Shown here in pieces: positions 1-52,802 of a stretch of 52,802 nt of DNA (positions are counted from its first letter, which is position 1; every line of letters begins with the position of its first letter). This DNA is from Candidatus Omnitrophota bacterium (GTDB taxonomy: Bacteria; Omnitrophota; Gorgyraeia; Gygaellales; Profunditerraquicolaceae): the NCBI GenBank assembly GCA_028715415.1, contig JAQURX010000004.1, positions 84,933 to 137,734 on the forward strand, written 5' to 3'. The position numbers and the translations under genes were made by a program. Under the pieces are notes generated by a model. The model was given only the letters and a program-made list of their open reading frames with translations, ran no database searches and was not told the DNA's origin.

Positions 1-1072
1 ATTTTTCTTTTAGGCCTCTTAAAATTGCAATCGTATCCTGCACATCCGGCTCTTCCACAAAAATCGGCTGGAATCTTCTTTCAAGAGCGCTGTCTTTTTC
101 AATGTATTTCCTGTACTCATTAAGCGTCGTTGCTCCAATGCAGCGCAATTGCCCGCGGGCAAGCAAAGGCTTAAGCATATTTGAAGCATCAATTGCTCCT
201 TCTGCTGCCCCTGCTCCTACAATAGTATGAAGTTCATCTATAAACAAAATTACCTGTCCGTTCTTACTTTTTATTTCATTTAAGACAGCCTTCAAGCGAT
301 TTTCAAATTCCCCTCGGAATTTTGTACCAGCGACCAAAGAACCCATATCTAAAGCAATAATCCTTTTATTTTTTAAACCCTCAGGCACATCATCAGAAGT
401 TATACGCAAAGCCAAGCCTTCAACAATCGCAGTTTTTCCAACGCCAGCTTCACCGATTAAAACAGGATTATTCTTTGTCCTTCTGGAAAGAACCTGCATC
501 AGGCGCCTAATCTCTTTATCTCTTCCAATAACAGGATCAAGCTTAGATTTCTGGGCAAGGTCAGTTAAGTCAAGCCCGTATTTTTCCAAAGCATTAAATT
601 TTTCTTCAGGATTTTCATCAGTAATCCTATGGCTTCCGCGAATCTCAGTTAAGCTTGATAAAATTTTATCCTTATCAATTCCTTTTTTCTTTAACTCCTT
701 AGTAAATACAGAATCAGTATCTGATAAAAAAGCCAATAATATATGTTCGCCCGAAACAAAATCATCTTTTAAATGCTTTGCCTCAAGACTTGCACTAGAT
801 AATAATTTATTCATCCTTGATGAAAGATAAACTTGCGAATTCCCACCGCTTACCGCGGGCTTTGAATTTAAATCTTCTTTTAACAGTTTAAGCGTTGAAG
901 AAACTGAAATTTTTAATTTCTCTAAAGTTTGAGCGACAATACTATCCTGCTGTTTTAATAAAGCAACTAGCAAATGTTCAGGCTCAACTTGTTGATGGCC
1001 TGATTCTGTTGCAAGGCTAATCGCATCCTGAAGAGCTTCCTGTAATTTAGTTGTAAATTTATCTAATCTCAT
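1..1072 (-). CDS. clpB: ClpB-type disaggregase AAA+ chaperone, N-terminal ~357 residues (partial)
   Basis: This is an ATP-dependent protein disaggregase that works with DnaK on aggregated cytoplasmic proteins. The visible part opens [14 protein letters not shown], typical of the paired Clp N repeats (about residues 1-145). The ClpB-type linker around [12 protein letters not shown] and then the first AAA+ module follow. That module has Walker A GEAGVGKT, Walker B ILFIDE and the sensor segment GATTLNEYR. The gene runs off the left edge, so the middle domain and second AAA+ module are not visible. The start is the ATG at 1072-1070, preceded by an AAGGAGAA ribosome site. A CIRCE operator sits immediately upstream of that site, so HrcA repression is expected. 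The call is firm; ClpC is less likely given the linker sequence. Confidence 0.95.
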
Positions 1073-1084
1073 ATTTTCTCCTTA

Positions 1085-1111
1085 TTAGCACTAACCATAC
1101 TAGAGTGCTAA
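1085..1111 (-). promoter_or_regulatory. CIRCE element (HrcA operator) in front of clpB
   Basis: The inverted repeat TTAGCACTA-N9-GAGTGCTAA matches the CIRCE consensus TTAGCACTC-N9-GAGTGCTAA at 17 of 18 arm positions and has the exact 9-base spacer. It ends directly against the clpB ribosome binding site (1075-1084), 12 bases from the start codon. HrcA binding here would block transcription in the absence of heat stress. No hrcA gene lies in the window. Confidence 0.93.
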
Positions 1112-1129
1112 TGACAAGTTAAAAAAAAT

Positions 1130-1393
1130 TTACTCTTCTACTTCTCTTTGTAAGATTATTTTAATTCCGTGAATATTAACACGTTTATCTTCCATTAGAT
1201 AATGAACATATTCTAACCGCTTAACATCTTTAAGGGAATAAAGACGGCTCTTTTTCCCAATGCGTTTGGGACAAACAACCCCTGACTTATCCAGTTGCCT
1301 TAATGTCCAAATCGGCAAATCAACCAGCTTGCTCACAACGCTGATTACATAAACCGGTTCATCAGGACTAATATAAATATCAAAAAGAGGCAT
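1130..1393 (-). CDS. HspR/MerR-family heat-shock-type transcriptional regulator (87 aa)
   Basis: This is a small winged-helix MerR-type DNA-binding protein. The segment EPVYVISVVSKLVDLPIWTL is the helix-turn-helix, followed by RQLDKSGVVCPKR (wing) and RLYSLKDVKRL, the pattern typical of HspR. It is short, with no ligand-binding C-terminal domain. I start it at the ATG at 1393 because AGGGGA lies 5-10 bases upstream; a TTG 24 bases further up has no such site. It lies directly upstream of clpB in the same direction, and HspR proteins classically repress dnaK/clpB. It has its own consensus promoter overlapped by an inverted repeat. The family call is firm; the HspR-specific role is inferred from position and length. 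Confidence 0.82.
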   Translation of the reverse strand: MPLFDIYISPDEPVYVISVVSKLVDLPIWTLRQLDKSGVVCPKRIGKKSRLYSLKDVKRLEYVHYLMEDKRVNIHGIKIILQREVEE

Positions 1394-1421
1394 TCTTCCC
1401 CTCCATGCTCTAACCAAGAAG

Positions 1422-1449
1422 AGTATACATTACCTAACAAATTTGTCAA
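1422..1449 (-). promoter_or_regulatory. Sigma-70 promoter of the hspR-like gene
   Basis: Read on the minus strand, TTGACA (1449-1444), a 16-base spacer and TATACT (1427-1422) form a near-consensus promoter. It ends about 28 bases ahead of the chosen start codon of the regulator. It lies between the hflX stop codon and the regulator gene, so the regulator can be expressed apart from the mia-hflX chain. Confidence 0.75.
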
Positions 1450-1475
1450 GTAAAATTAATAAATTTTGTTAGGTA
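1431..1475. promoter_or_regulatory. 10-bp inverted repeat spanning the hspR-like promoter (candidate operator)
   Basis: TACCTAACAA at 1431-1440 and its exact reverse complement TTGTTAGGTA at 1466-1475 are separated by 25 bases. One arm falls inside the spacer of the promoter at 1422-1449 and the other lies just upstream of its -35 box. That placement suits an autoregulatory operator. The repeat has no GC-rich stem or U-run, so it is not a convincing terminator for hflX. It does not resemble the known HAIR operator of actinobacterial HspR. Confidence 0.5.
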
Positions 1476-1477
1476 TT

Positions 1478-2737
1478 CTAACAGACATCTTCTAAGTCTT
1501 TGTTATGTAGCAACTTATTGTATAGGACTTTTGGGAGAGAAACTTCAACTTTTATGCCTTTTTGGAGATATTTAATCTGTTTGACCTTCCCTTCTTTATG
1601 AAAAAGATTCACAAGATCCATCCTTGAATGAGGAAGCACAACTTTAACCTGAACCATTCTACCTGCGAAATTATCCGCAATCTTCTTCAACAATACATCA
1701 ATATGCGTTTTAAATTTAGCGGATATCTCCACCGTATCATCAAACTCTGCTTTTAATTTTGAAATCCACAATTTCTCATCAACAAGATCTATTTTATTTA
1801 AAACTGTTATCATTTTTTTCTTATCAGCTCCTAATTCTTTTAAAACCTGCAGCACTGCCTTATTCTGATCCAATACGCGCGGGCTGCTCACATCTAAGAC
1901 ATGAAGCAATAAATCAGCCTCCACGACTTCTTCAAGCGTTGCCTTAAACGCCTCAATTAAATGGTGCGGAAGATTGTGCAAGAAACCAACCGTATCTGAG
2001 ATTACAATATTCTCTCCGGTCGGCAATTGCAGAGCCTTATAAAGAGTATCCAGGGTTGTAAAAAGCCCGTTAGATTCAACCTGGCCTGCATCGGTTAATG
2101 CATTTAATAATGTAGATTTACCTGCATTTGTGTAACCAACCAACGCAACTGACGGCGTGAGATTATCTTTGCGCTTTTTCCGCATGGTTGTGCGGTGTTT
2201 TACAAACTGCGAAATTTCTTCTCTTAACCTATCAATACGTTTCCTAATTATTCGCCTGTCAACTTCAAGTTTTGTTTCTCCGGGGCCGCTTGTACCGATT
2301 CCACCGCCTGTCCGGGAAAGTATAATCCCCTTTCCTATTAATTTTGGCATTAGATATTGCAGCTGAGCCAATTCAACCTGCATTTTCCCTTCCTGGCTCT
2401 TGGCATGCCGGGCAAATATATGTAAGATTAGCTGAGTCCTGTCTATAGTCTTTTTCCCAATCACATCCTCTAAATTACGCTGCTGGGTCCCGGAAAGATC
2501 ATGGCTAAAAATTACTACATCAATTTCCTGCACTTGGACAAGGGCTGCGAGCTCTTCAGCCTTTCCGCTTCCGATAAAATAACCCGGAGTCGGTTTATCG
2601 CAATTGCAGATTATATTATCAATTGCTTCAACGCCGCAGGCAGCAACTAATTCTTCAAGCTCATAGGCGACATCTTCTTCATCCCAGGCTTCTTTTTCAC
2701 TTCTTAATTTTATCGTTACCAATAAAGCTTTTTCCAT
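1478..2737 (-). CDS. hflX: Ribosome-associated GTPase HflX (419 aa)
   Basis: HflX is a ribosome-splitting and rescue GTPase acting on 50S/70S ribosomes under stress. The N-terminal HflX domain (about 1-190) contains the glycine-rich GGGIGTSGPGETKLE segment. The G domain follows with G1 GYTNAGKST at 201-209, G3 DTVGF at 248-252 and G4 NKID near residue 315. The length is normal. The ATG at 2737 abuts the miaA stop codon (TAA then ATG), and the last codons of miaA supply the AAGGAGC ribosome site, so translation is probably coupled. miaA and hflX are also neighbours in E. coli (miaA-hfq-hflX); no hfq is present here. Confidence 0.96.
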   Translation of the reverse strand: MEKALLVTIKLRSEKEAWDEEDVAYELEELVAACGVEAIDNIICNCDKPTPGYFIGSGKAEELAALVQVQEIDVVIFSHDLSGTQQRNLEDVIGKKTIDRTQLILHIFARHAKSQEGKMQVELAQLQYLMPKLIGKGIILSRTGGGIGTSGPGETKLEVDRRIIRKRIDRLREEISQFVKHRTTMRKKRKDNLTPSVALVGYTNAGKSTLLNALTDAGQVESNGLFTTLDTLYKALQLPTGENIVISDTVGFLHNLPHHLIEAFKATLEEVVEADLLLHVLDVSSPRVLDQNKAVLQVLKELGADKKKMITVLNKIDLVDEKLWISKLKAEFDDTVEISAKFKTHIDVLLKKIADNFAGRMVQVKVVLPHSRMDLVNLFHKEGKVKQIKYLQKGIKVEVSLPKVLYNKLLHNKDLEDVC

Positions 2738-3658
2738 TTAGCTCCTTAACAAATTACTGATTTTTTTAGCTGTCCCTGCCGGTTTATCCTTACTCTCAAC
2801 CTTAACCCAATTAATGCGCTTGTCTTTTCTAAACCATGTTAATTGCCTTTTGGCATAATTTCTGGTATTCTGCTTCATCAATTTTTTTGCTTCTTCTAAA
2901 TCATAAAGCCCGTCAAGAGAACCTTTTATCTCTTTTATCCCTATTGCGTAAGAAGCGGTTTTACTTAATTTTTTCTTCAACAGCTTCTTAACTTCGTTAA
3001 CTAAACCCTGTTCAAACATTTTATCAACCCGCTCTTCAATTCTTTGGTAGAGTTTATCACGCTGCATATCCAAACAGAATATCCTGACATCATATTTATC
3101 TGTAAGGCCGACCCTTTCTTTTTGTAATTCTGAAATAGGTTTGCCCGTTGCTTCAAAAACTTCAAGAGCCCTCACAACCCTCTTTAGGTCATTCAGATGA
3201 ATCTTCTCTGCAGAAATCTTATCAACCTCTTTTAACCTATCATATAAATACGCGTTTCCTTTTTCCTGCGCTAATTTAAAAAGATTTTCCCGGATACTCT
3301 TCTTTGGAGGCTTCATTTTAAAGATGCCATCAACCACCACAGACATATAAAGCCCGGTGCCTCCGACAAATATGGGAGTTTTTTTCTTCTTTACAATACC
3401 AGCAATTAATTTATCCGCTTCTTTATAATATTTTGAAGCATCGTATTCTTTTTCAGGTGCAATCGCGGCAATTAGATGATGAGGAACTTTTTTTAACAAT
3501 CCCTGTGATGGCTTTGAAGAAATAATCTCCATCCCTTGATAAACCTGCATAGAATCACAGGATATTATTTCTGCGTTAATTTTCTTAGCCAGGCACACTG
3601 CTGTTGCGGATTTTCCGACAGCAGTCGGACCTACGATAAAAACAACTTTTTGTTTCAT
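2738..3658 (-). CDS. miaA: tRNA dimethylallyltransferase MiaA (306 aa)
   Basis: MiaA transfers the dimethylallyl group of DMAPP to A37 of tRNAs that read UNN codons, giving i6A. Visible motifs are the P-loop GPTAVGKS (10-17), DSMQVY (35-40) with the catalytic Asp, VGGTGLYM (98-105), and the C-terminal RNYAKRQLTWFRKD segment. The length is normal for the family. The gene sits three bases downstream of the TPR-SPOR gene and abuts hflX. MiaB, which adds the next modification at the same base, is encoded one gene upstream, so the two successive steps of ms2i6A synthesis are co-transcribed. Confidence 0.97.
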   Translation of the reverse strand: MKQKVVFIVGPTAVGKSATAVCLAKKINAEIISCDSMQVYQGMEIISSKPSQGLLKKVPHHLIAAIAPEKEYDASKYYKEADKLIAGIVKKKKTPIFVGGTGLYMSVVVDGIFKMKPPKKSIRENLFKLAQEKGNAYLYDRLKEVDKISAEKIHLNDLKRVVRALEVFEATGKPISELQKERVGLTDKYDVRIFCLDMQRDKLYQRIEERVDKMFEQGLVNEVKKLLKKKLSKTASYAIGIKEIKGSLDGLYDLEEAKKLMKQNTRNYAKRQLTWFRKDKRINWVKVESKDKPAGTAKKISNLLRS

Positions 3659-3661
3659 AAA

Positions 3662-4444
3662 TTATGGGATTATCTTTGTAGGATAGCCTTCTTGCTCAAG
3701 CTTGTCCCGGAGTTCTTTAGCATCATTGTGGCTTGTAAGTTTTCCGACTCGGACTTTATAATATTTCTTCCCCCGGCTGGAAAGGCCTTCTTCAATATAC
3801 GCGGAATATCCTTTGGCGGATAGCTTTGCGATAAGATTCTTTGCATTTAATTCGCTGGAAAATGAACCGACTTGGATAGTATACGAGTAATCGCCTTTTG
3901 CATCAGGCACAGTATTTAAATCCTTGATTAATTCTTCCCCGGAATAAAGAGGAAATTCTTTTTTAAGCTTAGCCAGATATTCCTTTGCCTGCTCAGTATC
4001 TCCCTTTTTAAAACCAACCTGTCCTAATAAAGAATAAAGCTCTGGTTTTAATTTTGTATTTGGGCTGTCTTTAAGTATCTCCTTATAGCACTCTTCGGCT
4101 TTAGAAAAATCCCCTCTTAAGAAATAAGTATTCCCTAATGCAAGCTTTGCGTCATCCTTAAATTTACTATTCTTAAATTCCCTTAAGATTATCTCAAAAA
4201 TATCAGAAGCCCGCAGAATATTGCCGTCTTTTAAATAACTTAACCCAAGGATATAATATAATTCGTCGAGCTCAGAAGTATCACTAGCTTGAGCCAAAAT
4301 ATTTTCTCCTTCTTTGATTGCTTCTTTATAATTGCCTTCCATTAAATTTATTTTGATTCTTTCAGTATCCGAGGCATAGGCCATCTTGAAACTCAAAGCA
4401 ATTAACAAACAAGCTGCCAATGTTATTATCCTGAAACTTCTCAT
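3662..4444 (-). CDS. Exported TPR protein with C-terminal SPOR domain (260 aa)
   Basis: A signal peptide (about residues 1-24, ending MAYA) is followed by TPR-like helical repeats (about 30-175). A SPOR domain (about 187-260) starts near YTIQVGSF and includes GYSAYIEEG and YYKVRVGKL. SPOR domains bind glycan strands stripped of stem peptides, so a periplasmic, peptidoglycan-binding role is expected, perhaps at division sites. The start overlaps the miaB stop by 4 bases (ATGA), placing it inside the miaB-miaA-hflX chain. The combination recalls CpoB/YbgF-like TPR proteins, but no specific orthology can be claimed. Confidence 0.85.
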   Translation of the reverse strand: MRSFRIITLAACLLIALSFKMAYASDTERIKINLMEGNYKEAIKEGENILAQASDTSELDELYYILGLSYLKDGNILRASDIFEIILREFKNSKFKDDAKLALGNTYFLRGDFSKAEECYKEILKDSPNTKLKPELYSLLGQVGFKKGDTEQAKEYLAKLKKEFPLYSGEELIKDLNTVPDAKGDYSYTIQVGSFSSELNAKNLIAKLSAKGYSAYIEEGLSSRGKKYYKVRVGKLTSHNDAKELRDKLEQEGYPTKIIP

Positions 4445-5601
4445 TTTTTCCCCTTAGATATTTTAAGCTGTAAATCCAATATTAAAGCATGCCTTTTTTC
4501 TTTTTCTTCTTTAGGCACATCATCAGGCATACTTGCGGCAGCTGTGTGCGGACGCGGCGAATATTTAAAAATAAAAGCCGCATTAAATTTAACTTCTTTT
4601 ACCAAATCAAAAGTATCCTGAATATCTTTTTCGGTTTCAGAAGGGAAACCCACAATGATATCAGAAGTTAACTCTCCACCCTTAACAATTCTACGGTAAT
4701 TCTTTACTAATTCCAAGTAATATTCTTTTGTATATCCGCGGTTCATTAATTTTAAAACCCTATCCGAGCCTGATTGAATCGGTAAGTGTAAATATTTTCT
4801 TAACTTCTCAAGCTCTGCCATCGCCTTAAATAATTCTACCGAAGCATCCTTGGGATGCGATGTCACAAAACTAAATTGTTTAAGCCCGTCTATATCGTTG
4901 ACTTTTCTTAAGAGCTCCGTAAATCGAGGATAGCTGTTCACATTCTGCCCTAAGAGCGTGATTTTAGTTATCCCGGCAGCAATATCTTCTTTGATTTCTT
5001 TTAAAATGTCTTCACTTGGCCGATGCCTTAAAGCGCCCCGGACAAACGGCACAACGCAATATGAACAATAATTCTCGCATCCTTCAGAAATAACTACAAA
5101 CGCATGTTCTTTATCTAAATGAAAGCCGGTGTGATAAATTTCATTTTCTCTGAAATCCGCATCAGTTTCATAGATTTTCTTTTCGTAGGGGCTATTCTTA
5201 TGCTTCTCAATTTCTTTTAAGATTTTTGGAATCTTTGCGATGTCGCGCGTGCCAACTACAAAATCAACTTCCGGAGCCCGCTCAAAAATTGATTCACGAT
5301 AATTCTGAGCCATGCATCCTACAATCCCAATAACAGGAATTGTATTTATTTTTCGAGAACTACCTTTAAGCTGTTTAGACCTAGTTTTTGCTATCTTTCC
5401 TATCCCACTCCACACTTTTTCTTCCGCCAACTGCCGCACAGAACAAGTATTAAAAATAACAATATCTGCCTCATCAGGCTCGTCAATAATCTTATAGCCT
5501 TCTTTCTCAAGAAGCCCAGCAATTACCTCCGAATCCCGCACGTTCATTTGGCAGCCGAAAGTACGTATATACACTCGCTTATTTCCAGTCATTTTCCGCA
5601 T
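4441..5601 (-). CDS. miaB: tRNA methylthiotransferase MiaB, lacking a TRAM domain (386 aa)
   Basis: MiaB is a radical-SAM enzyme that converts i6A37 to ms2i6A37 in tRNA. The N-terminal [4Fe-4S] cluster cysteines are C17 (FGCQMN), C53 (NTCSVR) and C96 (VGCMAQ). The radical-SAM cluster CxxxCxxC is C175-C179-C182 (GCENYCSYC). The protein stops right after LILDLQLKISKGKK, where family members continue with a TRAM RNA-binding domain of about 60 residues, so it is short at the C-terminus. The next gene overlaps it by 4 bases, so no TRAM coding follows. The start could be the ATG at 5601 or an ATG three codons later; neither has a strong ribosome site. Confidence 0.9.
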   Translation of the reverse strand: MRKMTGNKRVYIRTFGCQMNVRDSEVIAGLLEKEGYKIIDEPDEADIVIFNTCSVRQLAEEKVWSGIGKIAKTRSKQLKGSSRKINTIPVIGIVGCMAQNYRESIFERAPEVDFVVGTRDIAKIPKILKEIEKHKNSPYEKKIYETDADFRENEIYHTGFHLDKEHAFVVISEGCENYCSYCVVPFVRGALRHRPSEDILKEIKEDIAAGITKITLLGQNVNSYPRFTELLRKVNDIDGLKQFSFVTSHPKDASVELFKAMAELEKLRKYLHLPIQSGSDRVLKLMNRGYTKEYYLELVKNYRRIVKGGELTSDIIVGFPSETEKDIQDTFDLVKEVKFNAAFIFKYSPRPHTAAASMPDDVPKEEKEKRHALILDLQLKISKGKK

Positions 5602-5737
5602 AAAAATTAGAATTACTCTCTAAAAAGCGCTACTAACGTACGGTTACCGAACATTTCTACAATTCTAACTTATTTTTTTATATTAAAATTACGCTATGTG
5701 TTCTCAAAATTTTCACAAACATGTATCAAAAAATAAA

Positions 5738-7237
5738 TTACTTAACAGAACTACCTTGTTTAATATTAAATCCTTTTCGCCAAATCAGGGGAATTCTATA
5801 TACAGCACTTTTAGGTATATATTTAAGGAATCCAATAGATCTCAACTCTTCAATCCTTTTTGCACAATCTTGACCTAAAATTCTTTCTAAGGAAGCGTTG
5901 TCGTGTTCGACTCGACTATTTTCAAATTTCAAGAAGCATTCTTTCAAATGATTAAATTCTGCAAACAAAAAGTTATTTTTCTTATTGATCGATAATATTC
6001 CCAATGCCTTTTTAAAAGAATCTTCTTCAATTAAATATTCTTGGGCTTCCGGTTGGGATCGAAAATTCTTCAGTTGAACTGATTTTGCAAACTTAAAAAA
6101 GTCAATAATATCCCTGGGTGTCACAATATCATTACCATCCGAACAGCAACTATATAACCAATCAAATGTTTTACTTTTTCCAATCTTAGGGGGAAAAAGT
6201 CTATAAAATATTTCTTCACGATAAGACTTATCTCGATCGATTCTTTCTGAATTAAAGCCAAAGAAATTTCTAACATGCTCAATTGATGACAAACGCTTAG
6301 TAATTAAAAAAAGTATGTCATCTTTAGACCAAGACATCGCTGATGAACATCTATCTGCTATATGTGTCATTGCAGCAAACCCATCCGAGGCCAAGTAATC
6401 GAGAATATCCTCCCGAAGAAATATCTTAACTCTAAGGAATGGGTCTGAAAAGTTATAAGCGGCTCTCAACAAACCGCGTAACCCATATTTTTCCGTGACG
6501 CTTCTATGCAAGAAAATTTCGTCTAATCTATCAAGCATAATCCAAATTCTAATATTATTCTTTTTAAGAATTTCTACAATTAAATCCTTGAACTCGGTAA
6601 GATATAGTGGCCTTTTAGATATTTCTTCCCTTGCAAGCGGTTCTATTTCTAGGATAGGCTTAAAAGACTCTGGCAATGAAGTAATAGGATTTATTTTGGT
6701 TTCAACCCCAACTTTCTTTTTTGCGTTTCTAAATAGATCAATGAGCGACATGGGTGCTTCTTTGAAATCGAATCCTGACTTTACAATTTTTAAACCCATG
6801 TTCGATAAAAGTCCATCTATTCTTTTAATATCATCGTCCAGTAGTTGTCTTCTCAATTGCTCAGCATTAAAAATAAGCTTATATACTAAAACAATAAAAT
6901 AGAGACTCCAAAAATTGATAAATTCTATTTCAGAATAATCTTCGAACTCTTTTTGGTATAATTTGAAGATAGGATCTCCTGTGGCCTCTACACCAAAAAT
7001 AGGGTAAAGGTTCTGCTTCTGTATCATCATATCTCTTATGAAAAATAACAATCTATATAATGCAGTCTTCCCAGACCCTTTCATCCCCTTAACAATATCT
7101 ATCCGATCATAATAATATAAATCACTAAATTCTTGAGTTTCAATTCTAGCGATTTCCAAAAGCGCATCTTTCTCAGCAGTAGAAGCCCCTAAATCAAAGG
7201 AGTTCAAGAGACTATCGACATCATTGGGTTTAAACAT
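5738..7237 (-). CDS. P-loop ATPase resembling the Sll1717 family (499 aa)
   Basis: A large ATPase has Walker A GMKGSGKT at residues 51-58 and a Walker B-like strand IWIMLDRLDE at 231-240. The LDRLDE pattern is typical of STAND/KAP-like NTPases and of the Sll1717 group. The C-terminal half is helical with no recognised effector domain. I start at the ATG at 7237, which has AAAGGAG eight bases upstream; an upstream in-frame start would overlap the neighbour and add an unlikely leader. It sits 31 bases after the helical partner gene, and the two form an isolated pair with non-coding DNA on both sides. Such pairs are common in defence or accessory islands, but function here is not established. 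Confidence 0.6.
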   Translation of the reverse strand: MFKPNDVDSLLNSFDLGASTAEKDALLEIARIETQEFSDLYYYDRIDIVKGMKGSGKTALYRLLFFIRDMMIQKQNLYPIFGVEATGDPIFKLYQKEFEDYSEIEFINFWSLYFIVLVYKLIFNAEQLRRQLLDDDIKRIDGLLSNMGLKIVKSGFDFKEAPMSLIDLFRNAKKKVGVETKINPITSLPESFKPILEIEPLAREEISKRPLYLTEFKDLIVEILKKNNIRIWIMLDRLDEIFLHRSVTEKYGLRGLLRAAYNFSDPFLRVKIFLREDILDYLASDGFAAMTHIADRCSSAMSWSKDDILFLITKRLSSIEHVRNFFGFNSERIDRDKSYREEIFYRLFPPKIGKSKTFDWLYSCCSDGNDIVTPRDIIDFFKFAKSVQLKNFRSQPEAQEYLIEEDSFKKALGILSINKKNNFLFAEFNHLKECFLKFENSRVEHDNASLERILGQDCAKRIEELRSIGFLKYIPKSAVYRIPLIWRKGFNIKQGSSVK

Positions 7238-7268
7238 TTCGCACTCCTTTCTCTGCTTGCAAAAAAAG

Positions 7269-7904
7269 TCATTCCAAAATAAACTTGCAAAACAAATCAC
7301 CTAATTCTGTAATCTGATAAATATTTCTAACACCCTCACCTCTCACCTGTGGAATTACTTCAAGTTCAACTAGGCCAGCCGAAGAAAGTATTTGTGCTTC
7401 GTGAGGTTCCAAATGAAGACGTTTATTGCCCCTTTCAAGCTTATGCAAATCTTGTATTATGCAGCGATCAATAGCTACTGCTAAACGATGAAAAATTAAA
7501 TAATCGTACCTATTATTTACAAAACCCGAGAATGCCCGTGCAAGTAATTCTGATTTATCCATATCATCGAGTTTATTAATTAACAAAATAAGATTTTCTC
7601 CTACTCGTACACGAAACTTAAGATCTGAATCAAGACGAGCTGTAAATGCTTGACGTTCTTGAAAAGAGATATCCGATAGTGCAAATAAAAATCTTTGTAG
7701 CTTCTTCGTGAATATGTACCCTTGAGTCTTTATCCCAATGCTGAATAAGTTAGCTACTGTACCTACCACAGGGATATCTTTCAATATTCCTTCCTGCAAA
7801 AAATGATCAATAGCGATTTCGCTAGCCTCTTTAATCAAATCCTTTCCTCCTGAGTTACCTATAACGGCCAACAAAGAATTCTCTATTGAAATCTGCTTTT
7901 CCAT
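7269..7904 (-). CDS. Helical protein with possible C-terminal winged helix, partner of the ATPase (211 aa)
   Basis: I do not recognise a named family with certainty. A hydrophobic stretch near residues 38-54 (IPVVGTVANLFSIG) could associate with membrane. Amphipathic helices including KKLQRFLFAL and RVGENLILLI follow, and the C-terminal part (about 140-211: LHKLERGNK, AQILSSAGLVEL, YQITELGDLF) looks like a winged helix. The start is the ATG at 7904, preceded by GGTGA; an upstream GTG at 7922 is less likely. It lies just ahead of the P-loop ATPase in the same direction, so the two are probably expressed and may work together. Confidence 0.6.
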   Translation of the reverse strand: MEKQISIENSLLAVIGNSGGKDLIKEASEIAIDHFLQEGILKDIPVVGTVANLFSIGIKTQGYIFTKKLQRFLFALSDISFQERQAFTARLDSDLKFRVRVGENLILLINKLDDMDKSELLARAFSGFVNNRYDYLIFHRLAVAIDRCIIQDLHKLERGNKRLHLEPHEAQILSSAGLVELEVIPQVRGEGVRNIYQITELGDLFCKFILE

Positions 7905-8163
7905 TCTAATCACCGAAGCCACTTACGTTCGGTTCCCAATACAATATTTTCTTTAACTCATTATCAGGGTGATCGTTATCGTAACCGTACAAGCCTCTCA
8001 AAAATTGTAAAACTGAGTTGTAATAACTCGCCATACGGTCAGCCGAAGGTCTTTATGTAATCCTATTCTTCTTCATAATTACCATACATAGTCCGTTATT
8101 CCTGCAAAATCAGGAATCCATAACCTCATCATTAGTTGATTATGTAACCTACATACTGATTCA

Positions 8164-8757
8164 CTAAAGATGTTGCGTTGTAGAAAAATATCCCAGCTCA
8201 TCTATTATATCAGGCTTAGCAAAATCCTTTAGTAATTCCTTAGCAACTAAAAGAACCTGATTATCGGTATGATATTTGAAAACAATACTACTAATAACCT
8301 TATCCAGATCTAAAGATGATGGGGAATCACTAAAAATTACCGTTATCGTTAGACTCATTCTTTGTGTTGGATAAAGCGTCCCCATTCTCTCTGCAATTAT
8401 TCGATAACTTTTTTCACTGAGATTTATTTCTCTTGCTTCATCAGATAGTAAAATTTCTGGTTTTTCTATAGTTACAGCATACTTCCCAGAGTTAAAACAA
8501 TTATACCTTATCTCAATTGTTTTCTTGGCTTTTAGCACTTCTTTATCAACATTGAATTCTATCTTTGGCATTATGTCGTTTATTAAATCGATAACATTTA
8601 CAGATGTTTGCACTCTTTTTTGTGACAATTCTATCTTCGATTCAATCGCTTTAAGATAAATACCTCCAAAGACTGTCGCTACACAAATGCAAAACGTATT
8701 AATAATCCCTACTACCAATTGCCACTTCTCTATTCCACTATTGTTCTGTTCGGTCAT
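8164..8757 (-). CDS. Membrane-anchored protein of unknown function (197 aa)
   Basis: There is one predicted transmembrane helix near residues 14-36 (VVGIINTFCICVATVFGG), followed by a soluble, mostly beta-like domain of about 150 residues. No catalytic motif was seen. A strong GGAGGTGG ribosome site precedes the ATG at 8757, supporting expression. It stands alone, with 259 bp to the ATPase-partner gene and 458 bp of mostly non-coding DNA on the other side. A 7-bp hairpin follows it (8098-8117) but has no U-run. Confidence 0.6.
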   Translation of the reverse strand: MTEQNNSGIEKWQLVVGIINTFCICVATVFGGIYLKAIESKIELSQKRVQTSVNVIDLINDIMPKIEFNVDKEVLKAKKTIEIRYNCFNSGKYAVTIEKPEILLSDEAREINLSEKSYRIIAERMGTLYPTQRMSLTITVIFSDSPSSLDLDKVISSIVFKYHTDNQVLLVAKELLKDFAKPDIIDELGYFSTTQHL

Positions 8758-8914
8758 TGACCACCACCTCCATTCTTAGCGCCCTTTCTTACAAATTGCT
8801 AGAACACATTATTTATTTACACAATTGGATATTGTGTCCCTGCAATACGTTACACCAATTTACGCTTAACTTATAGTTACAAATAATTTAACTTCTTTAA
8901 TATCCCCAAAATCA

Positions 8915-9085
8915 TCACGCAGTACTTGCACCAACCGCCAAACTTTTTTCCGTTGGCATTAAATCACAGAAATAATAACGGTTATCTCTCAAAACAACCT
9001 CACCCTTTTCGCATTGTATTTGCCTTGAGAATATTGGACCATCATACACAAATGAATGGAATTCCCCATTTTCACCGCAAGGATC
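8915..9085 (-). pseudogene. 3' fragment of a second Dph6-like gene copy
   Basis: These 171 bp align without gaps to 12378-12548, the last 56 codons plus stop of the intact Dph6-like gene, with 9 mismatches. Of these, 7 are synonymous, one swaps the stop (TAA to TGA) and one changes Ile to Thr. Homology starts exactly at the stop codon and ends at a GATC, where unrelated sequence with an immediate in-frame stop begins. The fragment has no start and cannot encode the ATP-binding domain. Confidence 0.93.
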
Positions 9086-9092
9086 AAATTAG

Positions 9093-9163
9093 AAAACTGT
9101 TTCCGAATTGTTCGGGAAAATGGACCATACCCACTGTCCCGATTAGGTACAAAACAGTTTCCG
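9093..9163. repeat. REP-like palindromic segment next to the gene fragment
   Basis: The segment contains TTTCCGAA-TTG-TTCGGGAAA (9100-9119), a hairpin with one bulged base. Two near-copies of AAACNGTTTCCG lie at about 9094 and 9153, and a minus-strand CGGGACAGTGGG stretch lies near 9131-9142. The rest of the 8758-9215 interval (8758-8914 and 9164-9215) shows no gene or clear site to me. The palindromes resemble REP/REPIN-type repeats mobilised by Y1 (RAYT) transposases, but no such gene is present here. Confidence 0.5.
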
Positions 9164-9215
9164 CTTTAAATTAAAAACAGTTAACTATTCCCATTACTTC
9201 CTGCGCCCTCGTAAT

Positions 9216-10262
9216 TTATTTTCTCAATCTCTCAATCAACACCGGCATAAGCCCTGAATTTACAGAGTCATCAACCTGCACCACATTTATCGGAGCGCTC
9301 TTCCAATCCGACTCTAAGCGCTTTTTTATCTTGGGATTTGTCTTCCTCGCGTTAAGTATTTTATGCTTAGTCGTTGTCATTGCCTGCAGCACCCGCAGTT
9401 TACCGGCGCAATCACCCCGCCGCCAACCGGATATTACTTTAGCATTAAGCGCGTTAGTAAGCTTATCCGGATCTTGTTTATCCATCCACTTAGTATCAAC
9501 CTGATGCTCATACCAGATAAACGGCTGTAATGAACTTTGGACATCCGCGATGACAATAATATTAGCGCCTGCTGCCCAAATATCACCAGGGGTCGTAGAA
9601 GCAAAATCTCCTCGCGTAGCAAGGGAAGCGCCAAACTCTTTATTTATTAACTGAAAATAATCTTCTGTTTCATCGCTATTCATCCTGCCGGTTTCAGAAT
9701 AAAGCTCCTGCATATGAAGAATGATAATTTCCTGCGGATACTCGCGTAAGAAATCTTCAATCTGAGTAAACACCCCTCCTTCTCCAAGTAACGGTGTTGA
9801 CATCCACATATGCTCAATCTGATAAGCCCCATCCTGCCAGGCAACTCGCAGGTCAAGATAACGGACGCCATAACGCAATTGATCCTTAATTGATGCTGAT
9901 TGGCACCTAGCACTTGCAACATCAGAACCTCTTGGCATTCTGTGAATATGATGCCCGGAATGCGTCAGGTATCCATGACAAGGAGGGCTATCAAAACTTA
10001 CATCACAAGAACCCGCATCATGGCTGCCCAATAAAGGTATTTGATTAATCGGCAAATCTTTAATGGTATCCTTATTTTTAACCATCCAATCCGCATAGGT
10101 TACGTCAATATCATTCGAATCGGTATAAATTATTTCACTCGAATCATACTGGTCGAAAGACTTATTATGTTTTTTTGCCCATGAATAAGTGCTTGCCAAG
10201 AAAATAGCAAGAAATAGAATCGCGCACCCTGCAGTTATAGGTAACATCTTACTTTTATTCAT
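9216..10262 (-). CDS. PI-PLC-like phosphodiesterase with N-terminal membrane anchor or signal (348 aa)
   Basis: The N-terminus has a hydrophobic segment (about 8-26), so export or anchoring is likely. The X-domain pattern of bacterial phosphatidylinositol-specific phospholipase C follows. Catalytic His81 lies in PLLGSHDAG, D137 and R139 in YLDLRV, and a second His at 151 in YQIEHM, then EIIILHMQEL. The substrate cannot be read from sequence and may be another phosphodiester lipid. The start is the ATG at 10262, with AAAGGA about eight bases upstream; it overlaps the methyltransferase stop by 8 bases. A longer ORF start would overlap further and has no ribosome site. Confidence 0.82.
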   Translation of the reverse strand: MNKSKMLPITAGCAILFLAIFLASTYSWAKKHNKSFDQYDSSEIIYTDSNDIDVTYADWMVKNKDTIKDLPINQIPLLGSHDAGSCDVSFDSPPCHGYLTHSGHHIHRMPRGSDVASARCQSASIKDQLRYGVRYLDLRVAWQDGAYQIEHMWMSTPLLGEGGVFTQIEDFLREYPQEIIILHMQELYSETGRMNSDETEDYFQLINKEFGASLATRGDFASTTPGDIWAAGANIIVIADVQSSLQPFIWYEHQVDTKWMDKQDPDKLTNALNAKVISGWRRGDCAGKLRVLQAMTTTKHKILNARKTNPKIKKRLESDWKSAPINVVQVDDSVNSGLMPVLIERLRK

Positions 10263-11031
10263 ACAATTCCTTTCTCTCTGCAACAACCAACATCTCAAAA
10301 TCTTCCGGAGTTAATTTATCGTTTCTTGAGTAGGCGCCGAGCTTAGCCCCAAAGATTTCGATTTTCTTAAACCCGAGCGACTTTAAAAGCCATGTTATCT
10401 CGCTTGGTACGTAATAACGCTCGTTACATTTTAATTCCTTTTTATTTCCCGCATCGTCCTCAAACACGACGGTGTTGTGGTCTCTAAAGGTCATCAGGTC
10501 AAAGGAACAGTCTTTACACACTGAATTCCCTTCTTTGGCCGCGGATTCATAAAATTCTTTGACGGAATGAAAAAGCGGGAATAACCCGTTTAATGTTGTA
10601 AATATAAACTTGCCCTTATCATTTAACGCTTTTGCCGCGTTCTTTAATATTTCAAAATTCATTTCATCGGTTTCCATTAAAGAAAAACCACCCTCACAGA
10701 GCATGATTGCCAAATCGAACTCGCCCTCAAAAGGAAGATTTCTAGCGTCATGTTTCTGAAAATCAATGCTCAGATCAAGTTCTTTTGCTTTCTCTTTTGC
10801 CCTTGCAATTTGAGACTCGGACAAATCAACACCAATCACGCTATACCCTCTTTTCGTTAGTTCAATTGAATGCCTTCCGGTCCCGCAACCAATATCTATG
10901 ATCTTTAATGATTTGTTGCGATTAACCTCCTGCTCGATAAAGTCGCATTCTCCCACAGTTCCCTGGACATAACACTCCTTGTCATATTTATGCGCGTAAT
11001 TTTCAAATAATGATTCGTACCATTGTTTCAT
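10255..11031 (-). CDS. Class I SAM-dependent methyltransferase (258 aa)
   Basis: The Rossmann-type motif I IIDIGCGTG lies at residues 44-52, motif II includes VIGVDLSESQI, and the acidic/aromatic motif is FDLAIMLCEGG. The substrate is unknown. The start codon overlaps the stop of the alpha/beta hydrolase (TAATG), with GGAGAAG as ribosome site, and its end overlaps the PI-PLC-like gene. These three genes are therefore one translationally coupled unit, which may point to a shared small-molecule or lipid substrate, though that is only contextual. Confidence 0.85.
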   Translation of the reverse strand: MKQWYESLFENYAHKYDKECYVQGTVGECDFIEQEVNRNKSLKIIDIGCGTGRHSIELTKRGYSVIGVDLSESQIARAKEKAKELDLSIDFQKHDARNLPFEGEFDLAIMLCEGGFSLMETDEMNFEILKNAAKALNDKGKFIFTTLNGLFPLFHSVKEFYESAAKEGNSVCKDCSFDLMTFRDHNTVVFEDDAGNKKELKCNERYYVPSEITWLLKSLGFKKIEIFGAKLGAYSRNDKLTPEDFEMLVVAERKELYE

Positions 11032-11843
11032 TATATCTTCTCCAATTTTTTACTTTTGAGAAAATCCATCACAGCACTTGTAAACAGCTTTGGATTCTCT
11101 ATGTGTATTGAATGCGCAACGCCATCCAACAATTTAAAAACACTTTTGTGAATTCTTTTAGCTAACGCTCCAGCTTCTTGCGGAGTTATCAAAATATCAT
11201 CTCTTCCTTCAAGGATTAAAGTTTTTGCTTTAATTGTGCCTATCTTTGCGCGCGCGTCAAACGAAGCAATCGCATCTATCTGGCTCTTAAATCCATCCGC
11301 TTTCTGAAGATAAGGGTATTCAATTGAGTTCTTAATAAATGTTTCGATAAAATTACTGTCATTAATAATTTTTTTAGAAAATAACAACGGCACCCACCTC
11401 TCAAACCACTCCCGGCAATAACCTTGCCTTTTAAGCTGAGTGTAAATATCCTTAAAAAGAACATTATTCTTTTTAGAAGAGACTGTTGCTGTGCTTACCA
11501 AAACAAGTTTAGCCACGCGTTCAGGATAGCTCATAGCAAGCTCTTGGGCGATATATCCTCCCATTGAATGGCCAATCACGTGTGCCTGTTTTATCTTTAA
11601 ATAATCAAGCAGCCTTACAGCATCCTCAGCCATATGGTGGATAGTGTGCGGTTTTTTCATAGCGCTGCTTCGGCCTGTTCCCCGATTATCAAAAATAATC
11701 GTCTTAAAGTGCGAAGATAATTTCTTAACCACACCTAGCCAACTTGAACTATCAGAACCAAGACCGCCGATTAATAAAAGTGGCGCGCCTTTTCCATAAA
11801 CTTCATAGTAAAGCGAGATATCATTTAATTTAACTTTTGGCAT
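11031..11843 (-). CDS. Alpha/beta hydrolase (270 aa)
   Basis: Alpha/beta-fold hydrolase with a complete visible triad: Ser93 in the nucleophile elbow GHSMGG, Asp215 or 216 in LEGRDD, and His244 in GVAHSIH. The oxyanion region is GGLGSDSSSW and the family signature FDNRGTGRS is present. No signal peptide was seen, so it is probably cytoplasmic. Family members include esterases and lactonases such as the 3-oxoadipate enol-lactonase group; the substrate cannot be assigned. It heads the coupled hydrolase, methyltransferase, PI-PLC-like unit. Confidence 0.87.
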   Translation of the reverse strand: MPKVKLNDISLYYEVYGKGAPLLLIGGLGSDSSSWLGVVKKLSSHFKTIIFDNRGTGRSSAMKKPHTIHHMAEDAVRLLDYLKIKQAHVIGHSMGGYIAQELAMSYPERVAKLVLVSTATVSSKKNNVLFKDIYTQLKRQGYCREWFERWVPLLFSKKIINDSNFIETFIKNSIEYPYLQKADGFKSQIDAIASFDARAKIGTIKAKTLILEGRDDILITPQEAGALAKRIHKSVFKLLDGVAHSIHIENPKLFTSAVMDFLKSKKLEKI

Positions 11844-11873
11844 TTCAGAATTAAATCTCCATTAAGCCTTAAT

Positions 11874-12365
11874 CTATTTTACTTCCGGCATCATAGATGA
11901 ATGATGGCTGACGATGAGCCACTGCGAGCCATCCCACCGATATACAAAACTATACCTTCCTCTTACCACCTCACCAGTCTTAGCAAAAGTAAATGTATAT
12001 AATCCGGAGTCAACTGCCATATTACAGCCTATCTGGATTTGGCGAAGGTCAATTTTCGCAACAGGTTTCTTCTCAAGGAAATGATGAAAGTAACCTTCTT
12101 TTTCCTCCGCGGTTAATCTCGGCTTGTTGGATACTGTAGGCAGCAGAATTGACTTTTCAGCATAAAGCTCCACAACCTTACGGGAATCTCCAGTCTGCAA
12201 TGTTTTATTCCAACGATCAAAAAGCTGTGCAATTTCATCTTCACTAACAGACTTACAGTATTCAGTGTATGCGGCTATTTGTGAAGCATTTCCTCTTTGG
12301 CAGGCAGAGCATCCGAAAATCCCTAACAGAGCAACTGAAACAACTGCAATTTTAATTATTTTCAT
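11874..12365 (-). CDS. Lipoprotein with SnoaL/CaMKII-association-like domain (163 aa)
   Basis: The signal sequence ends in a lipobox-like LGIFGC, with Cys19 the expected lipidated residue. The rest fits the cystatin-like alpha+beta barrel of the SgcJ/EcaC or DUF4440-like group: SEDEIAQLFDRWNKTLQTGD, VVELYAEKSILLP and a final RYSFVYRWDGSQWLIVSHH strand pair. Members are ligand-binding or non-enzymatic; no function can be assigned. It lies 12 bases after the Dph6-like gene in the same direction. Confidence 0.72.
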   Translation of the reverse strand: MKIIKIAVVSVALLGIFGCSACQRGNASQIAAYTEYCKSVSEDEIAQLFDRWNKTLQTGDSRKVVELYAEKSILLPTVSNKPRLTAEEKEGYFHHFLEKKPVAKIDLRQIQIGCNMAVDSGLYTFTFAKTGEVVRGRYSFVYRWDGSQWLIVSHHSSMMPEVK

Positions 12366-12377
12366 ACACTTCTCCTC

Positions 12378-13082
12378 TTACGCAATACTTGCACCAACTG
12401 CCAAACTTTTTTCGGTTGGCATCAAATCACAAAAATAATAACGGTTATCTCTCAAAACAACTTCACCCTTTTCGCATTGTATTTGCCTTGAGAATATCGG
12501 CCCATCATACACAAATGAATGGAATTCCCCATTTTCACCGCAAGGATCTACATTAGCAGGAAGCTCGGATAAAAATTGCTTATCAAAATCCCTACCGGCA
12601 AAAGATTTATCAAGAATCTTTGAATCAATGCAAGTGATAACCGCCTTAAAACCTAAATCGATAAACGTATTAGCGAGCTCAAGAGAATTTCTTTTCCAGA
12701 TGGGGAAAATGCCTTTCATACCTAACTTTGACAGATTGCCTTCGCGGTATTTCTTTAAATCTTCAAGGAAAATATCTCCGAAAGCTACAGAAGAAACGCC
12801 CATGCCCTGATAGCGCATCAACGCATCCTTCATCTTGGCTTCATATTCTTCATTTGATGATTTCTTTGTGATATAGATTTTCTCCAAAGGCAATCCCAAG
12901 AATTCCGCCTGCTGTTCAAGAAGAATTTTCCGCACACCATGCATACTTATCCTCTCGTAATCTTCTGTAACAGTGGTAAGAAGTGCAACTATTTCATAAT
13001 CGCGGCTCTTTTTTAATTCATAAAGAGCCATAGCGCTGTCTTTTCCTCCGCTCCATGCAAAAAGAATTTTTTCCATAATCAT
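12378..13082 (-). CDS. Dph6-like adenine nucleotide alpha hydrolase / ATP pyrophosphatase (234 aa)
   Basis: PP-loop ATP pyrophosphatase: FAWSGGKDS at residues 8-16 binds ATP, and the Dph6 hallmark CGENGEFHSFVYDGP lies near the C-terminus. Archaeal and eukaryotic relatives amidate diphthine on EF-2. Bacteria lack diphthamide, so the bacterial reaction is unknown, with an amide-forming or nucleotide-activating step most likely. The start is the ATG at 13082 with AAAAGGGG upstream. The last 171 bp have a diverged duplicate at 8915-9085. Confidence 0.85.
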   Translation of the reverse strand: MIMEKILFAWSGGKDSAMALYELKKSRDYEIVALLTTVTEDYERISMHGVRKILLEQQAEFLGLPLEKIYITKKSSNEEYEAKMKDALMRYQGMGVSSVAFGDIFLEDLKKYREGNLSKLGMKGIFPIWKRNSLELANTFIDLGFKAVITCIDSKILDKSFAGRDFDKQFLSELPANVDPCGENGEFHSFVYDGPIFSRQIQCEKGEVVLRDNRYYFCDLMPTEKSLAVGASIA

Positions 13083-13094
13083 TTTATCCCCTTT

Positions 13095-13403
13095 TCACGC
13101 TATTATCTCAAAAGCATCCTTAACATCCATCCCAACGGAAATACCCAATGCTTTTGCTTTTGAATTAACTTTTGTAATTTTCCTGTTTGGGAACCGCTCC
13201 AAATTACCGATAGGATTATCCGGCGTGCTCTCTACTATGGCAGCTGCTGCTCCAAAAGCTTCAATAGCATCCAAGTCAAAAACGCCACATGTTAAAAACG
13301 CCTTTTTACCGGTAACAAGAAGAATGCTAAAATTCGACCATTTAACATGGGCCCCTTCAACCAAGCCATTCTTAGTTTGATACGACCGTGTAATAATGTC
13401 CAT
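13095..13403 (-). CDS. DUF1805 (YunC-like) protein (102 aa)
   Basis: Small single-domain protein matching DUF1805/YunC: a central FLTCGVFDLDAIEAFG segment and the alanine-rich AAAAIVE strand-helix. Function is unknown in any organism that I know of. I start at the ATG at 13403, eight bases after AGGAG; an in-frame TTG two codons earlier lies too close to that site. It sits between the AlkD-like gene (14-bp gap) and the Dph6-like gene (12-bp gap). Confidence 0.8.
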   Translation of the reverse strand: MDIITRSYQTKNGLVEGAHVKWSNFSILLVTGKKAFLTCGVFDLDAIEAFGAAAAIVESTPDNPIGNLERFPNRKITKVNSKAKALGISVGMDVKDAFEIIA

Positions 13404-13417
13404 AATCAAATCTCCTG

Positions 13418-14125
13418 TTATTTCTGCATTGCTTTTGCCTTGTGTTCTTTTGACATTTTTTCAATCGCATACCGTAAAGCAGTCCTTGGCATGGCAGACT
13501 TATTCTTTAAAACATAATCAAAAACCTGTTTTTCATGAGCTTGGCTTGCCGCTTTAAGCACCCAGCCATAACCTTTTTGCACAAGATCATCTTCATCGCG
13601 AAGAAGAATATCGGAGATTGCGAAGATTTCATTTAAGAATTTACCGCGTTTTGCCGGAACAATAAGTGTAACTGCCGCAGCCCTGCGCATCCAGCGGTTT
13701 TCTGATTTTGCCCAATTCTTTAAATTCACCAGGAATTTAGGATATTTTTCTACAAATGCACCGATAGTATGATTACAAAGCGTATCACACGATGCCCAAT
13801 TAGAAACATAATTCGCAAGCCATCTTTCAAATATCTTTATATCCTTCTCTTCATAATCGTTGTGTAAATAATAAGACCAGTTGCATGCAATAAACGACTC
13901 TTCCATGTATCCAGAACGCCATAATTCTTCGCATAACTTAAAAATCTTATCTTTTCCTAAAGCCCGAACTGTTTTGAAATATTCTTTATCGATTTTTCTT
14001 ACAAAAGAAGTCTTTAGACCATAAACCTTCACTTTTTCCTTAAAAAATCTCCCAACGCTATCTTTAATCTTTTTATCGGAGTTTAGCTTTAATTGATGGC
14101 GTATATCTTTTAAGATTTTTTCCAT
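13418..14125 (-). CDS. AlkD-like DNA alkylation repair protein (235 aa)
   Basis: All-helical HEAT-like protein of the AlkC/AlkD DNA glycosylase superfamily. Residues matching the B. cereus AlkD active site are all seen at an offset of one: W110 and D114 in SNWASCDTLC, R148 in RWMRRAA and W188 in KGYGWVL. Such enzymes excise N3- and N7-alkylpurines without base flipping. No strong ribosome site precedes the ATG at 14125, and the upstream hydrolase ends six bases before it, suggesting coupled translation. Confidence 0.88.
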   Translation of the reverse strand: MEKILKDIRHQLKLNSDKKIKDSVGRFFKEKVKVYGLKTSFVRKIDKEYFKTVRALGKDKIFKLCEELWRSGYMEESFIACNWSYYLHNDYEEKDIKIFERWLANYVSNWASCDTLCNHTIGAFVEKYPKFLVNLKNWAKSENRWMRRAAAVTLIVPAKRGKFLNEIFAISDILLRDEDDLVQKGYGWVLKAASQAHEKQVFDYVLKNKSAMPRTALRYAIEKMSKEHKAKAMQK

Positions 14126-14131
14126 AACTTT

Positions 14132-15010
14132 TTAATCTTCTATAGTGCTATTTACAATTTCTTTGATTATATCATCCAACTGGCGGTTAAATTCATCGGG
14201 AGACTCCAACATAAGGAAGTGCCCAACCCCCGGCATGATACGAAGATTAAATTCCGGAACATATTTGCGGTTAACTTTCTCCTTAGTCGGCCACAAATCA
14301 GAATTAAGCGCCCAAACCGGCACATTGATTTCTGGCGGATGGTCAACATATGAAGCGCTAAACATTTCTTTCATAGCACTGATTCCCACCTTTGGATCGG
14401 CATTAGACATTATCCCAACAATCCCCTCAATAAATTTTGGGTCGGTATTTTTAACAAACATGCTCTGGAGGAAAGACCCAGTCTCTTTCTTAAAATCTTC
14501 TTTAAAAGGCTTGATAATTTGTTCAACTTGCTCAGGAGTATATTTCTCATCAAAATCATGCAGAGTATCAATTCCAATTAAAGCAACGACGTTATCAGGG
14601 ATAATTTGAGCTGCCTCGATAATTACCGGGCCTCCCATTGAATGCCCGATAAGGATTACTTCCGAAGCTTTAACTGCACGGACAACACAAGCCACATCTT
14701 CTCCAAAAGCCTTTAAAGAATAAACTTTTCTTTCCTTTCCCGAAGCCCCGTGCCCTGCTAAATCTAATGTAACTACGCGATATTTCTTTTCAAAATAAGG
14801 AACCTGGTTTTTCCATACCGAACGGTTACAACTCCAGCCATGGATAAAAACTAAAACCGGCTCGCCCTTGCCATAGACTGAATAATGGATAGGCACGCCG
14901 TCTTTTGAAACAGCAACCCCTTCTTGCGCTTTTACATGAATTGGATTAAATAATGCTACTACTAAACAAATTATGAAAACCATTAACCATCTTTTCCTAT
15001 CCATAACCAC
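14132..15010 (-). CDS. Exported alpha/beta hydrolase (292 aa)
   Basis: A signal peptide (about 1-28, ending HVKAQ) precedes an alpha/beta hydrolase domain with oxyanion FIHGWSCN, nucleophile Ser124 in GHSMGG, probable acid Asp238 (ALNSDLW) and His264 (GVGHFL). Periplasmic or envelope location is expected; the substrate is unknown. The first codon used here is a GTG seven bases after AAAGGA; an ATG two codons later is the alternative. It lies 25 bases downstream of the antiporter gene. Confidence 0.85.
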   Translation of the reverse strand: MVMDRKRWLMVFIICLVVALFNPIHVKAQEGVAVSKDGVPIHYSVYGKGEPVLVFIHGWSCNRSVWKNQVPYFEKKYRVVTLDLAGHGASGKERKVYSLKAFGEDVACVVRAVKASEVILIGHSMGGPVIIEAAQIIPDNVVALIGIDTLHDFDEKYTPEQVEQIIKPFKEDFKKETGSFLQSMFVKNTDPKFIEGIVGIMSNADPKVGISAMKEMFSASYVDHPPEINVPVWALNSDLWPTKEKVNRKYVPEFNLRIMPGVGHFLMLESPDEFNRQLDDIIKEIVNSTIED

Positions 15011-15035
15011 AAACCCGTCCTTTCTTTGATAATTC

Positions 15036-16511
15036 CTATCTACCCTCTAAATCATCCAATGTTGCCAAAGCGCTTTGCAGCGACTTAAGATCCTCCTCAT
15101 TCGCAAGCACAAGCAAGACATCTCCGCCTTCCAGCAAAGTAGGCCCGGCAGGGATAATATATTTATCTCCCCGGGAAATTAACATAATAAGGCATTTCTC
15201 AGGAGTGTTTAAATCTGCGATCTTTTTGCCTACTGCCCAGGAATTATATGGGATAATTACATCTGTCAATTCAACATCCAAACCCGGCCTTTTTTCAAAT
15301 TCAATCGGATGATTTTTCCTTTTAGCAAAAGGGACATTGAGTTTCAATATCTTTGAAACAACCGGGATAGTTGTCCCTTGGATAAGGACGGAGGCACAGA
15401 CTACAAAAAACACAACATTAAAGATAGTATCCGCCTGAGAAATACCTGCCATAAAAGGGAATGTCGCCAGGATAATAGGGACTGAACCTCTAAGGCCAAC
15501 CCAGGCAACCATAAGTTTCTTACGCATAGTCATATTATACGGCAACAAGCAAACAAGAACACTGACCGGACGAGCAACCAACATAAGAAGCAATGTTAGC
15601 AATACTCCAGCTCCAACTAAAGGAATAATTTGCGAAGGAGAAACAAGCAAACCTAACGTTACAAACATGGCGATTTGCATAAGCCACGCTAAACCATCGT
15701 GGAATTTCATAATCATTCTTTTGTTTGGAAAATCCGCCTGAGCCAGCATTAAACCCGTAAGATAAACCGCAAGAAATCCATTGCCTCTTGAGAAAACAGC
15801 AATTACATATGTTAACAGAACAAGAGAAATCATTATTACCGGATAAAGCCCTTCGTATTCCAGCTTCAGGCGATTGACAAGGAATATTGTAAGCCTCGCC
15901 ATTGAATACCCTACAAGCGCCCCCATACCCATATCAAGGATAAATCTGGGGATCAATGCAGCAAAACTCATATCCTTAACAGTTAGAAGGCTGATAAAAC
16001 TCACAGTCAAGAAGACAGCCATAGGATCATTGCTGGCAGATTCAAACTCAAGCAAAGGCTTTAATGGCTGCTTTAAACCAATCTGCCTTGACCGTAAAAT
16101 AGTGAATACTGCCGCAGCATCGGTTGATGACACAATAGAACCAAGAAGCATACCTTCCAGTAAAGAAAACTTCAAAATGTAGACAGCAAAAAATCCTGTT
16201 ACGAGCGCCGTCATTAAAACTCCGAGTGTTGAAAGTAAAATTCCCGGCCAAACAATTGATTTTGTCTCCTTCCAATTAGTATCAAAACCTCCCGAGAAAA
16301 TAATAAAAATAAGGGCAACAATACCTATGGATTTAGCTACCTGTGCATTGTCAAAATAAATCTTGCCTATGCCTTCTGACCCGGCAAGTATCCCTATTCC
16401 TAAAAACAGCAATAAAACAGGTATGGCGAACCTATCCGAGAGCTTGCTTGAGACAACACTTACGAAAATCAATACCGCAACCCACAATAAAATAGTTTCA
16501 ATTGTTAACAT
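15036..16511 (-). CDS. K+/H+ antiporter of the CPA1 family with RCK_C domain (491 aa)
   Basis: About 12-13 membrane helices form a Na+/H+-exchanger fold (residues 5-385). The ion-site region is LLEFESASNDPMAVFLT, with the Asn-Asp pair typical of CPA1 exchangers. The C-terminal part (about 405-485; LTDVIIPYNSWAVGKKIADL and GDVLLVLANEEDL) is an RCK_C/TrkA-C domain, which binds nucleotide or regulatory ligands. The arrangement matches NhaP2/CvrA-type potassium/proton antiporters of the inner membrane. Its ribosome site AAGGAGT is rather far (11 bases) from the ATG. Confidence 0.9.
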   Translation of the reverse strand: MLTIETILLWVAVLIFVSVVSSKLSDRFAIPVLLLFLGIGILAGSEGIGKIYFDNAQVAKSIGIVALIFIIFSGGFDTNWKETKSIVWPGILLSTLGVLMTALVTGFFAVYILKFSLLEGMLLGSIVSSTDAAAVFTILRSRQIGLKQPLKPLLEFESASNDPMAVFLTVSFISLLTVKDMSFAALIPRFILDMGMGALVGYSMARLTIFLVNRLKLEYEGLYPVIMISLVLLTYVIAVFSRGNGFLAVYLTGLMLAQADFPNKRMIMKFHDGLAWLMQIAMFVTLGLLVSPSQIIPLVGAGVLLTLLLMLVARPVSVLVCLLPYNMTMRKKLMVAWVGLRGSVPIILATFPFMAGISQADTIFNVVFFVVCASVLIQGTTIPVVSKILKLNVPFAKRKNHPIEFEKRPGLDVELTDVIIPYNSWAVGKKIADLNTPEKCLIMLISRGDKYIIPAGPTLLEGGDVLLVLANEEDLKSLQSALATLDDLEGR

Positions 16512-16534
16512 AGTAAAATTGACTCCTTAAGTTT

Positions 16535-17671
16535 TCATTCTCCTTTAGTATTCCAGATATTCTTAAGTTTTTCATAAATAAATTCAGCACATAATGAATG
16601 GCCACGAATATTCATATGCCAATCATCTGCAAATATAATTTTTTGATAATATATACCTTCTCTTGATAAGAAATCGCTAAAATTAAGAATATTTTTAATA
16701 TTCAATTCTTTGTTAATCTTTAAAGGCTCAGTATCAAAAAACCCTGCTGAAACAAACTCAATATTATTCTTCTTAAGAAAATTATTTATATTTGATAAAT
16801 GAATTCTATAATTTTTCAACCCTAACATATACCAATATTTAGAAGGTACGCGTTTTTGCAGATATATTGGATTAACTTGAATACAGCTTACTGCTTCAAG
16901 CTCGGGATAAGGATAGATTCTCTGTTCATAATAAAACATCCTTAATATTTTCTTCTTAAACAAAATCCAAGCCTTGTCCCTATACCATAAACAAAATTTA
17001 TTTAAATCGCGAATCAAGGTAATTAAAGAGCCCTTCCAAACAAACGTTGGCCTCGGGCCTAACGGAATATCATTCTTCTCTTTAGGAATAATGGCTGAAT
17101 CTATTCTATATAATAAATAATGAATAAAGAATGAACGATTGTATAAATAATTAAGAATAGATAAATCCGGCTGAATAAGGTTGCAAAGATATATATCATT
17201 ACTACAATAGCACAATATAACTAAATCCGGGTTAAATTTTACTACTTTTTCTTTTAATACTGCGAGTTCTTGTGCAGTATTATACCCCGGGACAGAAAAA
17301 TTAATCACTTCATATCTGTCATATCGCTGGCTTTTTCCTTCGTTCAACCTGCGCTCTAGAATCTTTGGGAAACTGTTTTCTGAGCCAACCTTCCAACCAA
17401 AAGAAGTTGAATCTCCAATTACAGCAATTCTATATACACCTTGCGGCTTAATAAGGCTATAATAACGGTCATTTAACCCCTGGGAACTGATTTCTGCATT
17501 TATTTCCTTTATTTTATAACCAGGCTGAAGCTCAAAAACAAGCTTTTGATTTCTTACTGGCCTATATCCCAGACAATACAAATGCGGGCTTAGCCTAATA
17601 AACAACTCAAAGCAAAAAAATAAAAAAACAACTGAAAAAAGTAAAACGAGGACATCTTTCTTCCTGGGCAT
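16535..17671 (-). CDS. Membrane-anchored SGNH/GDSL hydrolase (378 aa)
   Basis: An N-terminal membrane segment (about 7-26) is followed by an SGNH hydrolase: block I AVIGDSTSFGW with nucleophile Ser88, block III in LVILCYCSND, and block V DDWHMNIRGH carrying the Asp and His of the triad. The enzyme probably removes an acyl group from an envelope glycan or lipid outside the cytoplasmic membrane. It lies 23 bases upstream of the antiporter gene. Confidence 0.85.
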   Translation of the reverse strand: MPRKKDVLVLLFSVVFLFFCFELFIRLSPHLYCLGYRPVRNQKLVFELQPGYKIKEINAEISSQGLNDRYYSLIKPQGVYRIAVIGDSTSFGWKVGSENSFPKILERRLNEGKSQRYDRYEVINFSVPGYNTAQELAVLKEKVVKFNPDLVILCYCSNDIYLCNLIQPDLSILNYLYNRSFFIHYLLYRIDSAIIPKEKNDIPLGPRPTFVWKGSLITLIRDLNKFCLWYRDKAWILFKKKILRMFYYEQRIYPYPELEAVSCIQVNPIYLQKRVPSKYWYMLGLKNYRIHLSNINNFLKKNNIEFVSAGFFDTEPLKINKELNIKNILNFSDFLSREGIYYQKIIFADDWHMNIRGHSLCAEFIYEKLKNIWNTKGE

Positions 17672-17728
17672 CTTCCCTTATTTTTCCATTCAAGCATTCC
17701 CTAAGCCAAAATAATACTTAAAAAAATA

Positions 17729-18757
17729 TCATGCAAAATGCTTCCTTTTAAAATAAAGCGCAACGTTAACCAGGCTAATTAAGACAGGCACTTCCACTAA
17801 CGGGCCAATTACCGCAGCAAATGCCGCTCCTGAGTTAATTCCGAATACCGCAACTGCAACAGCTATTGCAAGTTCAAAATTATTGCTTGCCGCGGTGAAT
17901 GACAATGTTGCTGTCTTAGGATAACCAGCCTTGAATTTCTTTCCCATATAAAAAGAAACCAAAAACATAAGTACAAAATAGATTAAGAGCGGAATTGCTA
18001 TCCTTACCACATCAAAAGGTATCTTAACAATATATTCCCCTTTTAATGAAAACATAACCACTATAGTAAATAATAAAGCGATTAAAGTTATCGGGCTTAT
18101 TTTAGGGATAAACTTTTCTTCATACCAAGCTTTGCTCTTAATTTTTAACAAAGCAATGCGGGTAATAATCCCGGCTAGAAACGGAATACCAAGATAGATA
18201 AAAACACTATTCGCAATTTGAGCAATAGTGACATTAACCTGAACGCCTTTTAGGCCAAAATACGGTGGCAGAATAGTTATAAAAAACCAAGCATAAACTG
18301 AATAAAACACCACTTGAAAAAGCGAATTAAAAGCAACAAGCCCTGCGCAATATTCCGTGTCGCCTTTCGCAAGCTCATTCCAGACAATCACCATTGCAAT
18401 ACATCGGGCAAGCCCAATCATAATTAACCCAACCATATATTCCGGATAACCCCTTAAGAATATAATGGCAAGCAGAAACATAAGAATCGGACCAATTATC
18501 CAGTTTTGAACAAGAGAAAGAGTCAATATTTTTATATCCTTAAACACACTTCCCATCTCTTCATATTTAACCTTTGCTAATGGAGGATACATCATAAGTA
18601 TTAAACCAACAGCAATAGGAATATTCGTTGTCCCGACCTGGAATTTATTCCAAAATCCGACAATTTGAGGATAAAGATACCCTGATAAAACCCCAATCCC
18701 CATGGCCAAAAAAATCCATAGGGTTAAGAATCGATCAAGAAAAGATAATTTCTTCAT
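17729..18757 (-). CDS. acr3: ACR3-family arsenite efflux permease (342 aa)
   Basis: Ten-helix membrane carrier with ACR3 signatures: [36 protein letters not shown] with the conserved Cys, and [16 protein letters not shown]3 exports arsenite (and sometimes antimonite) in exchange for protons. No arsR or arsC lies beside it; the gene follows a P-type Mg2+ ATPase gene with a 9-base gap, so local context is ion transport rather than a classical ars operon. Confidence 0.93.
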
Positions 18758-18766
18758 GGCATCCTC

Positions 18767-21325
18767 CTACTCGTAACCATACTTTCTGATAAACCAGCGC
18801 TTGACCCGCTGAACCATAAACAGGTACGCTGTCACAATCAAAATTAAGGCGAGGAAATATCCGGGAGGCGGAGTAACAAAACCAAAATGCTTACCCAAAG
18901 GAATAAACGGTATTACCAATGCAATCGTGACAATATAAATTGAAGTAAATATCAGAAACTGGCTGGGCTTACTTTCAATAAACGGAATTTTTCCGGTACG
19001 GATCACATGTATTACTAAAGTCTGGGTGCAAAGCGATTCTAAAAACCAACCCGTATGAAAAAGCTGTTCGGGCGCTTTAAATACCCATAAGAGTACGCCA
19101 AAAGTAATAAAATCAAATAAAGAACTTACAGGGCCGATGGTAATCATAAATTTCTTGATATAATTAATATTCCATGGCCTTGACTTTAGCAAATATTCCT
19201 TATCAACATCATCAGAAGGTATAGCGATCTGCGAAATATCATAAAGCAAATTATTCAAAAGGATTTGTATAGGCAGCATTGGCAGGAATGGTAGGAACAA
19301 ACTTGCCCCTGTCATACTAAGCATATTCCCAAAATTTGAACTTGAGCCCATTTTAATATACTTAAGGATATTCCCAAAAGTTCTTCTCCCCTCCAAAATA
19401 CCATCTTCAAGAACCAAAAGGCTTTTCTTCAAAAGAATGATATCTGCTGATTCTTTGGCAATATCTACGGCATTATTAACCGAAATCCCGACATCGGATG
19501 CCTTCAATGCAGGCGCATCATTAATCCCATCCCCAAGATAACCAACTATATGTTTATTCTTATGCAAAGCCCGAATTACCCTTTCTTTCTGTAATGGAGA
19601 AAGCCGAGCGAAAACTGTTGTTACCTTTACTAACTCACATAATTGATCATCAGTTATCTTCTCTACCTCTTCTCCTGTGGCAAGCCCTTTTACATCCAAT
19701 CCGACATCCCCACAGATCTTCTTAGTTACTAATTCATTATCCCCTGTTAAAACTTTGAAAACTATTCCCAGATTCTTTAAGGTTTCAATAGTCTTTCTTG
19801 CGGTTGGCTTCGGAGGATCAAGAAAAGCAATATAACCCTTAAGAATTAATTCCTGCTCATCATCTTTGGTATATTTGTCTTTTTGCTGATCAAAATCTTT
19901 GTAAGCCACCGCCAGAACCCTGAAACCTTCAGCGCTAAGGTTATCGTATTCTTCCTTTAACTCTAAAAGCATCAAATTGCCAGTGCCTAAATCAAGTATT
20001 TCGCCTTCAAGTTCAAACTTAGTGCAACGCCTATAAATCTCTTCAGGTGCACCCTTTACAATTAATCTATGTTTACCCTCATTCTCAACTACAACAGACA
20101 TAAGCTTCCTTGAGAAATCAAAAGGGACTTCGTCAACTTTCTTATATTGCTTTACGACAAGCTTTCCATGTTTAAGGATTGCCCTATCTAAAATATTTTT
20201 TAATCCGGTTTGATAATAGCTATTTATGAACGCAAAACGAAGGACATCTTCATCTTCCTTACGGACTACATCACAGTGCCTCTCCAAAATGATCCTATCC
20301 ATTGTTAAAGTGCCGGTCTTATCAGTACAAAGCACATCCATGGCCCCGAAATTCTGGATTGCATTTAAGCGTTTAACAATAACATCCTTCTTAGACATGG
20401 CAATCGCACCTTTTGACAGGTTTATTGCAACAAGCATCGGAAGCATCTCAGGGGTAAGCCCCACAGCAACAGAAAGAGCAAAAAGAAGCGCTTGGATAAT
20501 ATTCCCTTTGTTAAAAGCATTAATAGCAAAGATTACAGCGACCAACACAAGCATGGCGCGAATCATTAGCCACGTAAACTGGCGTATGCCTTTATCAAAA
20601 CTACTTTCAACAACAATTGAAGCTAATTTTCTTGAAAGCTCTCCAAACTCTGTAGCAATCCCGGTTTTTACAACAACACCTAAACCCGTGCCGCTAACAA
20701 CACTTGAGCCCATGAAAGCGATATTAGTTAAATCTGCCGGGGATCGTTTACGCGGATCGCTTACTTCGCAAGCCTTTTCAACCGGAAATGACTCTCCCGT
20801 TAAAGATGCCTGGTTGATAAACAGGTCTTTGCAAGAAATTATCCTTAGATCAGCCGGAATCATATCTCCTGCAAATAAATCTATGATATCTCCGGGAACA
20901 ATCTCACGGATATTTACTTCTTTTGATTTTCCGTTTCTATAGACGGTGGCTGTTGCCCGCACCATTTCACTTAAACGCTCAGCTTCCTTTCCAGCTCGAT
21001 GTTCCTGAATAAAAGACAGGAATACGCTGATAAACGCCATGGCAATTACCAAAATTGCGCTTATCCTCTCTCCGAAGAATAGTGAGAAGGCAGCAATAAT
21101 AAGAAGAACTATAACCAGGGGGTTAACAAATTTAGAGGCGATCTCAAATATAACGGTACGCTTTTTTTTCTTGGCAGGCTCATTAAAACCAAATTCTTCA
21201 ATTCTCTTAGCAGCTTCTTGTTCACTCAAGCCCTTGGGAGAAGAATTTAGTTTTTCAAATAATACATTTTGAGGAGAAGTGATATAATCAAAATCCCAGT
21301 TTTGAATTTTAATATTCCCATCCAT
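18767..21325 (-). CDS. mgtA: MgtA/MgtB-type (P3B) Mg2+-importing P-type ATPase (852 aa)
   Basis: P-type ATPase with phosphorylated Asp335 in CTDKTGTLT, TGES at 176-179, and GDGINDAPAL in the hinge. The M4 motif TPEMLPM (291-297) and DISQIAIPSDDVD in the C-terminal membrane part are hallmarks of MgtA/MgtB rather than Ca2+ pumps. It is slightly shorter than E. coli MgtA. No Mg2+-sensing leader is visible: only 24 bases separate it from the upstream Ca2+-type ATPase gene. Confidence 0.93.
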   Translation of the reverse strand: MDGNIKIQNWDFDYITSPQNVLFEKLNSSPKGLSEQEAAKRIEEFGFNEPAKKKKRTVIFEIASKFVNPLVIVLLIIAAFSLFFGERISAILVIAMAFISVFLSFIQEHRAGKEAERLSEMVRATATVYRNGKSKEVNIREIVPGDIIDLFAGDMIPADLRIISCKDLFINQASLTGESFPVEKACEVSDPRKRSPADLTNIAFMGSSVVSGTGLGVVVKTGIATEFGELSRKLASIVVESSFDKGIRQFTWLMIRAMLVLVAVIFAINAFNKGNIIQALLFALSVAVGLTPEMLPMLVAINLSKGAIAMSKKDVIVKRLNAIQNFGAMDVLCTDKTGTLTMDRIILERHCDVVRKEDEDVLRFAFINSYYQTGLKNILDRAILKHGKLVVKQYKKVDEVPFDFSRKLMSVVVENEGKHRLIVKGAPEEIYRRCTKFELEGEILDLGTGNLMLLELKEEYDNLSAEGFRVLAVAYKDFDQQKDKYTKDDEQELILKGYIAFLDPPKPTARKTIETLKNLGIVFKVLTGDNELVTKKICGDVGLDVKGLATGEEVEKITDDQLCELVKVTTVFARLSPLQKERVIRALHKNKHIVGYLGDGINDAPALKASDVGISVNNAVDIAKESADIILLKKSLLVLEDGILEGRRTFGNILKYIKMGSSSNFGNMLSMTGASLFLPFLPMLPIQILLNNLLYDISQIAIPSDDVDKEYLLKSRPWNINYIKKFMITIGPVSSLFDFITFGVLLWVFKAPEQLFHTGWFLESLCTQTLVIHVIRTGKIPFIESKPSQFLIFTSIYIVTIALVIPFIPLGKHFGFVTPPPGYFLALILIVTAYLFMVQRVKRWFIRKYGYE

Positions 21326-21349
21326 GACTTTATATCTTGATAAAACAAA

Positions 21350-24058
21350 TTAAAAAACTTCCAAAATTTTCTTTTTAGGCATAAAAATCTTCCAAATTTC
21401 CATTAACCATAATGGTAGGGAAGAAATTACAATTACAAGGGCCCAGTCAAATATGCCTAAGGCCTCAGTCTTAAAAACCTTCTGTAAAAAAGGAATATAC
21501 ACTACTGCCATTTGTAAACAGAATGAAACCAAGGTAGCAACAACTAATTTCATATTAGTGCCAACTCCAAGCTTGAACAAAGATTCTGTTACGCTTCTAC
21601 AGTTAAAAGAATGAAACAACTGCGAGCAGGAAAGCACGATAAATGCCGCTGTCCGTGCACGCACAATACCTTCTTTTTCTATGAACAAAACAAGAACAAA
21701 CGCCAACAAACTACAAAAAGCGATAAAGAATCCTTGAACCAACATTAGGAATCCTCTTTGTTTTGTAATGACACCCTCTGTAGTTTTGCGCGGCGGGCGG
21801 CTCATTATGTTTGGATCTACCGGATCAACCCCTAAAGCAAGCGCAGGAAGCCCGTCAGTTACAAGATTAACCCAAAGGATATGTATTGGAAGCAGAGGAA
21901 CTGGAAAACCCAACAAAGAAGAAATAAACATAACAAGGATTTCTCCAGCATTACAAGAAAGAAGATAATGAATAAACTTCTTTATATTATCATATATACC
22001 TCTTCCTTCTTCAACTGCTGAAACAATTGAAGCAAAATTATCATCGGTTATTACCATGTCGGAAACTTCTTTAGTTACATCTGTCCCGGTAATTCCCATA
22101 GCAACCCCAATATCAGCTTCTTTAACCGCAGGCGCATCATTAACCCCATCTCCTGTCATTGCCACAATCTCACCATGCTTTCGCCAGGCGCGCACAACTC
22201 TTAATTTATGCTCAGGGGAAACCCTCGCGTAGACTGAAATCTTTTTTACTTCCTTAAATAAATCATCATCGCTTAATTTATCCAGCTCTTCTCCGCTTAA
22301 CGCCAATGATTCTTCGGTAAAAAACCCGAGTTCCCGCGCAATCGCAACTGCTGTATTCTTATGGTCTCCGGTAATCATAACTGTTTTAATGCCGGCACTC
22401 TTACACTCCCGGATAGCAGCCTTGACTTCTTCACGGGGAGGATCTATCATCGCAACCAAACCTAAAAATGTAAGATCCTGCTCAATTTGAGCTGCTTCAT
22501 ATTTTTCGTAAGAATTATCTAAATCCCTTGAAGCAATAGCCAGTACCCTCATCGCTTGTCCGGCTAACTCATCGTTAATCTTCTGTATAGCTTGCCTATC
22601 CTGACTAGTTAATTTTCTGACTGTTCCATTTTCTTCAATATTAACGCAATCATTCAAAAGCATATCAGGAGCACCCTTGGTAAAAGCAACTATCTTACCA
22701 TTGTATTTTCTGACAACCGTCATCTTCTTGCGCTCGGAATCAAAAGGAATTTCATCAACAAAAACGAATTCTTCTTCTAATTTCTCCTTCATAATTCCTG
22801 TTTTTCCAGCGGCTGTTAACAAAGCGCCTTCAGTAGGATCTCCAACAATCTTAAAAACCCCTTCTTTCTCAACTAACTGAGCTCCATTACATAACACACC
22901 TGAACGCAATAAATTATTAAGGCTTACGTTCTCAGCGCTATTAATTTGCTTCTTATCAAGCAGGATTTCGCCTTTAGGTTCGTAACCAATCCCGGTTACC
23001 GCAAAAAGTTTTCCTGCTGTATATAATTTCTGGACTGTCATTTCATTTTTAGTCAAGGTCCCTGTCTTATCAGAACAAATTACGGTGGCACATCCTAAAG
23101 TCTCAACCGAAGGAAGCTTTCTAATAAGAGCATTACGCTTTACCATCCGGTGAACACCTAATGCCAACGCAATTGTTACAACCGCAGGAAGCCCTTCTGG
23201 AATAGCAGCTACAGCTAAGCTTACCGAGGTCAAAAATACATCAATAATTTTCCCTCCCCGCAGCCATTCCAGCAAAAATACCATTCCTACTAAAACAAAA
23301 CATAGATAAACAATCCATTTACCGAATTCTTCAAGCTTTCTTTGTAAAGGAGTAGTTTGTCGCTCTACCCCTTGAACCATACCGGCTATTTTACCAAGCT
23401 CCGTTTTCATTCCTGTGTAAACAACCAGCGCCTTTGCCTTCCCTGAGGCAACCGAAGTACCCATGTAAACCATATTCGCGCGGTCAGCAAGCGGAATCTC
23501 TTTTTCTTCCAAAGCATGAATTGTTTTAATAACTGGCGAGGATTCCCCTGTTAAACTTGCTTCTTGCGCGCTAAAATTTGAACTAACCCAAACCAAGCGG
23601 CAATCCGCAGGCACGCTATCCCCTGCTTCTAGCTCAATCAAATCTCCCGGAACAAGCAAAAAAGAAGGAACTATTCTGTGCTCATTATCGCGGATAACTT
23701 TTGAATTCGGGCTGGAGAGTTTCTTTAACGCCGCTAATGATTTTTCCGCGCGGAATTCCTGAACAAACCCTAAAATTGCGTTAATAATTACGATTGCAAT
23801 TATTGCCAATGCATCAACCCATTCCTGCAAGAAACCGGAAACCAAAGCAGCTCCGATTAAAATCCAAACAATAAAATCTTTAAACTGCTCAAGGAAAATC
23901 TCAAAAGGGCCCACACCCTTCTTCTCAAGGAGCTGATTAGCTCCGAATTCTTCAAGACGATTCTTAGCATCTTCCTCGCTAAGCCCTGACTTGATATTGC
24001 TTTTTAAAGCCAAAACAGCATCATCACTATTTAAACTATAGAATCTTTCATCATTCAT
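21350..24058 (-). CDS. Ca2+-transporting P-type ATPase, P2 type (902 aa)
   Basis: Cation pump with phosphorylated Asp330 in CSDKTGTLT, M4 motif IPEGLP (286-291), TGES at 170-173 and TGDGVNDAP followed by ADIGVAMG. The M6 segment LWVNLVTDGLPALALG is typical of SERCA/PMR1-like Ca2+ (or Mn2+) exporters. It leads an ATPase, ATPase, ACR3 series with gaps under 30 bases. The exact ion is inferred from the family. Confidence 0.9.
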   Translation of the reverse strand: MNDERFYSLNSDDAVLALKSNIKSGLSEEDAKNRLEEFGANQLLEKKGVGPFEIFLEQFKDFIVWILIGAALVSGFLQEWVDALAIIAIVIINAILGFVQEFRAEKSLAALKKLSSPNSKVIRDNEHRIVPSFLLVPGDLIELEAGDSVPADCRLVWVSSNFSAQEASLTGESSPVIKTIHALEEKEIPLADRANMVYMGTSVASGKAKALVVYTGMKTELGKIAGMVQGVERQTTPLQRKLEEFGKWIVYLCFVLVGMVFLLEWLRGGKIIDVFLTSVSLAVAAIPEGLPAVVTIALALGVHRMVKRNALIRKLPSVETLGCATVICSDKTGTLTKNEMTVQKLYTAGKLFAVTGIGYEPKGEILLDKKQINSAENVSLNNLLRSGVLCNGAQLVEKEGVFKIVGDPTEGALLTAAGKTGIMKEKLEEEFVFVDEIPFDSERKKMTVVRKYNGKIVAFTKGAPDMLLNDCVNIEENGTVRKLTSQDRQAIQKINDELAGQAMRVLAIASRDLDNSYEKYEAAQIEQDLTFLGLVAMIDPPREEVKAAIRECKSAGIKTVMITGDHKNTAVAIARELGFFTEESLALSGEELDKLSDDDLFKEVKKISVYARVSPEHKLRVVRAWRKHGEIVAMTGDGVNDAPAVKEADIGVAMGITGTDVTKEVSDMVITDDNFASIVSAVEEGRGIYDNIKKFIHYLLSCNAGEILVMFISSLLGFPVPLLPIHILWVNLVTDGLPALALGVDPVDPNIMSRPPRKTTEGVITKQRGFLMLVQGFFIAFCSLLAFVLVLFIEKEGIVRARTAAFIVLSCSQLFHSFNCRSVTESLFKLGVGTNMKLVVATLVSFCLQMAVVYIPFLQKVFKTEALGIFDWALVIVISSLPLWLMEIWKIFMPKKKILEVF

Positions 24059-24084
24059 TAATACGTATCCTCTCTAAAATATTA

Positions 24085-25749
24085 TTATTTCTTTTTACCC
24101 TGTTGATTGATCGCTGTTACTTTTACAACATATTCATTACCGAAGGTTTTTAATAACTCTACTTTAAACTCTTTCCCTGCAATTCGTTCAATATCAACCA
24201 AACAGGACTTCTTGATTACGCCATAGGTAACTGGTTGCGTTTTTAAGAACGCAAAGGTTTTTTCATCAGTATCAAAATATCCAATCGGATGAGCGCTGAA
24301 GAAATTTCTCCCGCCAACATTAATTACCGCAACCGGCTTATCAGTATAAAACCTGACCCCTCTGGCATAAGCTTTGGTACAAAGAATAGTGTTATCAACT
24401 TTTAGCTCGTTTAATATGTAAGCTCCTACATTCTTACAAGAAACATAATCTCGGTAATGCTTCTCCCAAGAAAAAGTAAATATTAAAAGTATCGGCACAA
24501 TAAGCGAAGTCAAGAATAAGCTTACTAAAAGCTTTTTCTGGGAAGCCGACAAAAAGATGAAAAAAATCAGAAAAACAAGGATAAAAACCGCTGAATACAC
24601 AAAAGCCATAGGAGGTAAATACATTGAGAACAGGAATGAATTAACAACTAAACCGATAGGCAGGATTAAAAAAAGCACACTTGATAATTGCATAAGCCTT
24701 ACAAGCAAGCTGGGTTTATCTGTCAGCTTCCTATAAATAAAATCTCCTGCAAGGACTGCTAAAGCAGGAAATAACGGCAAAATATAACTGGTTAGTTTTG
24801 AATGAGCTGCCTGGAACACAACAAAAACAACAATAATCCAGCTGATCAAAAATAAATCAAGTGTTCGCAAAGTCTTCTTCAACGCTTTCATAAAAACTTC
24901 TGCAATTGAAGCTAAAACAAACAAGCTCCAGGGGAACATACAAAGAATCATCGTCATGGGATAAAAATACCATGTATCATTTCCTTTATGCTCAGCTTCA
25001 ATAACCCTTCTTATATGGTCATTATAAAAAAATTCATCAATAAACTCTCTTCCGTATTTTTTAATCATAAGTGCATACCAGGGAACAGAGATTAACAAAA
25101 ACACCAGGAATCCTAACCCAAATGATCCGCAAAACAAAAACTTAAGGTCTTTTTTAAACAACAAAAACAGAATAACCGCTAAAAGCGGAATGAAAAATCC
25201 AAGCGGTCCCTTGGTCAAAACAGCCAAAGCGCTAAATACAAAAAACAGCATTACTCCAATAAATTTCCTATTGCTATTTACATAGGCCCAGAAAAACGCA
25301 ACTAACGACAGCAAGATTAATACAGTAAAAATCATATCGGTAAAAACCGTCCTTGACATGCCTATATAAAGGCCTGCTGAAGATAGTATGCCCCCGCAAA
25401 TAAACGCATTCTTTTCACTCTTTGCCCCAAGCAAAACCAAAAGATAAACAGCAATAACCCCCATAATGGCAAAAAGAGCAGGGAAAAATCTAGCCGAAAA
25501 GTTTGAAATCCCGAATAACTCAAAACCAAAACGAAGCAGCCAAAAAGTAAAAATAGGCTTCTCAAATTGGGGTTTTCCGAATAGTATCGGAACTTCCCAA
25601 GTATTCTGCTGCATCATCTCCTTCGCAGAGCCAGAATAAAATACTTCATCAGGATTAGTCTGGCTTAACATATGATTCCCCAACATCAAGAAACAAAAAG
25701 CAAGAACTGTTAAAATCAATACATTCTTAAGATTGCCTGCTTTAATCAT
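24085..25749 (-). CDS. ArnT-like GT-C glycosyltransferase (GT83/PMT type, 554 aa)
   Basis: Polytopic membrane protein with about 11-12 helices. The first periplasmic loop has the GT-C catalytic acidic pair D34-E35 in TNPDEVFYSG, followed by WEVPILFGKPQFEKP, strongly reminiscent of ArnT. Family enzymes transfer a sugar from undecaprenyl phosphate to lipid A or other envelope acceptors. The stop overlaps nothing, but its start overlaps the end of the polysaccharide deacetylase gene by 8 bases. Pairing with a deacetylase is also seen in ArnD-ArnT lipid A modification, though no full arn set is present. Confidence 0.87.
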   Translation of the reverse strand: MIKAGNLKNVLILTVLAFCFLMLGNHMLSQTNPDEVFYSGSAKEMMQQNTWEVPILFGKPQFEKPIFTFWLLRFGFELFGISNFSARFFPALFAIMGVIAVYLLVLLGAKSEKNAFICGGILSSAGLYIGMSRTVFTDMIFTVLILLSLVAFFWAYVNSNRKFIGVMLFFVFSALAVLTKGPLGFFIPLLAVILFLLFKKDLKFLFCGSFGLGFLVFLLISVPWYALMIKKYGREFIDEFFYNDHIRRVIEAEHKGNDTWYFYPMTMILCMFPWSLFVLASIAEVFMKALKKTLRTLDLFLISWIIVVFVVFQAAHSKLTSYILPLFPALAVLAGDFIYRKLTDKPSLLVRLMQLSSVLFLILPIGLVVNSFLFSMYLPPMAFVYSAVFILVFLIFFIFLSASQKKLLVSLFLTSLIVPILLIFTFSWEKHYRDYVSCKNVGAYILNELKVDNTILCTKAYARGVRFYTDKPVAVINVGGRNFFSAHPIGYFDTDEKTFAFLKTQPVTYGVIKKSCLVDIERIAGKEFKVELLKTFGNEYVVKVTAINQQGKKK

Positions 25750-26479
25750 TCTTCTTCTCCATTTCTATTAGCTCAGTGACTGTTACAAATCTATACCCTA
25801 GCCTCTTTAGTTCCTCAATAAGCCTTTTAATAGTCCTGACTGTCTCATACCTGCTTCCGCCTTCTTTACCAAAAACCGCACCGCTATCATGAAAAAGAAT
25901 TATATCTCCGGGCCTGACATGATTTAATATATACTTGATAATGTATTTGTAATCAAAAGTTACCCAATCTTTAGAATTAATAGTCCAGAGGACAATCTCA
26001 AACCCAAGGCTTCTGATCTCCTCTTTAGTTCTTTTATTCAGCCATGCCTTTGGCGGCCTGAACAATTTCGTAGACCTACCCGTAGCGGACTTTATTGCTT
26101 TTTCAGTATCCAATATCTCTTTCTTAAGCAGCCCGCTGCTTGAAAAATTAACTAACCGATGATCATAAGTATGATTCCCTATCTCATGGCCTTCATCAGC
26201 AACACGCTTGGCAATCTCCGGGTATTTACTTACATGTTCACCAAGCATAAAAAACGTAGCCTTTACATTATCCTCTTTTAATTCATCAAGGATCTTTGGC
26301 GTCCACTCCGTTGAAGGGCCGTCATCAAAAGTCAAAGCAACGACTTTTTCGGAAACATCCGCATGGTAAAAAGTGCCTTTTCTATTAAGGACGCTTTGAT
26401 CAAAAAAGACCATAACCGAAGCAAAAATAAATATAGCCAAAAATAAGAATATTGAAATACGCACAATCTTTTTTCTCAT
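25742..26479 (-). CDS. Membrane-anchored NodB-type polysaccharide deacetylase (245 aa)
   Basis: One N-terminal transmembrane helix (about 7-26) precedes a carbohydrate esterase family 4 domain. Metal and catalytic residues are visible: D52-D53 in TFDDGP, H103 and H107 in GNHTYDH, and RPPKAWLN (motif 3). It removes N-acetyl or similar groups from a glycan outside the cytoplasmic membrane. It overlaps the ArnT-like gene, so the two are probably functionally linked in envelope glycan or lipid modification. Confidence 0.9.
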   Translation of the reverse strand: MRKKIVRISIFLFLAIFIFASVMVFFDQSVLNRKGTFYHADVSEKVVALTFDDGPSTEWTPKILDELKEDNVKATFFMLGEHVSKYPEIAKRVADEGHEIGNHTYDHRLVNFSSSGLLKKEILDTEKAIKSATGRSTKLFRPPKAWLNKRTKEEIRSLGFEIVLWTINSKDWVTFDYKYIIKYILNHVRPGDIILFHDSGAVFGKEGGSRYETVRTIKRLIEELKRLGYRFVTVTELIEMEKKND

Positions 26480-26494
26480 AAGTAAATTAAGATA

Positions 26495-27127
26495 TTAGAA
26501 ATCACTTTTTTTCGGAAGACGGGACTTGCTGTAATCCCTTAGCTTAGTTAGATAATTTGTATATTTTCGCAGTTTGATATTTACTTTCTCAAGTTTTGGC
26601 CTGATTACCGTTGCAATCAAAAGTTGCCCGATGAAAATACTAAAACAGTCGGTTGCGATATCTTTTAACTCAAAATTATGCCCGCCTAAGTTAGAAAGCT
26701 GGAGCAATTCATCAAAAACAGCAAAAACCGTAACAATTAAAAAACTCCACAAATAAAGCATCATGGTCCCGAAATTGTGCCTTAATGCGAAGAAAATAAC
26801 CAAACTTAAGATTCCGTAGCCGACAAAATGTAAACGGTCCATGGTAGTTTCAACTTTTGTCAGGAAATAAACACAAGAAGCAAAAATGACGCATAACCAA
26901 GCATACTGAGAAAATACAGCCTTATCTTTCTTGCATATCAGATAGAACAACAATATTAAGCACGTTACGCCTATGGAAACATTAATAATAAAATTTAAGG
27001 TCCTATCAACCGTCCCCGGATTCAAATGAGGGAAAATCTTATCTGAAACCGGCATAAGCAAAAGCACCCCTAAATATATAAGGACTACAAATAACCAATC
27101 CCGGATTATCCTGTATTTTTGACGCAT
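26495..27127 (-). CDS. VanZ-family membrane protein (210 aa)
   Basis: Five hydrophobic helices with the VanZ-like pattern DRLHFVGYGILSL, FDELLQLSNLGGHNFELKD and a following IATDCFSIFIGQLL helix. VanZ-like proteins are integral membrane proteins of poorly defined role, first linked with teicoplanin resistance. The gene lies between the deacetylase (15 bp gap) and the receiver-domain protein (2 bp gap), fitting a cell-envelope unit. The C-terminal tail is basic (RKYTNYLTKLRDYSKSR). Confidence 0.8.
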   Translation of the reverse strand: MRQKYRIIRDWLFVVLIYLGVLLLMPVSDKIFPHLNPGTVDRTLNFIINVSIGVTCLILLFYLICKKDKAVFSQYAWLCVIFASCVYFLTKVETTMDRLHFVGYGILSLVIFFALRHNFGTMMLYLWSFLIVTVFAVFDELLQLSNLGGHNFELKDIATDCFSIFIGQLLIATVIRPKLEKVNIKLRKYTNYLTKLRDYSKSRLPKKSDF

Positions 27128-27129
27128 TA

Positions 27130-28275
27130 TTATTTACGGTTAGATTTAATGATATTGGTGAGTACCATGGCCTTGAGCTGATCCAAAGAAAACGGCTTTA
27201 CCAGATAACTAGACGCACCCGATTCAAGAGCTTCCCTACAAACTGAATCATCTTTTAAGCCAGTCATCATAATTACACTAATACCAGAGTCTAATTTCTT
27301 AATTTCTTTTAATAACTCTATTCCGTCCGTGTCAGGCATCACTATATCCATAATCACCACAGATGGTTTTAAAGTCTTAATCTGATTAAGCACGTCTTTT
27401 GCTTTTGTGATAACGACAACCTTGTAACCTTCTTTAGAAAGATACCTTGCGCTATATTCACAGATATCAGCATCATCATCAACTATAAGAACATAATCAC
27501 CGAAAAGTGCAGCTTCTTTAACACCCCTCTTCCCGTCAAAACTTAAAACCATTTCATAGATAATTGAAATAAGATTATATGTATCAACGTGGCTCTGTAC
27601 AAACATGCAATTACCATATTCATCAATTTTATTTAACAACTCGTCGTTAACGCCCTGCTTTAAGATTACCAAAATAGGCAGTCCCGGGAAAGCTTCCTTA
27701 TATTTTTCAATAATCCCGATATTCTCTTCGCCTATCATATCAAACCTGATAACCACAACGCTAAAATGATCCGGCTCAATCTTTGAGCCTTCCGACATAT
27801 CACGGACAATTTTTACCTTATATTTCTTTTTCTCCAGGAAATCCAACACCAAGCTTATTTTTTTCTCATCTTGTTCAAATGCTAAAATATCAGCCTGGCC
27901 TTTGTGCATAATACTAGCCTGTTTTGCCCACACACGAAGGCTTCGTTTCAAGAGCTCAAAATTAACCGGCTTCTCAATAAAACTTACTGCCCCTGCCTTA
28001 ATAGCTTTTTGGGAAAGCTCGGAATCTTTTACTGCTGAAATTATTATTACAATGGAATCCTGATTAGACTGTTTTATTTTCTCTAAGGTCTTAAGGCCGT
28101 CCATTTCTGACATAACAATATCCAAAAGCACGATTTGAGGCTTCTCCCACTTCACTTTCTCAAGTGCTTCAGAAGTTGAATTTACAATAATAAATTCGTA
28201 ACCTTCGCCTTTTAGGTTTTCTTCAATTTCTTTACAAAACTCCAGATTATCATCAGCTAATAGAATCTTAACCAT
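27130..28275 (-). CDS. Response regulator with three receiver-type domains, the middle one degenerate (381 aa)
   Basis: Domain 1 (about 1-118) is a full receiver with acidic pocket D8-D9, phospho-acceptor D52 (VLLDIVMSEMDG) and K102. Domain 2 (about 128-245) has receiver-like secondary structure, but the acceptor strand reads SVVVIRFDM, with Arg where Asp is expected, so it is a pseudo-receiver. Domain 3 (about 262-375) is again complete (D266-D268, D310 in VIMDIVMPDTDG, K360). There is no DNA-binding or enzymatic output, so it probably acts through protein contacts or as a phosphate relay. The start at 28275 has GGGA upstream; an earlier in-frame start is not supported. Confidence 0.87.
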   Translation of the reverse strand: MVKILLADDNLEFCKEIEENLKGEGYEFIIVNSTSEALEKVKWEKPQIVLLDIVMSEMDGLKTLEKIKQSNQDSIVIIISAVKDSELSQKAIKAGAVSFIEKPVNFELLKRSLRVWAKQASIMHKGQADILAFEQDEKKISLVLDFLEKKKYKVKIVRDMSEGSKIEPDHFSVVVIRFDMIGEENIGIIEKYKEAFPGLPILVILKQGVNDELLNKIDEYGNCMFVQSHVDTYNLISIIYEMVLSFDGKRGVKEAALFGDYVLIVDDDADICEYSARYLSKEGYKVVVITKAKDVLNQIKTLKPSVVIMDIVMPDTDGIELLKEIKKLDSGISVIMMTGLKDDSVCREALESGASSYLVKPFSLDQLKAMVLTNIIKSNRK

Positions 28276-28333
28276 TATTTTCCCTTTATTGATAAATCGC
28301 TTAAGCTCCAATAATTCAACTATTTAGCAAATA

Positions 28334-28361
28334 ATTATACCATAAAAATTATTTTTTACAA
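28334..28361 (-). promoter_or_regulatory. Promoter of the triple-receiver gene
   Basis: On the minus strand, TTGTAA (28361-28356), a 16-base spacer and a perfect TATAAT (28339-28334) preceded by TGG form a -35/extended -10 promoter. It lies between the terminator at 28388-28430 and the gene start at 28275. The receiver, VanZ, deacetylase and ArnT-like genes could all be read from it. Confidence 0.7.
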
Positions 28362-28387
28362 TGAACTGCTTTTAACGGTGGCTTCAA

Positions 28388-28430
28388 ATAAAAAGCCCCA
28401 CGCTTTGCAGTAAAGCGCGGGGCTTTTTAT
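28388..28430. terminator. Strong bidirectional intrinsic terminator
   Basis: Arms ATAAAAAGCCCC (28388-28399) and GGGGCTTTTTAT (28419-28430) are perfect complements, and the inner CGCTTT/AAAGCG pairs extend the stem. Runs of A on one side and T on the other make it work in both directions. It ends the TM-helix gene transcript and insulates the downstream receiver unit. Confidence 0.93.
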
Positions 28431-28443
28431 TAAAACCTTTGGT

Positions 28444-29121
28444 CTATTTCTTTTTCATTTTATCAATAGATTCACTTACAAATTTACCTGCTATATCTTT
28501 ACATCCCAAACCAAATGCGAGTGCAAAACCAAGCCCTACAGAACCTAAAATTATACTTACGGTCAGCTCGGTAATACGGATTCCGATTCTTAGCTGTTCA
28601 AGAGCTACAAATACTGAGAAAGCAATTACGACCACATCAACTACATTGCCTAAGATTTTACTTTGAGAAATGCCCGCATTATTAGCGGCTGTCTGCACGA
28701 TATTCTTTAACAGCGTCGCAGCAAACATACCTAAAACTAGAATAAATAGAGCTGCAATAATATTCGGGACATAAAGAACGACTTTATTCAATAGCTCTGC
28801 GGCGATAGTCAAACCAACAGCATTAATTGCTACCATAAATGCTATCAACAATGACAACCAATAGCACATAACTCCAAATAACTCGGAAAGTGAATATGTA
28901 ATGCCACCTTTTTTAAGGAGAGCTTCTAATTCAATACGTTCGGAAAGGTCATCAATTTTGATTGCTTTTAAGCCGTTGACAACAACCACCTTAATCAACT
29001 TTGAGATTATCCAGCCGATTATAAGGATGACAATAACAAGCAAGATGTTGACTAAGAACTGGCCGATCTGCGCAAGAACTGTCCTGGCAGGTTCCAACAA
29101 CACGATTTGCCAACTACTCAT
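28444..29121 (-). CDS. TM-helix-repeat (MscS/CmpX-like) membrane protein (225 aa)
   Basis: Five or so hydrophobic helices, with two copies of the conserved TM-helix pattern: ILLVIVILIIGWIISKLIK near the start and IIAALFILVLGMFAATLLK near the middle, each followed by an amphipathic linker. The end, GSVGLGFALAFGLGCKDIAG, resembles the pore-lining helix of MscS. The cytoplasmic MscS beta domain is absent, as in CmpX-like proteins. AAAGGAGG precedes the ATG. It has its own terminator and is probably monocistronic. Confidence 0.85.
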   Translation of the reverse strand: MSSWQIVLLEPARTVLAQIGQFLVNILLVIVILIIGWIISKLIKVVVVNGLKAIKIDDLSERIELEALLKKGGITYSLSELFGVMCYWLSLLIAFMVAINAVGLTIAAELLNKVVLYVPNIIAALFILVLGMFAATLLKNIVQTAANNAGISQSKILGNVVDVVVIAFSVFVALEQLRIGIRITELTVSIILGSVGLGFALAFGLGCKDIAGKFVSESIDKMKKK

Positions 29122-29208
29122 GTTCTACCTCCTTTTTAGGCTACAAGATTAAACATATTCTTTATAACATTAACATATTCATTGGTTTATGTCAAGAAGA
29201 AACTTACT

Positions 29209-30000
29209 TTATACCTTAAGCGACATCCCATCATAAGCAGCAACAACTTCAATCCCCAATTCTTTTGTTAAGATTTCTGCCTGGATGCGCGGCTTTGCTT
29301 TTAGCATTGACATCCCAAAATGCGTAAGGATAACTTTTTTAGGTTTAAGCTTCATAATGATTTTTCTCACATCAGGCAAACTTAAATGCTCAACATCCGG
29401 CCTCTCGTTTAAGAACACAACAGAAATTATCAAGATATCGCATTTATAAAAATTTTCCAGCTCTTTAAAATACCTTGTGTCCGTAAGAAGCGCTATTTTT
29501 TGTTTTCCTAATTTAAACTTGATGCCATAAGTTTCACTTGGGTGCCGATGCTTCATTGAAGTAGTAAATTTAAAATCTTTTATCTTATATGAACTTCTTG
29601 GCTTTAAAATTCTAATTTCTTCGGGAAAATTAACCAAGTGCTTTAATATAACAGAATCATCGTGGATAGCGTCATACGGACAAAAAACTACCCCTCTTTT
29701 CTTAAATCCTCCTTCGGTCATTGCTTCAATCATCACATTGATATCCCCAGAATGATCTAAGTGCCTATGGCTAAGGATAATCCCGTCTAATTTAGAAGGG
29801 TCTAATTTAGGCCTTGCGTTAGCACATCTCACAACACAACCCGGGCCGGGATCAATTAGAATGTTGATATTATTATAAGAAATCCAAATCCCGCCTGAGG
29901 CACGCAACTGTTTAATCATTACAAAACGAGCACCCGCAGTACCTAAAAATTTAATAAAATTATCGCTTTGAATGCTTTTTTTATTCTTCAAGAGTGTCAT
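29209..30000 (-). CDS. MBL-fold metallohydrolase (263 aa)
   Basis: Metallo-beta-lactamase fold with metal site H78-x-H80-x-D82-H83 in SHRHLDHSGD, a later TDTRYF, and THFG at the C-terminal histidine. The reaction may be phosphodiester hydrolysis, but the substrate is unknown. I start at the ATG at 30000, which overlaps the NYN stop codon (TAATG). The longer ORF start is a TTG inside the neighbour. It is the last gene of the 29209-40337 chain; pairing with an RNase-like NYN gene hints at RNA metabolism. Confidence 0.8.
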   Translation of the reverse strand: MTLLKNKKSIQSDNFIKFLGTAGARFVMIKQLRASGGIWISYNNINILIDPGPGCVVRCANARPKLDPSKLDGIILSHRHLDHSGDINVMIEAMTEGGFKKRGVVFCPYDAIHDDSVILKHLVNFPEEIRILKPRSSYKIKDFKFTTSMKHRHPSETYGIKFKLGKQKIALLTDTRYFKELENFYKCDILIISVVFLNERPDVEHLSLPDVRKIIMKLKPKKVILTHFGMSMLKAKPRIQAEILTKELGIEVVAAYDGMSLKV

Positions 30001-30479
30001 TATTTTTCTTTTAGCCAAAGTTTTTTTAGCTCTTCTGTAATATAATGCTTTTGGGAATAATTAAGCTCATATGAAGAAGCTTCTTTACTATCCATTGCTT
30101 CTTGCCTATTTTTACCCAGAAAATCCTCAACACACATTGACTTTGCGCCAAGTGATTTTATAACAAAACTAACTTCTTTATCGTTTGTCACAACTATCAT
30201 ATTCCTTCTTACGCCAGACTCCTCAATAATTTTTTTAATTTTTTCATCAGCATCAATTTTACGGGAAAAAACAACCATGATATTCTCATAATCACTGGTT
30301 ACTGGAGCAGGATAACCGTCAAAAACTATGATTACTTTGTTTTTTAAGCTTCCGCAGAGCCTTCTCTTTATAATGGTAGACAAAAGCAAGGATTGCGAAT
30401 TCTGGTTTTGTTTGTTAGAGTGAGGAAATAGCGGATGGTTTATGATATTGTAACCGTCGATGACGTACTGTAAGGACAT
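30000..30479 (-). CDS. YacP-like NYN-domain nuclease (159 aa)
   Basis: PIN-like NYN fold of the YacP/Rae1 type. YVIDGYNII (5-13) carries the first active-site Asp, IIVFDGYP the second and VTNDKEV the third, with SYELNYSQKHYI near the end. Rae1 in Bacillus cuts mRNA in the ribosomal A site, so a ribosome-linked RNase is a fair guess. The start is the ATG at 30479 with GGAGG eight bases ahead, although this means a 65-bp overlap with the upstream flippase gene. Confidence 0.83.
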   Translation of the reverse strand: MSLQYVIDGYNIINHPLFPHSNKQNQNSQSLLLSTIIKRRLCGSLKNKVIIVFDGYPAPVTSDYENIMVVFSRKIDADEKIKKIIEESGVRRNMIVVTNDKEVSFVIKSLGAKSMCVEDFLGKNRQEAMDSKEASSYELNYSQKHYITEELKKLWLKEK

Positions 30480-31404
30480 AAATAATGCCTCCCATTAATC
30501 CGCAGATTAATATGAAAGAAAAATTAAGAAGTGACATTGCAAAAGCCAAATCCCTGCTTACCCCTGCCTTCGCAAAGAAGTATATCGTAGAAGCATCTCT
30601 TAAGCCAAGGCCTCCGATTGAAATTGGAAGTAAAGTTATTGCGCTGATAATCGGCAGATAGATTAGAAAATAAATTAATTTAATTTTTACCCCCAAAGAC
30701 AAAGCAGTGATATAAAAGGTAAGCGGCGAGGTAACCTGAATGAGCACAGATAAAGAAAGATTCTTCAAGATAATCTTTTTATTATGCCTAAAGTAGTGTA
30801 TCTCTTTATGCATATTCTTGATTAACTCTCTAATTTTCCCCGAATCAGGGGTATGCAATAACTTACTGATTTTAGCAAATAGCGCTTTGTTAAAGAAAAG
30901 GATTAGAAGGGCAAACAATACAACCGTGATAATCGCCATGGAAGACAAAACGCTGACGTCCTCTACAAACCTCCAACCGAGGATTAAAGCAACAAAAGCT
31001 AAAATTACAAGCCCGATATAACCGCTTAACCTATCCAAGAAAACTGTCGCAATAACTTCACCCGGCCTTTTTGTATGCTTACTTAAGTCAATGGAACGCA
31101 TTAAGTCCCCTCCAATAGTTGAAGGAAGAAACAAGCTAAAGAATACCCCTCCGGAAAAAGAAATAATAATTCTCTTTAGAGGAAGATGGATATTTACCGC
31201 CTTAAGAAGCATCTGCCAGCGTAAAAGGCAAAAATAATAACCCGAGAAAAAAACAAAGAAAGCTAAAAACAAAAGCCCTTTATCAGCATTTTTTATCAAT
31301 TCAAAGAGGCTCTTCTTATCAACTTTCTCAAACAAGAAGAATATTAAAATAATACTTATTCCGAACCGAAATATTAAAGTAAGTATTTTTTTAATTACCT
31401 GCAT
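30415..31404 (-). CDS. Lysylphosphatidylglycerol synthase TM-region / UPF0104-type membrane protein (329 aa)
   Basis: About eight membrane helices with family motifs: [37 protein letters not shown] and [13 protein letters not shown]. Members (AglD, LPG synthase flippase-like domain) handle lipid-linked intermediates or flip modified phospholipids. The catalytic synthase domain of MprF is absent. It overlaps purC by 10 bp and its 3' end overlaps the NYN gene by 65 bp. Confidence 0.85.
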
Positions 31405-32309
31405 TTAAAAAGATCCTTGCCAGTTAGTTTTTTAAACGCCTCAAGATATTTCTGGGTAGTTTTCTCAATGATATCATCGGGAAGCATAGGCCCAGGAGGA
31501 GTCTTATCCCAATCAAGGCTCTCCAGATAGTCCCGGACAAATTGCTTATCAAAACTCGGGCTTGGTTTTCCGGGCATATACAAATCTTTCGGCCAGAAAC
31601 GCGAAGAATCCGGAGTTAAGACTTCGTCAATTAAAGTAATTTCCCCGTCAAAAACCCCAAACTCAAATTTGGTATCCGCAATAATAATACCGCGGCTTAG
31701 AGCATATTCACTTGCCTTCTTATAAATTTCTACGCTTAATCTGGCAATCGCCTCTGTGTTTTCCTTCCCAATCAAACTCTCTATATGGTTTTTACTAACA
31801 TTAATGTCATGCCCCTCTTCAGCTTTTGTTGAAGGAGTAAAAATAATCTGTGGAAGTTTATCGGATTCTTTTAACCCCGAAGGAAGGCTAATCCCGCAAA
31901 CTGATTGCTTCTGCTGGTATTCTTTCAAACCCGACCCGGAAAGATAGCCTCTAACTATGCATTCTACAGGAAGAGGCTTGGTTTTTTTAACCAACATAGA
32001 ACGCCCGGTAATTTCATCCTTATATTTTTTTAATTCCACGGGGTACTTTTCAACATCCGTTTCAATTAAATGATGTTTAACAGTATCTTTTAGAAAATCA
32101 AACCAGAAAGCAGATAGTGAGGTAAGAACCTTGCCTTTATAGGGGATGCCGCAAGGCAGAACCACGTCAAAACAAGAAATCCTATCGGTTGAAACAATTA
32201 AAAGCTTATCGCCCAAATCATAAACATCCCTTACTTTGCCTCTTCTGAAAAGCTTTAAATCCTTAAACTCTGTGCGTAAAACAACTTCTTTATTATTCAT
32301 ATTGCTCAT
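31395..32309 (-). CDS. purC: SAICAR synthase PurC (304 aa)
   Basis: Purine biosynthesis enzyme joining CAIR and aspartate with ATP to form SAICAR. Motifs include [20 protein letters not shown] near the N-terminus, [20 protein letters not shown], and the Asp-rich [14 protein letters not shown]. The length, around 300 residues, matches the longer bacterial/yeast-like type. The only purine gene in the window, it lies inside the metabolic chain. Confidence 0.96.
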
Positions 32310-32320
32310 ACTTGTAATCC

Positions 32321-34108
32321 CTAAGAGATTAAACGGTTATTAAGATATTCGTATTCTTGCCACAATTCCTTGGGTAAATCTTTTTTAAACTGATCAAAAA
32401 ATTTCTTAACGCCTTTTAATTCTTCAAGCCAATCTGACTTTCGCACTTCTAGTAATTTTTCTAATGCTCCGTCTGCAAGCTTTAACCCAGTCATATCAAT
32501 ATCCTTTGCATAAGGAACAAACCCGATAGGAGTATGCACAGCTTCTACTTTATCATTGCAACGATCCAAGATCCATTCTAAGACTCTTAAATTCTCACGA
32601 AATCCCGGCCATAAGAATTTCCCGTTTTTGTCCGTTCTAAACCAATTAACGTGAAAAATTCTAGGAGGTTTATTCATGCTCTTACCCATCTTTAACCAAT
32701 GGCGAAAATAATCAGCCATATTGTATCCGCAAAAAGGAAGCATTGCCATAGGATCTCTCCGAACTTCTCCTAATTGCCCGACCTGCGCAGCAGTACGCTC
32801 AGAAGCCATAGTCGCACCGACAAAAACTCCATGCTGCCAATTAAATGATTCATAAACAAGTGGGGCTAGATGTTCGCGCCTCCCACCAAAAACTATTGCT
32901 GATATTGGGACTCCATGGTGCTGCTCTAACCTGAAAGAAGCTGATGGACAATTTGAAATGGGCGCTGTAAAACGGCTGTTTGCATTAGCCCCTAAGATAG
33001 GCTTGCCATTCGCATCTTTAAGCCCGGGCTTCCAAGGCCTACCCTGCCAATCAATACCTTCAGCCGGAACTTTCCCATCCGCTCCCTCCCACCAAACCGT
33101 ATCGTCAGGCTTTAAAAGCACATTAGTAAAAATTGTATTTTTCTTAATTGTCTCAACCATGGTCGGGTTTGACTCTGAATTTGTGTTTGGAGCAACACCA
33201 AAAAATCCCCATTCAGGGTTAATTGCCCAAAGCGCCCCATCGGTATCTACGCGCATCCAAGCAATATCATCCCCAACAGTCCAAATGCGATATCCTTTTC
33301 TTTTAAGCCCTTCGGGCGGGATTAACATAGCCAAATTAGTTTTACCACAGGCGCTTGGAAATGCAGCAGCAATATATTCTATATGCCCGCTGGGATCTTC
33401 AATTCCCATAATCAACATATGCTCTGCCAACCAATTCTCTTTTTGCGCAATAAAACTAGCGATTCTTAAAGATAGGCATTTCTTACCCAAGAGGACATTT
33501 CCGCCATAACCAGACCCTACACTCCAGATAGTATTATCTTCAGGAAAATGCAAAATCAACCTCTTATTAATATCAAGTTGCGCCTTTGAATGTAAACACT
33601 TAGTGAAATTGCCTTCTTTTTCTAATTGCCTAAGTACAGCTTCTCCTGCACGCGTCATAATTAGCATATTTAAGACTACATAACGCGAATCCGTCAGTTC
33701 AACTCCGATTTTACTAAAAGGAGAACCAACAGGCCCCATAGAAAAAGGGATCACATACATAGTCCTTCCACGCATAGAGCCTTTAAATATCTCTCCTGCT
33801 TTTTTATAGGCAACTGCGGGGGACATCCAATTGTTTGTCGGGCCTGCATCGCGCTCTTTTTTTGTGCAGATAAAAGTAAGATGCTCAGTACGGGCGACAT
33901 CATCAATAGCTGTCCTGTGCAGAAAACAACCGGGAAGTTTTGTCGTATTTAATCGGATAATCTCTCCGGTTGATACAGCTTCCTTTTCTAAAAGTTCTTT
34001 TTGTTTGTCTGAACCATCTACCCAAACTATAGAATCAGGCCGACATAGAGCAGCCATTTCTTTTACCCAATCAATCAATTTTTTGTTTTTTGTCGGAAAT
34101 TCTTTCAT
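32321..34108 (-). CDS. pckG: GTP-dependent phosphoenolpyruvate carboxykinase (595 aa)
   Basis: Catalyses oxaloacetate + GTP to PEP + GDP + CO2, linking the TCA pool to gluconeogenesis. The kinase-1a P-loop [16 protein letters not shown]-type segments [11 protein letters not shown] and [13 protein letters not shown], and the substrate loop [15 protein letters not shown] are visible. I start at the ATG at 34108, preceded by AAGGAG, which lies one base beyond the trxB stop. A longer reading frame would overlap trxB. Confidence 0.96.
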
Positions 34109-34109
34109 C

Positions 34110-35033
34110 CTATTTCTCCTTACTTGCAATAAATTTATAAGCTGAATCTGCAGCAGTTGCTCCGTCACCACAAGCAGTAATCACCTGATACAAGCTTTTC
34201 TTCCGGCAGTCGCCACAGACAAATATGCCCTCTTCGGAAGTCGTCAAATCATGGTCTGCAATAATAAACCCAGACTCATCCATCTTTAACTTGCCTCTTA
34301 AAAAATGAGTCTCCGGGCTATATCCAATATACACGAAAACACCGTCACAAGGAAATATTTTTTCTTCAAAAGTTTCCACATCTTTTATTTTTACGCCCTC
34401 AACCCTATTTGAACCTAATATTTCTATAACCACATTATTTAAAACAAAATTTATTTGTTTATTGTTTTGAAGCCTTTCCTGAAGTATGGCGGAAGCCCTT
34501 AGCTCATTTCTTCTATGAATGATACTTACCTCTTTGGCAAAACGAGTCAGGTAAATTGCCTCTTCCGCAACAGTATTCCCTCCGCCTACTACGACAACTT
34601 TCTTTTCTTTATAAAAAGGCGCGTCACAGGTCGCGCAATAAGAAACGCCCCTGCCTGTTAATTTTTCCTCACCCGGAACCTGAAGTTTACGGGGGTGCGC
34701 GCCTGTTGCGATAATGATTGCTTTTGCGGAATATTCTGCGGAAGTTGTCTTAATGGTCTTGGTTTTACAATCTATATCAACAACTTCATCCATTTCAATT
34801 TTAATACCGAGGCTTTCAACCTGGCCTTTCATACGCCTGATCAATTCTTCAGTAGAAACAGTTTCAAAAAACCCGGGGAAGTTCTCAATTGTTTCGCTCA
34901 TCAAAATTCTTCCGCCAACCGAAATCTTCTCAAGCACTAAAGTATTTAAGCGTGATCTTCCTGCGTAAAGCGCTGCAGTTAAACCCGCAGGTCCTGCTCC
35001 AATAATAATTAAATCATACATTTCTTCCCTCAT
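34110..35033 (-). CDS. trxB: Thioredoxin reductase TrxB (307 aa)
   Basis: FAD-dependent NADPH reductase for thioredoxin. FAD motif IIIGAGPAGLTA begins near residue 9; the redox disulfide is C133-ATC-C136 in SYCATCDAPF; and the NADP motif reads VVVVGGGNTVAEEA, where most members have GGGDSA. Normal length. The ATG at 35033 overlaps the lipA stop (ATGA); a second ATG at 35021 with AGGGA upstream is an alternative start. TrxA is encoded in the same chain at 40011-40337. Confidence 0.95.
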   Translation of the reverse strand: MREEMYDLIIIGAGPAGLTAALYAGRSRLNTLVLEKISVGGRILMSETIENFPGFFETVSTEELIRRMKGQVESLGIKIEMDEVVDIDCKTKTIKTTSAEYSAKAIIIATGAHPRKLQVPGEEKLTGRGVSYCATCDAPFYKEKKVVVVGGGNTVAEEAIYLTRFAKEVSIIHRRNELRASAILQERLQNNKQINFVLNNVVIEILGSNRVEGVKIKDVETFEEKIFPCDGVFVYIGYSPETHFLRGKLKMDESGFIIADHDLTTSEEGIFVCGDCRKKSLYQVITACGDGATAADSAYKFIASKEK

Positions 35034-35908
35034 CTAATGTTTCCCGATAAATTAAGTTCTTTAAAAACATCCTCTGCCTGATAAGAACTGCGCACAAGCG
35101 GGCCGGATAAAACCGATTTAAAACCCATAGCAGCACCGATTACGCGATATTTCTCAAATTGTTCAATATTAATAAAATCTACTACCTGATAATGGCTGGG
35201 TGATGGAGACAAATATTGGCCTAAAGTTAATATATCACAAGAATTTGCTCTTAAGTCTTCCATAACATTAACGACTTCTTCTTCAGTTTCTCCCAGGCCC
35301 AGCATTATCGAAGACTTAGTCAGAATATCAGGATTAATCTCCTTGGATTTAGATAGGATACCTAAAGAAAGTTCATAATCAGACATCGGGCGAAGTTTAG
35401 GATAAAGCCTTCTAATTGTTTCAATATTATGCGCCAGTATATTCGGATATGCATTCAATACACATTTAAGGCTGGCGACTTTCCCCTTGAAATCAGGAAT
35501 TAAAACTTCAACTTTAATTTCCTGACTTACCTGACGGATAGCTTCTATGGTCTTGGCAAAGACCCAAGCCCCACCATCACTTAAATCATCCCGTGTAACA
35601 GAAGTAATCACTACATAGCTTAACCCTAACGCCCTTACAACCTCTGCGATTCTAAAAGGCTCATCTGAATCAAAGCCCATCTTTACTTCTTTTGTTTTAT
35701 CCACATTGCAAAAAGAACAATTCCTTGTACAAGTAGAACCTAAAATCATAAAAGTGATTTTATTATGCTTAAAACAATAAGACATATTAGGGCACATTGC
35801 TTCTTTGCAAACCGTATTTACGCCAAATTCAGAAACTAAATGCGTCAGTTTAAAAGTAGAAGCATCTGGAATATCCTGCCTAAACCAAGAAGGAATCTTA
35901 CTTTTCAT
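35030..35908 (-). CDS. lipA: Lipoyl synthase LipA (292 aa)
   Basis: Radical-SAM enzyme inserting two sulfurs into protein-bound octanoate. The auxiliary cluster cysteines are C34, C39 and C45 (VCKEAMCPNMSYC), the radical-SAM cluster C60, C64 and C67 (CTRNCSFC), and the family's C-terminal RSSY serine is present (GPLVRSSYQAEDVF). No lipB, lplA or 2-oxoacid dehydrogenase gene lies in the window. It overlaps both the DUF6485 gene and trxB by 4 bases. Confidence 0.96.
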   Translation of the reverse strand: MKSKIPSWFRQDIPDASTFKLTHLVSEFGVNTVCKEAMCPNMSYCFKHNKITFMILGSTCTRNCSFCNVDKTKEVKMGFDSDEPFRIAEVVRALGLSYVVITSVTRDDLSDGGAWVFAKTIEAIRQVSQEIKVEVLIPDFKGKVASLKCVLNAYPNILAHNIETIRRLYPKLRPMSDYELSLGILSKSKEINPDILTKSSIMLGLGETEEEVVNVMEDLRANSCDILTLGQYLSPSPSHYQVVDFINIEQFEKYRVIGAAMGFKSVLSGPLVRSSYQAEDVFKELNLSGNIR

Positions 35909-36102
35909 CCATTTATCCTCAAGAAGTTTTCAATGGACCGATCGTAACATTTTTCTATATCGGAAGGAAAAAAACAGGCGGGAATCTCTCTTTTAGACCT
36001 ATGATACGAAATGCATTCGCAGCAAAGACCCTTACGGGCGCATCCTGCATAGCTACAATTGCAATTCGCAAGATTTGTTTTCTGATTCGGGCAGTTTTTC
36101 AA
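35905..36102 (-). CDS. Cysteine-rich DUF6485 protein (65 aa)
   Basis: Small protein with ten cysteines in a metal-site-like arrangement ([24 protein letters not shown]) and the conserved end REIPACFFP then YDRSIENF. I take this as DUF6485, a family of unknown function. It overlaps def by 50 bp and lipA by 4 bp, so its translation is tightly tied to both. The Cys pattern suggests Zn or Fe-S binding, which is an inference. Confidence 0.82.
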   Translation of the reverse strand: MKNCPNQKTNLANCNCSYAGCARKGLCCECISYHRSKREIPACFFPSDIEKCYDRSIENFLRING

Positions 36103-36601
36103 TTTTTGCCTTCTCTCTTAGTTTTTTTAATTTATTCTTTATCTTAAGCTTGTCCAAAAAAGAAGCGTAATCAACGATAAGCTTCCCATGTAAATGATCA
36201 ATTTCGTGCTGAAAAACACAAGCCAACAAGCCTTGTGCTTCTATATTCACCTGTTTTCCCGAATCATCAAGCGCTTGGACCAAAACTTCTTTCGCTCGTT
36301 TTACTTTGATACAAACTCCCGGGACACTTAGACATCCTTCTTCCAATACCTGATTCCCTGATTTCTTTGCTATCTTAGGATTTATTAATTTGTAAAGGCT
36401 GTTTCCTATATCAACAACGATCATAGCTTCATTTATCCCCACCTGAGGGGCAGCTAAGCCAATTCCTCCGGAGTCATACATCAACCTAGCCATTTTACTC
36501 AAAATCTGCTTGTGGACAGAATCAACATTCTTTACAGAAATGCTTTTCTTCCTTAATACCGGATCGCCGAATGTCTTAATTCTTAATGTGATTTCTTTCA
36601 T
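36053..36601 (-). CDS. def: Peptide deformylase (182 aa)
   Basis: Removes the formyl group from nascent N-terminal formyl-Met. The three motifs are complete: [11 protein letters not shown] (45-55), EGCLSVPG with metal ligand C90, and QHEIDHLHG with H132, E133 and H136. I start at the ATG at 36601 ([16 protein letters not shown]), where family similarity begins; the longer frame runs into panD without similarity. This start still overlaps panD by 26 bp, with no clear ribosome site, so translational coupling is likely. Confidence 0.95.
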
Positions 36602-36926
36602 CAACTGCAACAATTTTAGGCTTAACGATTTTTGCCTCTTTATCCTCAACAACGGCGTATGAAACAATAATAATCTCATCGCCCACACATGCGCCGCGGG
36701 CCGCAGGCCCATTTAAACAAATTATTCCACTACCCGCTTTGCCCTTAATCGCATAAGTCTCAAGCCGATGGCCATTATTTAGATTAAGGACCTCCACTTT
36801 CTCATATTCAATAATATCAGAGGCCTTCATCAGTTTTTCATCAATAGTGATACTTCCCTTATAATAAAGATTCGCCTCTGTAACACGTGCCCTGTGGATT
36901 TTGGATTTTAAAATAGTGCGAAACAT
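36576..36926 (-). CDS. panD: Aspartate 1-decarboxylase PanD (116 aa)
   Basis: Pyruvoyl enzyme making beta-alanine for pantothenate/CoA. The self-cleavage site is G24-S25 in YYKGSITID, and the [19 protein letters not shown] segment is typical. Full length. It stands 11 bp behind ackA; CoA supply fits beside pta/ackA, which use acetyl-CoA. Confidence 0.96.
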
Positions 36927-36937
36927 AGCATTTCTCC

Positions 36938-37990
36938 TTAAGTTACTAATGTATAGGATTGGCGCGCAATCATCAATTCTTCATTCGTAGAAATAACTAA
37001 AACCTTGGGTAGCTTCTTAAAAAAAGAACTCAAATCCTTACAAGCTCCTACCCTTACTTCTTTTTGATTCTCGCCGATTCCTCCGGTAAAAACAATCGCA
37101 TCACAACCGCCCATAATCATAATATATGCGCCAATGTACTTTTTAATTCTATAAATAAAAATACTTATAGCTAATTTTGCGCGCTTATCTCCGTCCTTAG
37201 CTTTGTTCTCAAGGATCCTCATATCATTGCTTATCCCGGAAATCCCCCGCAACCCGCTTGACTTATTCAATATATCATCCATCTTTAAAATATCAATCCG
37301 CTCTTTATGCATAATATAAGGAATTATCGCAGGGTCAATATCTCCACAGCGCGTTCCCATTATCAAGCCTTCAAGCGGAGTAAAACCCATACTTGTATCT
37401 ACGGATTTTCCCTTGTCTACTGCGGCAATGCTGCAGCCATTACCCAAATGGCAGGTAATTATCTTTAATTTATTCAAAGGTTTTTTTAAAACTCGCGCCG
37501 CTTCGCCTGAAACATATTCATGGCTTGTTCCATGAAAGCCGTATTTTCTTATCCCAAACCTTTTATAATAATTATACGGTAAACCGTATACATATGCATA
37601 TTCCGGAAGAGTCTGATGAAATGCGGTGTCAAAAACCGCAACTTGCGGAATTCCGGGTAATAATTTTTTACAAGCCATAATTCCGGCTAAATTTGCGGGA
37701 TTATGCAAAGGAGCTATTTCCGAGCATTGCCTTATTTTTCTGATAACCACATTATCTACCAAGACCGGCTTACGGAATTTCTCAGCACCATGAACAACTC
37801 TATGCCCGATAACCGAAACTCCATCTATTTTATCAAAAATGGTTTTTAAACCGGTGTAATGATCACGCACATTTGAGCCTTTTTCTCCGATATGCTCGAT
37901 TAATCCTTTAGAGATAAGCTTTTCCTTAGGCATATCAAAAAGCTTATATTTTATTGAAGAGCTTCCGCTGTTAATTACAAGTATTCTCAT
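36938..37990 (-). CDS. ackA: Acetate kinase AckA (350 aa, short form)
   Basis: Interconverts acetyl phosphate + ADP and acetate + ATP. Motifs: [15 protein letters not shown] at the N-terminus, [37 protein letters not shown] and [13 protein letters not shown]. It is about 45 residues shorter than E. coli AckA, the loss lying mainly in the region before GHRVVHG. It is 4 bp after pta, so the pathway acetyl-CoA to acetate is co-encoded. Confidence 0.95.
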
Positions 37991-37994
37991 GGCC

Positions 37995-38924
37995 CTATAC
38001 CGCCCTTATCGCAGTTACTGCAGCGCAATCAACAACATCCTCTACGAGGCAACCCCGGGATAGATCACTGGCCGGTTTATTCAATCCTAATAGCAATGGC
38101 CCTAACGCACGTGCATTGGCAAGCCTTTGGGTAAGCTTATAACTGATATTACCTGCCTCAAGGTTTGGAAAAATTAAAATGTTGGCATTCCCCCCTAATG
38201 GGCTCTCAGGATATTTTATCTTTGCAACCTCAGGAACGATTGCAGCGTCAACCTGGATTTCTCCATCAACAAGCATATTGGGCGCTAACTCTTTGAGCAA
38301 ATCCATTGCACCATAAATTTTTTCTTGCGATTTAGTTTTAGCAGATCCCCTCGTAGAATAGCTGATAAATGCTACTCTTGGAACTAAACCTAAAACCTTA
38401 TTACCCATTTCCGAAGCCGCCAAAGCAATATAAGCTAACTGGCGTGAATTTGGATCAGGGATTATCCCGCAATCAGCATAGATAAATGTTCCACTGTCGC
38501 CATAAATGCAATTAGGGACTGCCATAACAAAACAACTTGTCACAAGAGTTATTCGCTCGTCTATTCCAAGACAACGGATACAAGCTCTTGCCATATCAGC
38601 GGTGGTATGAGCTGCGCCTCCTACAATCCCGTCAACTTTTCCCTCTTTTGTCATCATCGCGGCATAATAAAGGGTATCTTCAAATAACTCCCTTACAGCG
38701 TCAATAGAAATATCCTTGCCTTTATGAATCTCAAAATACTCATTAATATATCTTTCTTTTTCCTTAGGATCAATTTTATCCTTAGTAAGTAAAAGAGGTT
38801 TTACGATCTTTTCTTTCTCAAGAATTGATGCTGCCTCCACTACTCGCTCATCATAATACTCCGGGAGAACAATCGTTTTTCCCGACTGGCTTGCCTTTTG
38901 CCTGATCTTAGCAATAGTATCCAT
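37995..38924 (-). CDS. pta: Phosphate acetyltransferase, catalytic domain only (309 aa)
   Basis: PTA_PTB-type acyltransferase forming acetyl phosphate from acetyl-CoA. Visible: TIVLPEYYDERVVEAA, GGAAHTTADMARA, SGTFIYADCGIIPDPN and SPLGGNANILIFPNLEAGN. It lacks the N-terminal AAA_26/DRTGG part of E. coli Pta, which is instead the next gene upstream (38926-40014), one base away. The ATG uses an AAAGGGG site lying inside the end of that gene. Confidence 0.95.
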   Translation of the reverse strand: MDTIAKIRQKASQSGKTIVLPEYYDERVVEAASILEKEKIVKPLLLTKDKIDPKEKERYINEYFEIHKGKDISIDAVRELFEDTLYYAAMMTKEGKVDGIVGGAAHTTADMARACIRCLGIDERITLVTSCFVMAVPNCIYGDSGTFIYADCGIIPDPNSRQLAYIALAASEMGNKVLGLVPRVAFISYSTRGSAKTKSQEKIYGAMDLLKELAPNMLVDGEIQVDAAIVPEVAKIKYPESPLGGNANILIFPNLEAGNISYKLTQRLANARALGPLLLGLNKPASDLSRGCLVEDVVDCAAVTAIRAV

Positions 38925-38925
38925 A

Positions 38926-40014
38926 TCAAATCCCCTTTAAAATTTTGTCTAAATCAACTCTCTCTTTGATTAATTTAATTACCGCGTTAATTTTATCCTT
39001 ATCTTTCGGCCTGATCTTAACAGTCAAATCGTGAATTGTTGTAGCAACATCATACGTATCTTGTTTAGCTAATAAAACAGGAATCTGGGCTTTTTGTAAT
39101 AATCCCATTATCGGCTGCTCCGGAGTAATCCCTCCGGATAAAACCATTCCGCAGGCTTTAAGCCTTTGAGAATTACCCTCTTTAAAAGTACTTATAACAG
39201 CCATAATCATGTCTTCCCTGTCACCCGGAGTAATCATCAAGCTATCATCAACGATATATTTCACTGCGTCACGAGGCTCCATTGCCCCGACAATTACCTG
39301 TGAAACAGACTGGTCAAGATATTCCTTGCCGCATAAAATCTCAAAGTCAGTTTCATCTAATATCTGCTCAAGAGTCGGACGGGCAAGCATAGGTTCATAA
39401 GGGACAACTCCCAAGACATTAATCCCTTTTCTCTCAAGCCCCTTTCTTACAATGCGGTCAATTTTATCAAGTTTATCGGGAAGGACTTTATTTATAATTA
39501 CTCCCAGAACCTTGACGCCCTCTTTTTCAAAAAGCGCTTTATTTAAAACTATTTCGTCTATCGGCCTTCCCACTCCTCCGGAAGAAATTATAATTACTTT
39601 TGACCCAAGATGTTTTGCTACAGCAGCATTGGAATGGTCAAATACGGAACCAACTCCCGCATGCCCGGTTCCTTCAATAATAACCAAATCCTGTTTCTTG
39701 GATACCCTACGGAAAGCATCTTTGATTTTTCTAGTAATCAGGTTTTTATCAGGATGGGCGATATACTTTTCCGTAAAACCCTTCTCAACAGCAATCGGGC
39801 TCATATCTTTAAGCCCACATTTTATGCCGCAGACATCCTCAATAAGTATTGAATCTTCGTCTATCTTTAAACCTTCTTCTTCAAGATAGCGTTGTCCTAT
39901 CGGCTTTATGAAACCTACTTTTTTAAACCTGTTTTTAAAATTAAAGATCAGGCCTAAAGAAAGCGTTGTCTTGCCGTCATTCTGCTTGGTCGCGGCAATA
40001 AATACTCTTTTCAT
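38926..40014 (-). CDS. BioD-like P-loop plus DRTGG-domain protein, split N-terminal half of Pta (362 aa)
   Basis: The N-terminal part (about 1-200) resembles the dethiobiotin-synthetase-type AAA_26 domain, with P-loop-like QNDGKTTL at 12-19 and VIIEGTGHAGVGS. A DRTGG domain (about 215-325; VGAMEPRDAVKYI and ITPGDREDMI) follows. In E. coli these two domains precede the catalytic domain of Pta and modulate its activity. Here they form a separate protein translated just ahead of the catalytic one. It overlaps trxA by 4 bases. Confidence 0.87.
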   Translation of the reverse strand: MKRVFIAATKQNDGKTTLSLGLIFNFKNRFKKVGFIKPIGQRYLEEEGLKIDEDSILIEDVCGIKCGLKDMSPIAVEKGFTEKYIAHPDKNLITRKIKDAFRRVSKKQDLVIIEGTGHAGVGSVFDHSNAAVAKHLGSKVIIISSGGVGRPIDEIVLNKALFEKEGVKVLGVIINKVLPDKLDKIDRIVRKGLERKGINVLGVVPYEPMLARPTLEQILDETDFEILCGKEYLDQSVSQVIVGAMEPRDAVKYIVDDSLMITPGDREDMIMAVISTFKEGNSQRLKACGMVLSGGITPEQPIMGLLQKAQIPVLLAKQDTYDVATTIHDLTVKIRPKDKDKINAVIKLIKERVDLDKILKGI

Positions 40015-40337
40015 CTATTGAGATTTTCTTCTATTTTACGCTTAAGCTGCGTTTTATTAACAGCTCCCACCGATTGATCCATTATCTTCCCATCTTTGAA
40101 GATTATGATAGTTGGGATGGACATTACGCCGTATTGATTTGCAATTTTTGAATTGTTATCAATATCAATTTTACCAAATTTCATCTTACCCGTATACTCT
40201 TTAGACAATTCCTCAACAATAGGAGCGATCATCTTACAAGGCCCGCACCATGGCGCCCAAAAATCAACTAATACAGGTAAATCCGAATCCAAGACTTCTT
40301 TTTTAAAATTTGCATCCGTCAATTGATGTAAGTTCAT
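40011..40337 (-). CDS. trxA: Thioredoxin TrxA (108 aa)
   Basis: Canonical thioredoxin with WAPWCGPC (active cysteines C31 and C34), the cis-Pro loop SIPTIIIF, and normal length. First gene of the chain running to 29209, and thus co-transcribed with its reductase trxB. Its ribosome site is weak (AGAGAAA). Confidence 0.97.
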   Translation of the reverse strand: MNLHQLTDANFKKEVLDSDLPVLVDFWAPWCGPCKMIAPIVEELSKEYTGKMKFGKIDIDNNSKIANQYGVMSIPTIIIFKDGKIMDQSVGAVNKTQLKRKIEENLNR

Positions 40338-40386
40338 TTTATTTCTCTTTTGTTCAAAAGGTTTATAAAATTTACGGCAGGATAGG

Positions 40387-40414
40387 GTTATAAATTATCA
40401 CAGATTAGGCTCAA
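40387..40414 (-). promoter_or_regulatory. Possible promoter of the trxA-to-MBL chain
   Basis: On the minus strand, TTGAGC (40414-40409), a 16-base spacer and TATAAC (40392-40387) match the sigma-70 boxes moderately and lie 50 bases ahead of trxA. A second reading (TTGCTT with TAATTT) overlaps it. Nothing else suitable precedes the chain. Confidence 0.35.
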
Positions 40415-40439
40415 AAGCAAGAACATTTTAGAAGCTGAC

Positions 40440-40884
40440 GAGGATTATACTCGCATAATGATAGCTTTTGCTTTATGGTTTTCGCTTCCGTGCGCTTAAA
40501 GATTTTTGCCGTGCGCTGCGGTTTACCACGTCGCTTCGGCTTAGCGTTCTCTTGGGAGCCGTCCTTCGCTCCTCGTAAATCATTGCGCACTAATGTTAAT
40601 AGCTGTGCCAAAAATCTTCTAATGCGCCTCAAATCAAAATACTAAAATTAAACGAGCGATAAATAAGACAAAACAGTCTGCTAACTTAATAGAAAAGGGG
40701 ACGGTTCTAATTTAAGTGCTCAGCGGATGCCTTGGCTTGGTTCGCAGCAGGGCTTCCGGAAATTCGAGCGGGCATGGTTGCCCCGCTAAATAAATGTAGG
40801 CAGAGCGAGAATTTTCGAGAGTGAGCCAACCACGCTGGGGTTGGCGAACGTCCCTGCGAGAAACAAGACAAGGCAGGTGCTAAC
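40440..40884. repeat. Structured, repeat-rich non-coding segment between trxA and the propeller gene
   Basis: The segment is much more GC-rich than its surroundings. It has a nearly complete hairpin at 40508-40540 (GCCG...CGGC with inner pairs), a 5-bp GGAGC/GCTCC stem at 40555-40572, a GCGGG/CCCGC stem near 40768-40788, and CCAACC/GGTTGG near 40828-40846. CCGTGCGCT occurs twice (40488 and 40509). An imperfect direct repeat of about 27 bp (40661-40688 and 40861-40887, both ending GCTAACTTA) brackets 170 bp that contain GGGGACGGTTCTAATTT. Open frames here have no coding character. 40338-40439 shows only the possible trxA promoter. Confidence 0.55.
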
Positions 40885-42453
40885 TTAGGACTTATCTTTA
40901 AGGCAAGCTGAAAAATATCCTCCAGTAAGGCCATCAAGCGTTGCGGTCAATTCTCTGATTTTTACTTCTTTTTCAAAAAGCTTTCCGCTATCTTCTATCT
41001 TTAGATTATCCAATTCAGCTTTTAAACGCAATCGTTCAAAATAAGTTTTATTAACCTCATCTAAAATGTCATTCCTTAGCTGGACGCTGAGGCGAGAACG
41101 GGTATCAATAGAAGTTTGTGCTTCACTCCAGATAATTTCGCTTAAATCCCAAGATAACGCCACATCCCAGCCTATAGTTGTTTTTCCGCGCATCAAAACA
41201 TCATCACAAACTTTAGTACTTGACCCCGTTTCCCAATGCCAAAGGTCAGAAGTATCATTATTTACCCCTGCGCTAACTTTAGGCAAAAAAGCTTTCTTAG
41301 CTGCCAACCTTCTCCACTCTTTAATCTTTTCAGGATTCACTTCTGCATACTTTACTGCAGCTTGCTGGACATCGGAGACCTTCGGCTCATCCTGGATGTA
41401 TGTCGCAAGCCTAGAATTGATAACTTCTTGTTTGGCAAAAGTTGCTGTGTAAATTTTAAAAACTCCGTTATTTCCCCCTATATATAAATTTTTTAACTTA
41501 TCAAAAGCAAGGCACCTAACATCGTTTACTTCGTAGCATACCGATAATTCCCACCAACGGTTATCTTTATACAAGAAAACTCCGGATTTAGTTGCTGCAC
41601 ATAAACCCAAATCCTGAAGAAATATCGTATTCCTGACATTTTTATCAAGTAACCCATACTCACTCAATGCATCCCAAGTATCTCCCGAATCAATGCTCCG
41701 GTAAACTCCTTTCTTACAACTAAAATAAATTTCATTACCATTGCCAGGATTAATGCTTAAACTTTCAAATTGAGACGATTGCTCCCGCGCCTCATCTTCA
41801 CTTTCTATTTCGTTAATAGAGCTACCCTCATTTTCACTATCGGATAAAACGCTACAATCAAAGATCTTTTCCCACAAATTTTTAGCTTTAGACAACCGGA
41901 ATAACCCTTCAGTGCTACTTACATAAACATACTGTTTATTATCGCTGGAGATATTTAATATTCTGCTATCCCCCAAAATACCCGGTTGTTTAAACCAACT
42001 CCTGCCTTTGTCGTTACTGGAAAATAATCCGCCATTAGTCCCTAAATAAATTGCTTCAGGCAAGATTAATACAACGTTACAACGGCTTTCTAAAAAACTT
42101 TTCCCACGGAACAACCTCCGCCATCTTAACCCGGAATTAGAACTAAAATATAAACCATTATCGCTTGCTGCATAGATACAATTCGCGTCATCCGGATTGT
42201 TTACTAAATAATTCACTGTATAATTTTCGCTGATTGAATATACCCTTCTCCAGCTAAACCCGGAATCTTCACTTGATATAATAGAATTCTTTGAGCCTGC
42301 AAAGATTACTTTTCCATCCCCAGAGTTGATTAGAATTGATCTTACATTGCGGTATTCCCTGCTGATATTCTCCCAGTCTGAGCCATTTGCCGTTACCCTG
42401 AAAACCCACAGTTGCAAAAAGAACAAACTAAACATCAAAACTACTTTCTTCAT
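40885..42453 (-). CDS. Secreted beta-propeller (BNR/Ycf48-like) protein with TolC-like C-terminal part (522 aa)
   Basis: A signal peptide (about 1-23) leads into repeated propeller blades (about 25-330), with motifs such as GDGKVIFAGSKNSIISSEDSGFSWRR (Asp-box style), AASDNGLYFSSNSGLRW, and LGTNGGLFSSNDKGRSW. From about residue 340 it changes: LPKVSAGVNN, GWDVALSWDLSEIIWS, a long helix DTRSRLSVQLRNDILDEVN, and a last ELTATLDGLTGG. That tail resembles the ends of TolC-like outer membrane proteins and may attach the propeller to the outer membrane or an envelope complex. A GGGGGGA ribosome site precedes the ATG. A two-block ECF-type promoter motif lies 42-72 bases upstream of it. Confidence 0.72.
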   Translation of the reverse strand: MKKVVLMFSLFFLQLWVFRVTANGSDWENISREYRNVRSILINSGDGKVIFAGSKNSIISSEDSGFSWRRVYSISENYTVNYLVNNPDDANCIYAASDNGLYFSSNSGLRWRRLFRGKSFLESRCNVVLILPEAIYLGTNGGLFSSNDKGRSWFKQPGILGDSRILNISSDNKQYVYVSSTEGLFRLSKAKNLWEKIFDCSVLSDSENEGSSINEIESEDEAREQSSQFESLSINPGNGNEIYFSCKKGVYRSIDSGDTWDALSEYGLLDKNVRNTIFLQDLGLCAATKSGVFLYKDNRWWELSVCYEVNDVRCLAFDKLKNLYIGGNNGVFKIYTATFAKQEVINSRLATYIQDEPKVSDVQQAAVKYAEVNPEKIKEWRRLAAKKAFLPKVSAGVNNDTSDLWHWETGSSTKVCDDVLMRGKTTIGWDVALSWDLSEIIWSEAQTSIDTRSRLSVQLRNDILDEVNKTYFERLRLKAELDNLKIEDSGKLFEKEVKIRELTATLDGLTGGYFSACLKDKS

Positions 42454-42494
42454 AAATCCCCCCTTCTTCTTCCTATTGTTATTATCTTCTATAG

Positions 42495-42524
42495 CAATAG
42501 ACGAAGAAAATGGGAAAATCTAAC
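42495..42524 (-). promoter_or_regulatory. Two-block ECF-type promoter motif, copy A (upstream of the propeller gene)
   Basis: In gene orientation the site reads GTTAGATTT-N11-TCGTCTATTG. The blocks are 42524-42516 and 42504-42495. CGTCTA is a typical ECF sigma -10 core; the upstream block has correct spacing for a -35. Copy B at 46626-46655 has the same 19 block positions and the same 11-base spacer. It lies just after the palindromic terminator at 42525-42586. Confidence 0.72.
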
Positions 42525-42586
42525 AAAAAAAATAGGGACACATCCTATTTAGATTCAAAACTTAAAATTAGGATGTGTCCCTATTT
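42525..42586. terminator. Long palindrome, REP-like repeat acting as intrinsic terminator
   Basis: AAATAGGGACACATCCTA (42530-42547) and its exact complement at 42569-42586 form an 18-bp stem with a 21-base loop. On the minus strand a U-run of eight follows (42532-42525, partly in the stem). It ends the riboswitch/TIGR04073 unit. The GGGAC-containing arms resemble GGGGAC and CGGGAC segments near 40696 and 9135, pointing to a REP-type repeat family. Confidence 0.85.
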
Positions 42587-42602
42587 CACGAATTCAAACT
42601 AC

Positions 42603-43013
42603 TTACCAGAGATATTCTCTCATTTTATCATCAGCATTCTTTAATGAATATTCCGGCTTCATTATCGGTTTATCATATGGAGGCGCTACAAAAGTTACTG
42701 CATCATACAAACCAGTAACCCCTCTAACCAAACCATTGAATATTCCGACAGCCAAACCCAAGGTACAACCGACCACCGGATCTTTTTCCTTTGACATCTT
42801 CATTACTTCAGCTGGAACTTCAGCCCAACAGGTAGCAGTATTAATAACACCCCTGCCTAGTTTATTTGCTGGTGTCTTATCAAAGTTAACTTCATCAGTA
42901 TTATACACATATTGTTGATTATCCGTTCCAGATTCTGTTTCTTCCGCCGAGCATATAGATGTGAAAGTAAATATAAGTATTAATCCGGCAAATACACAAA
43001 AAATCTTTTTCAT
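42603..43013 (-). CDS. Exosortase-system-associated protein, TIGR04073 type (136 aa)
   Basis: Signal peptide about 1-20 (ending ICSAEE), then TPANKLGRGVINTATCWAEVP, CTLGLAVGIFNGLVRGVTGLYDAVTF and PIMKPEYSL, the pattern of TIGR04073. That family occurs in genomes carrying exosortase/PEP-CTERM sorting systems. It is presumed to be exported; its role is unknown. The start is the ATG at 43013, one base after the stop of the ribbon-helix-helix-like gene and using AAGGAGGGG as ribosome site. A longer frame starts inside that gene and is rejected. It is the last gene of the riboswitch-controlled unit. Confidence 0.83.
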   Translation of the reverse strand: MKKIFCVFAGLILIFTFTSICSAEETESGTDNQQYVYNTDEVNFDKTPANKLGRGVINTATCWAEVPAEVMKMSKEKDPVVGCTLGLAVGIFNGLVRGVTGLYDAVTFVAPPYDKPIMKPEYSLKNADDKMREYLW

Positions 43014-43014
43014 T

Positions 43015-43260
43015 TTACCCCTCCTTGTGCAATTCATGAAGCAACTTATCTTTCAAAGCCCCAGCTGAATCAATCTTATCCCCTGAAATACCCAGGCTCA
43101 TTGCAAAATCAATCAATCCGCGGAGTATTTCAGTATAAGAAAGTTTGTGGCCGGTAGAGAACATAGCGTCCTTGCCTAATTTGTCAAGAAAATCAATTTC
43201 TTGCCGGCCCAGCATCGTAATTACTCTATGCATCATTATCTCTTTAATCGCTTTGTCCAT
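43015..43260 (-). CDS. Small ribbon-helix-helix-like protein (81 aa)
   Basis: The segment RVITMLGRQEIDFLDKLGKDAM could be the strand and first helix of an RHH fold, with TEILRGLIDFAMSLG the second helix. The match is by pattern only. GAGGTGG precedes the ATG. It lies one base from the TIGR04073 gene and 24 bases after the 34-residue ORF, downstream of the c-di-GMP riboswitch. A transcription regulator is a reasonable guess, but a structural role cannot be excluded. Confidence 0.5.
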   Translation of the reverse strand: MDKAIKEIMMHRVITMLGRQEIDFLDKLGKDAMFSTGHKLSYTEILRGLIDFAMSLGISGDKIDSAGALKDKLLHELHKEG

Positions 43261-43284
43261 TTGCCACCTCTTACCATAACAACC

Positions 43285-43389
43285 TTAAAGTGGATATCTC
43301 ATATAAACTCTTAACGCTTCCAAAAACCCTAATGACTTCTTTTGATGTCTTCTGTGTTTTTTAATTGCTTTGCGGTGTATTCTTCTCAT
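43285..43389 (-). CDS. Small basic ORF, first gene after the riboswitch (34 aa)
   Basis: Begins MRRIHRKAIKKHRRH and ends LRVYMRYPL; eleven of the first fifteen residues are basic (Arg, Lys or His). The ATG at 43389 has GAGGGGGTGA as a strong ribosome site. It follows the two terminators of the riboswitch and precedes the RHH-like gene by 24 bases. Function is unknown; it could bind RNA or DNA, or act as a leader peptide. Confidence 0.5.
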   Translation of the reverse strand: MRRIHRKAIKKHRRHQKKSLGFLEALRVYMRYPL

Positions 43390-43438
43390 TTCTCTCACCC
43401 CCTCATTAAGGAACCCCCTCCAGGGATTTCCCCATCAA

Positions 43439-43477
43439 ATAAAAAAGCCCTTTTAAAGGTAAACCTCTAAAGGGCTT
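43439..43477 (-). terminator. Second riboswitch terminator (T2)
   Basis: On the minus strand AAGCCCTTT (43477-43469) pairs with AAAGGGCTT (43453-43445), followed by a U-run continuing to about 43439. It lies some 50 bases upstream of the 34-residue ORF, directly after T1, so transcripts must pass two hairpins. Confidence 0.85.
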
Positions 43478-43484
43478 AAGAAAC

Positions 43485-43512
43485 AAAAAAAACCTTGAGG
43501 ACTCTCAAGGTT
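43485..43512 (-). terminator. First riboswitch terminator (T1)
   Basis: AACCTTGAG (43512-43504), a 4-base loop, CTCAAGGTT (43499-43491) and then eight Us (partly in the stem) form a textbook intrinsic terminator. It begins about ten bases after the aptamer's 3' end, so it is probably the switching hairpin. Confidence 0.9.
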
Positions 43513-43519
43513 CATCCCC

Positions 43520-43606
43520 TCTTTGGTAACGCAGCCTCCCGAAATTTGACGGGACTGTCGCTTTGCGTCCTAAGGTTACCCTTAGTTTGCCTTTGTCAGT
43601 AGGTTA
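43520..43606 (-). promoter_or_regulatory. GEMM-I riboswitch aptamer (cyclic di-GMP type)
   Basis: Minus-strand order: GGCAAAC (43591-43585), P2 stem CTAAGG/CCTTAG closed by a GUAA tetraloop, the hallmark GGACGCAAAGC (43570-43560), P3 stem with CCCG/CGGG arms (about 43555-43535), then GUUACC (43530-43525). The base equivalent to position 20 of the Vibrio Vc2 aptamer appears to be G, which favours c-di-GMP over cGAMP. A near-consensus promoter lies upstream, with T1 and T2 downstream. It regulates the 34-aa ORF, the RHH-like and the TIGR04073 gene. Confidence 0.88.
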
Positions 43607-43657
43607 ATTACCACTTAACCAAATTGTCAAAATGTCACTTTTTCACTTTACATAAAA

Positions 43658-43686
43658 AGTATAACATATACTTTTGCGCTTGTCAA
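43658..43686 (-). promoter_or_regulatory. Promoter of the c-di-GMP riboswitch unit
   Basis: TTGACA (43686-43681), a 17-base spacer and TATACT (43663-43658), with TGT just upstream of the -10. This is as close to the sigma-70 consensus as any promoter in the window. Transcription would start near 43651, about 45 bases before the aptamer core. Confidence 0.85.
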
Positions 43687-43697
43687 GGTAAGGCGAG

Positions 43698-45896
43698 CTA
43701 ATTGGCATTTAAGCTAACCAATTCTTTCTTCATCTCCTGATAATCAATATTACTGATAGTAATGAAGATTTCCTGGGCTTGACGGAAATACTCCTTTGCC
43801 TTGTTCTTCTTTCCAGTTTTCTTAAATAAGAATCCTAAGTTTCGTAAACCAGAGGCGAGCTCCGGAAGAACCTTTATCTGGCGAGATACAGAAACAGAGC
43901 GATTAAATGATTCCTGGGCCTCAGAAAACTTATCCATATCAAAATACAACTCCCCAATCATATTATAATCAGAAGCTAAATTCATTTTATTGCCTTGCAA
44001 TTCATCAATTTTAAACCCCTTGGCATAACAATCAAGCGCCTTCTGATATTGTTTCTCAAATAGATAAATCTCCCCAATATTAAAATAATAATCGCTCAAT
44101 TCATTCTTTAATTTCATTTTTTTAAACATACCGAGGCTTTTGGAATAAAATTCTTTGGCAGTTGCATAATCATTCTTATCAGAAAAAACTAAGCCAAGAT
44201 CAAAATAATCGCAAGCTAAATTATACCTATGCTCAAAATTACGGCTTTTAGAACGGTCAATTTCAGAACACTTAATAAGCAGCTCCAGCGCTTTATCGTA
44301 TTCTTCAATATCCATATTCCACACTGCAAGCTTCCTCATCGCCACAGACTCGCTATAAGAATCTTTTTCCTGCCTGGCTTTAATAAGCGCTTGATTGTAG
44401 AATTCTAAGGCCTTTTGAGGCTGCCCGGAAAGATAGTATGTCCAGCCAATCCCAATATAAGCCTGAATCAAATCTTTGCTTTGGCCTTTCTTCTCACTAT
44501 ATAAAGCGTAATCAAAATAATACTTTAGAGCCTGCTCAATTTCACCCAACCTGAAATATGAATCAGCCAGTAATGGATACGCCTTCAAGAATAAGCTATT
44601 CTTCTCAATTATTCTTTTACAATTCCGGATTACTTCCTGGTTTCTACCGCTTAGATAAGATTTCTTTGACTTGGAGAACAAATACAAAGTGCTTGGATTT
44701 GCCTCCGGAAGGAATAAAAACATAAAAATGCAAATTACCGCTGCAACCAAACCTAATGATATCTTCAAAAGATTTTTTCTTAAGAAAATAAAACTTTTTT
44801 CCTGCTTTATCCCGTTATTTGCTTTATCCCTAAACAAGACAAAGTTTGGGTCACCATAAAGAAGGTAATTCGTCCAGTGCATCTTCCCAATGCCATAATC
44901 ACGTACTAGTTTTAACCTCCCTAAACGGACACATTCTCCGATGGAAACACCCGAAAGAAGCTGTGTATAGAACTCTTTAGCAAAAGTAAAACTTACCTTA
45001 TCCTCAATCTTCCTTATTGAACCGATATAATGGCGGACGCCTGAAAACAAAAAAGCCGCAGCAAGATTATAATTATTTTCCTGATAATCATTACCACAAG
45101 GCAATTGGTTTCCCGAAGCTGAATAGCAAGCATTAGAAAACACAAGCGAAGGCATAGAAACAAATGAAGCCATAGACTCAATATCCTGCGAAGTAAGCAA
45201 GCCATCTGCAAGTATCCAACCCGTATTTTGCGGATTAGATAAGTCGTGTTCGCAGTGGCCTGCAAAATGGACTATATCATAGTCACAAATATTTTTCTTA
45301 GTATATATCTTATCTATATAGGTAGATTTAAAATCTATATGGACGCTGTTTCGTTTACGGTCAAATTGATTTCTAATGCTTAAGCCTTCTTCATAAGCGC
45401 CCTTTAAATCATTTGTTGGGTTAGCCAATATCAACATCTTTAAAATACTAGAAAAACTTCGATACTGGACGGCAATTGATTCTCTTTTTGTCCTCACCAG
45501 CCTGCCAAGGCTAAAGTTAAGGCATAAAAAATTATCCCCGTCATATAAGATTTCCCACGGGACATCAATCAATTCCTCATCAATTGAAAGGACTAAACCT
45601 GAACCTTGCTCAAGCCTCAATTTATCCCTTACCTGTTTTGTTAAAAGCTGATTCCAGAGAAGTTGCCCTGCCTTTACTAGCGATCTTTCTAATTCCGGCT
45701 GCTCTATAAGGCTTTTAGAAGCTTTATTCAACAAAAAGAAAACTTCTTTGCACAAGCTTCGTATTTCTTCAAAAGAAACATTACACTGACTATAATGTCG
45801 CAGCGTTGAAGCAATTTCAGCTTCCTTAAACAGGCTCATCTTTAATGACTGCGCCTGTTTGAATATTTCCAGGACTAATTTATTCTGATTTTGCAT
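43698..45896 (-). CDS. Membrane CHAT-domain protease with C-terminal TPR repeats (732 aa)
   Basis: After an N-terminal helical part (1-95), a caspase-like CHAT domain runs from about 97 to 355. His214 in VHFAGHCEHD and Cys257 in FSNACYSA form the expected catalytic dyad. One transmembrane helix (376-396) follows, then at least seven TPR units (about 405-725; AYIGIGWTYYLSGQPQKALE and similar). Positive charges before the helix suggest CHAT in the cytoplasm and TPRs outside. It lies 7 bases after the anti-sigma-like gene and belongs to the sigma cassette. Cleavage of the anti-sigma is a plausible role, not shown. Confidence 0.87.
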   Translation of the reverse strand: MQNQNKLVLEIFKQAQSLKMSLFKEAEIASTLRHYSQCNVSFEEIRSLCKEVFFLLNKASKSLIEQPELERSLVKAGQLLWNQLLTKQVRDKLRLEQGSGLVLSIDEELIDVPWEILYDGDNFLCLNFSLGRLVRTKRESIAVQYRSFSSILKMLILANPTNDLKGAYEEGLSIRNQFDRKRNSVHIDFKSTYIDKIYTKKNICDYDIVHFAGHCEHDLSNPQNTGWILADGLLTSQDIESMASFVSMPSLVFSNACYSASGNQLPCGNDYQENNYNLAAAFLFSGVRHYIGSIRKIEDKVSFTFAKEFYTQLLSGVSIGECVRLGRLKLVRDYGIGKMHWTNYLLYGDPNFVLFRDKANNGIKQEKSFIFLRKNLLKISLGLVAAVICIFMFLFLPEANPSTLYLFSKSKKSYLSGRNQEVIRNCKRIIEKNSLFLKAYPLLADSYFRLGEIEQALKYYFDYALYSEKKGQSKDLIQAYIGIGWTYYLSGQPQKALEFYNQALIKARQEKDSYSESVAMRKLAVWNMDIEEYDKALELLIKCSEIDRSKSRNFEHRYNLACDYFDLGLVFSDKNDYATAKEFYSKSLGMFKKMKLKNELSDYYFNIGEIYLFEKQYQKALDCYAKGFKIDELQGNKMNLASDYNMIGELYFDMDKFSEAQESFNRSVSVSRQIKVLPELASGLRNLGFLFKKTGKKNKAKEYFRQAQEIFITISNIDYQEMKKELVSLNAN

Positions 45897-45903
45897 AAAA
45901 GAA

Positions 45904-46608
45904 TTAAATTTTTACATCCAAATGAATTGACACAAGCTTATCTTCAGACGAACAAATCTCGATTACATATTTACCCAAAAGAACATGGTCAAAAATAACC
46001 TTCCCTGAATCGGACAAATACGACTCCAGCTCAAGATTGTCCCTTATAAGAGTAATCCGCAAATCCTTTATTAACTCCTGAGTATCTTTATTTTTAGCTG
46101 TAATTAACAAATTAAAATACTTAGAATCTTTATTTTCAATCTTCACCTCAACTCTAAAATTATCAAAATCCTTTAAAATTACCACCTCATCTTTAAAATC
46201 CTTGATATTACGGCTGCGCAATAACGGCGAAGGCATTAGCTCCTGGCCGACAAGTATGTCCCCAGAAGTATTAATTAGTTCCAAGAAATTCTCTTTTAAT
46301 TTCAGGAATATTTCCAAAACAGCTTTCGCTGTCCCAGTTCCACTGGCTAAATCCTTAACCTTAAGCAATAATTCCTCTGGGATTTGTAAATCTTCCGGAT
46401 TTACCAATTTTGCCTGCAGTAAAACCTTATTTGCACAATCATCACAGCCAATTATGTGCATTTTTAAACTCTCCAGCTCTTCGTTGCTAAGTTTGCCCTC
46501 TATAAAACAAGCCATGAGCATTTCATCCAAATGATTAGAATCACAAGCTGCTTCATTTTTCTTCCATTTTTGGAAAGCTTTTTTTATGAATTCTATGTTT
46601 TCTTCCAT
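45904..46608 (-). CDS. Zinc-finger anti-sigma-like protein (234 aa)
   Basis: The N-terminal part has H51-x3-C55-x2-C58 (KMHIIGCDDCANKV), the ZAS-type zinc-binding signature. An amphipathic linker (about 75-110) and a C-terminal all-beta domain (about 135-234; DFDNFRVEVKIENKD, KVIFDHVLLGKYVIEI) follow. No membrane helix is visible, so it is probably soluble, unlike most ECF anti-sigmas. It stands between the ECF sigma gene and the CHAT gene, and carries an ECF-type promoter motif (copy B) just upstream. AAAGG precedes the ATG. Confidence 0.78.
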   Translation of the reverse strand: MEENIEFIKKAFQKWKKNEAACDSNHLDEMLMACFIEGKLSNEELESLKMHIIGCDDCANKVLLQAKLVNPEDLQIPEELLLKVKDLASGTGTAKAVLEIFLKLKENFLELINTSGDILVGQELMPSPLLRSRNIKDFKDEVVILKDFDNFRVEVKIENKDSKYFNLLITAKNKDTQELIKDLRITLIRDNLELESYLSDSGKVIFDHVLLGKYVIEICSSEDKLVSIHLDVKI

Positions 46609-46625
46609 TTTTTGCCTTTCATATA

Positions 46626-46655
46626 CAATAGACGATAAAATCTCATAAATCTAAC
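46626..46655 (-). promoter_or_regulatory. Two-block ECF-type promoter motif, copy B (upstream of anti-sigma/CHAT)
   Basis: GTTAGATTT (46655-46647), 11 bases, then TCGTCTATTG (46635-46626), identical to copy A at 42495-42524 in both blocks and spacing. The upstream block overlaps the last codons and stop of the sigma gene. The downstream block lies about 17 bases before the anti-sigma start codon. Confidence 0.72.
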
Positions 46656-47254
46656 TCAAATCCTTTCAATTTAAAACAATCCCTTAATCTATCAATAATC
46701 CGCGATTTGCGCATATCAATTGTCCCTCTTGAAACGCCGAATAGGGTTTTCAATTCATCAAGCTTTAACCCGCGGTCAATAAACAAAGATAGAAAATATT
46801 TATCATCAATGCCCAGTTTTCCGATACAATCAGTTAAAGCATCAAGCTTTTCATCAGCCATAACAGTAAGGCTTACCGTTGTTTTTGTATCTGCTATCGT
46901 TTCCATTAAGCTTGGGCAATCATCATATTCTTCATCCAATGAAGAAGCTTGAGGAGTAAGGCTGCGAAGGCAATCAATCGTATGATTAATCACTACCTGT
47001 CTTAACCAACTCGCGAGAGTGCAGTTATTTTTTGCGGAGAATGATTTAAATTTAGAGAAATTATCTTTGCTCAGAAGGACGAAGATATCCTGGAAAATAT
47101 CTTCTACTTGATCGTGGTTACTTAAGTTTGCTCCATTAGATTTAAGTATACTATATATGTAGCGGTAGATTAAATTTGAATATTTGTCTACAAATTCATT
47201 CCATGCTTCTTTCTCACCCTTAACACATCTTGAGACAAATTCAAGATCAGTCAT
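46643..47254 (-). CDS. ECF-type RNA polymerase sigma factor (203 aa)
   Basis: Sigma-2 region (about 10-90) includes DQVEDIFQDIFVLLSK and TLASWLRQVVINHTID. The sigma-4 region (about 140-197) contains LKLDELKTLFGVSRGTIDMRKSRI, the -35 binding helix-turn-helix. A linker of about 45 residues (LTPQASSLDEEYDDCPSLME) separates them. No sigma-3 or sigma-1.1 is present, as in ECF factors. No clear ribosome site precedes the ATG at 47254. It leads the sigma, anti-sigma, CHAT cassette. Confidence 0.92.
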   Translation of the reverse strand: MTDLEFVSRCVKGEKEAWNEFVDKYSNLIYRYIYSILKSNGANLSNHDQVEDIFQDIFVLLSKDNFSKFKSFSAKNNCTLASWLRQVVINHTIDCLRSLTPQASSLDEEYDDCPSLMETIADTKTTVSLTVMADEKLDALTDCIGKLGIDDKYFLSLFIDRGLKLDELKTLFGVSRGTIDMRKSRIIDRLRDCFKLKGFELDL

Positions 47255-47284
47255 GTTTAGGTTTAAAGCTCAAATATCTTTAAA

Positions 47285-47545
47285 TCACCCTAATCTATCC
47301 TTATCCTCAATAATTTCCGCTTCAACGTCAATTGCGCTTTTATTTTTAGCTGAAGCCATATTGGATACTTTTTTCACTAAAATATAAGAATTAATAATAA
47401 ACAGCAATACCAAAATGCCTCCGATACCTAACCAGATAAGCGGTTTAAAGAAAATCCATCCGAAAAATAAGTTAAATAAAATCAAAACTGGCAATAAACA
47501 ACCACTTTGGCCTAAATATATAAACGACCTATTCTTAAGAGGCAT
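47285..47545 (-). CDS. Small membrane protein with two helices (86 aa)
   Basis: Hydrophobic helices near 15-32 (GCLLPVLILFNLFFGWIF) and 35-57 (LIWLGIGGILVLLFIINSY) are followed by a charged tail (about 58-86). No family was recognised. The start overlaps the thioesterase stop by 11 bases, and the end lies 30 bases ahead of the sigma gene, so it may be part of either unit. Confidence 0.6.
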   Translation of the reverse strand: MPLKNRSFIYLGQSGCLLPVLILFNLFFGWIFFKPLIWLGIGGILVLLFIINSYILVKKVSNMASAKNKSAIDVEAEIIEDKDRLG

Positions 47546-47921
47546 TTGAAATTATTTTTTTTACCTCTTCAGGGATTGCTCTTGGTTTTAAATTCTTATC
47601 TACACAGACCAATATTGTCTTTGTATTAGCGATTAATTTACCATCTTGATTCTTAATCTCGCTTTCAAAAACCAATTTAACCGAACCAATTTCGCTAACC
47701 CAGGTACGGATATCCAGAATATCAGCATAAAAAGACGGGAATTTATAATCAATCTCTTGCCTTGCTACGACAAAAAGGATACCTGAATCAGCAAGTTTCT
47801 TAATCAAGATGCCTCTTTCTTCAAAGAAATCGGTTCTTGCTTCTTCAATATATTTCAAATAGTTAGAATAGTAAACAACTCCGCCGCAGTCAGTATCATG
47901 ATAATAGATTCTTACTTTCAC
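47535..47921 (-). CDS. YbgC/FadM-type acyl-CoA thioesterase (128 aa)
   Basis: Hot-dog fold thioesterase. The active-site segment YYHDTDCGGVVYYSNYLKYIEEART holds the catalytic Asp (D11) and the EEART pattern of the YbgC/FadM group. It hydrolyses acyl-CoA thioesters; in Proteobacteria, ybgC sits with tol-pal genes, which are absent here. Full length. Confidence 0.92.
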   Translation of the reverse strand: MKVRIYYHDTDCGGVVYYSNYLKYIEEARTDFFEERGILIKKLADSGILFVVARQEIDYKFPSFYADILDIRTWVSEIGSVKLVFESEIKNQDGKLIANTKTILVCVDKNLKPRAIPEEVKKIISNAS

Positions 47922-47943
47922 CTAAAGCCTCTCTTTCTTAAGT

Positions 47944-47976
47944 AAAATAGGCCCTATAACAATAAGGGCCTATTTT
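47944..47976. terminator. Bidirectional intrinsic terminator
   Basis: AAAATAGGCCCT (47944-47955) and AGGGCCTATTTT (47965-47976) are perfect complements with a 9-base loop, flanked by A and T runs. It ends the ACT-protein transcript and separates it from the thioesterase unit. Confidence 0.93.
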
Positions 47977-47996
47977 AATATTTATAGAAAAAATAT

Positions 47997-48404
47997 TTAT
48001 TTTTTGAATGCAACAATCGCCTTTTCATTATCACTGGTTGCTAAAACAATCTTAGCAGGACAACTACCGGAACAAACAGTGCCATATACCTGCTTTATAT
48101 CAATATTTTCTCCGGATAATTTTGCTGTAATTTGCTTTAAAGCACCCGGCTTGTTTTCCAGCTCTACTACTAAAACTTCTCTTTCAACCAAAGATTTATA
48201 CCCTGCTTTTTTAAGCGCATCGGACGAGCGGAGATTATCATCGGTTATCAACATTATTTTTGCTTCATTATTTACAGCATAGCCGGCAACTGCTTCAATA
48301 TTAACCCCATGGTCAGCCAACAATTTAGACATATCAGCAAGAATGCCAATCTTATTTACTACTGTTACCACAATCTCCTTGCTTAGTTTCGCCGATCTCA
48401 CCAT
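47997..48404 (-). CDS. Protein with two ACT domains (135 aa)
   Basis: Two ACT-type regulatory units: about residues 9-70 (VVTVVNKIGILADMSKLLAD, VNIEAVAGY) and 72-132 (VLVVELENKPGALKQITAKL, IDIKQVYG). ACT domains bind amino acids or similar ligands and dimerise. No catalytic domain is attached, so a stand-alone sensor or regulator is likely. A strong AAAGGAGGAGGG site precedes the ATG. Confidence 0.88.
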   Translation of the reverse strand: MVRSAKLSKEIVVTVVNKIGILADMSKLLADHGVNIEAVAGYAVNNEAKIMLITDDNLRSSDALKKAGYKSLVEREVLVVELENKPGALKQITAKLSGENIDIKQVYGTVCSGSCPAKIVLATSDNEKAIVAFKK

Positions 48405-48484
48405 CTATCCCTCCTCCTTTATAAAACGCTTATTCGAACCAAAGCTGTTCAAATAAACCACACCAAAACCTGAAACATAAAACT

Positions 48485-48976
48485 TTATTTTTCCAGTTTT
48501 AATTCAATATTCTTCTTACCATCCGTAAGTACAACCGAATTTTCTTTGATTTCCACAACAGTAAAGCCTTCTGCTTTTTCTCCCACCTTCACAACGCTAT
48601 TATTAATTATACAAAACCTTCCAACTGGGTCATTATCCCAAATTATTCCTGCAACTTTTAAATCTTGGGTGCCTTCACGCGTGCCATAAATCTTCCCTCC
48701 AAAAGGGCATCTTGCCCAACCCAAGCTTTCCATTTGGACCATTTCCGGAGTCTTTTGGACGTTCTCATCAGGCATTGCTTCAACAGGCAAAGGCTTTTTA
48801 GTAACTATTACTTCCTTGGGTTTTTTTTCTGAAGCCTTTTCCTTGTCAATCTGCTGTTGTAAAGCAATATTGGCGGCAGACCTACGCTTCATAAACTTCA
48901 TGGTATTAACCCAAGAAACAATTAAAATCAATACCAAGCTAACCGTTACGATCAATTCAACGCGCTTTTTTTCCAT
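48485..48976 (-). CDS. PilP-like (or GspC-like) pilus/secretion assembly protein (163 aa)
   Basis: N-terminal transmembrane helix (8-25), a Lys/Glu/Pro-rich linker (about 40-75) and a compact C-terminal beta domain (about 100-163; LKVAGIIWDND, CIINNSVVKVGE, FTVVEIKENSVVLTDG). The C-terminal part resembles the PilP/GspC homology region that contacts the secretin. It lacks the lipobox usual in PilP. Two bases separate it from pilO, supporting the alignment subcomplex assignment. Confidence 0.68.
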   Translation of the reverse strand: MEKKRVELIVTVSLVLILIVSWVNTMKFMKRRSAANIALQQQIDKEKASEKKPKEVIVTKKPLPVEAMPDENVQKTPEMVQMESLGWARCPFGGKIYGTREGTQDLKVAGIIWDNDPVGRFCIINNSVVKVGEKAEGFTVVEIKENSVVLTDGKKNIELKLEK

Positions 48977-48978
48977 AG

Positions 48979-49536
48979 TTATTTAGGATTAGAAAGATAG
49001 GCCGAGATTTGTAAACTGATATTTAAAATAAACTGCCCCTCTCCTCCCCCCTGAATATTAACCTGCCTTAATCTTATTAAAACAGGGAAATTGTTCCTCA
49101 GATTATATAAATATTCCCCCAAAGCTTTGTAGCCACCCGTAAGTTTAATAGTAATTTGCAATTCTTCAATCTCATATCCCGGTATCTTATCCAATAACAT
49201 TGTCTTTTCCGAAAAAGAAATATCGTGAACTTCAAGTTTTAGCTTCCGAGCTTCCTCTGACAAACATTTTACAACAACTTCTTCATGCTCAGGCAGTTTA
49301 AATGGAATCGTTCTTAAGTGCAAATTTAAAAACCTTAAAGCTTCAGGTAAAGACTTACCCTTTGAAAAACTATTAATTTCCGCTATCTCGTTTTCTGCCA
49401 TAGCTAACTTACTTTTAATCACTTGAAGACGATTCTTCTGCGGGATATAGACCAGTAACAGCAATAAAATCAGAAATACAATTATTGCACCGCTAATATA
49501 AATTATTTTCCGTTGCTCTTTGCTTATTTTCTTCAT
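48979..49536 (-). CDS. pilO: PilO-like type IV pilus assembly protein (185 aa)
   Basis: Short cytoplasmic start, one transmembrane helix (12-30), a coiled-coil stretch (about 32-56) and a ferredoxin-like periplasmic domain (about 65-180; EVHDISFSEK, ELQITIKLTGGYKALGEYLYNL). This is the architecture of PilO, which pairs with PilN in the inner-membrane platform. It overlaps the pilM-pilN gene by 4 bases (ATGA). Confidence 0.82.
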   Translation of the reverse strand: MKKISKEQRKIIYISGAIIVFLILLLLLVYIPQKNRLQVIKSKLAMAENEIAEINSFSKGKSLPEALRFLNLHLRTIPFKLPEHEEVVVKCLSEEARKLKLEVHDISFSEKTMLLDKIPGYEIEELQITIKLTGGYKALGEYLYNLRNNFPVLIRLRQVNIQGGGEGQFILNISLQISAYLSNPK

Positions 49537-51149
49537 TTTAATTTAAAAGTAACTTCAAACATCATTACATCAAAACCTTGAAGAGCTCCTTTTGTAACAT
49601 TTGAAATATCTATATCCGCAAAATTTCCTGACGAACCTAAATCGCTGATGAACTTAGCTAAAGCAGCATTAGGATCAGCATTTGTACTCTTTACAAGTCC
49701 GGAGAACGAGCCAGTCTTTGTTTCAGAATTAATCTCCATTGAATTTAGGAAAACTTCGCGGGGAGCAAGCATACTAATTTTCTTAAGCAGTAAACCTACG
49801 GGAACCTCCCTGCTTCTTAGCGAAGAAACAAAATTATCAAACGCATCTGTCCTTGCTTTAATATCTTTTATTTCGCTGATTACCTTAAGCTGGAATTCAG
49901 CATTATCAAGCCGTTTTTGATATACATCTACTCCGACATGCGCCAGAAGATAAAAAACTAAAAGCAATAACGCAGCGATAAAGAATACCCAACGTAAAGA
50001 CATAACCTGTAATTTTTCAATTTTTTCAGAACGATATTCTTGAGGCAAAAGGTTTATATTGTTTTCATAGTCAAGACCTGAAGCTACAAACGCATAATTC
50101 TCTAAAAGCACGTCTGATTCTATGCCTGCACCTGCCTTAAGATTGCCAATAAGCGGAAAGTTTTCAATATTAAGAGCCGAAGCCTCTTGTAAAAACTTAT
50201 CTAAATTCGGAACTTTTAAGCCTTTCCCGTTTAAATAAATTTTTTCAATCGCTGCGCCTTTAAATTGAGTTTCATAGTATGCTAAAGAACGTTTAATTTC
50301 CTGAATCAACATATCTAAAGGAGAACGCAATAGCCCTAAAATCTGGCTTGCAGCAAATTTATCTTTATACGCTTCCTTGTCTCCCCACGGAATACCGCCT
50401 TTAAATAAGATATCGTTTATCTCTTCCGGATTTAGCTGTAACTTGCCTTTCTCAGTTATTAAAACCGATGAAAGCGCTTTTCTTAATTCATTAACAGAAA
50501 AAGGCAATTCGCGGTAAAATTCCAGTTTTTCATTTTTACAAATCACAAAATAACTCTTATTTTCGTCAACATGCAAGATCCCTACAGTCTTCTTGGAGTC
50601 TTCAGAGAAATATTTATTGATTAGGTTCACATAACCAAAAGGAGCCAATACAACAGCCAGGCAGCTTAATCCTAACCCCTTAATCATCTCAACCTGGCTC
50701 TTGACTTCATTTTCTTTGACAGCAACACACTCTATATCATATTCCCTTGAACCATCTTCCTTAGTAAGCGTATTTATTATCTGGAATCCCACAACAGCAT
50801 CAGACAGCTCAATTGGCAAATCATCCTTAATCTTCCATTTGATAGCATCAAGAAGCTCTTTATCGGGGATAACCGGCATTTGCAGGCGCTTACTAAATAC
50901 TAAGCTTTGAGAAGGGACTAAGATTGCGTTTTTATGAAAAATATTGTTTGCTTTGAGGAAGTCACGAATACTACTCTGGATTAGTTGTTCTTTTTTTCCT
51001 TCGGGGATTGAAAGAGACTGGAATGCCTTTATTTCTACTTCACCGGAAAGTTTTAAATCAAAAAGTTTTAGAAAACCCGGCTCAATACCAATAACGATGA
51101 CTGAATTGACCTTCTTTGAAAACCTTCCAATCAAGTTATCAATATTCAT
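49533..51149 (-). CDS. PilM-PilN fusion protein (538 aa)
   Basis: An actin-like PilM domain spans about 1-355 (SVIVIGIEPGFLKLFDLK, LVPSQSLVFSKRLQMPV, AIKWKIKDDLPI, EIKRSLAYYETQF). A PilN part (about 360-538) follows with the short NLLPQEYR leader, a transmembrane helix (about 387-405), a coiled coil and a ferredoxin-like domain. In most type IV pilus systems these are two proteins joined through the NLLP leader. I start at the ATG at 51149; an upstream TTG frame is disfavoured because an extended -10 lies between. Confidence 0.85.
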   Translation of the reverse strand: MNIDNLIGRFSKKVNSVIVIGIEPGFLKLFDLKLSGEVEIKAFQSLSIPEGKKEQLIQSSIRDFLKANNIFHKNAILVPSQSLVFSKRLQMPVIPDKELLDAIKWKIKDDLPIELSDAVVGFQIINTLTKEDGSREYDIECVAVKENEVKSQVEMIKGLGLSCLAVVLAPFGYVNLINKYFSEDSKKTVGILHVDENKSYFVICKNEKLEFYRELPFSVNELRKALSSVLITEKGKLQLNPEEINDILFKGGIPWGDKEAYKDKFAASQILGLLRSPLDMLIQEIKRSLAYYETQFKGAAIEKIYLNGKGLKVPNLDKFLQEASALNIENFPLIGNLKAGAGIESDVLLENYAFVASGLDYENNINLLPQEYRSEKIEKLQVMSLRWVFFIAALLLLVFYLLAHVGVDVYQKRLDNAEFQLKVISEIKDIKARTDAFDNFVSSLRSREVPVGLLLKKISMLAPREVFLNSMEINSETKTGSFSGLVKSTNADPNAALAKFISDLGSSGNFADIDISNVTKGALQGFDVMMFEVTFKLK

Positions 51150-51156
51150 GTTAATT

Positions 51157-51165
51157 ATTATATCA
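51157..51165 (-). promoter_or_regulatory. Extended -10 promoter giving a predicted leaderless pilM-pilN transcript
   Basis: TGATATAAT (51165-51157) is a TGn extended -10 with a perfect TATAAT. The start codon follows after 7 bases, exactly where transcription would begin. No Shine-Dalgarno or good -35 box is seen. Confidence 0.55.
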
Positions 51166-51244
51166 CAATAAACTTTGTTTAAAAACAAAAAGTCTCTTAA
51201 GGCCTTAATACTTCTACCGCCACAGGAAAGCCTTATTTATTATT

Positions 51245-52786
51245 TTATCTCTGTTTCTTGGATTTTTCTACTTTTTTCTTTTTATCCCTAGCTGCTTTTT
51301 CTTTAGCAACACACTCTTTTTCAAGCTCATTTAGAGCTTGAGCTGCCGTAAAATATGTTTTATCATAGCGGAGTGCTTCACTATAACAAAACTTTGATAA
51401 ATCCAAGTTACCTTTATTCCGATAGATCATCCCCAAATTACACCAAGCCCTTGGCTGGCTGGGATTAATCAATAAAGTAACCCAGCAATAAGAAAGCGCC
51501 TGCTCTATAGAACCAACCGTAAAACATGAACCAGCTAAATTATTATATGCTTCATAACCATTAGGGAAATTATTAATATTAGTTTCCCAGAAAGTTATAA
51601 TATCCTTAAAATCGCGATTATGCTGCAGAGTTAATATACCATAACAAGATATAAATAAAACTAATGCAGCCATGGCAATAATTCTTAGGACTTTCTTTAA
51701 TGATTCTGCTTTATCGTTAATTAAATTCCATACTTTTAAAAAAAGGTAAGCTAGAAAAATACAAAATCCCGCTGAAGGCAAAAACATGTAGCGCTCAGAA
51801 ATTACATTGCAAACAGGAACAATATTTGAATACGGAAGAAATGTTACATAGAAAAACATAATCCCGAATGATACTGGCTTATGATTCTTCAGGCATTTAA
51901 CAAAAAGAGTTGCTGAAGCGATAATTACAGCTATACCGCCAAAGAAAGCAGGTGTAACATACTGAATATTAAGGGCATCATACGCAAAAGGGTGAAAAAG
52001 CCCTCTTTTTATCGGCAGATAAAGTATTTTTACGTAATAAACAAGTGCTTTAACCGCAACCACAAGATAACGGGCACCTCTAAATTGTATAATAATATGG
52101 ATTGTTTTGTCTCTGGTCATAAAAAATTTGATAGCAACCATTGCAGCAATTACTAGAATCGCGGCAATGATTAATATACGTAATAAAACAGTTCTATCAA
52201 ATTTCTTTTTTCTAAAGAATATATCAAAAATTATAAACATAAGCGGCAATGTCGCAACAGAATTCCCGCTAAGAAAACACAAGACAGAGAAAATAACAGA
52301 TAATAAGATATAAAAAATAGACTTGTCCGCTTGAGTATATGCTATCAGGGCAGCAAGATAAAAGAATCCGGCAAAAGCATAATGCCCTCCAGAAATCCAG
52401 CTTACCACTTCCGAGTGTATGGGATGGACTGCGAAGATTAATGCGGCCAAAAAAGAAAGGTTTACATTCTCAAATAAAATATTGAATAACACAAAAAGCA
52501 AAACAACGCATCCGGAATAGAATAAAACATTAAAAATATGGAATAATAACGGTTTACCCCCACCAAAATGCCAGTTTAAAGCATGGGATGCATCCCAAAG
52601 GATACTTTGATGAATACGAAAATCTTTGCTGATGAAATTTTTTAAGTTTTGGATAACAGGGTTGTTAGATATCCCAGAAAAATCATCAATCAGGAAACCC
52701 CCTTGGAGGGAATTAAAATAAATACCAAAGCTAATAGCAGCTAGCAACAAAACAAGAATAAGATTTTTAATCTTTTTGGAAGGCAT
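51245..52786 (-). CDS. TMTC-like membrane protein with C-terminal TPR repeats (513 aa)
   Basis: About ten to eleven membrane helices, with the acidic pair D34-D35 in FLIDDFSGI and the HPIHSEVVSWISGG segment (about 121-134) typical of the TMTC/DUF1736 group of O-mannosyltransferase-like GT-C proteins. About three TPR units follow (405-485; EAYNNLAGSCFTVGSIEQAL, AWCNLGMIYRNKGNL) and then a Lys-rich tail. Glycosyl transfer to exported protein is plausible. The start is 16 bases from the right edge and has no ribosome site visible, so an earlier start outside the window cannot be excluded. Confidence 0.78.
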   Translation of the reverse strand: MPSKKIKNLILVLLLAAISFGIYFNSLQGGFLIDDFSGISNNPVIQNLKNFISKDFRIHQSILWDASHALNWHFGGGKPLLFHIFNVLFYSGCVVLLFVLFNILFENVNLSFLAALIFAVHPIHSEVVSWISGGHYAFAGFFYLAALIAYTQADKSIFYILLSVIFSVLCFLSGNSVATLPLMFIIFDIFFRKKKFDRTVLLRILIIAAILVIAAMVAIKFFMTRDKTIHIIIQFRGARYLVVAVKALVYYVKILYLPIKRGLFHPFAYDALNIQYVTPAFFGGIAVIIASATLFVKCLKNHKPVSFGIMFFYVTFLPYSNIVPVCNVISERYMFLPSAGFCIFLAYLFLKVWNLINDKAESLKKVLRIIAMAALVLFISCYGILTLQHNRDFKDIITFWETNINNFPNGYEAYNNLAGSCFTVGSIEQALSYCWVTLLINPSQPRAWCNLGMIYRNKGNLDLSKFCYSEALRYDKTYFTAAQALNELEKECVAKEKAARDKKKKVEKSKKQR

Positions 52787-52802
52787 TTTTATAAATAAAA
52801 TA

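Follow-up and report, generated by a model that had tools for sequence, protein, structure and literature searches.

A membrane-anchored CHAT-TPR protein encoded with an ECF sigma factor and a soluble zinc-finger anti-sigma in Omnitrophota suggests protease control of a sigma factor outside CRISPR

Can a CHAT protease control an ECF sigma factor outside CRISPR defence? Sigma control by cutting of the inhibitor has so far been described mainly in CRISPR defence, and a gene trio in Omnitrophota suggests, judging from its sequence, that it occurs there as well. The window, i.e. the whole stretch of 52,802 nucleotides that was analysed, carries a minus-strand operon for an ECF sigma factor, a soluble zinc-finger (ZAS) anti-sigma and a protein with a CHAT domain, a transmembrane (TM) helix and TPRs. 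An earlier note on this DNA had described three such adjacent genes, and they indeed lie side by side on one strand:

46643..47254, minus strand: ECF-type sigma factor with regions 2 and 4, 203 aa, first gene of the operon (TIGR02937 and structure-profile matches)
45904..46608, minus strand: soluble ZAS anti-sigma without a TM segment, 234 aa (zf-HC2, zinc ligands, AF2 model)
43698..45896, minus strand: CHAT-TM-TPR protein, 732 aa (Pfam CHAT and TPR, AF2 model, Foldseek)

The order and strand of the three genes are conserved in 57 of 58 contigs, counting only named contigs of adequate length, and the trio is also found at seven distant loci in other Omnitrophota families or classes. Conserved linkage had been set beforehand as a test of the earlier note's reading, which survived it within the family and beyond. 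The sigma gene is the conserved first gene of the operon, and every complete locus encodes a ZAS or beta-domain protein. G028 (L036) has no sigma gene next to its intact anti-sigma and CHAT genes, which counts against a switch. Each genome has one copy of the cassette, which is near-universal in the family, and CHAT is single-copy in the window's genome. The chromosomal site is often stable, with an hppA-like gene upstream in 21 loci and thioredoxin and pta/ack-like genes downstream as part of the recurrent site. Single copy, stable site and near-universality together make up a core-gene pattern and not that of a mobile defence system.

This pattern bears on whether the cassette could be an anti-phage or abortive device, in which CHAT is triggered by an intracellular signal of an invader, in the manner of type III-E or SAVED-CHAT systems. 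What speaks for such a role is that the CHAT-sigma systems studied best are linked to CRISPR; we nevertheless regard it as very improbable, given the genomic pattern and three further searches: no RAMP-family Cas proteins were found in the 97%-complete genome, PADLOC gave no match beyond those in the TPR region, and no phage copies of the anti-sigma were found. As the window also lacks a CRISPR-type array, a CRISPR link was rejected, in agreement with the absence of a CRISPR system claimed earlier. The cassette is a vertically inherited, non-CRISPR, membrane-anchored variant, new relative to the known CHAT-sigma systems.

The sigma factor has regions 2 and 4 only and reaches 70 bits against the NCBIfam ECF superfamily model TIGR02937 (cut-off 42.9), as is characteristic of ECF (group 4) sigma factors. 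It scores below both Pfam region cut-offs; a Sigma70_r2 match is nonetheless present in all 35 sigma members, with the window protein under the Pfam cut-off. Profile searches matched the structures of SigW, SigK and RpoE, and the type III-E CASP sigma model NF041236 gave 28.7 bits against a cut-off of 100. Many ECF loci are autoregulated. No ECF-type autoregulatory promoter was found upstream of the sigma gene; instead, most relatives have a TATAAT −10-like box ~6–10 nt 5' of its start codon (31 of 46), although the window itself lacks it. The promoter thus looks housekeeping and not autoregulated, which counts against a protease-gated switch.

The anti-sigma has no hydrophobic segment, confirming that it lacks a membrane helix. 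Its AF2 model (mean pLDDT 88) consists of ZAS helices at 2–68, a low-confidence linker at ~69–95 and a folded C-terminal beta-sandwich at 96–233, so that the "linker about 75-135" of the earlier note mixes linker and folded domain. The zf-HC2 profile scores 21.1 bits on the whole protein, just below the Pfam cut-off of 22.2, and 24.0 bits, above it, in the genome-level scan. Profile comparison gave weak matches to the anti-sigmas DdvA and RsiW, and there is a weak RsrA match. The helical N-terminal domain contains the HX24-25HX3CX2C pattern of ZAS proteins:

46432..46533, minus strand: zinc-binding HX24HX3CX2C stretch, codons 26–59, with ligands H26, H51, C55 and C58

Among relatives, H26 is kept in 74 of 81 (C in 6 others), H51 in 80 of 81, and C55 and C58 in 81 of 82 each. 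The anti-sigma is expected to bind and inhibit the sigma factor through its ZAS domain. The zinc finger might instead be the sensor itself, responding to redox or metals like RsrA, with CHAT-TPR in an accessory role, either breaking down the anti-sigma or resetting the switch. Soluble ZAS anti-sigmas do act mostly via redox-driven conformational change (PMC8999054), and the RsrA match fits; yet the ligand spacing is also compatible with a plain structural zinc, and three proteins (L177, L079 and the Leptospira counterpart) lack the zinc ligands while retaining the beta-domain and a neighbouring CHAT, which makes a cytoplasmic signal of this kind quite unlikely. The beta-domain yielded no confident PDB match, and its profile gave weak CarboxypepD_reg/EMC7/SpaA-like matches.

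What the conserved beta-domain faces, in the reading of CHAT as the controlling protease, is an apparently active enzyme:

44823..45896, minus strand: CHAT protease domain, codons 1–358, with H214, C257 and the candidate S1 aspartate D299

Pfam CHAT matches at 74–348 with 106 bits (cut-off 24). The active-site residues His214 and Cys257 named earlier are at these positions, and no orthologue has lost the dyad, as each residue is present in 90 of 90 relatives; D299 (89/89) and W114/E115 (88/88) are equally invariant. Foldseek matched the CHAT-TM-TPR protein to Csx29/TPR-CHAT (7y8t, 8eex, 8d9f), and the CHAT domain of one relative matched gingipain (C25) and, weakly, separase (C50). Both families cut after arginine, which supports an Arg-directed CHAT. 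In separase, the Asp that forms a salt bridge with the P1 arginine follows the catalytic Cys at a distance of 41 residues (C2029 and D2070 in the human enzyme), compared with 42 from Cys257 to D299. The same Asp is found in SAVED-CHAT (8tl0, EVYDSAS) but not in the aligned stretch of Csx29 (KVRSNKT). This comparison was made with a CHAT-only profile against the PDB, since a profile of the whole CHAT-TPR protein retrieved mostly unrelated TPR proteins.

The remainder of the protein consists of a membrane helix and repeats:

44706..44762, minus strand: single TM helix, codons 379–397, the one hydrophobic segment (AF2 helix 368–395)
43698..44696, minus strand: TPR array, codons 401–732, predicted outside the cytoplasm (Pfam TPR, AF2, charge topology)

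The single membrane helix proposed earlier is the sole hydrophobic segment. TPR_12 scores 114.6 bits, Pfam TPRs cover 401–731, and in the AF2 model (mean pLDDT 88) the helices at 401–731 are mostly above 90. By the positive-inside rule, the CHAT side is the more net positive one in all 47 relatives with a TM helix; CHAT is accordingly predicted to be cytoplasmic and the TPRs outside, the orientation that the earlier note had read from the charges. The proposed TPR sensor part is present in the window protein but is not universal: L171, a relative in another class, has CHAT and TM without TPR, and the Leptospira counterpart is CHAT alone, with neither TM nor TPR. The core is thus the sigma factor, the beta-domain protein and CHAT.

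Where would such a protease cut? The linker, the region to which the earlier note had pointed, was rejected as the site since 69–95 is weakly conserved; an Arg-directed cut is predicted in the beta-domain instead:

46210..46251, minus strand: conserved beta-domain loop, codons 120–133 (VGQELMPSPLLRSR), with R131 as the proposed P1 residue

R131 is conserved in 84 of 84 sequences and in 96 of 96 once distant families and Leptospira are added, including the three anti-sigmas without zinc ligands, and its motif was found in no other protein of the genome. However, R184, F206 and Y214 show the same invariance (96/96) and S196 comes close to it (95/96), so that R131 may be kept for structural reasons. 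Flexibility is the rule at protease sites. The loop, between strands 123–126 and 141–147, is modelled with fairly high confidence with a short helix at 127–132, and this order counts against a cut there. R131 as the cleavage site is thus a tentative assignment, which we would put below even chances.

The same residues raise the alternative that CHAT acts as a tether at the membrane, or as an allosteric partner, on which the beta-domain docks, a TPR signal then loosening the ZAS domain without a cut; protease activity would then serve other substrates or self-processing. The invariant or nearly invariant R131, R184, S196 and Y214 would suit a docking surface, and both the ordered loop and the intact ZAS domain that a cut at R131 would leave fit this view, but a pure tether would not need the invariant catalytic set H214, C257 and D299, and we consider it unlikely.

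We lean, with modest confidence, towards CHAT controlling the sigma factor by cutting the anti-sigma, and infer the following course. At rest, the ZAS domain at the N-terminus of the soluble anti-sigma would keep hold of the sigma factor, and the C-terminal beta-domain would offer the conserved loop to the cytoplasmic CHAT of the membrane-anchored protein. Engagement of the TPR array outside the membrane would activate CHAT, which would cleave the anti-sigma behind an arginine, with R131 as the likeliest one. Once the sigma-bound fragment had been removed or had lost its grip, the sigma factor would guide RNA polymerase to the genes that it serves. This course is least secure between cut and release, since the ZAS domain stays whole after a cut at R131; a further protease, ClpXP for instance, may have to act, a step that was proposed in the case of CalpT and discussed in that of Csx30. 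In RseA-DegS-RseP and RsiW, an outside signal leads to anti-sigma proteolysis and sigma release, with an anti-sigma that spans the membrane; in the Omnitrophota cassette the protease spans the membrane and the anti-sigma is soluble.

In the SAVED-CHAT/PCaspase cascade (type III-B, Haliangium), a CHAT-type protease acts ahead of an inhibitor and its sigma factor. The cascade is soluble, CRISPR-linked, has two steps and is driven by cA3 through a SAVED domain; the Omnitrophota cassette differs, and a Pfam scan gave no SAVED match. SAVED-CHAT as such is mentioned in PMC11229360. In type III-E, Csx29, Csx30 and CASP-sigma likewise combine a CHAT protease, a sigma inhibitor and an ECF sigma. Csx30 binds sigma with its N-terminal part and carries the cut loop in its C-terminal part, and Csx29 cuts it between residues 427 and 429, lifting inhibition (PMC10028731), a precedent that supports the protease-gated reading. 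The Omnitrophota cassette differs from Craspase/CASP in having neither Cas7-11 (gRAMP) nor CRISPR, in its CHAT-TM-TPR order (Csx29 is soluble, with N-terminal TPR and C-terminal CHAT), in an inhibitor made of ZAS and beta-domain, unlike Csx30, and in the S1 Asp. DdvS-DdvA of Myxococcus xanthus (PDB 8RLZ, 8ROT, 8RW5) also combines a ZAS anti-sigma with CHAT and a paired ECF sigma. DdvA, whose trigger of inactivation was unknown in 2015 (PMC4374960), is a single 991-aa ZAS-CHAT protein, whereas the loci read here have separate genes, the second protein being membrane-anchored and the anti-sigma carrying a beta-domain. ECF54 sigma factors resemble the cassette in having CHAT beside sigma: their context includes conserved CHAT, subtilase and carboxypeptidase genes, and proteolytic control was proposed (PMC8999054). 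They are said to lack an anti-sigma (PMC8999054), by which description they differ from the Omnitrophota loci with their ZAS or beta-domain protein.

A wider proposal is held as a possibility short of probable: Omnitrophota and one or more spirochaetes would share a general, non-CRISPR form of sigma control by an Arg-specific, caspase-like CHAT that recognises a dedicated beta-domain of the anti-sigma; in Omnitrophota this CHAT would be fused via a TM helix to outside TPRs so that the protease is a transmembrane receptor, and the CRISPR versions would be recruitments of this older housekeeping module. If true, a caspase/separase-like protease would act as a transmembrane receptor controlling transcription outside CRISPR, CHAT genes adjoining ECF sigmas would gain a mechanism, and the origin of the CRISPR-linked CHAT-sigma systems would be hinted at. 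The reading names one peptide bond (after R131), the nucleophile C257 and the specificity residue D299. A further gene recurs beside the cassette:

40885..42453, minus strand: BNR/Sortilin-like beta-propeller protein, N-terminus hydrophobic (Pfam Sortilin-Vps10, 38.9 over 33)

It lies downstream in 33 of the 50 loci with room for a neighbour, and its product is possibly an outside partner or target of the system.

The cassette comprises three genes on the minus strand of the window, listed here in transcription order and followed by a downstream neighbour discussed below. The intergenic gaps are 34 nt between sigma and anti-sigma and 7 nt between anti-sigma and CHAT.

46643-47254, minus strand: ECF-type sigma factor, first gene
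45904-46608, minus strand: ZAS-domain protein (zinc-finger anti-sigma), 234 aa, second gene
43698-45896, minus strand: CHAT-TM-TPR protein, 732 aa, third gene
40885-42453, minus strand: beta-propeller (BNR/Sortilin-like) protein

The 97%-complete genome holds a single CHAT domain, which reaches 106 bits (cut-off 24). Within the sigma family, C10, C143 and C193 are near-invariant (70/78, 76/78 and 75/78). Directly downstream of the CHAT gene lies a c-di-GMP-I-GGC riboswitch (43521-43600, minus strand, 62.3 bits) preceding two small genes (43015-43260 and 42603-43037); it also follows CHAT in L048 and L036, two of 11 loci scanned. The window further contains a 169-nt direct repeat in two copies, 95% identical (8917-9085 and 12380-12548).

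Among 98 related genomes, the CHAT-TPR protein was matched in 82, the sigma factor in 80 and the anti-sigma in 61; weak matches to the CHAT-TPR protein are TPR-only and those to sigma are other ECF sigmas. Strong matches to all three fall on common contigs in a common gene order. Of 58 contigs in the named genome collection that extend 1.8 kb or more upstream of CHAT, 57 carry sigma, anti-sigma and CHAT in this order on one strand. The sole exception is genome G028 (loci L036/L099), where anti-sigma and CHAT are intact with no recognisable sigma gene upstream, the sigma being lost or replaced. Elsewhere in the phylum, genes for full-length anti-sigma homologues are likewise flanked by sigma on one side and CHAT on the other, in seven loci (L171-L177) spanning other families and one other class, so the linkage pointed out in the earlier note is conserved. 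The surroundings of the cassette are stable in many genomes: in 21 loci it is preceded by an hppA-like gene, and on the downstream side come a beta-propeller gene, a thioredoxin gene and pta/ack-like genes (names by reading of the sequences). Such near-constant linkage and stable flanks are typical of a core locus inherited vertically.

The charge pattern had been read as placing CHAT inside and the TPRs outside. In each of the 47 relatives whose TM is clear, net positive charge is higher over the 15 residues next to it on the CHAT side, by about 4 on average, even though the helix sequence is not conserved; the predicted topology is thus well supported in the main family. For some distant members the picture is less certain, and the TM is weak or absent at loci L077/L178.

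The catalytic residues lie where first proposed, at His214 and Cys257, and the orthologues keep the dyad: both are invariant in 90 relatives covering the site, with P113-W114-E115 and D299 invariant or nearly so. In separase, an Asp 41 residues after the catalytic Cys salt-bridges the P1 arginine (human C2029 and D2070; C. thermophilum D2151; PMC10317155, PMC9729208); here C257 and D299 are 42 residues apart. In the profile alignment, Csx29 has no acid at this position and SAVED-CHAT 8tl0 has one. The CHAT of one relative matches gingipain C25, and separase C50 weakly, both families with Arg specificity (PMC4357240). Because of the separase parallel and these matches, alignment leads us to expect Arg at P1 of the substrate. 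For Csx29 itself, the cleavage site in Csx30 falls between residues 427 and 429 (PMC10028731). Two CHAT proteins are enlarged: that of L078 (G066; 1251 aa) carries an additional region and far more TPRs, and that of L076 (G071; 802 aa) has repeated SLDSARDK units inserted inside the CHAT domain.

In the AlphaFold2 model of the anti-sigma (mean pLDDT 88), residues 2-68 form the ZAS helices and 96-233 a beta-sandwich, joined by a weak linker at 69-95. The zinc ligands H26, H51, C55 and C58 are near-invariant, and none of the anti-sigmas in the family shows a clear TM. The standout conserved stretch is GQExxPAPVLRSR (121-133), a motif found in no other protein of the genome. Its R131, in a loop between two strands where neighbouring residues vary, is identical in 84/84 sequences, and in 96/96 with distant families and Leptospira included; it persists in three proteins that have lost zinc ligands, L177, L079 and the one from Leptospira. 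Three further residues, R184, F206 and Y214, never vary, and S196 hardly does. Of these, F206 and Y214 resemble the usual core residues of a fold of this kind, and a docking patch could be made up of R184 and S196. Because these residues are comparably conserved, R131 is a plausible but unproven cut site.

The Leptospira interrogans record NZ_CP092665.1 encodes, in cassette order, a sigma, a middle protein of 242 aa and a CHAT protein of 403 aa. The CHAT match stands at 9e-62, and sigma region 2 matches at 96% probability. With one sequence used, the middle protein matches the beta-domain profile at E 4e-8, and by hhalign at E 7.5e-4 with a probability of only 25%; it is a putative, unproven inhibitor of its sigma. 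Because the Leptospira CHAT protein has neither TM nor TPR, and that of L171 (another Omnitrophota class) has a C-terminal TM without TPR, the shared core is sigma, beta-domain protein and CHAT, with the TM-TPR part an addition. The L. interrogans record L182, labelled plasmid, bears dnaE and thiD, and its intact CHAT ORF (4806-6017) is absent from the PLSDB gene table.

The proposed switch resembles CASP, the type III-E CRISPR Csx29-Csx30-sigma system, where the inhibitor grips sigma with its N-terminal domain and the loop cut by the CHAT protease belongs to its C-terminal domain. In the cassette the receptor in the membrane would be the protease itself and the inhibitor would be soluble, an arrangement opposite to that of RseA/RsiW. 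Other nearby precedents are SAVED-CHAT; DdvA, a ZAS-CHAT fusion with solved structures whose trigger was not known as of PMC4374960; and ECF54, with CHAT genes in context and no anti-sigma (PMC8999054). In the literature searched, mostly without subscription papers, no paper describes an operon outside CRISPR systems that combines an ECF sigma with a ZAS anti-sigma and a CHAT protease, which is weak evidence of absence.

A housekeeping-type -10 lies very near the sigma start codon in 31/46 relatives (5 expected). In most (L033-L090) an extended -10 (TGnTATAAT), not seen upstream of sigma in the window, ends ~6-10 nt before the ATG, which suggests leaderless sigma transcripts in these relatives. 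Given the housekeeping-type -10, production of the complex may be constitutive, with switching at the post-translational level. The beta-propeller gene follows the cassette in 33/50 related loci with room; speculatively, its product could be an outside partner of the TPRs or a sigma target. By eye, the conserved C-terminal part of this protein resembles TolC-type helices.
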